Shown here: piece by piece, positions 1-64,000 of the stretch
Position numbering within the stretch: the first letter of the stretch is position 1
Layout of the letters: every line of letters starts with the position of its first letter
Assembly (NCBI GenBank): GCA_021234155.1
Contig: JAJEKV010000041.1
Span: 11,666,689-11,730,688, forward strand
From: Isoetes taiwanensis
Lineage: Eukaryota; Streptophyta; Lycopodiopsida; Isoetales; Isoetaceae
Length of the DNA stretch: 64,000 nt
Direction of reading: 5' to 3'
Notes under the pieces: generated by a model
What the model was told of the DNA's origin: nothing
Seen by the model: only the letters and a program-made list of their open reading frames with translations
Databases searched by the model: none
Position numbers and translations under genes: made by a program

Positions 1-174
1 TGCATGAACGATTACCAAGCCGTTGTCGAGTCTTCAAAATGTTGCACTATCTTTTGTTCAGTCGCTTCCTGTAGTGCCAGCAGCATCTCATCTGTGACCC
101 TCATGTCAGTCCTGAAATCCTGCATTACTTCTCTTACTAGCCGAGCAAAGGGGGCATGGGAGTCGAGGTCGTTC

Positions 175-1270
175 TTATTTGGAAGTGCCGAATCTCCGTA
201 GTGCTCTTTGCTTTCGGTCTCCTTCTTGGTGAGCTTCTTCTTGGTGGCTTTTTGGGACCTTGGGCTTTGGTGGTGGCGGCCTTAATGTCGCCGCTTTGTT
301 GGATGTCCACCCCTCGATGGTCCTAACCACGTTCTTACGGTAGTAGGAGTTGTAAGCCTCCCCTCCCTTCATGTATGCCTCGTGCTCCCTCATCTTTCTC
401 TCATAGATCTTGGGGTTCAGTGACATAAGACTCTCGGGCAGGCGGGGTTGCTTCTTCTGTCCCACTTTGGATAAGGAGGGGCTTCTGCTTATTTGGAGTC
501 TGCTTGCTCTGATATTTGCTACACTGCTTTCGGTGGTGATCTGCTTTCGGCAACAGGGGTTTGGAAGAGCTTCCACCCTGGGGTTGGGGATGTAATCCTC
601 GTCCGAGTCGCCCGGAGGAGTTGGATTGTCCCGAGGCGTTCAGTAATCACAACCTTGGGGTTGGGCTTCCCTTAGGGGACTTCCTTGGTTTCCTAGGGCT
701 CCCCCACAACTTCCCTTTCTTTTGCTTGAGTTCCTCGGCGGCTTTTTACTCCTCCTCTTCCCTCTTCCTCTTCCTGCTTTCCCTGCTTGTATTTTTTTTA
801 GCTTCATGCTGCGATCCGGGGCGGGTCTTCCTCTTCCTGGCTCGAGCCTTGGCTGAAACATAAAGCTCTTGCTGCTCCTCACGCTTCTTTTTCTCGAATC
901 CAGGATTGACTTGTTCTTCTATAGTTGGCTCTACGGGTGAGAGGTCTCCCTCTTCGAGCCTTGGTCCTTTGCTCGGCTGTGCTCCCTCCTCTTCTTCCTC
1001 AACTATCTGGAGTTCACACCTTGCAGTGGGCCTCCCGTCCTCTTGCTCCTGTACTTCTTGCTGGTATTTAGCCCTTGAGGCATCGTATCTTGCTCCTGTC
1101 TTGCTCTCACCGGCTTGAAGAAAAGTCGACCTCCCCTGTGACGGCCTCTCGAAGCATCTGTTGAATGAGGTTAGTACAGGCGGTGGGGGTTTCACTCGGG
1201 CCGGGCCTTCGGCGAATCTGTTTGACGTTAAGCACCATGTTTGCCGGTTCGACAATGGGATGTCAGCCAA
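175..1270 (-). pseudogene. Unrecognised charged, proline-rich coding remnant
   Basis: Three adjacent minus-strand open segments (746-1270, 640-882 and 175-576) look like one reading frame broken by frameshifts. The product is rich in Glu, Lys and Arg, with Pro runs near both ends and a Lys/Arg/Glu tail typical of disordered or nuclear-targeted sequence. No conserved domain is recognisable. Its position in a TE graveyard suggests a retroelement accessory protein, but nothing proves it. The start near 1270 is only the first available codon. Confidence 0.3.
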
Positions 1271-1449
1271 AGATAGCCTTAGGAATTTGGGCCCGATTTC
1301 CTAAGCGAGGAGCGTCCTAAATGAGGGGGTCTTCCTCTATTTATAGCTTGGGTAAATTTTTAGGTCAAAATTCAAGTTGCTCTATTTAACTTGCCAGGCA
1401 CCTATTTACTTAGAACCCTATACTTATTTAGGACTTTTTTTCTAATTAT

Positions 1450-1710
1450 AGGTCTCACGGTGGCATACTGTTCAAAAACTAGAGTTTAGTTTTTTAGACC
1501 CGGCGCTAGGCGTGAGATCTTACCCATTTTAAGTAATTTAAGTGATATAAACATACTATTCTAACTAATTCTTACCTTGGGCCTTACCATATTACTTTTC
1601 TCAAATTCATCAAGTTTAGTGTGTTCTTGGCTCGATGCCTCCACAGGGTGGCATACTGCTCAAAACTAAAGTTCGGTTCTTTGACCAGGTGACGTGAGAG
1701 ACCATCTTGT
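1450..1710. repeat. Short diverged direct duplication
   Basis: A segment around 1453-1520 that begins GGTGGCATACTG recurs at about 1645-1710, with similar following sequence (CAAAACTA.AGTT..GTT, then a GTGAGA.ATCTT end). The spacing is about 190 bp. No gene is evident here. It may be part of a decayed LTR. Confidence 0.4.
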
Positions 1711-3419
1711 CGGGGGTTTTGGCTCATTATTTTTTAGTCTTATTAAGTTCCAATTCATTTAACTATTACTAGCTTAGCATAAACTACAAAAATGAGAAAA
1801 AAATCCCCACTTTTTCGGGAGGCTTGAGGATCCTATCAAGTTAGTACTAATGGGAGCATGGTCGCTTGCTTTGCTCTTGGTCTCCAAGAACATGGCTACG
1901 ATACCATTGTGACGTCCCCTACTCACTCAGATAACGATGTCGGTGACCGTATACAAACAGAGTTCATCCCCCGCACCAGCTTAATCAGCACAGGGTCTTC
2001 CACATATCACCGTGGACCGCCTAGAGTCCCAGTGGGAAGAGTGAAAGGGGTTGGGTTTTGCCTTTCCTGGCCTACCTAGTCAAGCGTAAAACATACACGC
2101 CAAGAACATAACATCATATATCCACCTCAAGGTGGCACACGAGATCCGTGATAGACAAAGATCAAACACAATAAAAAGGAAGTTCCTACCAAGGCTCGGA
2201 CTCAGGATTGACTGACAGCTTTGGTCTCCGTAGAGTTTTCGGGGCAAGAGCATCGTAATCATGACAACGGATTGGGCATAGAACATGGCTTTAGGTTGTC
2301 CACTCCATCCGCCTCCCGGTGCACACTTTGGCGAGTAGGTTGAAAAGTGTTGGGACCGATCAGAGCCAGCGAGTGCATAGCCAAAGGGGCTATTTCCGGG
2401 GTTACATCTCCCGGTCCGATGGGGGGCGGTAGGGATCCCTCGAGAGATCTACATGCTGACCCAAGGTGACTAGAGAGCCTTTGCCCTTGTTGACTTAACC
2501 CTTTGGAAGGTGAACACCACCCCACGGGTGTCAGAGCCCATGCCTTACCCACACTTTCGGTGGCAAGCCATTAGACCTAGTCACTCGATCCCCGGTAGGC
2601 CTTACACACAGGAGGGATCGATCAAGGGGTCGAACACGAACCTCATTCTAAGCGGTCCGCCCCTTCACCCACAACCCGGGTGGGCTCACATTAATGGGCG
2701 AATTCTAGTAATGCACTAAAGAGGGACTAGCTAGGGAGCATCATCTACTAAGCTTTAGGTCTCTACCCCCTTCCCAATACAATGAGTCCACAGAATACAT
2801 CCCGTCCATCATATCGAGCATAAGTAATAAGAACTAATCTAATTCATAGAGTTAGGTTCTTTAGTTAGAGTCAATCTTAGGATCTATCTGCTTTGGCTAC
2901 TAAGGGTGATTTAATAGGCTAAACCCTCTTGGTTGAAGGCTGGAATAAGGTTTAGGCTATTCAACCGACCAAATACCGATCCCCGGTTCCTCCTCTCGAT
3001 CCGGCGTCCATGTCTCTGTTACGCACCGAGGGATGCGATCCGGACGAATGATCGACAAAGGCCGGGCCCGCAAACAGATCGTGGGAGTTGGAATTGACTC
3101 CCTCAGGCCGTGAGTCTGGGCTTCGGAAGGTGCATTGGGCAAAAAGGGAATGTTAGGGTTTTGGTGCCTTATGTAGGCTATCAGTTAAACCTATGACCCT
3201 TGGTCTCTACCCAATGGGTTAAAGGTCTAAAAGTCTGTGCAATACTAAAATGTGTGCTAATTCATTAAGCACTATTTCATTAATTGGATAAAATAGCATA
3301 ATTTTGAGAATTTTTCAGCACACCTATTTGCTCAAGCACGATACTTTCACCCTAGTTCTCGAGCCCAACAAACATGAGGTAATTAACATACATATATATA
3401 CAAATTATGTGTTATACTT
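1711..3419. other. Intergenic or decayed repeat, no gene seen
   Basis: No convincing coding region. TGTGACGTCCCC at about 1910 resembles the start of many plant LTRs, but no matching end or second copy was found in the window. Open frames here are short and lack recognisable motifs. Confidence 0.4.
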
Positions 3420-5180
3420 GTAATGCATGTACATGATACTTGTAGGAAGCCCAATAATGGCCCTACATTCTACACCAATAATTCACATCAATAATTTTTC
3501 ACTTCACTATAAAAAAGCCTTATTTCGACTCGGGGTAGAGATCATTCATCTCCCATGGCTTCCTCGATGCCTCAAATCCCGTGAGCACATCCGATCTTTC
3601 AAGTGCTACTTGAGCTACAACGATCTAAATGAATGCGCAAGAAATGGTGTTAATCTTGATCCATGGCTCAAATCTAAAGCTGCTGGATGGTCCCGCTAGT
3701 GCACCGAGGGAAGCTCACTCGTGTTAAAGTCCACATTTCTGGGCTTGGGATCGAGATCTATGAGTGAATAGCATCACGAGCTTTGATGTTGATGATGAGT
3801 GAATCAATGTTATAGATTGATGACCATCAGACATTTATGATATAATAATGGTATGAGCACCTATAAACTATGTAAGGGATGTAATAGCACAATGAATATT
3901 GTTTGATGTATCATACACGAGTGTAGTGTAGGGTCGTGCTCTTAGACTTCCACTATATCCGCAAGCTTTTCAATCACACTTGAATTACTAAAGCACAAAA
4001 ACTTCTACCATCATGAATCCACAAAACATATCCATACGAAAGATGTATTACACTTGTATGTATACAGCAGTCTTTACCGCGCAATAATAATTGGGGTAAA
4101 GTCCACCCCAATAATTCTACCCTCACTATAAAACTTCTCCTTGGGGCTAAAGTTCATTTCATCTCCCATGGATTTTTCCCTTCATCGATTTCACCACATC
4201 GAGGCGACCAAGTGCTCAATGAGCCACTCGATCTTGTTGGTTGCCTAGGCGGGCATCTTCTTCTTGATCCCTACCCTTTAAGAAAAGCTTTTGGTGAGAT
4301 TCGGCCCCCTGCGTCCATTCGATGTGATGATCGATCTGATTTGGCTTCGGCGCGCATGAGCTATGAGATATCAGGGATCACTACTCAGATCCACGAAGAT
4401 GAATGAATCACCTGTTCAACATGTTATAGTGTAAAGAGCTCTTGTGTTAGATGAAAATGCAAGGCGAATGAATAATAAATAGTCTATTGTAGTGATGTTA
4501 TGGATAATAAATAGTATATTGTGAAATGCTTTAATGTACGGTAAGACTCAAGTTTCATCTCCATCCTCGGATGCCTCTTTGTAAGCAATTCTCATTTTGG
4601 ATTCTGTAGCAAGCGATGCACGTAATTTCAACCACACTGAATTACTCAAGCACCGTTTTTAAAAGCATACATATATCCATACGAAAAGATGTATTATACT
4701 TGTATTTATACAACGGGTCTTATACATTTTGACAATAATGGCGTTGAAGTCTACCCCAATAATTCACCTCAATAATTCTACCTCACTATAAAAGCTTCTC
4801 GCTTGGGGCTAAAGTTCATTCCTCTCCCATGGATTTTTGCCTTCATCGGGTTCACCACATGCGATCAAGTGCTCAATGAGCCACTCACGTCTTGTTGGTT
4901 TGCCTAGGCGGGCATCTTCTTCTTGATCCCTACCGCGAAGAAAAGCTTTGGTATTTGAGATTTCGTTACCCTCCGTCATTAAGGTGTAATGATCCATCGA
5001 TTTGGCTTCCCGGCGAATGAGCTATGAGATATCGGGGATCACTACTCTGAGATCCGAAGATGAATGAATCAATTGTTTAGCATTGTATAGTGTAAAGAGC
5101 TCTTGTGTTGAGATGAAAAAGGCGTAATGAATAATAACTAGTCTATTGTAACTTGCATGTTATGAATGATATAGTAATTA
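3420..5180 (+). repeat. Three tandem diverged ~600 bp units with TATA box and ATG
   Basis: Units start near 3420, 4020 and 4640. Units 2 and 3 are clearly homologous: both carry CCATACGAAAAGATGTATTA-like sequence, CCCCAATAATTC, a TATA box in TCACTATAAAA, then CTTGGGGCTAAAGTTCATT and CTCCCATGGATTTTT, and both share the downstream GGCGGGCATCTTCTTC. Unit 1 is more diverged but keeps the CACTATAAAA and CTCCCATGG pair. The ATG frames are short and closed by stops (26 codons in unit 2). This could be a tandem family of small decayed genes, or repeated LTR-like promoter segments. Confidence 0.6.
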
Positions 5181-5199
5181 TGTAAAGAGCATTGCATAC

Positions 5200-6790
5200 C
5201 TCAAGAGTTCTCATCATCGTCCTTAGCTTCTTTAGCCACTAATTCTTTGCAACCCAGCCCCCACTACTAGGGGATCACCCCGACAATGGCCTGGTCTCTA
5301 CGGCCCAACCATAGTCTATTGTTTTCAAAAATGTTGGTAGTGGCGGGTCATTAGGATTGGGTCTCAATTCTTGCTCGGCAACAATCCCTATCTTGCATTG
5401 CATATGAGGTTCCCTTTTCGGGCCTTGAGGCTCAAACCAAGAGACAAACACCTCTTGTAATGTGGGAGATTAGGGTCCTCTATTGGGTCCCTCTTCTAAA
5501 AGCCAACCACGCCAGGCGATTTATCATGTGGTGGTCTGATTAGCAAGAGCATTCCTTTCTTGACATCTTGGTAGGGGTCTTAATATTTCAACTGGGTTCT
5601 TGGGTCTACCAGAAAGGCCCAACGTAATGAGATGCTTCAATGTGCTCATCCACAAACACTCTTTGGGTTCTTCCAATGCACTTTGCCCGGGTAATTGGGC
5701 CGAAATCTTGAATGGCTCTCAGGGCTGGCGTCCCCAACTTTTTCGCGACAAGGTGGACCAATGGTCAATAACTTCATTCATATATGTGTTGGACCATGAC
5801 TTATTGACTCTAGAAATAGCTGCCTAAAGTGCATCATGTATTTGGCAATAGAAGCTCTTAATGCACCTATATCTTTCAAGCTCCCATATGGCTGTAGGAC
5901 CTTAGGTGACCCTCGGAATCATAGGTAAACCTTGGGCATCCTCCTTCCACATTAGGATTCCCTTTTGAGGAGCCTCCCTATGCCACGGCCTCATCTTGTA
6001 GAACATTGGTGGCCATCCATCCTTCATGCAAAACTTGAAGAGTAGAGGTTCAAGTGACCACATAAAGCGGTCCTTCTTATCGGGGATAAAACCTTTCACG
6101 AATTCCTTCCAATCAGGAACCTGTCAAAGGTAAGGTAAAGGGAGCCTTTGAACTACACTTTGCACGAAGAGTTGCATAAGCTCGGAATAGTCAATGCATC
6201 TGATCTTCTCATTAGAGTAGGATGGTTTCCAAATAGGGCATCTATGTCATCGTGGTGTGTCCAACCATCATGAATCCGGTGCACTTGATCAAAGACACCT
6301 AACCAAACCAAGTATGACAAGTAAGAGAAAGATATCTATTCTTATTCTGACTTTGAGCAATTATCTAGGCGCAAGTAAAAGCCTCCTAGGCAACTTGTTA
6401 CCGCTACCATGGGGCCTTTGATGGGAGGCATAAAATCATTTCTACGCCATTCATCATTTTGTCCTAAGGTTATCGTGTTTTAAAATTCTTGCACCCATTT
6501 GCGAAAAGGACGATCTGTATCTCTCAAATGGCCCCAATTATCCTCGGATTTATTCTCCGGTGTCTTCAAGGTATGATTCAAAGGATCCCACATGAAAATT
6601 AGAATCATCGGGCCGGAGGTCCGGTGAGAAGTGGCCCAAGGCACCTATACCATGGCGGGTGCATGAGAGCACACTGTACCGACCTTCAGTGGTTTCACCC
6701 CTCCATACGACTTTGCTAGGGACCTTCTCTAGGCCAGGGACCATGGTATAATGGTTAAAGCGTGCTCGGGAGATCTATGAGACAAAGCTC
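5200..6790 (-). pseudogene. Unrecognised decayed coding region
   Basis: The minus strand holds coding-like stretches broken by stops. The best is 5902-6099, a 65-residue stretch rich in Trp, Phe, Met, Lys and Pro (it contains DKKDRFMWSLEPLLFKFCMK). More traces continue to about 5240. No family is recognised. It is likely a TE-encoded protein, judged only from context. Confidence 0.25.
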
Positions 6791-9700
6791 TCGGGGACCG
6801 ATAAAGGCTCCACATGAAATCTGGGCGTCATATGTGATTTTCTCTCCATTGCAAGTACCCTTCTTTCATTTGGATCTACGGTCTTAGCAAGCTTTTCCTT
6901 TATGACAATACGGTGTTACATTAGGAAAATGCTATCCTCTTAGCTATTGCCACCCCTGAATGATTCTCTTTCCAAAGGGAGAAAGGGATGAAGGAGAAAT
7001 ATGGCGCTGTCATCTACGTACGGTAATATACTTCTTGGTGTATATCCTTCTGGTCAAAGACTGAAGGTAGCCTCTTAACATTTTATGCCTTTACCCTCGC
7101 TTCATTAATTTTTCGGCGATGTGGCATCGTCTCTGCGTTTTTCATCTATGAACATAGATATGCGACATTACCCGGTAATAAAGGTATGAGACCTTGGCTT
7201 TTAAGACCCGGTGTTTCGTGCTAACAGGTGGCCGTCATTGAAGAGCTTCTTCCACTTGTAAAAAGGTGGAAATGGGTATGCCATAGGCTTTATGCCATGC
7301 TTTCCGCCTTTGTCATTTTTGTTATTCAACATCGGGGTTGCGAACTACACCATTTTAGAGCAAAGATCTAGCATGTTATATGCAAGGTTGTGCGCTCAGG
7401 GACTTCATGTTCCGGTAAAGGTTCTCATGCAAGCTATCTCGGGATGTAAAATTTACCTGTGTCGTTTCATCTTATTGGTGATGACTGAAGTCTAGAATAG
7501 CCCCTACACTAGTTTTTTCTTTCACATTTGATGCGTGACGTGTCTGGGTCTCAGATTGACCATCTCGGTCTCTTTTTGGGTGATGCCATTTCGGGTCTAA
7601 TAGGTAGGGTTCATTCTCATCCTTCTCCTTTACATAATCACGAGAGTGGCTGGAATGTCAACGAACACGAAGGCTATGGGCCATCGACAAAGGTCATGCG
7701 GTTGGGGCATTTACGCCGCGGGCTTGGCGGTAGCATAGAGATCTTTTAGGGCATTGGAAATATGCTCATGATAGTGCGACTATCAAGCCTTCCCCTAACT
7801 TCCACGTTCGGACCACGGCATGGTTTGGATCGGCAAAAAGCGATAACACCATAGGCATAAGCCATGTGGGCATTCATGCATGAGTGTGCATGCCTTCCTC
7901 AACTAACTCATCTCTAGAAAGCCCTTGCACATGATTCGTCTCATTCCTGGCTAACCCCTCATTGCCTACGTCACGCGCGGTTTATCGTTTTATCGACCTG
8001 GTGGGGTGCAAGCTTCCTCCTCTAACAAATTGGGCAGCAATGTCCTTCTTGTACCACAACACAAAAAGTCCCCCGACTTCACCCATTTTTTCTATTTCCA
8101 TTTTAGAATTGGTAGCGGCGGTGTCCATCAAAACATTCACAATTGAAACAACAACCATACCCTGCGGGACCGGTCGGTGTGATGGCCTTTCGGTGTGGAC
8201 TCTTCCCTGCCACCTTTTTCCCGGTGGATATGGCGGAATTACATGCGCCATCACGCCAGAAAGTGGGTGAATATCCAGCGACGCGATCCCCGTAAACCAA
8301 AAAACAATGTGATCATAAAATTACTAGAAAATAGCAAGGCGAGAAATTAAAAATGTTCGGGACTTTCTTACAGCGATCTTATCGACATGGGCAAAAGCTT
8401 GAGATGCGCTTTTTGCAATCATTCAAACTAATTTGTTTCAATAAGAACTCATGTGCAAATCACATTTCGAGGTTAACAAGTGGTTTCAACTCATAGTTAT
8501 CGATATTGCAGGAGTTCTTTGGTAAATAGCAAGTGTAGATGGTTGAAAGGTATCAGCTTGACCTTGATCTCTCGAAACACAAAGTTAAATGATTGACTTC
8601 TGGACTAAAGCATTACTCATACCTCACGAGAATATGGTGGCGTCAGCGTCTACTTCAAGCCAAGGACCCGTCGGAGGGCTGCGGTGTCATAAAGCGAGTG
8701 TTTTGTATCATCCTCATGGAGAAAGCATATACTTGAAGGCGTTTACATTGTATAATAAACACGGAGTGCCGCGGTTTTGCTTACAACATCTATGCAATAC
8801 ATGCAATACATATTGTCGGTTGTAGTTATAATTGAAATTGGTCACTGACATAAACTTTGAGTTCACTTCAGCGAGTGATATGCATCAGAATATGCCTTTT
8901 ACCTGCGAAACCACGAATTCGATGCGGTTGAAGAATTCAAATGTCGCGATGGCCGGTGCAAATGAATTATAGCGCCCTCGTCGGCGCCTTCAATGGATCG
9001 CGGGATTACGCGACAAATCCTTGCCCGAACTTGGCCCGGCTTAGGCGCACCTCCGGCGTCTCGAAGATCTTGCAAAACAATCAAATTTGAATTGGCTTTT
9101 CACCTTTCACTTGAAATGTTTGTTATGGAATTCAAATTTTACGATCCTTGTCCGTCAGTATCCGGTCATCTTTCGAGCATTCACGGTTTGCATAGTGTGT
9201 CATGTACCTTTAATGAATTGACATTCTACGGAGAAAATTGAATCGCGGACGTCCAAGTCGATAAAGACCTTTATGCGGATTACTTGCTTTTGGGGCCGGG
9301 CAAATTCACGAGCGCATTTATGGCGGTAACCATCTGGCCGGCGGACTAATTAATATGCCGCGTGCAATTAATGCGCCCGCCGTCGCAGCGCCATTATGGC
9401 GAGCCCCGAATTTTCACGCACCATTATGATGGCGGGCATTTAAATCCCGCGGCCGCGTTCTATAAATTGAAACTCGGGAACCCCTCAAAACAAATTTCAG
9501 ACCCTTGATTTCTTGACGCCTAAGCAACCGACCTCGGGGCGCCTTCTCGAGCCTCGCTTATTTGAATTTCGTACACACCGCCCGCTGATCCCATGCACCA
9601 AAGGACTCCCCTCGGAGAAGGTAATTTCTAACATTTATTCTCGGCAAGATCGCGACGCGATCTTTATCTCTCCCCAGCTTCTGTTTTTCATGGTATAACT

Positions 9701-10100
9701 TTCGGCAAGATGCGGCCTTGTCTTCTTTGGATAAATTTTGTAATGTCTTGATGGTGGGGTGCTCAGCAAGATGTGACCAGCGGTCTTGCTAGCATAGATC
9801 TTCTTTCTTGCGTGTTCATGAGTAGTGGTGTAGTAGATCACGAGGAGCGCCGCGTGGCGATGTTAGGTGACGGTGGATTATTTTAGGTGTGGGTGCTTAG
9901 GCTTTTGCACACACAACATCGGTAGCGATGGTGTGGAGTGCTATTTTTAGTTGCTTGGAAGGATCGCGGTGCGTTTCTCTTGATGCTTTATTCCTTTTTC
10001 GTTTGCACAACATTAAAACCTGCCTCGGGGCTCTCACCTGAGCTTTGTTTACGGCACTTGCTTTCTGTTTTGAGGGAATGGGATGTGAACCCATCCGTAT
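6791..10100. other. Decayed sequence, no supported gene
   Basis: Open frames up to about 100 codons occur on both strands (for example around 7962-8270) but overlap each other and show no motif. GC content rises at 8900-9450. I see no RNA gene or complete mobile element. Confidence 0.4.
9310..9510 (+). promoter_or_regulatory. Possible core promoter, GC-rich with TATA box
   Basis: A GC-rich stretch with repeated CGCC/GGCG words is followed by TTCTATAAATTGAAACTCGG at about 9460. The arrangement resembles a plant core promoter or an LTR promoter. No supported gene follows directly, so this is weak. Confidence 0.2.
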
Positions 10101-10112
10101 TATAACCCTTCA

Positions 10113-10490
10113 ATGAGGAAATGGTGTATTGAAGTTGCACAAACCATACCGCACATTAAAGGTGATGATGTGAAAGGACACGTACTGTTCTGTGATTTGG
10201 AAAAACACGAGGGCGTTGAGCAAGTTGGCATAGTGGTAGCAATGTGGGAAGACACGAAGAACAATGTGCAAGATGCTATCATATGCAGCATTGAGGACAC
10301 ACAAGCATTGCAATTCCTCGGTACATTTGAAATGGGCAATTGTAGTCAGATCATGATGGCGGCCGACCAAAATGAAACAAACCGACCCGGGGAAAAATGT
10401 CCCCCACATGGTAAGGGTTATGGCTGGTTGTTGCCATCCTATGAATCTCTATCTTTGTCAAGAATAAAGGGAAGCGAGACATATTGGTAG
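10113..10490 (+). CDS. Unrecognised 125-codon open frame
   Basis: This frame begins with ATG and reads MRKWCIEVAQTIPHIKGDDV, followed by a fairly balanced soluble-type composition (LFCDLEKHEGVEQVGIVVAM later on). It is the longest clean frame between 1300 and 14000. The opposite strand is also partly open. No domain is recognised. Coding-like sequence continues in another frame at 10515-10709, so it may be a remnant of a larger decayed TE protein. Confidence 0.25.
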   Translation: MRKWCIEVAQTIPHIKGDDVKGHVLFCDLEKHEGVEQVGIVVAMWEDTKNNVQDAIICSIEDTQALQFLGTFEMGNCSQIMMAADQNETNRPGEKCPPHGKGYGWLLPSYESLSLSRIKGSETYW

Positions 10491-10709
10491 GGTTCTCGGC
10501 ATGCGAGAAATGGTTTGTCTCTGAGACAAAAGCCTCAGAGTTGTGCTTTGAAAGCGATTCGGGGCGAAAATGCCCTCGTGATGGACACCAATTGGCTAGA
10601 GCCGTGGCCAAGAAAAAAGTGTGAAGCCTATTGCTACTTTGGGAGGCGTCAGCACCAAAAATGGTTGTTGAAGAACCACAATCACGATAAACCCCTCCGG
10701 TATTATTAA

Positions 10710-13700
10710 CCCTACTCTTCCTCTTGCTTTGAAAGGCCCGAGGATAGCACTACATCGGTGGATTTATTCAAAAACTCAGATCCCCTTTCAAAATTAACCT
10801 TAGAAATTTGACACTGCTGGCCCGATAGCCCTTGGCCCGGCTGATTCTCAAACCCCCTCGGCCTCCTCTAAACTAGCATTGACATGGCCCCCACGCTTTG
10901 CCATTCGGTCGTGGTTGAAGTTCAATCCGGAAGAGGAGCATAAGATGGCGAGCAAACCACTCGAAGCTTGAGAGTTCAAAGGTTTTACCCTTAGGGGGTT
11001 AATTGGTTTACAAAAAGATTTCTATTTTTGATTGTGAACTGCACCCGACAAACTTGACCACAGAATGCGGTCAAATGACCATGTTCAAACTCTAGTTAAA
11101 GCTTCCAAGACATACCCGACGAGGTCCTCACACTGTGGCGTCGTGCCGTTTGACCCTATTACCGTAAAAGCGATTTCTTTATCTTTTGGACACTCGTTAT
11201 GTAGATTTGACATGATGGTTGTCTATCTTTCGGGAGGAGGGTGACATGGAGCAATCGAAGATTTGAAGGGCAAGAAAATTTTATATTATTTAAGCAACCC
11301 GGTATTCTTGGCGGCACAACTCCTTTGTTGGATTCGTCGGCCCGGTTGGGCGACAACTAGAATTTGCCAAAGTATATGCTAGAAGAAGATCGAGGGTGCT
11401 CAGCGGAAATCTTCTGGACAAAGGAATATATAGAGTTAGTATTCAATGCAGCGAATAATTGCAAACCACCGTCTGAAGGAAGCCAGCGATTGAAAAAGCT
11501 GCAACAACCGTCATCGGCACAAGGCTTATAGGCGTCCTCCACAAGGACCTATAGGGACAGCTACAACTTCAGCTTGGAAGGTATTTGTTATTTTCTACTA
11601 GCCAACATCGGCGGGTAGCGATCTTGATGACCTTTGCTTCTGCAGGATTTCCATGAAATTGCGACCACCTTGAAAGTCGCGGAGCTTAAGGATGAAAAAC
11701 AATTTATTTTTATGGATGAGAAGGTTTTAGAAGTTAATGGAAGTTCTTGAGTGCATTGGGTGAGTAAGTAAACTTCGATGGCGACCATGGTGAGTTCCGG
11801 ACAAGCCATCAAAGAATTCTTTAACAAAGACGGCTCCGGTTGCTTCGGAGGTATGTCGAATGAGAGGTGTCCTGGTGTACTTTCGATGAGATTATAGAAG
11901 GCAAGGCGTATTTAAAGGTGCGATCGGGTTATAGCGGGGATTTGATTGCAAAAACGGGCAAGCCCGACATCGAGAACCCTCACTTTTATGGTAGCGAAAT
12001 TTTATCTTATGCCACAAATTCTTTTGCAAAAGGATTTCGATAGGCTGGGAGGAATTGCTTGGGCTTTTCGATTTGAATGAGCGAGAGAATGCTGGATATA
12101 TCGGAATCTGCGTCTGAGTGCGTGAAGGCTAACTATAACAAGGATCATACACTAGGTAACCTACACCGTAGCCTTTACGGAGCCAATCAGGGAATATTCT
12201 AAAGCCGGAAAAGAGGCTAGAAAAAAAGAAAAGGAAAAGAAAAAATATTGTCATAGCGGTGTGAAGGATGGCATCCTACTTCCTCCCAAGTGTCGGAGAA
12301 TCGACATTGATATTCATTGACATCAGGGATAAACAAGGTATGGGATTGCAAAATACACAGATCTATTTACAAGGATAGCTACCATGGCTGAATGCCAAAA
12401 GTTTATCACTTGGTTATTATCATGCATTTCGGTGAATTTGCCCAATTGCTTATGCGGATCGGAAGCAGAATTGGTGGTGGCTACCTATCTTTAGGTTCTT
12501 ATGAAGAAATGGGATGGGAGAAGCAAGCGAAGGGTGAAAAGAACATCGATTACTTTATTAGTCATATGTGCATTGCGGGGGTGATGTTGCGTGTAGCACT
12601 GTGCAACTAGAGCTGGAGCCGCCCTATCTCTCACCTGCGGCAAGGCTCCTAAGTCAACACCATTGCCTCCAATGCGGCTAACGGTGTAGGGATGCCGAGT
12701 GAGAAGATAAAAAAGAAATTTCAGACTCTTTTTCACAGGCAAACCAAGATTCAAATGGCGGCAATGGAAGGGAGATCTTGTATTGAAATGTCGGTGAAAA
12801 CCTCGTATGCCTACCATATTGTTGAGCAATTTGGTCTTAGGTGATGGTTGCGTTACGGATTTCTTTTAAATTTTGGGACAGCTTCTCGTGTTGCTCTTAT
12901 GCAAAGGCAAAAGCGTGGCCTTGAAAGTTCAGGTAAAGTGTGCCATTTCTGAGGCGTTCTTGGAAGCGCTTGAAAATGGCCAATCAAAATCTGGGGGGTT
13001 TGAAGAAGAAGCGAGAATGTTGAGCGATCGGCTCGCCCAACATCGATATCACCCAAAACACAAATCTATCAAAGCTGGATTCCATTTTGGAGAACCTCGA
13101 TGCTAAGTCCTCTGAAAGAGAATGCAAGAAACAAAAGCTTGCTTGAAGAGACGGAAAAAGGTATAAAAGCCTGGAGCCCACTTTTCAAAAATTGAGTGCA
13201 CTTAATGAGAAGCTTGATGGGTACATGCCTTTCTTGACTTGAGGCGAACATAAGTTTGAATCGTGGGCTTAGAACACATGGAAACGCAGACCACCGGCAC
13301 ATGGAAGCGGACCAACGGCACATGAAGCCTGGCCGAAGATGAGGTTCTCGGGACACAAGAGCATCAGGTACACAGCAAAAAGCGAAGCTCTCTCATCCCT
13401 GACCGATTGCTCTTGAATCGAGAAGGAACTTATAGGCGGCAAAGTCGATCGTGGGCGATGATAAATGGGAACACGATTCACATCTGCAGCCTATCATAAA
13501 TGCCATAGGTGTTGAGATTCAGAGGTCTGAGTTATTGAGGAGATGGACACAACACAAGCTATGGAATTGGGTAGAGAGCATGTCATCATGGCCCGATGAA
13601 ATGGGTGTGATACGATCAAGTATAAAACACAATCGGAATAATGAATGTTGTATATTACTTCCTTCAATGGAAATTTTGGTTTGAGAATATGTATTACCAT

Positions 13701-14180
13701 ATCTTTTACCATATGTTTAATGCTAAAAATAATGCGAGTAGCGATCCTACGTAACAATTATATGGCTTTAAATCTTGAATTTTTGTGATATGCTTGCTCC
13801 TCGGTAACTTATTTTAACACAATGCTCTCATATGGTCTTAATAAAAAGGCTCATTATTTTGTCTCCTTTCACAGTGCGAAACGCCAGCGTTCGCGATTCT
13901 TGCGATAAGTTTGAGCATTCCCTCCTACTACATTCTCTTGGCGATGGACCTTTGCATGAGCTGTAAAAAATTATATTTTCGAAGAACCGAATCATTTGCA
14001 GAATTTGTGCGCGTAACTTTTACTCGGTTGGTAGCGGTTTTTACCTTTTGTGGCTACCCGCTAACCTATTTCATGCTAAACGAGAATTCCAAATTTCTCT
14101 AATTAATGAAATCATGCATCATTGCAAGTTGCCCCCTAGGGCGTCCTTGCTTGGGTACACGTCGGCGTACCGCGTCGATT
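10710..14180. other. Decayed sequence, no supported gene
   Basis: Scattered short frames on both strands with coding-like composition in places (11150-11400 and 12850-13100), all broken by stops. An inverted repeat with ~12 bp arms (TTCATCAGC... / ...GCTGATGAA) lies at about 14250-14295, at the start of the LINE remnant. Confidence 0.35.
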
Positions 14181-14266
14181 GGGCCGGCGTGCGTGGCGGT
14201 TTGATGCGGTATCGTCTTGGGACCGTATATCGTACTGGAACGTCACATTGAGGACGTTCATCAGCT

Positions 14267-15600
14267 TCCTAATAGGTGATGCTGATGAAGCTTCTTCTGC
14301 ACATGATATGAATTCTCCTTTGCCGCTTCCTAATTTACCCAATAATTCGCGCCTCAATCCTCTTGCTTTTGACCCTTCTCTTGTTGATATGAGTACAAGC
14401 TTGCAACACTTTCCCCCTCTTTCTAAATCTGCACCTTTGTCTACTTCTCAAGTAGAGACCACTATAAATACTTCTACTGTTGCTTCTGCTTCTTTTTTGT
14501 CTACTTCTGCTGGGTGTATATCTGCTCCCTATGCTCCTTGGGGTTCATCTGATGCTGTGGCTAGAGCGCCTTCTACACGATTTAGCGATTGGATTAAACG
14601 TAATTTGACATCCAGTGTGCAATCTGCTCATGTTTCTGCTGCATTGAATATTATGTTACAGAATAACAAGAAAGAATTGAGCTAATATCTAAATGAGTTA
14701 CAACACAGGATGACCGTATGGATGTTCAGTTGCCTCCTGAGGGTGTATTCTATAAGGCACAGCAGTGTTCAAATGCTTTTACACAGGCTGGCCTACCAGT
14801 TGTTGAAATTGATCATAATGCTCATTTGCAGTGTGTTCATAACCTTGTATCTCATGCAGTTGTTTGCCATTTCACTGGACAGTTTTTGGATCTTAGAAGA
14901 GTTGATTTCTGGCTAAAACATCACCTTCATCGACTGGATCTTCCTCATTATGCGTCTCTAAAAGTTTTGGATAAAGATTTGGTCATGTTTGACTCTTCAC
15001 TTGCAGTTAACAGGCTTGTGGAGCATGGTGTTGATCCTCTTTGAGGACATTATCTTCTATATCAAGTTTATTCTCCTGGATTCTTGCCAAGTAAGTCTGG
15101 TGCATTGCAAATGCCTTGCTGGCTTGCCTTAGAGGATTTTCCACTAGAGTTGCAAGTGTCTGATTTTATGATTGCTATTGCCAATGGATTAGGTATGCAT
15201 CTTGCCCATTCTATTGTTAATGGTCCTCGAATTTGTGTATCTCTTCCTACTTGTGTTTCTATTCCTCAGTCAGTAGTGGTCAAAAGTGGCCCACTTTTTT
15301 TCAAGTACAAACTACGTCTGCTTAATGGATTTGAGCTCGTCAAGATGTTTTCCAATATTGAGGCTCTTGCTACTTAAAAGTCTAGGCATACTTTTGTCTC
15401 TACCTCCCAAACTGCTCCTATCCCATGTCATATAGCATTAACTTCACTTGAAATTCGTGTTGTATCATCTTCTTCCTCATCTGCCTCTGCACTAGTTAAT
15501 CCACCAGTATTACCAGCCCTTGTGCCTTCTTCTCCAGCTGTTTCTGCACCATCGCCTTCTTCTAGTGCATCTCCGTCTCAATATCAGTAGACCCTCTTAA
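14267..15600 (+). pseudogene. L1-type LINE ORF1 remnant, broken frames
   Basis: Coding pieces at 14267-14685, 14718-15044 and 15084-15377, then a Ser/Pro-rich tail to about 15590, form the ORF1 protein of a plant L1-like LINE. The identification comes from alignment to the second LINE copy at 24263-25143: both share AGLPVVEIDHNAHLQC-like, HFTGQFLDLRRVDFWL, MPCWLALEDFPLELQVSDF and ANGLGMHLAHSIV motifs. The pattern fits the DUF4283-like nucleic-acid-binding module of plant LINEs. Frames are interrupted by stops (for example at 14683 and 15044). No endonuclease or reverse transcriptase follows, which is unusual because LINE truncation normally removes the 5' side. Confidence 0.75.
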
Positions 15601-15939
15601 TGAGGATCAACACTCTCATCTTCAGGACATTGCTCACAATGAAGAATTATTGGAAGAAGGATGGTCTACTCCACATATATATTATATTCTTGCAGGCATC
15701 AACCTTGTGGTGTTAGTCCAAAGTTGCAATATATTGACGTTAAAAGGCAAGTAAAACCACAAGTAAGGACATTAGCGCGGCAACACCAGGCACACGTTTA
15801 ATACTAGTTCTGTCTATATTGCCTCCATTGTGGGTCATCATATCGCTTGTATAAATTATAGAAGAATCTTTCCACCTTGACATAGAGAATATATACCATG
15901 GTAAGAATTGAAAGTGAACTAAGTTATTTTCACTTCTTG

Positions 15940-16029
15940 TTACCTGAGGATCTCTCCAGTAAGTTCGTCTCTGCTAGAGCCAACATATCTACCACAAATC
16001 TCGCCGTTCTTGATGAGAACAAAGGTAGG
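15940..16029 (-). pseudogene. CDSP32: Terminal exon fragment of CDSP32 (thioredoxin-like)
   Basis: The minus strand encodes [19 protein letters not shown] followed by an Asp-Glu-Leu and a GEILR end, then TAA at 15940-15942. This is the C-terminus of the plastid drought-induced thioredoxin-like protein CDSP32. It is about 28 codons long and closely matches the end of the larger CDSP32 piece at 19590-19910. A 17-base tract just past the stop (AAGTGAAAATAACTT on the minus strand) also occurs near 19025, so 3'-untranslated sequence seems to be shared. The upstream exons are missing, and a Helitron-like end lies 38 bases away. Confidence 0.75.
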
Positions 16030-16066
16030 AGCCCACCCCACCCCAAAAACTTTTTAACTAAGCAGA

Positions 16067-16100
16067 CTAGTAATCGTGTGCCCGACGTTGCCGGGCTAAT
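16067..16100 (-). mobile_element. Helitron-like 3' terminus (hairpin plus CTAG)
   Basis: On the minus strand a GCCCGGCAACGTCGGGC hairpin (16073-16089) is followed by a short spacer and CTAG (16067-16070), then a host T. This is the canonical Helitron 3' end: GC-rich hairpin, about ten bases, CTRR, insertion before T. The element would extend to higher coordinates. I could not find its 5' TC end, so its length is unknown. A similar, better supported end lies at 43373. Confidence 0.6.
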
Positions 16101-16840
16101 GTCCTGGAATATGTTTTTACTCAATATTTAATGTTCATGTTAAACTTCGACAACACTACATGTTAATGTATGGTCAGCTTCACTCGCGACCGGATTCTAT
16201 AGTTTTCTTGGGGGGCAGTTGCTATTCTGGATTAGAATGATTGAATGAACTGCCGGAATGCACACCGACTTACCTTGACATAAAAGGCATGCAGTTGTCG
16301 AAGTTGAGCGTAGATTGTAACAATGTAATATTATGAAAAAAAGGTGAATCTTAAATTTGAACCCAACAAATTATGGGATGGGATGGTGTGATAAATGGAT
16401 TATTTGTGACTATAGATGTATATATTTGGACGTTGGGTACGCTGGACGTGGGGGAGCACTTTGGATGGACAACACATAGGACATTGCCTTTATGTAGATA
16501 GAATTCTAGGCTTTTTACATGCCTAAACGCCTGTCATGTAAATTGTAAGGCATAATATATATTATCTTTGCTACTGGATATTGAATACAGTGAATGAAAC
16601 ATACTTGCATTAGTGTTCAATTTTCTCATTTGATGAATAATATCAAATTCCAGTGCTAATATACTAAAGACAGTGCTAATATGCTAAAAACAGCTTCTTT
16701 GTTTTTTTTTTCCGTCTTACAGACATGTATTAATATGTGACCTGAGTGAAACATGGGAATTTATAATCTTGTTGAAAATTCGAAGATAAAAGCAAGAAAC
16801 AATATGCTTGCAAATATTTGAGCTACCCTGGGGTACATCT

Positions 16841-17051
16841 GGGCATTTGGTCTAGTGGTAACACACTAGTTCCTTAGCAATGTGGTCTCAAGTTCGAGAC
16901 CGCCCAGAATCGCACTCGGTACTGTTGGGGGTCAAATCCCGACAGATGCAATGTAAGGTGGTTGGGAGGGCCCAACCAAGCAATGTAGTGTGGTGTGTGG
17001 TCACATGTCCAGTTGGATGCTGCCTAGTGGCGTGACATTAAAATTAAAATT
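16841..17051 (+). repeat. tRNA-derived SINE-like element
   Basis: It has a box A match (TGGTCTAGTGG, 16848-16858) and a box B match (AGTTCGAGACC, 16891-16901) at tRNA-like spacing. About 130 bp of unrelated body follows, with an A-rich simple tail (ATTAAAATTAAAATTAC). The head folds poorly as a tRNA, which fits a SINE rather than a gene. Confidence 0.6.
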
Positions 17052-17119
17052 ACTATCTTAAAAAATCTTTGTCACAAATTTGTTCGGTGATCTCTAATAA
17101 CTGGCCAACAATGTTTTGG

Positions 17120-17300
17120 CTTTTTTAGAACCGAGACATTATTTCCAATGCACTACTCAAACCTGCTAATAATGAACCTTCCACATCAACTACACTATTA
17201 AGATTAGACGCCATGGGAAAAATTGCCTTATCATGCATTAACTTCTCATCCTAGTCGGAGCATCTAGAAATGTAGAGTTGTCCATTCACTTCTTGCTTAT
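17120..17300 (-). pseudogene. Unidentified exon-like fragment
   Basis: The minus strand is open for over 50 codons except for one stop and reads, in part, KAIFPMASNLNSVVDVEGSL. Composition is coding-like. It lies beside the duplicated exon-like segments at 17453-18400 and could be part of the same captured gene. The family is not recognised. Confidence 0.35.
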
Positions 17301-17452
17301 CTGAAAAGAGAGAACAAATTAAAATGATTCTCAATCGACTAAAGAGACTGCCATGGTTTGATTAATGCAAAGCACACACATTTTTTAAGGCATGTCAAAA
17401 CTAGAGATGTGTTCCCAACAGTAGAGTATTGACATGAACAACAAATAGTAAC

Positions 17453-18400
17453 CTGCATGGTGCATTCAATCAACTTGGAGATTGACAACTGTATCTGTTG
17501 CCTGAACATTGCCTTGAATGCAGTTGCTACTGAATTTTAATAGATATTCATTCTTCAACATTCTTCTCAGCTCTTCTGCATCCTCTTCCTGCCAGATATA
17601 CATGTTTAACAATAAGATGAAAACTTTTGCATTTTCTGAATCAATATTGCAGTTTATTAAATTTAGACATCACTTCTAAATATCCTTTAATAGTGTCGTC
17701 TCTAGACATCCTTATCATGCCACTCCTAAATCCTTAAAAATCATATAACACTATCAACACTGCTCCAAAAACAGGGGATTATTTTATTTTTATTGATTTC
17801 TAGATCAGATGCTATAGTGAAACTCAAATTAAACTTCAGATTAAACTCGAATAGGGAGACACAGATATGATGTCACATATCCCATTAAAAAGACGTATCT
17901 ACTTTCTCATGCATTTTTCATATATGCATTATCTGTTTCATGAATATAATACTACATGCATGGTGCATTCAATCAACTTGGAGATTGACAACTGTATTTG
18001 TTGCCTGAACATTGACTTGAATGCAGTTGCTACTAAATTTTAATAGGTATTCATTCTTCAACATTCTTCTCAGCTCTTCTGCATCCTCTTCCTGCCAGAG
18101 ATACATGTTTAACAATAAGATGAAAACTTTTGCATTTTCTGAATCAACAATGCAGTTTATTAAATTTAGACGTCACTTCTAAATATCCTTTAATAGTGTC
18201 GTCTCCAGACATCCTTATCATGCCACTCCTTATTCTGCTGATAAATAAAATCCTTAAAAATCATATAACACTATCAACACTGCTCCAAAAACAGGGGATT
18301 ATTTTATTTCTATTGATTTCTAGATCAGATGCTATAGCTAAACTCAAATTAAACTTCAGATTAAACTCGAATAGGGAGACACAGATATGATGTCACATGT
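17453..18400. repeat. Direct duplication (~430 bp, ~503 bp apart) with exon-like segment
   Basis: Sequence from 17453 to 17885 recurs at 17956-18400 with few differences. In each copy the minus strand holds an acceptor-like CTGGCAG followed by an open segment EEDAEELRRMLKNEYLLKF... ending in NLQVD and a stop. It looks like a terminal exon present twice. The parent gene is not identified. The small plus-strand frame at 18130-18390 inside the second copy is not considered a gene. Confidence 0.75.
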
Positions 18401-19050
18401 ATATCACTTGTATCCCATTAAAAAGACACAACAAATTGAACAAAAATGTATCTACTCTCTCATACATTTTTCATATATGCATTATCTATTTCATGAATAT
18501 AATTCAAAAGCTCACTTTGTAAGGCTTACCTGATTGTCCAAATGCAAGGCAAATAAAGCAGATTACTGCAAACACTTAAAAAACAAAAATTGAGTGCGTT
18601 AGAGCATGCATGCAAGAGTCTACGGAATAGTGCATGACATATAGCATGTAAGAATACATATTAATGCCCAAACTTTATGCAATTTCAATACATATCCGAT
18701 GCCCAATCCACATAGAATGCAAAATATTATATGCAGTGCAATGAGGAGCACGAAATTGCAATTCACAAAAAGGTTGGCATGTATAGACAAAAGAGAGTAC
18801 AGAAAATAGAACTTCATAATACCTCAAAGCATAAAAAATATAAAAAAAATATGGAAATTCAATATTCAATAGAATAATTAAGCCTAAGTAGCTGAGCAAC
18901 ATGTGCCAGAGCGAGACATGCAACAGATCTGCAAGACATTGTAGCTGATCAAGTTAGACTAGGAACATTAAAGAGAAGACAAATCATTGTTTAAAACAAA
19001 GCAACATCATTTGTTAACGTAAATAAGTTATTTTCACTTCTCAATGATGT
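18401..19050. other. AT-rich sequence, no gene seen
   Basis: AT-rich, with only short frames. A 17-base tract near 19025 matches sequence just past the CDSP32 stop at 15940, suggesting that 3'-untranslated sequence of the chimeric locus extends to here. Confidence 0.4.
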
Positions 19051-19557
19051 TTTTAGTGGCGAATATCCGCAAAAGACGAATTTTTACGGATTTTCAAAAC
19101 TTTCCTACGAATGCTTACTAGGTTACGTATCATATTTTTTATTAGAATATTTGCCCTGAGTTGATATGAAGTTGTCCTTCCAAGAAGACATTCGCTGTGT
19201 AATTGAATCTAGGACAGCAGCGCATCCGCCCCCAATTCTATAGCTTCTTGCGACTAAAAATCTAGTATTCATCCTTATTTATACAAACACCTGCTTTTGA
19301 GCATCACAAGGTTGCCTGCAAGTTATTCCTTGAGATTTGTGTGACTTGATAGAGTTTTCCTTGTTGCATTTGCAGGTAATGTATTTCATGGGATCAATTT
19401 GGTTTTAGAATTGAATAGATGCCCTAGAAATACTAGATTTCCTCCATAGAGACTTCCATTTTTATGCCTCGAATTCAAACCCATTTCTACTTTGAGCTTC
19501 AAATACGCCAAATGCTGATGAAAAGAGATGGATTATTTGACATATTCGCCATTAAAA
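19051..19557. mobile_element. Small TIR element (MITE-like, ~507 bp)
   Basis: Terminal inverted repeats TTTTAGTGGCGAATAT (19051-19066) and its complement with one mismatch (19542-19557) bound a non-coding insert. It interrupts the 3' end of the CDSP32 piece: the minus-strand coding sequence runs into it just after the GEIL codons. No clear target-site duplication was found. Confidence 0.55.
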
Positions 19558-19589
19558 TTAATCTTATTCTTCTTTACATAAAACAAAGG

Positions 19590-19915
19590 TAGGAACTGAG
19601 GATCTCTCCAACAAGTTTGCGTCTGCTAGAGCCAACATATCTACTACAAATCTCACCGTTCTTGATGAAAACAAAGGTAGGAACTTCCATAATGTTCACA
19701 TTCCTCAAATACTCTATACAATCTTCACTTTCATCCCCATCCAATCTAGCAAAAATGGCAGCATCCTGCATCTTCCTAGCAAGTTTTACCACAATAGGAT
19801 AAACCTTCACACAGGGGCTGCAGTGCTTAAGCCCTACATCTAATACAAGCAATCTGCCATCTCCATTTGCACTCTGGTTCATTAATTCTTCTACACCTGC
19901 CTTACAATGGAGCCT
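19590..19915 (-). pseudogene. CDSP32: C-terminal thioredoxin fold of CDSP32
   Basis: The minus strand encodes the second thioredoxin domain of CDSP32, a stromal disulfide-handling protein induced by drought and oxidative stress. Visible features are LVLDVGLKHCSPCVKVYP, with the redox pair as CSPC where higher plants have CGPC, then GDESEDC, VPTFVFIKNGEICSRYVGSS and GEIL. The preceding segment (GRLHCKAGVEELMNQ) matches the family linker. The normal end is lost: after GEIL the frame runs into unrelated sequence and stops at 19574. It lies in the same frame as the RING-Cys-relay segment upstream, separated by a TAA at 19922-19924. Confidence 0.85.
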
Positions 19916-19921
19916 GCCGGA

Positions 19922-20704
19922 TTAAATTTCCTGTCTCTCCATAATACAACAGCTGCCACACACAAGATCCAGTGGATTATGCCCTCCATTTTCATCTAGA
20001 TTAGCTTGGCAATCGCGTTTTCCTCCAAAGTAAGGCAAATTACACTTGCTGCACATGTAATACTGATACAATTCGAGAGTAGACTTATCTTCAAAATCAC
20101 TTTCTGTTTTCAACCCCTCAATACTCATCCTTTTGGCTGCCTTCATTTCAACCAGCTCCCACAATCCTAAATGCTTCCCCATATATTTTTCAAGATCTTT
20201 GTGAGACATAATCTCTGGGCACTGGGGACATTTTAGATATCCAAAACTGATTTCAGGGCCTGGAAAACCATTGTCGATTTTCTGTTGTGCAGATCAGAGG
20301 GCTTCCACATAACAAATCATACAAAAGTCATCTGTTGATGGAAGGAAAGCTTGGCCATCTGTACCAGACATGCTTGGACGACATTCATCCTCTAGGCAAG
20401 GTAAGCAATGTCTTTCACACCGTACACCTCCACAACGATGGCCACATAACAAAGTCCGTGTGCATGCTCCCCTAAGCCGTTTTCTACATTCCTTTTCAAG
20501 GCAAACCATTATTACTAATTTTTGAGCTGCTAAAAGATCAACCTTCTTTACACACCAACTGGTATCTATGCCCAACTTGTCCATCTCAATTCGCAAATCC
20601 TTTACAGATCTTGTCTTTAAGTTACAGTCCCCTGAAGGTAACAGTCTCTCTTGACAATAAATGCATCTTGTAACATTTCTTTCTTCCTCAATGTCTTGGC
20701 ACAT
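19922..20704 (-). pseudogene. SAP-like plus RING-Cys-relay (MYCBP2-type) E3 ligase fragment
   Basis: One minus-strand frame covers, in order: a CxxC pair (RCIYCQ), a SAP-like helix pair (SVKDLRIEMDKLGIDTSWC), a Cys/His cluster (LLCGHRCGGVRCERHCLPC), a RING start (DDFCMICYVEAL), a later RING half (SFGYLKCPQC) and the start of the tandem-cysteine domain (YYMCSKCNLPYFGGKRDC... then LVCGSC). The last parts closely match the RING-Cys-relay module of animal MYCBP2/PHR ligases, which transfers ubiquitin by cysteine relay. The middle RING residues and the rest of the tandem-cysteine domain, including the downstream relay region, are absent, and a TGA (20294-20296) falls at the gap. It sits inside CDSP32 in the same orientation. 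Confidence 0.75.
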
Positions 20705-21040
20705 TTTTCCATAGCTGGATAAATCTTTTTGCTATTCATGCTATCGCTTGCTCTGTATTCTGCCACAACTAACCTGTTTTTCGCCTCTTTAAGAGTTGCC
20801 TCGAATTCTTCTATTGTAGATATCATCGGAACCGGATCTTTTGCATCTTTTTTCTCGCCTTCTGATTCCTTGCCCTGTGATGCAGCGGCAGAGGCCGAGA
20901 TTGAATTATGTCTGCTGGATTTGTGAGAAAGGGAAAGAAACGGGAGATTTTGAGCTAAATTTGGCACAAATTGTACCGTTTGTGAATGTCCGATGAGGCA
21001 AAGAGGGCGACAAGAGTGCTGCTATGGCCCCCGACGCCAT
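20650..21040 (-). pseudogene. CDSP32: N-terminal part of CDSP32 with probable transit peptide
   Basis: ATG at 21040 opens a Ser/Thr-rich, acid-poor leader (MASGAIAALLSPSLPHRT...) typical of a chloroplast transit peptide. The mature sequence follows in the next frame: VPMISTIEEFEATLKEAKNR, LVVAEYRASDSMNSKKIYPAM, the cysteine-free first thioredoxin fold of CDSP32. The frame change lies before about 20925. It could be a 1-base indel or a very short intron ending at the AATCCAG near 20930. After KKIYPAMEKCAKT the CDSP32 similarity stops and another frame shift leads into the RING-Cys-relay segment. The rest of this fold is missing. Confidence 0.8.
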
Positions 21041-21124
21041 ATCTGCAAGGATTGATCGCCGGTTAGGTGGTTCAAATATGAGCAACCCACAATGCAGGTG
21101 ACCGCCAGTTTACAGGGAACAATG

Positions 21125-21235
21125 GGTTTGGAGCAGTCACTAGCATATCCTAAGTATATTCCAGCGTATACCTAGGATATGCCTCAAACCCACGTAACCG
21201 AGGGTTTGCCCCTAGGGGCAACCCAAAATATTGTT
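21125..21235. repeat. Two adjacent inverted repeats
   Basis: GGGTTTGGAGC (about 21128) pairs with GCCTCAAACCC (about 21184-21194). Inside it CATATCCTAAGTATA pairs with TATACCTAGGATATG. Just beyond, GGGTTTGCCCCTAGGGGCAACCC (about 21205-21230) is a near-perfect palindrome. They lie ~90 bp upstream of the CDSP32 start codon. Role unknown. Confidence 0.6.
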
Positions 21236-21479
21236 GAATTTCGACTTAGGCAATTCTTTGAAAGCAATAATCCCTCTATTTTCCTTGAATTCAAGATGAG
21301 CAAGCCCGCCATCCACCAATATGGCAGCTTACTGCGTTCATAATTCCGACACCATTCATTTGACTGGCGCGCACCCTATTTCTCAGCACATCAACCACGC
21401 ACGTCGTGTTTAAAACACACTGATTTTAAGCACATATAAGCAGTGCCGGGATGGTGATTTCTGCTACCTAGTACCGATT

Positions 21480-23062
21480 TTACACCCTGCAGAGATGGCC
21501 ATGAAGAACCGCCAACATCTTCAGACCATGCAAGACAAGAATCAACGCTCTAAAAACAGGCAAATTCTGCCAAGAATGCCGACATGACCTCCAGACTTTG
21601 AAGATCGAAAGGAAGCTCTTCAAGGTGGGATTATGATATGCAAAAACTGCAAAAAGGAAAATTAGCAACACAAGGAGACACAATACCATCAAGCGTCCAT
21701 AATGCAGAACACTTTGGCCAACCAACAAGAACTCCAGATGCTAAAGAGAAAGTATCAAGAAGAAGCTTTGCATTCTGAAGATTGTCCACATCAGCAACAA
21801 GAAAGAGAAATGTGTCATCAGCATACTGATTATAGATTTCCTGTGAACCATCCTCCATACTCAGACCCTGCACTATGCCATCCTGCATGGCCTTAGCAAA
21901 TAGTTGTGAGAGGACCTCAACTACTATTTGAACAACAGTGGAGCTAATGGGCATCCTTGGCGAACTCCCCGCCCAACCGAAAATACAGTAGAGGGTTCCC
22001 CCTGAAAAAGCACTGTAGACCGTGCAGAGATATGGAGCTTCATAACATCACTGGTGAAATGCTGACCAAAGCCCAATGTCAAGAGCCTTTTTTTCAAAAA
22101 TTCCCAATCCACACTGTCATATACCTTGGCAAAATCTAATTTAAGATAGACTATACGTTGACCTTTCAATCTGGCCCAATACATACCCTCATAAGCAGTA
22201 GCAACATTGTCTAAAGTGCTCCTCCTTGGCAAGAATCCAGATTGAGTAGGAGAGATTGATACAGCCAAGATATCACGTACTTTGTCTGCAAGGGCCTTCA
22301 CAAATATTTTATACACGGAAGACAATAATGTGATAGGGCGCCAGTCAGATATTGTTTTTGGCTCTTTGCACTTGGAATAAGAGAAATGCAGCCAGTATTG
22401 AGGATCTTATCCAAACTTCTGAACCTTCGAAGCTCACAGAAAGCATTGTAAAGATCGCAACCTAATCAACCCCAATACTCCTGGAAAAATTCCACTGGGA
22501 GACCATCTAGGTCAGGGCACTTGTCTTTCTTTAAAAGAGAAGCAGTTGAATGTAAGTCATTGATGGTGATGTCCGATTCTAAGTGTGCACGCTGCTCAAC
22601 TGACACTATGGGGTGGACCTTCGACAAGACTGCAGATTGCACATCCTCCTGAAAGGGCAATTGATGTCTGGAAAAAAATGAGGAAAAGTGGTTGTGGAGA
22701 TACTGCTTCAACTAAACCGGATCAGAACACTCTGAACCATCAGGCAAAATAAGGGAGTTAATAGAGGCCATCATATGCCTTCTCTTAGCAGCCCGAAAAA
22801 AGAAGTGAGAGCATCTATCACCAGATCTAAACCATTCTAGTCCAGCCTTTATCCGAGCTTGATTCACAAGAGCTGTGTCAATGGCTTTAATCTCTCTCAA
22901 GATTGCTTTCTCTCTAATACCAGAAGAAGGGGCAAGAGCGCGACATATCTGTAACTTCTGATACAACCCGGTTAATCGGCCTCTAGTCTGGACCACTTGT
23001 GCATGACCCCACTGCTTTGTAAAGGATTTAACAGCCTTAAGAGCAGTAACAACACCAACCAT
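21480..23062 (-). pseudogene. LINE ORF2 reverse transcriptase domain
   Basis: The segment after the endonuclease (from 23062) includes FRSGDRCSHFFFRAAKRR, then KKDKCPDLDGLPVEFFQEYW, QSGFLPRRSTLDNVATAYE, LKLDFAKVYDSVDWEFL (catalytic Asp in the DFAKVYDS position), GVRQGCPLAPLLF and NQYADDTFLF, which carries the YADD active site. Stops and frame changes at about 22711, 22325 and 21950 split it. The thumb and C-terminal region are truncated near 21480. Confidence 0.9.
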
Positions 23063-23182
23063 ACCACCACTACGAGAGAATTCATGAGACCAGGCATTCC
23101 TACAACCTGCAGTGAACTCACTATCCTTTAAATATGTAGTATTGAGCTTGAAGTAAGTTTTTTTAGCTCTTCGCCCTAGAGG

Positions 23183-23893
23183 TTATCCAGTAGAGAACCA
23201 TTGTGGATTATGATCTGACACTGCACTATCCAACAAATTATTTCTCTGCAACTGAAGAAAATCAACAGTTATTGCATTATAATAGCCACGATCATGTCGG
23301 GTGTAAGTTCTACCAGTGCCTGTCCATCCATTGCACCATGTGAAGCTTCGATCACCCTCGATCTCCACAAGGCCACAATCATGTAGCAGACGTTGCCATT
23401 GCTCTCGCTCAAGGGCTCAAATTCCTTAACCACCTGTGATCCCCTGCCGTCTGTCTCAATTTCAACCATATTGAAATCTCCAATGAGAAACCATGCCACA
23501 TTATTGCCTAGCCTGAGAACCTTGCTACGAAGAGAAGCCCATAAAACTCCCCTATGACACGAATAATTGTGAGCATAAACATTCACTAAACCACATTCTT
23601 ACCCCCGCTCTTTCCATTTAACAATTATCCAACGATCAAACCTGTCCACTTGAGTGAAAATGACATTCAAAGAGGGCTTCCATGCAGTAAGAACACCTGC
23701 TTTAGAAGAATCAGTCGCCGCTACAAACACATTATAATCACACCCCAAAATGTTAGCAAACACCTTTATAGCACTTGTGCTCCTGAAAACAACAAAGATC
23801 CATGGGGAACTTAGATAGAGAGAGAGATGATAACCTACTCCTTTTGCTTAGGGAAGAAGCCACTCCCCTAACATTCTAAGAAAGAATATTCAT
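23183..23893 (-). pseudogene. LINE ORF2 apurinic-type endonuclease domain
   Basis: Starts MNILS, then an in-frame stop where Trp is expected, then NVRGVASSLSKRSRLS, the usual L1 endonuclease opening. Further on are VNVYAHNYSCHRGVLWASLR, WFLIGDFNMVEIE (the catalytic GDFN motif) and AVSDHNPQWFSTG (the SDHNP motif). The domain nicks target DNA for target-primed reverse transcription. Several frame changes and stops show it is dead. Confidence 0.85.
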
Positions 23894-24262
23894 GTGGGCA
23901 GTTGATGGTGCTCCACATCCATCTCAGTGGCTCTAGGAAGATTAACTGCATCTGAGAGGTCTGCCCATCATGTGCAAGTAAGTGGCAAGGAGGAGCCTTC
24001 TCTCTGTTCCACCCTTCCATTGTGTCCTGGAACAATTGGCAGAGGAGATTCCGCTCTGCTCCACCCTCTCCATGTTATGTGCAGATTGTGGTAAGGGAGA
24101 GCCTCCTCTCTGCTCTGGCCTTCCACAGAGTACCTTAGCCTCTGATAAGGGAACGATGGCTTGCTGTTGTGCACTACCATGTCCATCTCCACTAGGATGT
24201 GCCGCTTGCGAGGCAGATTGAGCAAATTTATTATGGGCAGCTTTCTTCAAATTAACTTTTGT

Positions 24263-25143
24263 TCAGCCATCTGTAGCTCTTTCATGCCGTTCCTGCTGCT
24301 CTTGAATCATTTGCAACTTAGCTCTAGCATCAGCACTAAAAACTGGTGCAAACTGCACATTAGAAGCAGAGGGCATATCAACATCCTTATCAGTTGCCTC
24401 TTTAAAGGACGTGGACTGAGGAGGCGCAGCTCTGGGGAAAGCAGAAGTGGGGGGCAAAAAGGAAACAGGAACATTGGCAGGGCGATCCCGCTTAGCACGA
24501 AAATTTGCAAAGAGTTCAAGTTGGAAAAACAAATCAGCAAGTTGAGGACCATTCAATAGTTGCAAATCAAATTTGAGGAACATAGGGCCACTGTTAATAA
24601 TAACTGAATTAGGAAGAGCTCGACCACAAGGCAGAGAAACACAAATCTTAGCACCGTGAACTATAGAATGAGCCAAGTGAGTACCCAAGCCATTAGCAAC
24701 ACTCACAAGGAAGTCCGGCACAAGCAGGTCAGGTGGAAGATTTAAAATAGAAAACCAACAAGGCATCTTTAAAACATTACTCATACCCGGTAAGAAGGAG
24801 AATAAGGTTGGTATAACACGTAATCACTCCACATAGGATCAACACCTCGAGCCACCAACTGATCAGCAACAACAACATCATCAAACATAACTAAAAAGAA
24901 GTTTTTTCCAAGCATTTTCAGGGTGCGATAAGCGGGAAGACCAATCCTGTAAAGATGGCCTGTCAACCAGTAACCAAGCTTCCTGATGTCCAGATACACT
25001 CCAGTATAATGGCTCACCACACCAAATGACATCAAGTTACTGATACATCTCTTGTGCAAATCATGATCAATCCACACAACATTGTAGCCAGATGCCATTA
25101 AAGTATCTCTGCACAGGAGGAATTTTTTTTTAGGTTTTTTCAA
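24263..25143 (-). pseudogene. LINE ORF1 protein
   Basis: Two overlapping frames (25143-24781 and 24784-24263) join with a 1-base shift near 24782. Motifs are VVWIDHDLHKRC, HYTGVYLDIRKLGYWLTGHL, MLGKNFFLVMFDD, MPCWFSILNLPPDLLVPDF and ANGLGTHLAHSIVHGAKICV. These match the ORF1 remnant at 14718-15377 and the DUF4283-like domain of plant L1 ORF1. The C-terminal part is Pro/Ala-rich and ends in a Gln/Glu/Arg-rich segment. The usual CCHC knuckle is not seen. Confidence 0.75.
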
Positions 25144-25410
25144 ATCATGTTTTTGGGGTTTTTATGGAATATTCTATAATATTCCTTGCATGCATTGGAT
25201 AAACTTAATTGGTAATTGGGATTAAAAAACGAACCAACTTCAAAAATATACTTTGTATGCATAAAAGACAAACATCAAAACAGATATACATATAAGGACT
25301 TGAAGTAGATATGACAAGAAAATATGACTTGAAGTAGATATAAGGACTTGAAGTAGAAAGATTGTTATACTTTAATGTCAACAAAATTACTCGAGAAAAC
25401 ATAATGTAGG

Positions 25411-26554
25411 TCATGTATTCTCAAGTGCCTCATCGTCTACGTAAAGACATCGCCGTCTTCTTTTTTGTTGCTTTTCAATACTTGGTAGTAAAGACATAAA
25501 AGATGCATTTTGCTCAGCATATACTGGCAGGAAACTGCAACACAGGACAAACACACTACATCAGTATACGACATGAGAATAATTAAGACAAAAGGTAGAA
25601 GTTGTGGCTCACTAACTAATCAGCTGGCTCTTCAAGCACATCCACTTCAATATCAGCATCTTCATCCAAATCCAGGAGGTCAGTAGAACTTCTTTCAGCT
25701 GAAGGTTTCTTGAACATGGACATGCGATGTGTTTTGATCACATCACAAATGTCAACGTCAATATCCAGTGCAAAACAATGCAGACCTCTAAGTGCACATG
25801 CCTCAACCATAGATCCTGTGCCTGTTAGAAGATCAACAACATAGTCACCAGGTTCACATAAGAGCTGAAGCAAGAATTCATTGAAGTGAGTGCTCTTCTC
25901 CAAGTTATGCCGCATGGACTCATGAGTAGCAGTTTTGAATCTGTCACTTGACCCTAAGTAATGCCTCAACAATTCAGAGTTGTGATTCAACTCGTGTTTA
26001 TTAAACACGTCATCTGATTTGAATGATGGATTTGTTCCAACTCGTTTGTATAGGCATACTTTCAAGGCCATCCTAGAAATAGTACCATACTTATCTTTGT
26101 GGAATTTGAATGGTGCATCTCCTATCATGATGTAGGTTCTTCCTATTTCAAGGTTCTTTTTTCTGGCGGCTATGTCAATTGCTTTCTGAAACTCGAAGCT
26201 GCCAATGCACACCAACCATCCACTATCGTCCAAGCAAAGCTCACCCAAAGTGAAGCATCCATCTATCAAATGTGAATCAAGTTTGTTCCAGTGGGGTGTT
26301 TCATTCATGTCTTTTTTTGTAGGTTCATTGGTGGGTAGATCAATGAGAACCATGTTTGCACCCCAATCTCTCACTTTCCCATTCCTGCTATACACTGATT
26401 TTTTCTTAACTTCTTTTCCCAAGTTTCTCATAGACGTGAAAACCTCATGTCCGCCCATGGAGATGGCTCGTGAAACCTTACAAACATCAGCCTCAATGAC
26501 ACGAAATTCACTATTAGATTCTCTTGGAATTAGTGCAATACCGGCCTTTGGCAT
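25411..26554 (-). CDS. Beta-class DNA methyltransferase-like protein, last two exons
   Basis: A 312-codon open segment (26554-25617) joins a 124 bp last exon (25534-25411) through a GTTAGT...TTGCAG intron with phase kept. Motif order is a degenerate catalytic motif, NMVLIDLPTN (DLPT where DPPY is usual), then a variable middle, then the AdoMet-binding motif VVDLLTGTGSMVEACALRG followed by LDID. This order is that of beta-class N4-cytosine/N6-adenine DNA methyltransferases. An acidic tail and a basic QQKRRRR patch end the protein. Coding sequence continues upstream in another frame. The start at 26554 is therefore not the true start. Substrate and activity are inference, and the altered motif IV may mean it is inactive. 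Confidence 0.6.
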
Positions 26555-26576
26555 GCGGGGTGGCGTGTGGTAATCT

Positions 26577-28600
26577 TCAAAGTGTCTTCTTCTTCTTTAT
26601 CGAAACTTCAACAACTTTTAAATCGGACCTTTGTTGGCTTTCCTTTCTTACTTCTTTTCTCCTATCAGCATCACCAAGTTCATCAACTTCATCTACCTTC
26701 CTTTTTTGGACCCCTCTAATTTTATTATAATCCTCCTCCTCTTCTTGGGATAAGAGCCAATGGGAAGTCCAACCACCAAGGACAATTCTCCCTTTCCCAT
26801 TTATGCATGCCACCAACTCGATCAAGATTTCCCTTTGGACTATAAATACTGATCCTTTGTTTGAGACACCCAAATATGTATCTGGGGATGCAAGGATTCC
26901 ATGCACTTAATATGTACCAAGTATTTGAAATACCTGTAAGCTACGCGCATGCCCGTCCTTTGAATTTCAAATGCTTGAAGAAAATGCCTTAAGAAGAAGA
27001 CATGTGTTTCTCCCAATGTTTAAACATTTGAACCCGATTCTTAGCTTTGAGCGTTACGAACCATGTCTCAACATCACAATCACGAGGTATTAGCAACTGT
27101 AAATTATGTTGCTCAATGGCCCCATTCACCAACTCACAGGTTCTAAACAAGAGATGCTCTAACCATGTTTCTTTTTTGATCCAAGTACTGAAACTCTTGT
27201 CTTTGGTAGGGATTTTTGGTAAGTACCAAAGCGAGAAGTCTTGGTCATAGTCTTTATCCAATTGTCTCTCGACATTGTTACGCACTTTAGACCGACCATG
27301 AACAAAAGCTTCTCAAGGGTCACATTGACTCCTTGGATTCCAAATCCTTGGTTGTAACATGGCGTAACGGACATTCCCCAAACTAGGATTCACAATGGCT
27401 AAGTACTTACGCATTTTTTTTCGTCCATTTTTCTGCGTACTTCTTTTACGCATTGGCCTTCAATACCTCAACATTGGAGATGTTATCATGGTTAGACTTA
27501 ATGTAATCTTCAATGTCCTTATTCATTGAAGCCTTCATCCATGCAATTTAAAACAAACAAATAAGTATTGAATTTGAACATTACATTGGAAAGATAATAG
27601 CGCAAATTAATGTCAAACTTACATTGTATAAAATCTTAGTGTAGGCCAACAGGTGTGAGAGGGTACCAAGGCTCATTTGAACCAATCATTTCCCTTGTTC
27701 TTTGTGCCTTCAACTCTGAGGGAGATAGATCTTTCATGTATTTATCGGGTTTAGCAAGTAGCAACCCTATGCACTATCATAAGAGTATCTTGAAGACTTG
27801 TTCGCACAACCCCAATCTCGTTTAATCTAGTTTGCAATGGTGAAAGTGAGTTGTAATAACATGCAACAACATGATAAATTTATGAAAAAAAAAGATCACT
27901 TACAAGTTTATTACATTCATTACGAACAATCAAAGTTGTCTCATTTGGCTCATCAATGACAATAAAATCATACCTAACGAAATATGCCCGACTTGATGTG
28001 TTTGTATGTGGCCTTGATTTCATTCATCCAAGCTTACATTCGATGATTTCCGTCCCAACAGAGGAACATAATGCCTTGTAGATCGACCAATACGGATTGT
28101 TCAATAGGGACTCTTCAAATGCCTTATTTACTTCTTGCCGATGGGGTCCCAACCATCGATGTCCTCATCGGTGCTTAGGAATTACATCTCCCTTTCTTTG
28201 TTGCCATGGACAAAATAAAATTTCCCTTCGATTTTACATATCCATCCCATACGAAAGTTTCTCTCAACACTTGTGCACGGGAACCAACTGCGAACTTCTT
28301 CATTTATTTTTATACGACACAATGGTATCAATGGTGGCTCGATGCCCCTTTTAATGCCAAACCATCTAATGTCTCCGATATAACCTCAACGATGTAAATT
28401 CAATAGAAAGATCACCTAGATCATCTTCATTCGAATCGACTTCTTTCCCTTCTTCTTATTAACACTATTTGGGGTTGCCTCTCCTTTTTCATCATCACTA
28501 ATTTCTGCCTTCTCTTCATGAACATTTTTACGAGCGCCACCCAATTCCATTTCACTACTTGCTATTCTTTCAGGCACATCACCTTCATTGTTAGTCAACT
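26577..28600 (-). pseudogene. Upstream, frame-broken part of the methyltransferase-like gene
   Basis: 26906-26577 encodes a segment with VLGGWTSHWLLSQEEEEDYN and a Lys/Arg/Glu-rich end. A single-base correction near 26580 would join it to the next piece through HFEDYHTPPR. Further coding-like minus-strand pieces lie at 27285-26989 (IKKETWLEHLLFRTCELV), 28375-28110 (RSWFPCTSVERNFRMGWICK) and 28598-28416 (acidic, then KKKGKKS). Together they suggest a protein of over 700 residues. The breaks may be introns, decay or both. No N-terminal domain is recognised. Confidence 0.4.
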
Positions 28601-28849
28601 CTCTGATAACTACTTCCCCACTAACATCGGGTTGTCATTGCCAATTTCCGCCCTCTAGGTTTTTTTTTTTTGGAGTTACCAATCTAGTAGGCTGCAAATC
28701 GGGATGGCGCTTCTCGTTCTACCACCATACCATAAGTGTAACTGCGAAGACACAATAGCAAACATATCAGGGACACTATAAAATTATGAAAAACTTTAAC
28801 ACTATAAGCATCAGTTGATTATATGCTAAAATTTGCAGCATAAAGTAAA

Positions 28850-29960
28850 ATTTACCTTGAGGGGAAGCGGGCGCGCCCCTTCAAACATCAAAAAGTCGAC
28901 CAAAAATCAAAGCGATTGGCATTGCAAAAAAATGACATATAATTCTAAGCCTTGCAAAGCCGATAAGATGTGGTAGTGTTCATCAAAAATTTTGATCAAA
29001 CAGAGCCAGCAAGAAATGCTATAGACAGAAATTTTACCCCCTTCCAAAGCAGATTATGGAGCTTCTACAAAGCAAGAACTAGAAGTGTTGATCAACTAGA
29101 AGTATTGTTCAGAGCAAAGCTTCTTATTTGCCATTGTAGAACAATGGCAAAAGATCATAAGCTATCAAAGATCGCAAATGGAATACAAAGTTATGCTTGA
29201 ACAAAAACTTGAAGGGAACTTGAACAAGGTGAAACTCTGCTTTGTTCAATCACATATTGAAGGGGACGGCTCCGCCCCCTTAGCAGCATCAACAGTGATG
29301 GATTATCATAATTTACAGAAGAGGTTCAACAGGCATACTTCTAGGGAATTGAACAAATATATAAACCTAAACTTTGCAAAAAAAACAAGCCATTTGAGCG
29401 AAGCTTCTGAGAGCAAAGCTTCTATTTTGCCATTATAGAGTAATGGCAGAAGCTCATAAGATGTGGCGGTGTTTAACATAATTTTTTAGGCAGAATGAAT
29501 GGGGCGCCGCCATTCGACATCAAAGAGCTTCTACAAGACATTTTATAACTAGAATTTTATAGCAACAAAGCATGAACAAAGTGAAGAGGAGCTTTGTTCA
29601 ATCACATACTTGAACAATGGCAAAAGCCCCTTAGCGGCATCAACAATGATGGATTATCGAAATACATGGTGTAAGAGGATCAACAAAGACTTCAAGGGAA
29701 TTTGAACAAATTTTTAAACCTAAACTATGCAAAAGAACAAAGCTTGAACTTGAAGCTTACGAGAACAAAAGCTTGAACTTGAGCGAAGCTTTTGAGAACA
29801 AAGACTGCCATTATAGAACAACGGAAGCTAATGGATTTGGCGGTGTTTAACATAATTTTTAAACCTATACTTTGCAAAAACAACAAGCCATTTTTTAGTA
29901 GCGACTTCAAAGGGGCCGGCGCCGCGCCCCCATTGTAGCATCGAGAAAGCTTGAGGGGAA
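28850..29960. repeat. Diverged repeats with GC-rich palindromes
   Basis: Repeated words include TTTGTTCAATCACATA, GCATCAACARTGATGGATTATC, GAATTTGAACAAAT..TAAACCTAAACT and GAGCGAAGCTT. Two main units are near 29225-29500 and 29590-29850. Five GC-rich near-palindromes stand out from AT-rich DNA: near 28867 (GGGCGCGCCCC), 29260, 29495 (GGGGCGCCGCC), 29620 and 29908 (GGGGCCGGCGCCGCGCCCC). No gene is supported. Confidence 0.6.
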
Positions 29961-30581
29961 CTAAGAATGAACAAGCAAATACTTACATCTTACGCCGACC
30001 AGCGAGCCGATTCGCATTTCCCTTAAGCTTGCCAATTTTTTTGAAGCTAGCAGGAGGAGAGGAGAGGTTTCTAGAAAATACAGTACTTCAAACGCAGGCG
30101 GACTTCAAACGCACAATTCAATTTCATTACGAAGACTATTTCTTCATTCTAAAACGCACATTTCAATTTAATTTCTAAGACTAGTTCTTCATTCTAAAAC
30201 TAATACATAGAATTTTAAATTGAATATGGTTTAAAGGGTTTACCTCGCACAAGCAAGCGGTCTCCTAAGCATTCGTTTAGCATTCGTACATTTTGCAGCC
30301 AGTCCCTTACTAGTTAAAAAGTAGCCGTTTCAAATTAGTTTTCTAATAGCCGTTTGTATTTAATTTTTGATTGCACGTTAATTAGACTTGCGCTTGTTAT
30401 GATGACCATTTCAATTAAAAAACCCGAATATAATTTAATGCAGTATTACGAAAAATAAGTTGGCGGGTAACGAATATTTCCGTTTATTGCGGCTTTCATG
30501 GAGTGAAATGTTTGTAATTCAAAATAAAAGACGAATGTCCAACAAATAGTGTGCGTTCACGGAACTCACCAGAATTGGAAA
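29961..30581. other. AT-rich sequence upstream of the transposase-like gene
   Basis: No gene recognised. The segment just 5' of the next coding region is AT-rich, but I could not assign a promoter or terminal inverted repeat. Confidence 0.3.
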
Positions 30582-33500
30582 ATGGCCGCTACGGTAAGCA
30601 TGACTTCTCCAGGTAAGTTGCAATCTATGCAATTACCTTTTGATGCTAATGGAGTTTGTATTGTCAGTAACCATCTGGTTTCACAATGTTTTGGCTTCCA
30701 ACCTGGTACTGTGATGTTGCAACAAGTGTCGGTAGATAGTGATGTGGATTCCTTGACATATGTTCTGAAGCGAAACAGTGATGGATTCTATGTAATTGAT
30801 AGAGAGTTTGGTTCACGTGTAATCGTGACTGGTATCCCTGAGATTATCAGTTCTCCAGCATGCCCCATAGTTGTGGACTCACCTAAGTGTATGGAATCCA
30901 ATGTAACAGAAATGTCCATGTTCGATTATTTGCTCAATAATGGTGGCAATAGCAAATTGAAGACTTGGGCACTAGAGGTTGGAACATCTGTGAGGGTGAA
31001 CCATTTGCCAGATTGTTATGATGGCACTGTGGTTTATGAACTCCCATGTGAAAAGAAATGTTCCAAGCCCATGTCAGGAATGGAACAGAACATGGATCCT
31101 CATGTGTGGTCCGACCCTTCTCATACAGTTGTTCCTAGTTTTCCAGGATGTGTGAAGTTGGCACACTGTTGTGGCCACTTGCAATGCAGAAATACTAGTT
31201 GTGAATGTGTTTTAGGGCGGGGAACCAAGCGAGGTGCAATGGAGAGGGACCTTGAAGCATAAACCATCTATTGGAGAGCTATGTGGTTCCAATGGGTCAC
31301 TTAATTGCATATTTTGCAGGGAACAGCCAGAATGTGTTAGTCAATGCGCATGCAAAATATACTATTGCTTCCCAGACAATACAAGTTTTACCAGGTTGGC
31401 ATTTCACATAGGCAATCACAACCATCCCGTTAGAGTTGCAGAGTCAAGAGAAAGTGTTTACGTGGCTAAGGCACTACTAACTACATCATCAACCACGAAG
31501 GGAACCCGAGAAGCCCAACACGATCTTGCAACAGACTTTGTGAATGGGAATATAATTTCTGAGGAGGAGATCTCCACTTTCCAGACATTGGATTCTGCGG
31601 GTGGGTAAAAGCATGTTAGGGTGTACCACTTTTGGAACCTGCAAAAGTACATACACTAGGTACTTCAGAACTGGGTACTTTCTCATTTTTAGTTTCATTA
31701 AAACTAGTACAAATGTCCAAAATACAAGTCAAGGACGCATTAATATTCAAACTTAAGATAAAGATAATGCTATCGGAGACCAAAATATATATAAAAGTTC
31801 TAGAATGTACCTTTTATTGGGATATTACACAGGTACCCAGTACCCAGTCCTGGGTACCTTTTTAGGTACTTTTTTGGTCACTAAATAATACTTTTTAAGG
31901 GACACCCTAACATGCTTTTACCCGGGTGTGGATAAATTCCTTCAAAAATTGGAGCCTTTGAATAACCAGCGCAGGTATTGGGCTTTTCTTCTACTAGAAT
32001 AGCTTTGTACGTAAATGAAGGGATGTTATCTTTGACATTTTACTAATTCAGGTTGCGAAGGTGGATTCATAAAGCTAAAGCTCAAAATAAAATAGGGGGA
32101 GATGAGTTTTCTCAAATTTTGTATTTGAAACAACACAGTAGATATCAGTACTTCCATGGGTCAGTTTTTCCCTATCAGTTACACGATGACGAGAATGAAA
32201 GATGTTATATATTCAAGATGTCCACCCTTTGGACTGGTTCAGGAGTGGATTTGGTGAACAGGATGCGTCCAGGAGGGGATCTGGAACATAGTTGGGTACA
32301 TTTCGATCATGTCAAGCGTATTCCCACTTGGACAACATTGGGTTGTCACGTCTATGATCCTAGGTAAGTTGTTTTCCCAAAGGTCATTTTTTGCAGTGTC
32401 TTTCTTTTAGACATGAAGTGACAAAATCATTTTTTGTAGAATACGATCCCTGCAAACCATTGCCTTGTGCGACATGAAAACAGAGGATTACATTGCACAG
32501 AGATTGTTTTGGGAAAAACTAAATAAGGTCATGATAAGCAAAGGATTTCCAGAAGCTGAATTCAGAAAATTCATGGCCGATGAAGCCCAAGCTAATTGGA
32601 CAGCAGTGCGAGATGTGTACAATAATGGTCAGGAGATAGTAGGTGGAGAGCGTTCCTGTCAATTTCATTTCGAACAGTGCTTACAGCGTCATACGAATAA
32701 ATACATATATGAGGCCTTTCGCTATGAACATTTGGACCTGTGTAGAAAATGGAGGAATGCAGAGACCATTGAAATTGCAGAGGATATCTATCACAGAATT
32801 ATAGATTGGTGGCCTGGAAAAGCAGACGATGTGGACATCAAATCCTTAGCTTCGTGGTTGAGCTGGTGGCATCAGAGGGTGAGCAGGTGGGGAAATTACA
32901 TGCTAGCAGGAATGGATATAGCCAGTGCCATACACGTCCCACACACTAACCTGTCAGAATCTAGGCATGGAAGCTGGCTTGCAGCTAGAGGATACCGAAA
33001 GACAATGAGTTTATATGATGCGTGCGTGTTTGACATGACAGAAGCACTCTTGCAAAGCTCTAGATACAAGGCATGGTTGGAGGGAAGACATTTGGGAACA
33101 GGACCTAATGTTTCAAACTCTTTGGGAAGATTGGAAAGAAGTGTTGGCTCCAAAATAAGCCCTATGCAAGGAGAGTCTTTGTTAATGAACAAGTTTCCAG
33201 GAGTGGAATGCCAGAATACAATCCAGGAAGCGGTGGTAATAACCGAACCGTTTTGAGGAAGACACCCACGATTGGTAACTCTGAAGCAGGAAGTCATCGA
33301 CCAGACAAGGTATCCTGCACTATGTCACGTTCGCGAATGGCTGACTCCGCGAGAAGGACAATAGACTTTGATCATCCACAACTTAGAGTGATAGAAGTAG
33401 ATATCCATCAGGCTAGTTGGGCATTACGGAGGACAATTGCAGGCAGTGACGTGAAATGTATGGGTAGAGTATCCAAGACTGGTCGCAAATGCCAAACACG

Positions 33501-34170
33501 CGTGCGTGGGGAACAAATCCTTTGTTGCTCCATCATTCTATGGAATCGAGAAAACATCGAAATGGGGAGCAAGAACAAATGATGTGGTTTTGTTCAACCA
33601 ATGTTAAACACACATGGTATCCGATTAAAGTATTGTTTGTGTTCCTAATGAGACCAAAGATTGGCGGTCGCCATTGGAGTCAACATAAAGGATGATGAAT
33701 TACAAGTGTTAATGAGTAGTGGCTTTGAAGTGAGAGGGTTGTCTTCCACATGTGGGCAGTATTCCACTGAAACTTCTTCAAATGTACCTTCAGACAGTAG
33801 CACTATCAGAGTTAGAAATGGAAGACGTGTCAATAAAAGGGCTAGATTAAGCAATGATGAAGATGTGAACCTGGAGCGTAGTTTTGACATGGAAGCAGAG
33901 GTAATTAGTAAACATACTATCAGTCGGGGAAAGCATGTGATTTATGACCTTAGAAGGGATACGAACACATACAAGATTGAGGTGAGCACAAACCCGAAAT
34001 GCAATTGTCCTGAATTTCTGAAACATGAGACGAAGGGTAGATTCCTGCTATGCAAGCACATGTGTTATGTCTACAACAAGGTGTTGGGTCATAATCCGAA
34101 ACACAACAAGGAGGTGATTCAAGCAGTGTTAACAGATGCTACATTGGCAATGCTTTTGGGAGATGATTGA
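30582..34170 (+). pseudogene. MULE-like transposase-type gene with SWIM finger, interrupted
   Basis: ATG at 30582 starts MAATVSMTSPG. Coding sequence runs through a Cys/His-rich segment (KLAHCCGHLQCRNTSC, then CIFCREQPECVSQCACKIYYC) and HIGNHNHPV, across a MITE, then exons 32052-32363 and 32440-33256. Introns are 31975-32051 and 32364-32439, both GT..AG with phase kept. The catalytic region has FMADEAQANWTAVRDVY, GGERSCQFHFEQCLQRHT and TNLSESRHGSW, which fits a DDE-type transposase of the MULE kind. The end (to 34170) carries a SWIM zinc finger, CNCPEF... then CKHMC. Frameshifts near 31220, 33240, 33520 and 33680, plus stops around 33600, break the frame. It could be a domesticated gene now decaying. 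Confidence 0.7.
31604..31922. mobile_element. 319 bp MITE with perfect TIRs and 6 bp target duplication
   Basis: Terminal inverted repeats start GGTAAAAGCATGTTAGGG and match perfectly over 21 bp. Flanks are CGGGTG at 31598-31603 and 31923-31928. Removing the element plus one CGGGTG rejoins the transposase frame without a break (SAGVDKFLQKLEPLNNQ). The body has repeated GGTACTT / CTGGGTAC words and no coding potential. The mobilising family is not assigned. Confidence 0.9.
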
Positions 34171-35279
34171 AAATTACAGATAATGTTGCATTCAGTATTA
34201 GTAAATGACAATGAGAAGTATTGTAAAATTCTTTCTAAGTGATAGTTGTATTGAATAGATTGGTATTAAAGGTTACATTGGGTTGTTATAAGAAATACAA
34301 AAGGTTGCACCAATCCGAGTTGTTTTTCAACAATATAACCAAAACTATCACTTCCACCTGAAAGCATATTCGAATATTACTCACAAAAAAACATGAAAAC
34401 ATCTTTTGAAAAAACATAAAAAAAATTACACTCCTCTGCACACATCTGTTTGATAGAAGACATCCACAGGAGTCAATTCAAAATCAAGTTGACTCTCCTT
34501 CGCCTAAATCTCACCAAGCAAACTACCAATATCTTTCCTATTATTCTGAACCATCATATCAATAACCGCAGAGACTCGAGCAGAAGATACTGCTGAAGGC
34601 ATATCTTTCTTAATCCAATCACCAAATCGCTCTCATGAGTTTCTGTTGGCAGTGGCAACTGATCTCCAAGGTAAGGTAGGCGAAGAGGCTACAGATGGAG
34701 GACGGGAAGATTGGAAGCATTACCAGAAGATGCAACTTGACCCGCAATACAGGCACAGAATATCGGGAACATGACCTCGTGGAGGCAACTGAGGGAAATC
34801 ATCTGTAGAGAATCTAGATTCTCCTCCTTCATACGCAGAACCCTCAGGAAGAGCCAAGGGGTTATTGTGCATCGCTACAGACCCACTTGGAACTGGTAAT
34901 GAGGAAATTGAAGACTGCACAGCCACTTTGGAAGAAGGAGGTCGCATTGACATAATGGATGAGATTTAAAACAACAAATCCGGCAGGAATAATGGCAAAA
35001 AATCTCTAATCAGCACATCTTAGAAAGTCCTTGAAATCAGCTTTCCAAGGCAATAAATATCACCGAATTCTGACACCCAAGAAGAAAGTTACGACAGATT
35101 CTGTGCACGGCGGTCATTACATGGCGTTTAGGGCACCATACCAGATATGTATTCAGGATTCACGACCAACGTTACACAAGTCCAATTTTATCGGGATCCT
35201 TTGCATGGAATGATACAGCTCCAGTCTATTTCAAATTTAGCTTGACTCTTTTATTTGTCTGTACCCAATAGGATACAGT
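34171..35279. other. No supported gene
   Basis: A minus-strand open stretch (34953-34720) is Ser/Pro-rich and ends in PDILCLYCGSSCIFW, with possible continuation toward 34450. It could be a remnant of another TE protein. No family is recognised. Confidence 0.3.
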
Positions 35280-36260
35280 CTTTATTTTCTAACTTCCTTG
35301 CTAAGGGGCATCTTAAGGGAATTTTGGAGAATCCAGTATTTCGTAGAATATTGAGGAACCTCGGGCAACCTTCTAGAAAATAATAGAAGGGAATCTATGG
35401 GAATCTAAATGGAATCTTGAAGAAATCTTGACGAATCTATAGGAATCACAGAGAATGTAGGAGAATCTCTGTAAATCATAAGGAAACTCGGGGAATATTC
35501 ATAGAATTTTAACGAATCTTGGACTTCGGTTCATCTAAAGGGAATCTCCATATAATGTTGGAAAATCTATGGGAATCTTTTTGGAATCTAAGAGAATCTT
35601 ATGGGGATCCAGAAAAATCTAAGGGAACCTTAATAAAATCTCAGAGGACCTTGAAGGAATCTAGAAGAACCTTGAGAAATCTACTGGAATCTTAAAGAAT
35701 GCAGGAAGTCTTTGCATAATCTATAAGAATCTTCATATAATCTTACGATATGTGAGGAAATCTTAGGGGAATGTTGGAGAATCTATGGAATTCTGTCTAA
35801 AATTTTAAAGAATCTAGGGAAATATTCATAAAAGTTTAAGGCATCTAGGAGACTCTAAAAGGAACCTTAAGCGAATCTAGAGGAATCTTAGAGAATCTAG
35901 CAAAATATTAAAGGATCCAGGGGAATCTTGGAGAGCCCAACAGAATTTTCATAGAATACCAAAGAATCTAGCAAAATCTTTGTGGAAACCTAGGGAATCT
36001 TAAGAGAATGCTAGAAAATATGAGGGAATCTAATGAAACCTTGACAGAATTTCAAGGAACCTAAACTCTTGGAGTATCTAAGGGAATCTGAAGGGGACCT
36101 TTGCGAATCTTATATGAATCTAACGCAAGGATGATTGTGCGTAGAAAGTCTATCAAAACCATGTTCACCTTTATGAAATGTCAGTGGATTTTCATGAAGT
36201 TTGCGAATCTTTTTAAAAGTTGGTGAAGTTAAAAAGAAAGTTTTCAAAATTTGATGAAAT
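35280..36260. repeat. Degenerate GAATCT-type short tandem repeat block
   Basis: Dozens of imperfect 10-13 bp units around GGGAATCTTAGAGAATCTA. The same family recurs at 38700-41500 and, inverted, at 42060-42500 and 47400-47800. Not coding. Confidence 0.85.
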
Positions 36261-36379
36261 CTCACGCGTACTCTCACGAATCTTAGCGACATTGGCTCAT
36301 ACAATCGACTGGCTACAATCCTCAAAACATGTACATTCAACTTCGTACAGGCCCTATATAGTACAAAGACTTGTATATC

Positions 36380-38490
36380 TAACATATATATGTTCTTATG
36401 TTTGTCGCGCTTATCCGACCGTCCGTTCGAGATCTATGGTTCACGTGGCTCGGGGGTGTATCCTACGGCTCAGATGGCTTGGGAGTTTCTATATAGATTC
36501 TATATAGACGATCCTACGGTCCAGGTTGATTTGATTCTGACCGTCGGTCCAATATCCTACGACTCACGTGGCTTTGAGACATCTCCGATGGTCTAGGTTA
36601 ATCTGATCCTGATCGTTGATCCGAGATCGTACGACTCGTGTTGCTTGAGGACATATCCTACGATGCACATGGCTTGGGAATTATATGTAATCGATCCCAA
36701 GGTTCAGATGGTTCTTGATCATGATCATTGATCCGAGATCCAATTATATGTAATCGGTCCTACGGTCCAAATGGTTCTTGATCCTGGTTTGTCGATCCGA
36801 GATCCTATGGCTCACGTTGCTTGGGCACATATCCTATGGTGCACATGTCTTTGGGAATTGTATGTAATCAATCCTACGGTCCAGATGGTTCTTGATCCTG
36901 ATCGTATCCGAGATTCTATAACTCACATTACTTGGGGACATATTATATCTTAACACATATATATGTTCTCATGTTTGGCGCAGTTATCCGACCGTCTGTT
37001 CGAGATCCTATGGTTCACGTGGCTGGGGGACGTATCCTACGGCTCAGATGACTTGGGAGTTTCTATATAGATCCTATATAGACGATCCTACGGTCCAGGT
37101 TGATTTGATCCTGACCGTCGGTCCAAGATCCTACAACTCACGTGGCTTTGGGACATATCCTATGATCCAGATGGCTTGGGAGTTTTTATATAGATTCTAT
37201 ATAGATGGTCCGACGCTCTAGGTTGATCTGATCCTGATCGTTGATCCGAGATCCTACGGCCCACGTTATATCCTACGGTGCACATGGCTTTGAGACTTAC
37301 ATGTAATAAATTCGACGGTCCAGTTTGTTCGTGATCTTGATCGTCGATCCAAGGTCCCAGGGCTCATGTTGCTTTAGATTTTTGCCACGTGGGACGATCT
37401 CGACCCTTGATTGGGTCCAAGATCCTACAACTCGCGTTAAATGCTCGGCCCATATTATATCTTAACATATATATGTTCTCATGTTTGTCGCAGTTATCTG
37501 ACCGTCTGTTCGAGATCCTATGGTTCACGTAGCTCGGGGACGTATCCTACGGCTCAGATGACTTGGGAGTTTCTATATAGATCCTATATAGACGATCCTA
37601 CGGTCCAGGTTGATTTGATCCTGACCGTCGGTCCCAGATCCTACAACTCACGTGGCTTTGGGACATAGCTATGACCCAGATGGCTTAGGAGTTTTTATAT
37701 AGATTCTATATAGACGACCCGACGGTCTAGGTTGATCTGATCCTGATCGTTGATCCGAGATGCTACGGCTCACATTGCTTGAGGACATATCCTACGGTGC
37801 ACATGGCTTTGAGAATTACATATAATAGATTCGACGGTCCAGACTGTTCTTGATCTTGATCGTCGATCCAAGGTCCCAGGGCTCATGTTGCTTTAGATTT
37901 TTGCCACGTGGGACGATCTCGACCCTTGATTGGGTCCAAGATCCTACAACTCGCGTTAAATGCTCGGCCCATATTATATCTTAACATATATATGTTCTCA
38001 TGTTTGTCGCAGTTATCTGACCGTCTGTTCGAGATCCTATGGTTCACGTAGCTCGGGGACGTATCCTACGGCTCAGATGACTTGGGAGTTTCTATATAGA
38101 TCCTATATAGACGATCCTACGGTCCAGGTTGATTTGATCCTGACCGTCGGTCCCAGATCCTACAACTCACGTGGCTTTGGGACATAGCTATGACCCAGAT
38201 GGCTTAGGAGTTTTTATATAGATTCTATATAGACGACCCGACGGTCTAGGTTGATCTGATCCTGATCGTTGATCCGAGATGCTACGGCTCACATTGCTTG
38301 AGGACATATCCTACGGTGCACATGGCTTTGAGAATTACATATAATAGATTTGACGGTCCAGACTGTTCTTGATCTTGATCGTCGATCCAAGGTCCCAGGG
38401 CTCATGTTGCTTTAGATTTTTGCCACGTGGAACGATCTCGACCCTTGATTGAATCCAAGATCCTACAACTCACGTTGAATGCTCGGCCCA
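36380..38490 (-). repeat. CCGTAGG-type tandem block with ~519 bp higher-order units
   Basis: Four related units start near 36380, 36945, 37456 and 37975. The last two (37441-37959 and 37960-38478) are almost identical with a 519 bp period, a recent duplication. Each contains short sub-repeats around GATCCTACGGTCCAGGTTGA, TATATAGA palindromes and CACGTGG words. The identical small open frames at 37441-37668 and 37960-38187 are by-products. Confidence 0.9.
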
Positions 38491-38516
38491 TTAGGAGAGG
38501 CTTTAAAAATTTTATG

Positions 38517-38588
38517 TTGTTTAGGGAATTTGAACCCTGGTCATTGCTCCCCCCAAACCCCACATTCTAACTACTAAACCAAGCATTC
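38517..38588 (-). repeat. tRNA-Glu-like segment in copy A
   Basis: Minus strand: TGGTTTAGTAGTTAGAATG (box A) and AGGGTTCAAATTCCC (box B). It is homologous to 42837-42905 and 48156-48225 but more diverged. The acceptor arms do not pair, so this is not a functional tRNA gene. Confidence 0.7.
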
Positions 38589-38599
38589 ATACATTAATT

Positions 38600-41500
38600 A
38601 TTTATTTAAAATATTTAAGGTAATTATTTAATTAAGATAAAATAGAGTATAATGTTCTAGAGAGTTCTAGATTGTTCTGGAAGGCTCTAGAATGTAAGAG
38701 GATCTAGGTCTAAGGAAATTCTTCTAGAAAGTCCCAAAATCTTGTAAAGAGTTCTAGAATGAAAAAGAATCTAAGGGAAACTCTCCAGAAAGTTCCAAAT
38801 TGTTCTAGTAAGTTCTAGAATGTTTTAAAATGTAAAAGAATCTACGAATGTAAGGAATCTAAGGAAATACATTCAGAAAGTTCTAGGATGTTCTGAAAGT
38901 TTCAGAATGATTTCGAAAGTCCTAGAATGTTCTAGAAGGTTCTAGAATGTAAAAGAATCTAAGAGAATCTAAAGGAATCTAAGAAAATCTCATAAAAATG
39001 TAAGGACATCTAAGAAAATATTTATAAGTCTAAGGGAATCTCTTAAAATCTAGGGGAATCTAAAGGAATCTTGATGAAGTCTTAGAGTATCTAGGGGAAT
39101 CTTCATAGAGTCTATTTGAATCTGATACGCTTTAAGGGAAAAGCTTAAAGACGTGACTACTTTGATCCACAATTATATAGACAAGATAAGAAGAAGACAG
39201 TCTTTGATAAGAACAATCAACTTAGTTTCCGCAACCAGTCATCTAGGTTTCCACAACCAATGGATTTGGGCATCCAGTTCACCACCCAACCGGATCCAGA
39301 ACAATAACTAAGGCAATTTCCAAGGGAAATAGTGAAAGGAATTGAGTAGCAGCCTATTATCCCTTCAGCCTGCTATCAATCCGATCTTACAATCACAATG
39401 GGTTCAGTTAGGCTCAATCCCACCACCAAAGAGTAGAACTCGATCATAATCTCAAGCTTATCAAGAAGGCCAGATATCCCTGCTGGACCAGAAGCCTGAG
39501 AACAGAGCAGTCCCAGATGCCCTGCTTATAACATCCACGGCTCAATCACAGGAAAACAGGTCGGATTTGGTAAAAGCAGCCAATATCCGGATTGCTGGTG
39601 CCAGAACCAAGAGCAGTTGCTATCTCTTCCTGTCGGATCTGTGCCAGTGGCCGAAAACCCAGTCCACGATTCCTCTGCTTCCCTAAACAGGCCGATCTCT
39701 GCAGTTATAGCCCAATCGGGCCTTTTGCTCAGAGAAAGGGTCGCTGCCATGCTATTTTCGTCCTCTCCCGATCCACCCTTTTTGTTACAGAAATAGCTGC
39801 TCCTGCTATTTCGATCTCCAGAAATCGTTCCCTGCTATTCGGTCGTTTCCCCGTTTCCCCTTTTTGTATGAAAATAGTTGCATGTGCCTATTTCGATATT
39901 GGCCTTAGGATATTTCCTTTTCCTTTAAAAATATCTCCCTTATCTTTTGATAATGGTTATTGATATACCTTACCCCATGATATCTTATAACCATTGACTT
40001 TCAAAAATGCCCCATTGCCTTAACCATTGTTTTCCAACACCCCATTGCCTTAGTTCTTTTCTTCCCTGGACCACTCCCCCTAGCATGCCCCCATATCAGA
40101 ATCTCATATAATGTAAGGCAACCTAGGGCAATCTCATAAAATCTAAGGGAATCGAAAGGAATTTAAGGGAATCTTCATAAATTCTTACAGAACCCAGGGG
40201 AATCTTAGTTCTAAGAAGTTCTAAAATATTCTCGAATGTTCTAGAAATTGTAAATAGTCATACATAAACACCTAAAAAAAGAAAGCTCTTTTTTTTTAAA
40301 TTTGTGAAAGTCAGACGCGAATGCTCTATAATCGTTTACATAGTTTTATAAAGTTTTCTAATGTTCTAGATATGCATGAGAGCCAAAATAAAATATTTTG
40401 GAATGTTGTAGTATGTTCCAGATGCTTATGGTAAGCACCTCAATATAAAAATAGAGATTTTTTTTTGAAACTTTGCAAAGAACCAAAATAGAATGTTCTA
40501 AAATGTTTTACATGCTCGAGGGTACGCACCTCAATCTATAAATAGAAACTTTTTTTTATTGAGGTGTTCTAGGATGTTCCAGAAAGTTTTATAATGGTCT
40601 AAATAGTTTTAGAATATTTTACTAGAAAGTTTTTTTGAAAGCATGCAAACAAACAGAATGTTTTTGAATATTATAGAAGATTCTAGAATGTTCTAGAGAC
40701 CTGAAGCTCAAAGTAGAAAATTTTCAACAGTATCTTCTAGAATGTTGTAGACACAAGTGTGCAAGCACCACATGCCTAAAGTAACAACATGAGTAAGCAT
40801 CTCAGGACCAAAATAGAAAGTTTAAACTCTAATTCTCGATAATATTCTAAAACATGTGCCGGTATGAAATTGCATCATAGAAACATAGTAAACTAAAATA
40901 AAAGTTGTAAAAACTTCTAGAATAATCCAGAAAGTTGTAAAGTGAAAAAGTTGTAGAAAGTAAGGGAATCTTACGAGGGCAATCTCATAAAACATAAGGG
41001 AATCTATACAAATCTAAAGAAACGTGATTCTAGAGTTCTAGAATGTTCTAAAAAACATTCTAGAAAGTAAGGAATCTCACAAAATCTAAGGGAATCTTAT
41101 AAAATATAAGGCAACCTATGAAAATCTAAAAAAAAACTTCATGAAGCATTGGAGCATCTAAAGAAATCTCACAACATCTAAACAATCTAAGGAATTCTCA
41201 TAAAATCTAATGGAATCCTGGACAACCTAGGGAAATCTTCATAGAACCTAAGGGCATCGCATGAATCTAAAGCAATCTCGTAAAATCTAGGCAAAGCTAA
41301 TGGAATCTACAGGAATCTCATAGAATTTGAGGGGAATCTAAGGGAATCTTCATAATATCATAAACAATCTAGGGAAAACTTGATAGAATTTAAGAGAAAC
41401 TCATAGAATCTAAGGAAATCTAAGGGGATCTCATAAAATCTAAGAGAATCTTGTAAAATTTAAGGGAATCTAGGGAGAAAATAGAAAGTTTTTGAAGCTT

Positions 41501-41944
41501 TGCAAGTAGTAAAATAATAATGTTATAGAATGTTCTAGATGCTCATGAGCAAATACCTCAGTCTAATTTTTTAAATAAAATGATATAAGATGTCCTAAAA
41601 GCATTTCAATCTAAAAGTAAAAACTTTTTTAGAAATGTTACAAAAAAACCAAAATAGAATATTCTACATGCTCATAGATAAGCACCTCATTCTAAAAGTA
41701 GAAGGTTTTCTTGACTGGGGTGTTCTAGAATGGTGTAAAAGGTCCTAGATAGTTGTGGAAAGTTCTATAATGCTCTAGATAGTTCTAGAATATTCTAGAC
41801 AGATGTGGGTAAGCGCCTCAATCTAAATCGAAAGTTTTTTTGAAATTTTGCAAAGAGCCATGATGGAATGTTCTAAAATATTTCAGAATAAAAGTGTAAA
41901 ACATAAATTAGACAAAGAGAATGTTCTAAACATTGTACTACCCT
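38600..41944. repeat. TTCTAGAA / GAATCT repeat block with HSE-like arrays
   Basis: Long block of short repeats. In several places GAA and TTC alternate at exact 5 bp steps, the pattern of heat-shock elements: 38925-38947 has five perfect units, and 38655-38692 has eight positions of which five are perfect. Further short runs occur near 40674 and 41040. A solo LTR interrupts the block. No gene is present. Confidence 0.8.
39123..40098. mobile_element. Solo LTR (976 bp) with 5 bp target duplication
   Basis: Starts TGATACGCTTTAAGGG and ends CCATATCA, with inverted TGATA/TATCA ends. Direct GAATC flanks lie at 39118-39122 and 40099-40103. The inside is unlike the surrounding repeats. No internal coding region or second LTR is present, so it is read as a solo LTR. 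GAATC is also the local repeat word, which weakens the duplication slightly. Confidence 0.75.
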
Positions 41945-42053
41945 GAACTTGCGCCTTAGGAACATGCACTGTAGGACGTGCTAGATTTCTTGTATATAGA
42001 TATATACAAGAAATTTAATGCGTCCTACGGTGCATGTTCCTATGTGCAAGTTC
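41945..42053. repeat. Head-to-head junction palindrome of copies A and B
   Basis: Arms 41945-41998 and 42001-42053 are inverted repeats (GAACTTGC...AGGAACATGCAC / GTGCATGTTCCTA...GCAAGTTC) around a TATATAGATATATA centre. This marks the shared terminus of the composite repeat in opposite orientations. Confidence 0.85.
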
Positions 42054-42682
42054 TTGTAAAAGAATCTCTTGAGAATACTCTAAATTCATAGATTCTCTAA
42101 GATTCTACCAAGGTTCTCATAGAGGGTTCGTGAGCATTTCTCTAAATTTTATAAGATTCCCTCTAGATTCCATTAGATTTCTCTAGATTCTCCAAGATTT
42201 TATGAAGATTCCCTTAGATTCTCTTAGATTCATTTAGGTTTTATGAGATTGCCCTAGGTTCCGTTACATTACATGAGATTCAAAGAGATTCTATAAAGAT
42301 TCCCTTAGATACTCTAAGATTTCATCAACATTTTCTTAGATTCCCTTAAATTTTATAAAGATTCCTTTAGATTCCCCAAATTTTAAGAGATTCCCTTAGG
42401 CTTGTAAATATTTTCCTAGATTCTCTTATATTTTATAGGATTTTCTTACATTTTATTAGATTCTTCTGGATTCCTTTACATTCTAGAAATTTTTAGAACA
42501 TTCTAAGATTTTTTAGAATATTCTGAGACTTTCAATATATTCTAGAACTTTCTGGAAGTATTTCCCTAGATTTCCTTACATTCCCATAGATTCCCCTACA
42601 TTTTAGAACATTCTAAAACTTATTAGAACAATTTGGAACTTTCTGGAAGAATTTTCTTAGATCCCCCCTAGATTCTCTTATG

Positions 42683-42750
42683 TTCTAGAAGTTTCTAAAA
42701 GATTCTAGAACTTTCTAGAGCCTTCCAGAACATTCCAGAACCTTCTTGAA
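42683..42750. promoter_or_regulatory. Heat-shock-element-like array (14 phased units)
   Basis: TTC and GAA alternate at exact 5 bp spacing from TTC at 42683 to GAA at 42748-42750. Twelve of fourteen positions are perfect; the exceptions are AAA at 42698 and GAG at 42718. Three such units suffice for HSF binding in general. Function here is inference. Confidence 0.65.
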
Positions 42751-42836
42751 CTAGCTAGAATGTTATAGGCTATTTTATCTTAATGGCAATATTACCCTTA
42801 TGTATATTTGAAACATAAATTATTTATGAAATTAAT

Positions 42837-42905
42837 GCTTGGTCTAGTGGGTAGAATGGGGGGCTGGGGGGTCAATGGCCAGGGTTCGAATCCCCCACAC
42901 AACAT
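42837..42905 (+). repeat. tRNA-Glu-like segment in copy B
   Basis: Box A TTGGTCTAGTGGGTAGAATG and box B GGGTTCGAATCCC resemble tRNA-Glu. A G-rich run replaces the anticodon arm and the acceptor ends do not pair. It may still bind TFIIIC. Confidence 0.7.
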
Positions 42906-43409
42906 AAAAATTTTAAAAGCCTTTCCCTAAGGGATGAGCATTCAACTTGAGCCGTAGGATCTTGGATCCGATCAAGGGTCGAGATCTCACGCAATATGAG
43001 CCATAGGATCTATTACATATAATTCCCAAAGTCATGTGCACCGTAGGATATGTGCCAAGCCACGTGGGCCGTAAGATCCTAGATCGACGATTAGGATCAA
43101 GAAGAACCTGGACCGTAGGATCGATTGCATATAATTCCCAAAGCCATGTGCACCGTAGGATGTGTGCCAAAGCAACGCGAGCCGTAGGATCTCGGACCGA
43201 CGATCAGGATCAAATCAACCTGGACCGTAGGATCGCTTACATATAATCTGATACAAACTCCCAAGCCATCTGAGCCGTACGATACGTCTCAAAGCCACGT
43301 GAGCCATAGGATCTCAGATCAACGGTCGGATTGAGTACGACAAACATAAGAACATATATATGTTATGATATACTAGAAAAAGTGCCCAGCGTCGCTGGGC
43401 TTTTTGTTA

Positions 43410-45250
43410 GGATTAAATTTAAGCGTTAATATGTTATGGTTGAGAACGTCTACTTGGGCATATATAGTTTGAATATAGTTTAGTAATAATTCTTAAATGC
43501 GTTGTGAGAAACTGTTGCGCAATGAATGTGAATAACTACCTACCATACAATGAGTTTCTATAGCTATCTTCATGTTTGCAACCTCTGTGCTACTCGATTG
43601 TTACAATTTCATTTGTTCCAATTTCATTATCGTTTTAGCACCCTTGTACGTGAGCGAGCTCTTTCTAAAACCACTGTCATTAAACTCTAGGTTTCTCACA
43701 TGCAATGGATCCTTACAAATGTTTTGTTGGATGATGTTGCATTGATGGAATAAGGATTATGTTAAAATAAAGAATCTGAACATGTGTATACCAGTAATGC
43801 CTAACAATGGGGCATAATAAAAAGAACTTTAGTGGGCACTTGGATACTTGGGCCCCTTGACCGGTGTTGGCTAACACCAGTACTTCAGAATACTCTTGGC
43901 CTCCATAAATGCAAAATATGCAAATAGTTAAAATTACTCCATGAATGCAAAATAAGCAATGCTTAAGGGCTCTCACCTGGTTATTTCAGGAACCCAAGAT
44001 TTTAGTACATTCCTTATCATATTCACTTACGAAGTGCGGAAGTGTTATAACTGGGCCTGGGCCAAGTGTGGTGTGCATACACCCAATCCATACTGATTAT
44101 AAGAATCATCTTCCAAACCGTTTCAAAAATTGTATGGGCTAAATCGCTGAATTCATTGTTTTATAGCAGTAAAACAAATACACAGCAGACTCTGCACTTT
44201 GTAACCCTTCCTTACTAAATATAGTAGGACTTCCACTCAGAATGGCCAAGGCATTAGAGGAAATTTGAGATCTCATTTCATCCCCATAAGAATCCTCCAA
44301 TGGAATGGCTACCCTCTATTAACTGCAATTAATGCAGCACCAACAACTTCATTGTTGTTGTTTTTCCCCCATAACTTTTGATCCACTTGTCAAAATGTTG
44401 CGGCGTTTGTTGCATTAGATGCGGAATGAAAAGATCTTTCCAATGATATATGGTTATGATGTATTTCCATATGGTCATATGCGTTAACCTTAAAAAAATA
44501 TGATTTTTTGCTTATTTCTTATACATTTATATCGTAAAAGATGTATGAATGGGTTATCACTAGATAGATCTTGTGAAGACGAACCCATTGCTATAAAAAG
44601 TTTTTAAATCGGAGTTCTGGATCAAAAGTTATAATAAAAAATGATACTGAAGTTAGTTGGTATTTTGCATTAATTCAAGCCGCCACATATCTTTGGAATG
44701 AGATATCTTTGAGCTCTTCTCCTATTGGACAGTTTAAAAAGCTGACATGGCATTTTAAGCATCCCTTAATGGGACAAAATGTGATCTCATTTTTCCTCTA
44801 ATGTTGTGGTTGGCCAAAACCTGCATTTAATAAGAAAGAAATGAAAAAAGTAAAGAAAGTACTTGCTCTACGCCTTTAAATACCTTCGTCTGCTGGCTAA
44901 TTCAGCATAATACAAATCTTTGCAAGGTCACCATATCTTTATGATATTATATCATGATCCATAACAGATCGAGAAATTTGTAGAAGTGAGACTTGTTAAC
45001 AACTCCATTGCACACCCATAAAGCAGATGTTTGAACTTTGGATATGTCCGTTTGGACTTTGAATACATTTGTGTGCGCAGCAAAACCACCAGCTCCTGGT
45101 CCGAAACATCAAGGGATTAAAAAATTTCAAATTCCTGCTACAGAAAATCCTCTGGCTCCATTGTAAAGAAAACAAATAAAGTAAACAAAGCGCAGGAATG
45201 GTACCTTACGGAGAAACATAAAATGAAGCAGGTTTAAAAGCTCCAGGCGC
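43410..45250. other. Helitron interior, 3' half, no gene recognised
   Basis: AT-rich sequence with short frames only. Other captured fragments may be here but none is recognisable by eye. Confidence 0.4.
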
Positions 45251-45288
45251 ATACAATGCATAAGAGTGCAATAGAAGAAGAAAGGAAC

Positions 45289-46366
45289 CTGAATGCCTGC
45301 ATGGCTACAAAGATAGAAATCAAATTCCGTCGGATGACAAATCTTTGTATCAACAACAGTTCCTGTAATAACTTATATATCAGCCATCAGACTTGCAAGG
45401 ATGTATGCTTTCCAAACAGAAAAACTAATAAGTCACCTGGTAAAATGTTCCCACTTCGGTCTCTTAAGTTCCTGTCACGATGATTGCTAGCAAATAGTCT
45501 TGTATGATGGCGTTTTTGTACCACCACCAATGTCAGAGTGGGTTTATAATCCTCATGCAGATCTTTGCATGCCTGGCAGTAACACAAACAGAAAAGGTGG
45601 ATGTACATTATATGCGGGGAGCAAATCTGGGAATGCGGTGCATACCTTCTTAATGGCCTCCTTCTCATGCCACGAACTTGTTGGAATTGGCCCTCGAAAA
45701 CACCATCTCACGAAAGACGATTGCACTTGTAAATCCTCATGGTAAAAATAAGAAACAAGACAATAATAAAAGTCAACACAGTAAAAAATAATACGCCCCG
45801 GTTGCGTCCTTGTGGCTGCCTTTAAACAAAGATTAAAAGTTCCCTGCGGTTCCCATAAACTTAATTGACATGTTCCTTTCATATCGTCTGGCTACCAAAG
45901 ATGGTGAAAAACACATACTTAACCATGTCGACAAGGTTTTCAATTATTTCTTTCCGATGACCACAGGATTGGACAAGGCGGGCATACTTGCTAATTTCCG
46001 GCCAAATCACGGGATCCTACTACAGGAATGAAGGTTTGTTATAAGTACATGACAACTTAGATAAAGTCACTTAGAAAAAGTAAAGCAATCCCTGCATAAC
46101 TAATTTTACTCATCGCCGCAATTGATGGAGACGAATCCTCTCAGGGATGAGGATGGTAACATCGGCGCCAAACAATATTGTTGGCTTATCAAGAACCATG
46201 GGCGGCGTGATAGAGCGGCATCCATAAGTACGATATTTCTACCACCAACCTGGGAATGCACGCATTACTTCCGCAGCATCACCATGCATAGCGGATTACA
46301 CTCATAAGCTACAAGTTCATAGCTTGACATTGATCTTCAGTGCAACGTTTGCAAGGTATTGGGGAC
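45289..46366 (-). pseudogene. AGO: Argonaute PIWI-domain fragment, seven exons, inside Helitron
   Basis: Exon pieces on the minus strand: 46366-46323 (QYLANVALKINVK), 46249-46110 (VGGRNIVLMDA, then FGADVT and EDSSPSIAA), 46019-45919 (PEISKYARLVQSCGHRKEII), 45885-45781 (QPGRIIFY), 45708-45646 ([16 protein letters not shown]), 45572-45437 ([27 protein letters not shown]) and 45362-45289 ([20 protein letters not shown]). This is the order of an AGO1/AGO5-type PIWI domain, with introns still present, so it was taken as genomic DNA. Catalytic-region residues are visible, but 1-base indels, a stop in the HPHPGE region and damaged splice sites show decay. The N-terminal, PAZ and final PIWI parts are absent. 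Confidence 0.9.
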
Positions 46367-46399
46367 TGCATCTCCTAATATTTTTAAGTGAACGAACCA

Positions 46400-47310
46400 T
46401 CCACTCTCAGCACCTACAAGACAGAAAGTTGTTATTGGCATTTTTCATAGAAGCAACTTCATAATGTATACCTTGAAGCACGTCCAAATCAAACATGGAG
46501 GAAAGGGATGCAATGATGCGAATGCAGAGAGAAAGAAAACTACCCTATCAGAAAAGACATAATGGAGAGATGAAGCAAGAAGAACCATTTCTCGAGTGCC
46601 TTATGTCAATTCCCATGCTTTACCGACTGCCATAAGTGCTTTCTGCAGTTGGAAGATCAAGCCATAAGTTTTGCAACTATCATTGCTCCCATCTATGCTC
46701 CCGTCTATGCACCTGCAACGAAGAGAAGTTATAAGGAGAAGAAAGAATGCATGCCAAAGGAGCCATGGTGCAGACCTATCGGCCGGGTTACCCGGACAAA
46801 AAGTCCGGCGACCTTTGCCGATTACGCCGATTCCATTCCTTTGCCCCTTTGTCTTTGGCGATCCTACTAAGCTTGAAGATCTTAGCACACAAAAAATATT
46901 TACTTTTTTGGCAAAACAAAATGGAAAGAAGAACATTTACCTGCTTATAGAACGACATACAGAGAACCATATCAGCCAATTGGATGCAATTGATTTTGAC
47001 GGCATAGCCCAGAGGAAAAAAAAAAATATCTAAAGGAACAACCAAAACCGTCATTGCAGAACTCTGTCGAAAACCCTAAGAACAAATTCCCCGAACGTAA
47101 CACACGATGCCTGCAACGGGCCGGAATGCAATTCCTCAATAACCGCAATGAAAACAATTTTAAAGCATCTCAGCCGTCGATTTAATCTAACGGCCAAGAT
47201 CGCGGAAAGATTATCCCAAAACTCCATAATAAAATAGTCATGATCTGACGGTCCAAAATGAAAGTTGTGGGAAAAGAAATTGACGGCCGAGATGCTCTGC
47301 ACACACTACA
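46400..47310. other. Helitron interior, 5' portion
   Basis: Several overlapping short frames on both strands (46600-47160) with coding-like patches, possibly a second captured fragment. No family is recognised. It includes the leader after the Helitron 5' end. Confidence 0.35.
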
Positions 47311-48012
47311 TTTTGCTTTTATTACTATATATAGATAGATAGATAGATATAGATGCATGTTCCTACGGTGCAAGTTCTTGTCTTGCCCTACATTCTAAAA
47401 AAATCTCTTGAGAATACTCTAAATTCATAGATTCTCTAAGATTCTACCAAGGTTCTCTTAGAGGTTTCGTGGAGATTCCTCCTAATTTTATAAGATTCCC
47501 TCTAGATTCTATTAGATTCTATGAAGATCCTCTTAGATCCCCTTAGATCCTTTTAGATTTATGAGATTGCCCTAGGTTCCCTTACATTATATGAGATTCA
47601 AAGAGATTCTATAAAGATTCCCTTAAATACTCTAAGATTTCATTAACATTTTCTTAGATTCCCTTAGATTTTATGAAGATTCCCTTGGATCCCCCAGATT
47701 TTAAGAGATTCCCTTAGGCTTGTAGATATTTTCCTAGATTCTCTTACATTTTATGAGATTTTCTTAGATTCTGTTAGATTCTCCTGGATTCCTTTACATT
47801 CTAGAACTTTTTAGAACATTCTAAGGCTTTCTGGAACATTCTGAGACTTTCAAGATATCCTAGAACTTTCTGGAAGTATTTCCCTAGATTTCCTTACATT
47901 CCCGTAGATTCCCCTACATTCTAGAACATTCTAAAACTTATTAGAACAATTTGGAACTTTCTGGAAGAATTTTCTTAGATCTTTGCTAGATTCTCTTATG
48001 TTCTAGAAAACT

Positions 48013-48070
48013 TTCTAGAAGATTCTAGAACTTTCTAGAGCCTTCCAGAACATTCTAGAACTTTCTTGAA
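48013..48070. promoter_or_regulatory. Heat-shock-element-like array (12 phased units)
   Basis: TTC/GAA alternate at 5 bp spacing without a gap from 48013 to 48070. Eleven of twelve positions are perfect, the exception being GAG at 48038. It aligns with the array in copy B and lies about 90 bp before the tRNA-like segment. Confidence 0.65.
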
Positions 48071-48155
48071 CTAGCTAGAATATGATAGTCTATTTTATCT
48101 TAATGGAAATATTACCCTTAAGTATATTTGAAACACAAATTATTTATAAAAGTAA

Positions 48156-48225
48156 TGCTTGGTCTAGTGGTTAGAATGGGGGGTTCAGGGGTTGATGGCC
48201 AGGGTTCGAATCCCCCACACAACAT
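48156..48225 (+). repeat. tRNA-Glu-like segment in copy C
   Basis: Box A TTGGTCTAGTGGTTAGAATG is near identical to tRNA-Glu; box B is GGGTTCGAATCCC. The anticodon arm is replaced by a G-rich stretch and the ends do not pair. Confidence 0.7.
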
Positions 48226-48598
48226 AAAAATTTTAAAAGCCTCTCCTTAAGGGATGAGCATTCAACTTGGGCCGTAGGATCTTGGACCCGATCAAGGGCC
48301 GAGATCTTACCAGATGAAAGCAACATGTCCCAAAGCCATGTGCACCGTAGGATGTGTGCCAAAGCAACGTGAGCCGTAGGATCTCGGACCGACGATCAGG
48401 ATCAAATCAACCTGGACCGTAGGATCGCTTACATATAATCTGATACAAACTCCCAAGCCATCTGGGCCGTACGATACATCCCAAAGCCACGTGAGCCGTA
48501 GGATCTCGGATCAACGGTCGGATTGAGTACGACAAACATAAGAACATATATATATATGTTATGATATACAAGGCGTACAACGGACAAGAATGTCCCGC

Positions 48599-48755
48599 GT
48601 AAAGTTTAGGGGGAGGAAATTTCATGCCACGTGGCATTGTATTGACCATAAATTTAACAAGATGTTGCCCATCCCTTTTAACATTGCACGCAGAAACATT
48701 ATAGGTTTTAATCTAGGCCTATAATGCACTGAAATTTTCTCCCCCCTAACTTTAC
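48599..48755. mobile_element. Small MITE (157 bp)
   Basis: Imperfect 26 bp terminal inverted repeats: GTAAAGTTTAGGGGGAGG at 48599 and its complement ending at 48755. Inside lies the perfect palindrome ATGCCACGTGGCAT, a G-box. Target duplication not clear. Confidence 0.65.
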
Positions 48756-49292
48756 CGTCAAACATGGTTCGTTGGATAGGTAACATCTAGCAGAATTTGA
48801 AATTGCCAACATTTATAGACATCCTTTTCAGAATGACTTTTAGACAATTTATGTGTATTTAAATGCAGTTTTAATGCTCCAATAATGAATGGATCTTGAA
48901 AGAAATAGATAGCAAGAAGTCCGGCGTTTCAATGAGAAATAAAGATATTGAATCTTCTAAACTGATAAACAACTTGTCCATGTGCAGCGTTCCCAAAACT
49001 TTAAGGTCCAAATTGGGTGATTTCCCTAAAGCATTGTGAATGCATGCTTCTTTTGAGAAATAATGTAATGTACAAGGTATTCTTCATTGGGACTGTCGTT
49101 TTCCTCTGGTTGTAGTAGTATACACAAGTCCCATATTGCCTCTTCATATATGTTCTCTTCTGATGTGCACTCCTCGTGCATGTATAAAATGCTTGACCTT
49201 CAATTTTGTAAGCATCCAAGCTGTGAGGTAGAATGAATAGTTGTTTTCCTTGATGAGCTGAGAATTTATCAAAGCCATGGTGGAGCCAATTA

Positions 49293-52200
49293 TTAAGACG
49301 TCTTGTACTTTTGATGGGGATATAAAAGGAGGTGAAGCAACACTTGGGCAGCATCTGGGGATTTGGCCTGTAGCAGATACAAAATGATGAGTGAACACTG
49401 TCCTAACAGCTCAATCAAAATGCTATAAACAAAAACACATACACGTTTAATGAAGGAAAAGCGCAATGTCTTCACTTCTGTGCCACATGTAATCCTCACA
49501 TCCACCCCCAAACTATCTAGTCCAACTATTGCTGCCTCCTGCAAGTGATGTAGAAAGTAGTGAAATAGTATCTTAATGGTATTTTACAAACTCCTGCATC
49601 ACATGTACCTCAACTTTAAGCCCTTTGTCACGATAACAAAGTGCCTTCAGTGCCTTCTTTATCTTCTTTGCATCAGCATTCATGCCATCTATGATGTCTG
49701 AGGCAGAATGAGCAAGTACATCTGGCTCCGAATTTTCGAAATCTTTGATATCCACGGTAGTCTTCCCCATGAATGCAACAAAACTCGTTAGATATCCCAA
49801 GATCATGAATTGAATCCAGTAATCAGTATAGATCATAATCATTATGACAAAACATCATCTACAAATGTCATACGTATGAATTCATGGAATCCTGAACCAA
49901 AATGAGCAGGTCTTCTGTACCTGGTGACCAGAGTTGGACGTCAGCTCGATTCCATGCATTACAAACTTATAAAATGATGTCTTTGTTTCTTCATCATCTA
50001 ATCTGTCAGATAATTCACCACTACCTGCGTCTAACTTATGGTCAACATCTTGAGGAGCTGCATAAACATGCACATCATTAATTCAGGTGCAAAGAGGAGG
50101 CTCATGAACCATAGACTGAAGCAACCCTGAGAACCTCGTAATTGAAATGTCAAGCAATGTGAGGATTCTACTTCCAAGATCTCTATTGAAAGAAAGATGG
50201 GGATTAAAGTTCTTTAGGCTTTACAAAAGCTACACGCAACACATATACACATTGTAAAGTTATATTTAACATGTAAATATGGGGGAAGACTACAACCCAA
50301 TCATGATGAATAAGTGCATGAGGATTTATAATTATTTAAAAGTGCATGTTAATTTTTTTGTTTTTTTCATCAAGGCCTCCTCACACCTTTCAGTGATCTG
50401 GCTAATTTGCTATGCATTGTCCATCTGATTTAAGCACAATAAGAGATAAAATGTTACCATCCAGTGATGATGCCATTTTTACATTATCAGCCTCATCCGC
50501 ACTGCTCCCTTGATCCACATCTTCTACTGGTTTTGTTACCTTGATGTCGGCATCATTATTCCTGCCCATGTCATACCTCTCTTTCCATACTCTTTGAACC
50601 TTAGGATTGTCATCCGCGGATACAAGTTCCACAGCACCAGTTATTATTATTCGTTTTGAAGGCTTAAACATTGTCTTTGTAATGTCACGCATAACAACCT
50701 AGACATATCAAACAGCCTCATAAGAAATTCTAAGCATGAAATGAAGGTACGACTTAATGCAGGATCGGCAAAATGCTATCAAGTAGAACTTACATGTGTT
50801 CCTCTACAATATCCTACATATTATACGTGAAAAGCTGGAACGTGGCTTTCTTAGCCACACGGCAGGCTAGAACCTCATATCTCATGGTAATTATCTTCCA
50901 GACAAGGAGAAGGAATACAGTCAAGTTGAGTTTGTAAACAGTAATTCGGAACGATCTGCAAAAGATAAAATAGAGTACTTCTATATCCTGTTTTCTGGAA
51001 CTTGCACACCTAAACTCTGAACAGCACAGCCCTGTGAGATACGTCTGATACTGGAGCTTTTTTTCTTGACTTGCAGCCTGGAGAATACTAGATCTCTCTC
51101 CAAAACTAAGGATGTCTTTAACGAATGAGGAGGTCTTATATGAAACTTGGGACATAGTGTAAGCTACTCATCTATAAGTGAACTTGACATGCCTAAGTGT
51201 GTACTGAATTATAATCTATTTGTATAACCAGTTCTGACAACTTTTCTTAGCTTTACAACGTCAGCTAAGCCTTACACATCCATGTGTCTAGACGAGTAGC
51301 AGCTTCACTTGTAACTATTTGACAGTTCCAATCTAGATTCATCTCTTACCGCAAACAAGCACTGTGACATTTATGGCTGGTGCATTTTAGATCATAACTA
51401 TAATCCCTGGCATAGACATCATTAGGTGTGATTTAATCCAGTTACATTCACAAAGCATATATTTGAAATTGGTGTTTCCATATAAACCTCAGCCATTTTG
51501 GAGGCGAAGTCGACAGGGTGGACATCTGATAACGTGTCGAGACCTCCCCAATTCTCAGCCAAAGAGGAAGGCTCACCATCTAGATCATCCTCGAGTCCTC
51601 CTTCAATGTACAGTTCACCCTGCACCCCAGCCAATATAGATAACCAACGTGAGCAAACCAAAGTTTTCAATTTCCATCACTCCATGATATTACTACTACA
51701 TGACATTATCACTGCATGGTACGACTTTAAAACTGCTACTACTAATTGGTCAAGCATTTGGAGATGGCTTCCCATTACGCCAGGGCGCATTACAAGGCAT
51801 AGATAATAAAATACACAACTTATGTGGTGCATCACGTCAGAAAATAAACTAAATAGTACACCCTTTCAAGACATGATCAAAGCAGAGATTGACAAAAGAT
51901 TAAAACAACAGCCTTCTGTCCCAACATATTATTGGCTGGATTTTTGTTTAACAAAGCCAGTATGCTTATGAAACACAGAAAACAAAATACTTAATTCCTT
52001 TCAACTATACATGAATATGAAAGCAGACCTCATCAAATATGCCATCCTCATCGTCATCCTCATTCTCATCCTCATCATCATCCTCTTCATCTTCATCATC
52101 ATCCCCTTCTTCGTCTTCTCCATCCTGGTTACCAACTATGCTTTCACCATAGGTTACTAGCAAGTCAGATGCAAGAAGCTCATCCAGGTCCCCAAATCCG

Positions 52201-53678
52201 ACTAAGACCTATTCAGAGATGCAAAATGAATGCTATTACTGGTCTTGATATTAATGCAAAACAGAATCTTTAAGGAGGCCAGTAATACCGAGCATGTGGG
52301 TGTAGCTAATAAATTTTGCAAAGCTTCATTGTCATCAGCCAGCTTGAAGTAGAATCCTGCAAACTAGCCATCCTTTGAGAATGAAGAATTAGCAAACTAG
52401 ATTAGAAAAGAAATACAAACTCCTTTCATTTAACAGATCGCTGGACAAGTGGACAAATTCCATCTGATGAAGGCCTAAAATTTTCTTGGCCTATTAGAGA
52501 CCCCCTTTTCTGAGCTATTGGCTAACTTGATGGTAAAACATGAACATACTCCACAAGCTTGAGACCGAGCATCATTAGGGGGAAGCCATCTGTGGCATGA
52601 CAAAATATTTCTTGAAAAGATTACGGCTCACAAAAGATTTACTAGCATTTGAGAACTGTATCAGGAATTCTGAAGTTGCCCTGTTAGATGGACGCATGAA
52701 GTTTCTGCAGCTAGAAATTGATCTATGTGCTGCAAAAGATACAATGTGGGCATCTTACTTTTCAATAACACAGTAGAAAACAATTTGAAAGGGATATTAT
52801 ATCCCCCAAGGAATATCTTATATGAAGCTACATCTACATATCTAGCTCCCAAATTTACCGAGAAAAGAAACATAAAGCCAGAATCTTAGTGGCTTTATGA
52901 AGCAAATGGAGCTACAATCTTCATGGCTTTTTCCCTTTATATAAAGCATAGAGATGAACCATGCTCAGGTACTTCTGTTGATTGACGGAGATCGTATAAG
53001 ATGTTTCAACTTGCCAATTGAACTGTTTACTTGACATTAAAAGCCTGCCTTCATACAAATGCGAGGTGCTATGTCCATTAGAATCATCTAGTTTCTTCTA
53101 CTTCGGTTTCCTGTCAGAAACCCAGCTTATTTTAAAAAATCATTTACTTGCCTCCATTTCCTAGCTTACCTGTGTTGCGAACTCTATTTATGATCATAAA
53201 GAGCATAAGGCTGGCTATCTCTATCATTCGGGAAGTTGTAACATATTGATGTACTTCTTCCAATAATAGCAAAGGGGATAGAACAAAATAAACATCCTTA
53301 TATGTAGTTGTTTTACTAAGAGAGACATGGTAGATACGAACCTCCATCTTTGTCAACAAGGTACTGCACCTCTGTTCCAAATACAGAATTCTCAAGCGAT
53401 ATGGATGACGCCAGAAGGATTGCTGTTGAATTCATCTATATGGAAATTTAGAACAAAATGGTCTTAGAAAGGCCAAAAGATGCAGTTAGAGTTGGTAAAA
53501 ATGGAAACCATACTTCAGCAATGGTCCGGGCAATCTCTGCATTCGTGAGCCTTCCATGTTGCTTTTCATCTCTTTCCTCAAGTTCGGAAATTGATAAATC
53601 TTCTAGTGGATGATATCCTGTTCCATTCTGGTATGCATCAGGATGGGATTCTGAATTGCTGGCTACCATTTGAGCCTT
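49293..53678 (-). CDS. At3g49140-like plastid protein, ten in-frame exons
   Basis: Exons: 53678-53514, 53435-53342, 52356-52289, 52208-52029, 51619-51488, 50698-50458, 50057-49921, 49761-49609, 49538-49443 and 49367-49293 (TAA at 49293-49295). All junctions are GT..AG, phases match, and the joined 446 codons have no stop. Landmarks are GYHPLEDLSISELEERDEKQ, IARTIAE then NSTAILLASS, FYFKLADDNEALQNLL, an Asp/Glu tract, DTLSDVHPVDFASKMAE, KTSFYKFVMHGIELTSNSGH, DVLAHSASDIIDG, LKALCYRDKGLKVE, then EAAIVGLDSLGVDVRI and the end AAQVLLHLLLYPHQ. These fit the land-plant family of Arabidopsis At3g49140, often labelled a PPR or FMN-binding split-barrel protein; its role is not established. The transit-peptide exon(s) upstream are not resolved. 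Confidence 0.85.
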
Positions 53679-56600
53679 CTGTCGTAAGTGTTGCCTTCAA
53701 TGAAACATGATATAATAGACATAAGAGAGGTTTCCCCAAAAGGTCTTATCTAAATAGGACCCAAAAGGTCATATGCAAGGCCCCAAATGAAAAAATATTG
53801 CCTGTGAACAAATATTTCTGGTCATTTACATTCTTGTAAAGATAAATTTTACTTTATCTTTCACTAATCTGGGGATAAATCTTGGCAGTATCCACGCATA
53901 TAGACATGCCCATTGTCAGGCTCACAATTAAGCTCGCCATTACCATTATTGCAGTCCAGAAGGCAAAGGCAATGTATAACCATCATCTTTTGTCAATGCC
54001 AGAAGAAACTATGAACCCAAAAATAACAATATTTTATATGGAATGCATAATCATGTATACTGAACATTACTGCTGGTAGGGAAAGCTCCTCCATCTAAAT
54101 TTTTCTTCTATTGCTCCCTAACACAATAATGTTATTGGTGAGATCCCAATAGGTTCCTAAATTTTCTAGAGATATATATGCTGCGCAAATAAGAACACAG
54201 TGAGGCTCATCCCCAAATCCTCAGATAAAGACATGCATGAATTTTATCTGGGATGGCATAGTAGGGGATCACATGTGGCAATGGCAAGTACACTACTTTC
54301 CGTACTACATACTGTTGGTATTTGAACTGGTAGTCATATGGTTTATTGCAAGAATTTGACATCTTGGAAGTGCCTGTATACCAGACCCAGAAAAGAGCAG
54401 AGGAGGTTATAGCTAGGTTGAAACCTTATCTATTTGCTCTTGGAAGGGAGCAGTTGAGCTGGAGTTTGACTTTACACTATGTTTCAGCTTTTATCTTGTA
54501 CTAACTTTCCGTTGGACTGTTGATATCTAAGTCCAGAGATGTGAACCTACCTAAATATGCAATACTCTCATGTTTATAGATCAAGAAAAGACAGAAACGT
54601 CTTTATGAAAGCTGTAGAATTTATTCTATGTGATTGACCTATCTCCTACAGGACCTGCTATTCTATCCTATAGGACTGCATTAACAAGCTGGATACCATG
54701 AAATCTAATAACATTTAATGACGCTGTTCTGAATATGTCTCAAGGATGGACTTACTGGGAAGCTGGATGCATTGTAAGTGCCCAGTTGCTCCAATGTATA
54801 TATCAGGCTATGGGGTGTAGCTATGGTTATTGTATACCACAGAACTAATTTTCCCTCCAAAACGACTCTGTTTCTCTTTGTAATATGAGAGTGTCAGCAG
54901 CTGGTTATAACTTCTCTTCTTTTGCATCTTTCTGTTTTCCTATGCTTTGTAACCCATGGTTCTTAAAGGAATATTTGAAAACTCAAGCATTAACACCAAT
55001 CAAGCACAATATATGCTATATTTTGTACTGGCCTATCTTTAATAATTTAGATTTTACCAGACATTTTGAACACGGGGAAGGTTACAGCAAGCTCCGGAGG
55101 CTAAAAGGACTACCCCAGATCAAGGATAATGCTGATTTGGTAATCGCCTTGGTAGAGTGACCAATAACTTGAGGGATAGACATTGCCACAGTAAACTCTG
55201 CAAAAGTGATTGAGTTTGGAGTTGGTTGGGTTTGGATTGTCTTGGACAGTCATAGCTATGGCATATGTCACAACGCCAATTCCAATCACACTAAGATCAT
55301 GGCAAGTATGGCTTATGTAACAAGCAGGACTTTTCTTGGTTTAATGAGATTGGTAATTGACATTGTCTTGAAAACGATCATCAATAGACTGCATTCAATA
55401 CGCTTGCCCTGTAGAACTTTGCCATCGTTGATATACATGTATACAAGTGGGTTCTTCATGTCTAAAAGAGATTCAATTATACTAGTAATATCATTCTGAT
55501 CAAGAAATTCTTTGATGACCAATCAGTGCATTAACCAAGAAAACCAAGTCACCTGCTCTTGGCAATTCGGACTGCCCCATTGAACCTCCTGAGTATCCTG
55601 CTAAAGCCAAAATTTGTAATAGGATGCCAGGGTACAATAGCACCCTGCAGGCCATCTCGGTCACAAGCTCCACAGCCCTGTCCAGGACTTACACCTGCAT
55701 CGTAAGTTTCTCACCTCTAAGCTACCATTGTTGAGTTGCACGATGAAGAATTTGGCCTGACTAACAGGCTGGATAGAAAGACTTACCTAATGCGAGAGCA
55801 GATGGGGTGGCACTAATCCGCGCCATAGCCACCAAGCTCTTCACTGGTATGGAGGCCTGGACATTGGATTTTCAATGGGTAACGTGGATACTATGGATAT
55901 CCTTGACGATAAATGTTTTTAAAATTGACTCATTTTGCCAAATGCAATGCTGGGTTATTTAGCCATGGAAATCTTGCTTTGGTTAAGGGGCTTCGAAAAC
56001 ATTTAGTCCTTAATTTTTGGTTTGTCTCCTTGATTTCCACTTCAGCTCTGAACATGCCGGAAGCTGGTTCCAACAAAAAAAAATAGTAACTTGGCAAATT
56101 GCATGTTAAGGAATAACGAAAGTAGCAAATTTCTAGAAAATCTATAAAAGTGGGGGGGAATTTTATTAGGTTATTAGTAGTTACAATTCACTTTCAAAAA
56201 ACCTACTGATGACGATCGTACGAGCACAGGCAGTGCAGTTTGTACGTTCATTAGTTAGGGAATATAAAGGTGCCCCCAAAAAACAGAGATGGAGATCATC
56301 AGCTAAAAGCAAAGCAAGGGCCTCCCACCTAAATCAATTTGAACAATCTTAAACTTAGAAGGATTAATTTACGATAAAAACGGAGTTTTGTAAATTCCTA
56401 AAGTTGTTTACAGATGGCAGCAAATTTTTTGGTACAGTTAACTTGGGATCTCGAAGCCTAAGTGGATATTCCCAATATTGTACTCCGAGCAGGTAACTAG
56501 GATGGGTGAGCATGCATGTGTCTTGCTTTGGTAGATATTCCGAATATTGTACTCCGAGCCAGTAACTAGTATGGGAGAGCATGCATGCATTGCATGTATT

Positions 56601-57232
56601 TTTGGTCGTTTGGGAGATCACTATTTATTGTACCTCATCTCTTTCAACAATACCTTTTTCTATTTCTTGAAACCCATGCAGGGGGAAGGATATTTTATTT
56701 GGTTAACCATTTCTTTCTTTGTTTAGACCTATTTTGTCCCAATTTTGTTTCTTATCTAGACACATTCCTTCTACTCTCGTTTTAGTAAATGGAAGTCCTC
56801 TACCTATTGAGAATTTCTGTCGTATTTCTAGGAGCCCATCTCTAGAATGTGTTGTCTTGAACTTTTTGTTTGCCCATGTCAATCGTTGGTTTTGGTGAAA
56901 GGTATAGCCTATTCTTTTAAATATGCCATTTTGTTGGCTCAAATTGTGCCGATTAGTTGAAAATTTTGCATGTTACAAACATTACTTATATGGGTTCTGG
57001 GTGCGTGAGAAGGAGTTAAAAGTTGTGTTTAATAATGAAGTAAAATAATGCAATCTTGGGCCCCTTCTTTTTATTTTGTTTGAAGGACGAAAAGTTTATT
57101 AATCATATATATGGAAAAAAAAAACAGAATGTACATGTCTCATCTAATTGTATAAGCACAAGAAAATGTCACAGGAACACGAGCCTGAAGCACAAAGTAC
57201 TTACTCCAAAGCAGGAGACGAATGATAAGAAT
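53679..57232. other. Mostly non-coding; upstream region of the host gene
   Basis: A minus-strand segment at 55700-55560 could be a 5' exon of the host gene (GFSRILRRFNGAVRIAKSR before a GTGACT donor), but its phase does not fit the next exon, so it is left open. A ~65 bp direct duplication lies at 56466-56586 (TTGTACTCCGAGC twice). Otherwise only short frames are seen. Confidence 0.4.
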
Positions 57233-58212
57233 TGTGACGTTCCAAGTATTTATATGGTGTACGTATAAATATATTGACACGTCACTCGGTATAGATACGC
57301 CACCTGAGGTATGATAACCTAGGGGGTTGACCACAAGGGATTTAATTAGCTATGTTAAATTAATTATAAAGGATAATTATCTAAATACTTGCTATTAAGT
57401 CACCTAATGGTAGGAAGGCGCCATTTGGCATAACCTGAGAGGCCAGCGTGGGGGTTTCTAAACTGAGCCACCAAAGGCAGCGCCACCCATCTTACCCCAA
57501 TTTCGACCCCGCCAGCACCAAGGAGCAGTTAAGCGCTCAAAGCACAGTTGCTGAACATCCCCCAATCGCCAAGACACCCTCTACCTGTCGCTGTTACCCC
57601 AGTACCGCACTATGGAACCACTGTGATCCTGGAAGGGGACGCTTCCCCGACCTGCCTCATCGGACCAGGTGTCATGAACCTGGAGTAGGCTCAAAGGGTG
57701 ATACCTAGAGTGCAAGCCCCAGGAAGGCTATAGCTGGCCATAGCGTGAATCGACCCATCCGCAAAGTGTGTGGCAGGAGGGGTGGATGGAGTGGACAACC
57801 CTAGCCGATGTTTCTATGCCATTAACGCCATGCCAAGACTTCGGTCTGGCGATCTCCACGAGACCCGGCCCGTCGAACAAGCTCCTCACTAGAGTCGAAC
57901 GGGGTAGAACCCGGCTTTGGGTGTTTTCTTAGCTTAGATGCATATTCTTTGCCGTTGGTACTTGGATGGATGTGCCACCGTGGTGGTTATTTATATGTGA
58001 TTTATGTTGTATGCTAACCTTGTATTCATGCTTCCAGCGACGTAGGCCCATCGGCGTGGGCGAATGACCCCCTCCGTGTCCTTCACCGGCCGTCTCTACG
58101 TGAGACAGCCGGGTTAGATGGAGGGGCCCCGCCGTGGCGAAGATGATCGCCATGGGGAGGGGAAAGTCCCGTATGTATACTGATCGGGGTCGTATATATT
58201 CGAGAAGCGCCA
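57233..58212 (+). mobile_element. Probable 5' LTR of a Ty3/gypsy-type element
   Basis: Bounds TGTGACGTTCC...AGCGCCA give TG..CA ends and about 980 bp. It is placed because a primer-binding-site match starts 4 bases after the right end. The 3' LTR lies outside the window, so the left end and target duplication cannot be verified. Confidence 0.45.
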
Positions 58213-58216
58213 CTGG

Positions 58217-58228
58217 TGGTATCGAGCC
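58217..58228 (+). other. Primer-binding site (tRNA-iMet-like)
   Basis: TGGTATCGAGCC differs by one missing A from the common plant retrotransposon primer site TGGTATCAGAGC, complementary to initiator tRNA-Met. It directly follows the proposed LTR end. Confidence 0.5.
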
Positions 58229-59128
58229 GTGATTTCGGTTGCTTTCAAATCATAGCAGACCGCCAAACACTAACTCGTATACGGTAGTTAGGAGGAGGCT
58301 AAGTTAATGTGTGTTAGTCCTCTTTGATGTTTGGTTTTGGCGCTAGGTTAAATTATGAAATTGTAGCTTTAAAGAAGATAGGCTTAATCGGAGGGCTCAA
58401 GATTGGAAGAGTTGTAAATGTCGATTGGGTAGCTCAAAAGGCGGAGAAGGTGGTTCCATTGGATCGGGCTTTCGAATTACCCTAGAAAACGATCGTCCCG
58501 GCGAAAAATGGTCAAGGGCAGGGCCGAAAACCAACTTCGGAGCCGCTTGCCTTTTATCGCCTTGCGATCACGGTGGAAGAGCTGAAAAATCGCGGCGCCC
58601 GGCCGTCTGAAACGAGCGGAGTCAACGCGGCCCCGCCAGGTCAACTCGGGCGCCGCTTGCTTTTCGACGACCCCGGAGGCGGGGAACCGCGTATAATGCG
58701 GCCGGCGCCCGGCCAGGATGCCACCAGCGTATTTCCGTCGTATAATTAATTTATAATAACAAAATTAAAAAGTTAATAAGAAAAATTTTAAAATTTCAAA
58801 AGTTAACTGGCCATTCAAATTTCTTTTTTTGTTGTTTTGCTCGCCTAGCCTTTCCATCGCTTATCGACGAGGAACCCGGACGCCCATGTCCATCGCCGGA
58901 TCGACTTTGCTTTTTCCGCCTTTAGCGCTCGCCAACCTTAGCGCCCTTATTGCGTCTCTTTTTCCAAAGCGCCTTCTTGCTGTTTTCTTATACCTTCATG
59001 CGCCACGACCATGGCCAATACCAAAAAGCCCAGGACCCTTCTACCCTAAGCATAGTGGAGATTTATGCCATGATCGCCTCTAAGTATATGGCCCCCGACC
59101 CGGCTTTCATCGACATCCTACGGACGAG
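58229..59128. other. Untranslated leader of the retroelement
   Basis: GC-rich patches with repeated CGGCGCCCGGCC and GCCGCTTGC words at 58540-58720, then an AT-rich stretch. No gene is supported. Confidence 0.35.
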
Positions 59129-59584
59129 TTGGTGAACGGTTTGAGAACAACGATAGGATTCCCTATCCTATCTATCACTTCTGAGCCATTCCTCGATCCG
59201 CTGAACCTTCGCCAGCTTTCTTATACCATCGTCGAGCAACATGACATGGTCATGATGCTGATTAAGTTCTATCCTCTTGAACAAGAAGGGCATACCGAGG
59301 AGGAGGACATCAGGACCGAGGCCGATCGCATCAGAGGCTTGGCTAAGGAAGATGACCATCGGGAGATTGAGCGAGCGGATACGGCGGCTCGGGGAAGGGA
59401 GTACCGGTATTTAGGGGACGGACTTGCCGTCATAGATGGCAGGGCAATTGAGGTTCCCCCGTACGAATGGCATGAAGCTTCCCAGAGCTTCATGTGGGTA
59501 GCCCCGATCCCTGATATCAGCCTGGATTACCTAACGACGATCCGCATTGATATGAGCCAAATAATCAATCGGTACCATCTTTGA
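59129..59584 (+). CDS. Unrecognised retroelement-internal ORF (151 codons)
   Basis: An open frame lying between the primer site and gag, ending in TGA. It has an acidic, Glu/Arg/Asp-rich middle (HTEEEDIRTEADRIRGLAKE) flanked by hydrophobic segments (SEPFLDPLNLRQLSYTIVEQ). The nominal start at 59129 is a non-ATG codon and coding-like sequence continues upstream. More coding-like, frame-shifted sequence follows to about 60170. Family not recognised. Confidence 0.4.
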   Translation: MVNGLRTTIGFPILSITSEPFLDPLNLRQLSYTIVEQHDMVMMLIKFYPLEQEGHTEEEDIRTEADRIRGLAKEDDHREIERADTAARGREYRYLGDGLAVIDGRAIEVPPYEWHEASQSFMWVAPIPDISLDYLTTIRIDMSQIINRYHL

Positions 59585-60405
59585 ACTTTTCGGCCAGAAG
59601 CAAAGACAACACTTCGCTCAGGTTGAAGAAGATCTTAGAAGAGCCCGGGGAGTTCCGGGAAGGGTGGAGAGGCTCGAACGAGAGGAGAAGGCTCCGGAAG
59701 GACCAGCTCAACCCGCAGTGGGGAAGGGGGGATCGAGTGGGTCGCCTAAAACCTACCGGAAGCACACCACCATTAAGCACCAAAGAAGGTCTTCGGGGCC
59801 CGAAGTCCCAGCACAAGATAAAGAAAAATTAAAGACCTGCCGAGCCTTTTGGTAAGAAGGCGAGCTCGACCGGAGGGTGGAGCTAGTGGATGCATCCCCG
59901 GCCACCGCTGGGGCCAAGACCGCGGCCTCGAGCTGCCCCACAAAGGAGGCCCCATCTGCCATCGCAAGCACGCGGGTCTTGGCGGGAAATCCGCGTAAGT
60001 TTCTTAAGTCCACCCACTCGGGATACCGAAGCTTCCCCTTCCGTAGGTCGGCACGGAGATCGCAAGTAGGAGTTCAAGACCACCTCCCGCTTCCGCGACC
60101 TTTTGCTATTTTGGCGCTTCCAAGAGGTCGGCCAAGCCTATCCGTGGCACCAGGACGCTTAACCTTGCATTAGCACGCAAAGAGACATTATGCCAAAAGA
60201 CTCTAGCCCTCGCTCGCAGGATTCGGGGGGAGCGTCCGTAGCCTCGTGTTACCAGGGTTTTCCCATTGTAAATATTTTTTTTTTTTGATAAATAATAAAA
60301 AAAAAAAACTCTTTTGTTCTAAGTCGAAGTTGTACTAAGAACCTTTTATTTTATTTTAAATATGAAATTGCTGACATCCGCATAATAATAAAAAGGGTTT
60401 TTAGC

Positions 60406-62298
60406 GTGCATTCCAATTGTTCTCTCTGTTTCTCTTGCTTCCTCCTCCCTTCTAGCGCCATGGCCGCCGCTGACCTTCTCGCATGGTATCAAGACGGAGA
60501 ACATTGGGATCCGCAAGTCCCTTTCGACCTGTTGCGGCCCTTGCTACGCCAGCGCCTAGACCTCATTACCAACATGCAGCGGCACTCGGATTATGCCGGA
60601 TTTCTAGACTTCTACATGGAGGAGATGCTCCCTCTGTGTATTCCTCTTGGGGATCCTCCCCAACTGTATCTGGAGCGGGAGGTGGTCCGGGAGATGCTAG
60701 GGGGAGACACCCATGCATATGATGTGCTAAAGGGGAAGCTCCGATGGGGCAAACACCTGCCCGTTGTGCAGCATCAGGGGCGGCAGTATCTTGAGGTTGC
60801 CTTCGCCTTAGTCATCCTCATGGACCAATACGTCGAGGATGAAACTTTGCCTGTGGAGAAAGGCAAACTGCCTGAGTCTTCCGAGGAGGGGGAAGACGAA
60901 CACATAGGCATGGGCGACTTCGCCCGATTGGAAGCGGTGGCGGAAGAGTCGCCATCGCCCGTGAGCAAACATCGTGAGGCTTGTCGGGCTGGATGCCCTT
61001 CCAGCTTATTTATCACCAAGGGAAGAATATCTTCTCTTGGATGATATTATCTGGACTTATCACATGGTGGCCGGATTTAGACGCAAGCGTAAAGACCATG
61101 TGCTCTATGAGCTTGCGGAGTATTGTATGGGACGATTTCATCGACTTCACGTCTATTGAGCTCCCCGGAGGTGCAAGCAGCCTCCAGGTTCCGCCAGAGA
61201 CTATAGAACCAGCCAGACCTTGCTACGGCCGGGACTTGGTGATGCAGGAGCCGGCCTCTCAGCCTTCACCAGATGCCTTCACGGCTATGGGACCTCACGT
61301 CCCGAATATCAATATGGTTGAGGTTCCCTCCGGGTCAGATGACGAGGGAGAGGATTTATATCATAATCCTACTCATGTGAAGGAGGAGCAACAGGAACTT
61401 AAGGAAGAAGAAGTCCCTATGGATTTGGATAAGGAAGTGGCCACGTCGGAGACCCCACAAGGGAAGGTATTGGGAAACCACCTTACCCGCTTCTTCTTAT
61501 CAGCTTTTTGGCAGGGCCAAGTTCTTTTTATAGGCCGAGATCTAGGACCGGAGGCTGAAGCTTCATGGTGGACCCTCCGTGCTCTCTCCACATTGGCCGG
61601 GCATAAGAAGCTTCCCTATCGTACGTTTACATATGTATTCGTACGACGGGACCTTGCCTTGACGGCCTTGGGCCAAGATATTGCACCCTGGATGAGCATG
61701 AAGCTCCTTACGGCAGCCCCATTGGCTGTTGCTTATCCACCAGAGGTTGCATCTATTGCGGCTGCCACAGTAGACCCCGGGGTGACTCTGCTGCGACACC
61801 GACCGCCACCACCACCTCCTAGGCCTACGAATAAAGAGGGGGGACCTAGTTCTTAAATAATTGTACTACGCATTTTTTGTATTAGGTATGACTGTAAAAC
61901 TTTGTTTTGGCAAATTCTTTAGCCATCTTATAATATGATATACTTTTTTTTCCTGATCGACTGTGATTATGGTATCGAGGAATACAATTGTTCTTTTCCA
62001 TGTTAAGTTCTTCTAATCATTGGAGTTAGAGTAAAATAGAATTATGCAACACTCTATATTCATTGCCATTGTCTTGCAGAAGAAACTCTTCTGGAATATG
62101 AAGAGAGGATTACAGATCTGATCAGGAGGGAAGATCAAGGGCCGCCCGAACAGGACTATGGCCAAAGATATGGAGAATATCCAGAATGGGATGAAGGATA
62201 CGAGATGGAACCCCCGCCACCGGGAGAACCCTATTATCCGGCCAAAGGAATGGAGATAGTTAATATCCTCGAGGGGGATGAGCTTTTTGAGGACTGAA
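60406..62298 (+). pseudogene. Unrecognised multi-part ORF upstream of gag
   Basis: The likely start is ATG at 60460 (MAAADLLAWYQDGEHWDPQV). The frame runs to about 60975, then continues one base out of frame through 61856 (LSGWMPFQLIYHQGKNIFSW, QGKVLGNHLTRFFLSAFWQG, then a Pro-rich end). An exon-like piece at 62080-62297 follows a TTGCAG acceptor and ends ILEGDELFED. Composition is acidic with Glu-rich and Pro-rich linkers. It looks like a real protein, perhaps an ORF1 of the kind found before gag in Tat/Ogre-type elements. That comparison rests on position only. Confidence 0.45.
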
Positions 62299-63185
62299 GA
62301 AAACTCGTGCCGCACATGGGACTCTTTGGAGCATGACCAGGCCAAGCAGCCGAGGCCTAACGACCACCAGTAGCAACTCTTTTTATGCTTTGAGGAGGCT
62401 CTTCAATCTCCTCATTATTAGCCCAGCGATGGGAATACCAACCGTCATTGTCGGGCTGGGCGCTACAAGCTCGTTAGGGCCGTGGCGTGAGAGTGTTAAG
62501 CTATTCAATCCTCCGCTTTTGCGCGAACCCCTAGGCCGGTCTTTCCGGTTTCTTTTTGTGTTATATCTTCGTATGTGAGCTCAATTTTAAGCTTGTTGTA
62601 TCATGTTGTCCTTGTGTAATACTCACAGTATCAACTTTTGATAATTACTAAGGTGTGAAACTGTAATAGCAAAGTTTTCCTCTTATAATAATAAATTTTC
62701 CTTATGTTTCTCTCTACCCTTTGTCCGACATGATAAAATTTGTAAGAATTTATATATTATAAATATGCTTATACCTTTTCATGCTCGATTTGGGGCGGAC
62801 GTAGCGCCGCTGGCAAACACCTTCAAATGCCGGTAGACTCACACCCAACAGAGGCGATGTTAATGAAGAGTTAATTAGGCGAGTTACAAGCTTATGTGTT
62901 GCATGCCAACCCACCGCAAAGAAAACTCAAGGGAAGATGGGCCCGGAGTTACCTCACTTTTACCACCGAGTCCACCACTGACTTGACCATCTCCCACGAG
63001 CCGGAGTCCACATACACGCACCAAGGAGGCCTCATGCTAAGCGTCACCGGTTCCTCTAAGGATAGTGCCACTTCCTCCACGCTCAACCACTTCGAGGTCT
63101 TACGGTTCATCGGTATCGCCCGGTGACCATGCAGCCGGGATAAGGAATACCGTAAGGCAGTTGATGACTATAACTAGTATATGGA
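62299..63185. other. Region between upstream ORF and gag
   Basis: Short frames only. 62896-63126 has a coding-like Thr/Ser-rich stretch that may be the N-terminal part of gag. No motif is recognisable. Confidence 0.3.
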
Positions 63186-63189
63186 AGAA

Positions 63190-63990
63190 TAGGAAATTGG
63201 CCCGGTTTGATGGGAAATCCAGAGAGGCGGACTGAATGGAGAGTCCTGGTTGGACGAAATGAAGGAGTTTGGAAAGTCCTATGGCATGGCGGAGAAAGAT
63301 ACAGAAAGGTTGCTACCACCAACCTTACGAGGGGCTGCGAGTATTTGGTGGAAGGGCTATGCGGGGCCAAGCACCTAGGCAGGGCAGTATGCAACTTCAG
63401 AAAGTTTGCCAAAGCATTCAAGTCGCATTATGTGCCTCGTGCACACAAGTGCCAAACAAATTCGGACCTTTTATAGGTTGGAGCAGAAGGGTATATCGGT
63501 TCAGGCTTACACTGATGAATTTATGCGCCTGAGGCTGTATGTACCACGTATGAATGAAAAGAGAGCCGTGAGAGGGCTATATTGAAGGGTCGGCCCCATC
63601 AATCAAAGCGGATGGTTAAGGCTATAGACCAAATCGGGTTATGGAGGCCGAGGCTAAGGCATTGAGCCTCGAGGAGGACACACCAAGGAACAAGATCCGC
63701 GCCCCGCTCCCACTCGCGAGCCCCGCCATCCACACCGTGCACAAACCCCGTCGCCAAGCCGGCCCCCCTCGCCAGAACCCCTATGGCCGCCAGAAAAGAA
63801 AGTTACCTTCACCACGGCGGATAAATGAGAGCAATGTCGGTGAAGGAAGTACGGAACCTCTTACGGTCAATTCCTAAAGAGGCGGAGAACAGCTCTACTG
63901 ATAAGGCATGCTACGTGTGTGCGGCCCCGCACTTTATACACAATTGTCCTTATGTTACACAGACTGCCTACCGCCATGGCCGACCCTCGA
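63190..63990 (+). pseudogene. Ty3/gypsy gag with CCHC zinc knuckle, decayed
   Basis: Across several frames the sequence reads as a Retrotrans_gag domain: LARFDGKSREAD, WLDEMKEFGKSYGM, LRGAASIWWKGYAG, then FYRLEQKGISVQAYTDEFMR and LRLYVPRMNEK. A basic linker follows (63641-63840). The nucleocapsid knuckle is at 63910-63948, CYVCAAPHFIHNC, of the Cx2Cx3Hx4C form seen in some plant gypsy gag proteins. Frameshifts and a stop after about 63585 show decay. Protease and reverse transcriptase would lie beyond the window edge. Confidence 0.75.
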
Positions 63991-64000
63991 TTGGGACGAT

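Follow-up and report, generated by a model that had tools for sequence, protein, structure and literature searches.

A 64,000-nt stretch of the Isoetes taiwanensis genome (hereafter, the window) carries, on its minus strand at 19580-21062, a chimera composed of a CDSP32-like N-terminal part, an E3 ubiquitin ligase fragment, and a CDSP32-like C-terminal part. We consider it highly probable that the chimera is a dead product of retroposition, which combined the spliced mRNA of a gene on contig C1096 with CDSP32, and that the intact donor gene on C1096 encodes a predicted RING-Cys-relay ligase. By itself, the window chimera is well explained, ordinary, and of modest interest. What gives it value is that it leads to a plant gene of the RING-Cys-relay type whose front half is unusual, and that it proves the splicing of that gene. 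The features of the region, in window coordinates, are listed below.

21058..21228, no strand assigned: 171-bp high-copy repeat abutting the CDSP32 5′ UTR, with a poly-T edge common to copies that have differing outer flanks (repeat search and flank alignment).
20703..21062, minus strand: CDSP32-like N-terminal part with its 5′ UTR, comprising the transit-peptide region and the beginning of thioredoxin domain 1; across 360 nt, it is 91% identical to the locus of an intact ORF on contig C1050 (L010 965-1323).
20703..20710, minus strand: 5′ join of CDSP32 and E3, 2-nt microhomology GG, out of frame (letters read at the join; ORF 20617-21021 crosses the join in the wrong E3 frame).
19949..20710, minus strand: E3 fragment that corresponds to spliced cDNA from the C1096 donor gene, residues about 359-628, and spans three of the donor's introns (blastn against the spliced donor CDS; MYCBP2 match).
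20291..20296, minus strand: site where the RING core has lost 48 nt (donor residues 499-514), with an adjoining TGA stop (alignment of the donor, window, and C938 sequences).
19944..19952, minus strand: 3′ join of E3 and CDSP32, blunt or with a microhomology of at most 4 nt (GTAT, one substitution), out of frame (letters read at the join).
19580..19951, minus strand: CDSP32-like C-terminal part, second thioredoxin domain with the active-site motif CSPC, ending at the start of a tail duplication (PF00085, 8.3e-11; 94% identity over 356 nt to C1050).
19042..19560, no strand assigned: high-copy element of 519 bp that breaks up the chimera's 3′ tail (repeat search).

The pieces were found where the initial annotation had placed them, with two CDSP32-like ends flanking the E3 piece in the same orientation, all on the minus strand. 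The C-terminal end (19574-19921) matched Thioredoxin (PF00085, E = 8.3e-11, 42.3 bits). The N part, too short for Pfam, was weak when taken alone (Thioredoxin at 12.9 bits, with a cut-off of 23.5), and its best solved structure, a thioredoxin with E = 0.054, is a hint at most. Both outer parts match an ORF on C1050 that is intact, encodes 297 aa, and has two stretches of thioredoxin sequence (identities as listed); we take this ORF and the outer chimera parts to be CDSP32-like. The name fits the published description of cotton CDSP32 as a single-exon, 299-aa protein with two thioredoxin domains (PMC7650641). In the window chimera, the first of the two domains is truncated and their common frame is broken. 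The Cys-rich segment between the outer parts had been assigned to the MYCBP2 RING-Cys-relay module, and the comparison with solved structures bears this out: the 123-aa translation of 19922-20293 matched the MYCBP2 entries 6t7f (E = 3.5e-16) and 5o6c (E = 3.7e-16).

In a protein search of the whole genome, all 8 candidates were scored and four matched, with two on C1096. The C1096 locus consists of four exons of 1395, 285, 158, and 319 nt, separated by GT-AG introns, and encodes 718 aa. The initial annotation had predicted such a gene, complete and with a SAP-like front, and this search found it. With the donor protein as the query, the whole genome yielded nine matches (10 of 10 candidates scored), namely the four donor exons, the window, three C938 pieces, and one chance match (E = 0.79). 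The C1096 gene is the only intact donor copy seen, and assembly gaps could hide others.

The blastn alignment of the E3 fragment with the spliced donor CDS is a single run with 739 of 815 positions identical and one 48-nt gap. The fragment begins inside donor exon 1, ends in exon 4, and passes all three exon joins without any intron sequence. Because it is collinear with the donor CDS and all three introns are exactly missing, the E3 piece is a spliced cDNA. Read as a fossil cDNA, the chimera shows that the donor gene was transcribed and that its three introns were spliced as modelled. The initial annotation had instead attributed the E3 piece to shuffling of DNA by transposable elements. Capture of gene fragments at the DNA level, by a Helitron or a Pack-type transposon, would agree with the repeats that flank the chimera on both sides and with the many CDSP32 fragments elsewhere (all 50 candidates were scored and 39 matched, the sole complete stop-free copy being that on C1050, itself the query). 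The exact loss of three introns, however, refutes such capture as the origin of the E3 piece, and we regard it as a very improbable account of the chimera. DNA-level copying may have spread the chimera once it was finished.

The spliced fragment was damaged at several positions. The 48-nt deletion, with a 3-nt TGC microhomology, takes five Cys/His of the RING core, and the window chimera is thus left without a complete RING, with 16 RING residues deleted and a TGA stop. As the fragment reaches no further than about donor residue 628, the chimera has neither C661, the second relay cysteine, nor H672, the catalytic histidine. At the 3′ join, the E3 frame runs into the CDSP32 sequence out of frame, reading ...CIMERQEI*. 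The stops lie as first annotated, with TGA ending ORF 20294-20731 and TAA ending 19922-20293. The E3 and C-terminal CDSP32 parts had also been noted to share one frame. This is true of the ORFs, but it is not a sign of fusion, given that both joins are out of frame. The shared frame is a coincidence, because the E3 frame enters CDSP32 out of register and one extra G, which the window copy has and the C938 copy lacks, aligns the frame of the CDSP32 C part with the E3 ORF. With its out-of-frame joins, a RING core broken by the TGA and the loss of 48 nt, and no second relay cysteine, the window chimera is a pseudogene.

Contig C938 carries a second copy of the chimera, with the same joins, the same 48-nt deletion, and the same TGA. 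An assembly artefact was ruled out, since two contigs have the same joins and lesions. The C938 copy is in two parts, separated by ~ 11.4 kb that has, by eye, inverted-repeat ends; this insertion, known from both ends (L006 2351-3850 and L007 1-1417), is probably a DNA transposon. The window, C938, and donor sequences were aligned, and the gapped columns, including 76 nt missing from the C938 copy, were removed, leaving 684 columns. In these, 7 changes relative to the donor were common to both copies, 16 were found only in the window and 16 only in C938, and one column was different in all three sequences. Each copy differed from the donor at 24 columns, and the copies differed from each other at 33. 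The window-only changes were distributed over codon positions 1, 2, and 3 as 4, 5, and 7, with no sign of constraint, and 21 of the 32 private changes of the two copies were C>T or G>A. Because the joins, the deletion, and the TGA are common to the window and C938, the chimera had a single origin and was already broken when it was copied, after which both copies decayed without visible constraint.

The initial annotation had taken the chimera for a probable pseudogene, and the frames, the TGA, and the deletion shared by two copies support that view; it had not described the 48-nt RING-core loss, the C938 copy, or the RING1/IBR-like character of the donor's front half. That the chimera is a functional fusion gene of CDSP32 and E3 is extremely improbable. 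ORFs of 145, 134, 123, and 115 aa do persist, as such a gene would allow, but the window copy has out-of-frame joins and those in C938 are equally long, both copies have the TGA and have lost the RING core, the second relay cysteine is missing, and the window-only changes are spread across codon positions.

We propose the following course of events for the retroposed chimera. The spliced C1096 mRNA would have been reverse transcribed, and an internal 810-nt stretch of the E3 cDNA (762 nt after the 48-nt skip) would have been joined at both ends to CDSP32, replacing ~ 180 nt of the latter. The likeliest route is that the reverse transcriptase of a retrotransposon switched template twice between RNAs of CDSP32 and of the E3 gene. 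What resulted was already out of frame at both joins, with the TGA and without the RING core, before it was copied, and the two copies then decayed. The retroposition step is not directly marked, because the joins, with letters read by eye, have no poly(A) tract and there is no convincing target-site duplication; nor does the E3 fragment contain a 3′ UTR or poly(A).

The microhomologies at the joins are short (2 nt at one; 0-4 nt at the other) and are compatible also with end-joining repair that used cDNA as filler. In such a repair, a CDSP32 copy cut by a double-strand break would have been end-joined with free E3 cDNA, and ~ 180 nt of CDSP32 would have been deleted. The brevity of the join microhomologies, the three-nucleotide TGC at the internal deletion, and the lack of a 3′ UTR or poly(A) in the E3 piece are all in line with repair. 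Nevertheless, repair requires a free internal cDNA fragment, and the deletion inside the E3 piece agrees equally with a jump of the reverse transcriptase. The data agree with both routes; we hold break repair to be possible but rather unlikely, and take template switching to be the likelier.

Between 21228 and 17181, the window has its sequence in common with C938, except for insertions in each. Position 21228 is the poly-T edge of the 171-bp repeat, for which we found at least 45 matches (the best 40 of 3584 candidates were scored). This repeat adjoins the CDSP32 5′ UTR in five copies (window, C938, C477, C1058, and C907), and the outer flanks beyond it were unrelated in the three copies of the five that were aligned (window, C938, and C477). 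The poly-T edge fits the tail of a retroposon read from the plus strand, with the CDSP32 sequence as its antisense body. No convincing target-site duplication was seen at the edges of the unit; the only matches, 8-9 nt long, lay at a distance from where the edges were expected. The region of the 519-bp element gave at least 66 matches for the whole query 16500-19560 (the best 40 of 2394 candidates were scored).

Further features were observed in and around the unit. Window positions 15689-16030 hold a second piece of the CDSP32 C-terminal end with its 3′ flank, ~ 3.5 kb from the chimera, and 17451-17950 and 17954-18503 form an adjacent direct repeat of ~ 500-550 bp, 88% identical. A reverse transcriptase fragment (RVT_1, 2.2e-20), probably of a LINE, lies on the minus strand at 21924-22406, outside the unit common with C938. 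A duplicated C-terminal tail of ~ 90 nt (L012 1854-1943) was present in several CDSP32 copies, e.g., those on C477, C1034, and C938. The copies with the tail duplication may be one lineage, apart from the C1050 ORF.

The catalytic end of the donor protein resembles MYCBP2 closely. Donor residues 482-714 aligned with positions 7-258 of MYCBP2 5o6c with E = 3.1e-54 (phmmer). In this alignment, with residue 4378 taken as the start of the 5o6c chain and with the donor letters checked, C608 takes the place of C4520, C661 of C4572, F662 of F4573, H672 of H4583, and D622 of E4534. Both relay cysteines, the phenylalanine after the second cysteine, and the histidine of the esterification site are thus kept, and the catalytic glutamate is replaced by Asp622. 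The RING piece scored 26.7 bits with zf-RING_2, just under the cut-off of 27.3, and no Pfam family matched the tandem-cysteine (TC) piece. MYCBP2 has been reviewed as passing ubiquitin from E2 to Cys to Cys, with a Cys-His-Glu site that esterifies Thr (PMC9527308), and the C4520S variant was reported as inactive (PMC12664034). Because of the module homology and the conserved relay residues, together with this mechanism and the effect of C4520S, the C1096 product is predicted to be a relay ligase. Its RING would recruit E2~ubiquitin, the ubiquitin would pass to C608 and then to C661, and H672 and D622 would activate a hydroxyl (or other) acceptor. The exchange of Glu for Asp has perhaps altered the choice of acceptor.

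We also weighed whether the donor might be a contaminant or an inactive relative and not a plant relay ligase. Of two neighboring ORFs that were scanned, one gave only a weak plant-type match (Transferase PF02458, 20.5 bits, below the cut-off of 22.7) and the other no match, the position of E4534 is Asp in the donor, and contaminants had to be filtered, as stated in the paper on the assembly (PMC8566536). On the other hand, two contigs, of 13.7 Mb and 2.2 Mb, each have a site at which spliced donor cDNA is fused to a thioredoxin of the plastid type, which means that the donor mRNA was made in the same nucleus, and the retention of both relay cysteines, the phenylalanine, and the histidine argues against inactivity. 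Contamination or inactivity is, in our judgment, unlikely. Among bacterial and archaeal contigs, a search for relatives of the donor RING-TC part gave three pattern matches, none confirmed, and there were none among viral contigs; both are poor places to look for a plant gene.

The front half of the donor has a different character. The pieces used for domain scans were chosen by eye. An IBR-like stretch in front of the RING matched PF01485 with E = 1e-4 and 22.7 bits (cut-off 24.3); a shorter IBR piece matched a prokaryotic RING model (0.0034), IBR_1 (0.013), and IBR (0.63), all below cut-off. The donor was absent from the 33 IBR matches of the genome at E ≤ 0.001 (68 of 68 candidates scored). 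A RING1-like stretch resembles the KIAA0161 and RNF144A structures with E = 0.11 and 0.23, respectively, values that are not significant. No Pfam family matched the RING1-like piece, one of two without a match among seven relevant pieces, the other being the TC piece. As for the SAP-like motif of the initial annotation, a stretch of this kind is present in front of the RING, but a clear SAP domain is not: PF02037 gave E = 0.041 and 14 bits, below the cut-off of 23.9, over profile positions 2-22 of 37, and SAP_RNF34_RFFL gave 12.2 (cut-off 27). In the Pfam scan of the whole protein, SAP reached only 10.2 bits (E = 0.62) and IBR was not listed. The SAP-like stretch with its neighboring stretch had one match among solved structures, with E = 0.38, which is not meaningful. 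The RING1/IBR-like and SAP-like character of the front half is therefore to be read as suggestive.

A review names MYCBP2 as the first relay ligase (PMC9527308), and a human compendium places it among the atypical E3s (PMC13061254). In the open-access literature searched, where the results were mostly off topic, we found no plant relay ligase described. The titles and opening parts of the abstracts of the listed papers containing both 'RING-Cys-relay' and 'plant' (among them PMC11668491, PMC9527308, PMC13008643, and PMC13061254) named no plant relay gene, and the main text of a survey of plant RING proteins does not mention MYCBP2, Highwire, or the SAP domain (PMC6118397). Given a compact relative in plants with both relay cysteines, the relay could be studied outside a giant neuronal protein, and the question would arise of what role ester-linked ubiquitin has in a plant. 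The origin of the module would also shift to before the animal lineage, or else gene transfer would be implied. A bolder proposal, to which we give even chances, is that a lycophyte has a compact ligase combining an RBR-like RING1-IBR front with a MYCBP2-type relay back. On this view, relay ligases would form an ancient eukaryotic class with MYCBP2 as a giant branch in animals, and a dedicated ester-ubiquitin route, acting on Ser/Thr or on non-protein acceptors, would exist in plants.

Several known systems can be compared with the chimera and its donor. Chimeric retrogenes and processed pseudogenes that arise from template switching by reverse transcriptase are a known kind. The window chimera is like them in that a spliced cDNA is joined to another, single-exon gene at short microhomologies; it differs in that both proposed switches fall within a single gene, the joins lack poly(A), and no target-site duplications were found. 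Compared with CDSP32, the chloroplast double thioredoxin, the chimera lacks the middle, contains an out-of-frame insert, and has CSPC instead of CGPC. The front half of the donor has an IBR-like Cys/His pattern and a RING1-like stretch that hint at RBR E3 ligases, with scores below cut-off or not significant, but no RING2/Rcat was found in the donor, and a MYCBP2-type RING and TC stand at its end instead. The PHR (Pam-Highwire-RPM-1) family consists of giant proteins with RCC1 and PHR domains, and MYCBP2 itself is ~ 4,600 aa long; neither RCC1 nor PHR domains were listed for the donor in the whole-protein Pfam scan with E up to 10. The donor agrees with MYCBP2/PHR proteins in having a RING followed by a tandem-cysteine domain, both relay cysteines, the histidine, and the phenylalanine after the second cysteine, whereas it differs from them in its length of 718 aa, in the Asp that takes the place of the catalytic Glu, and in its front half.
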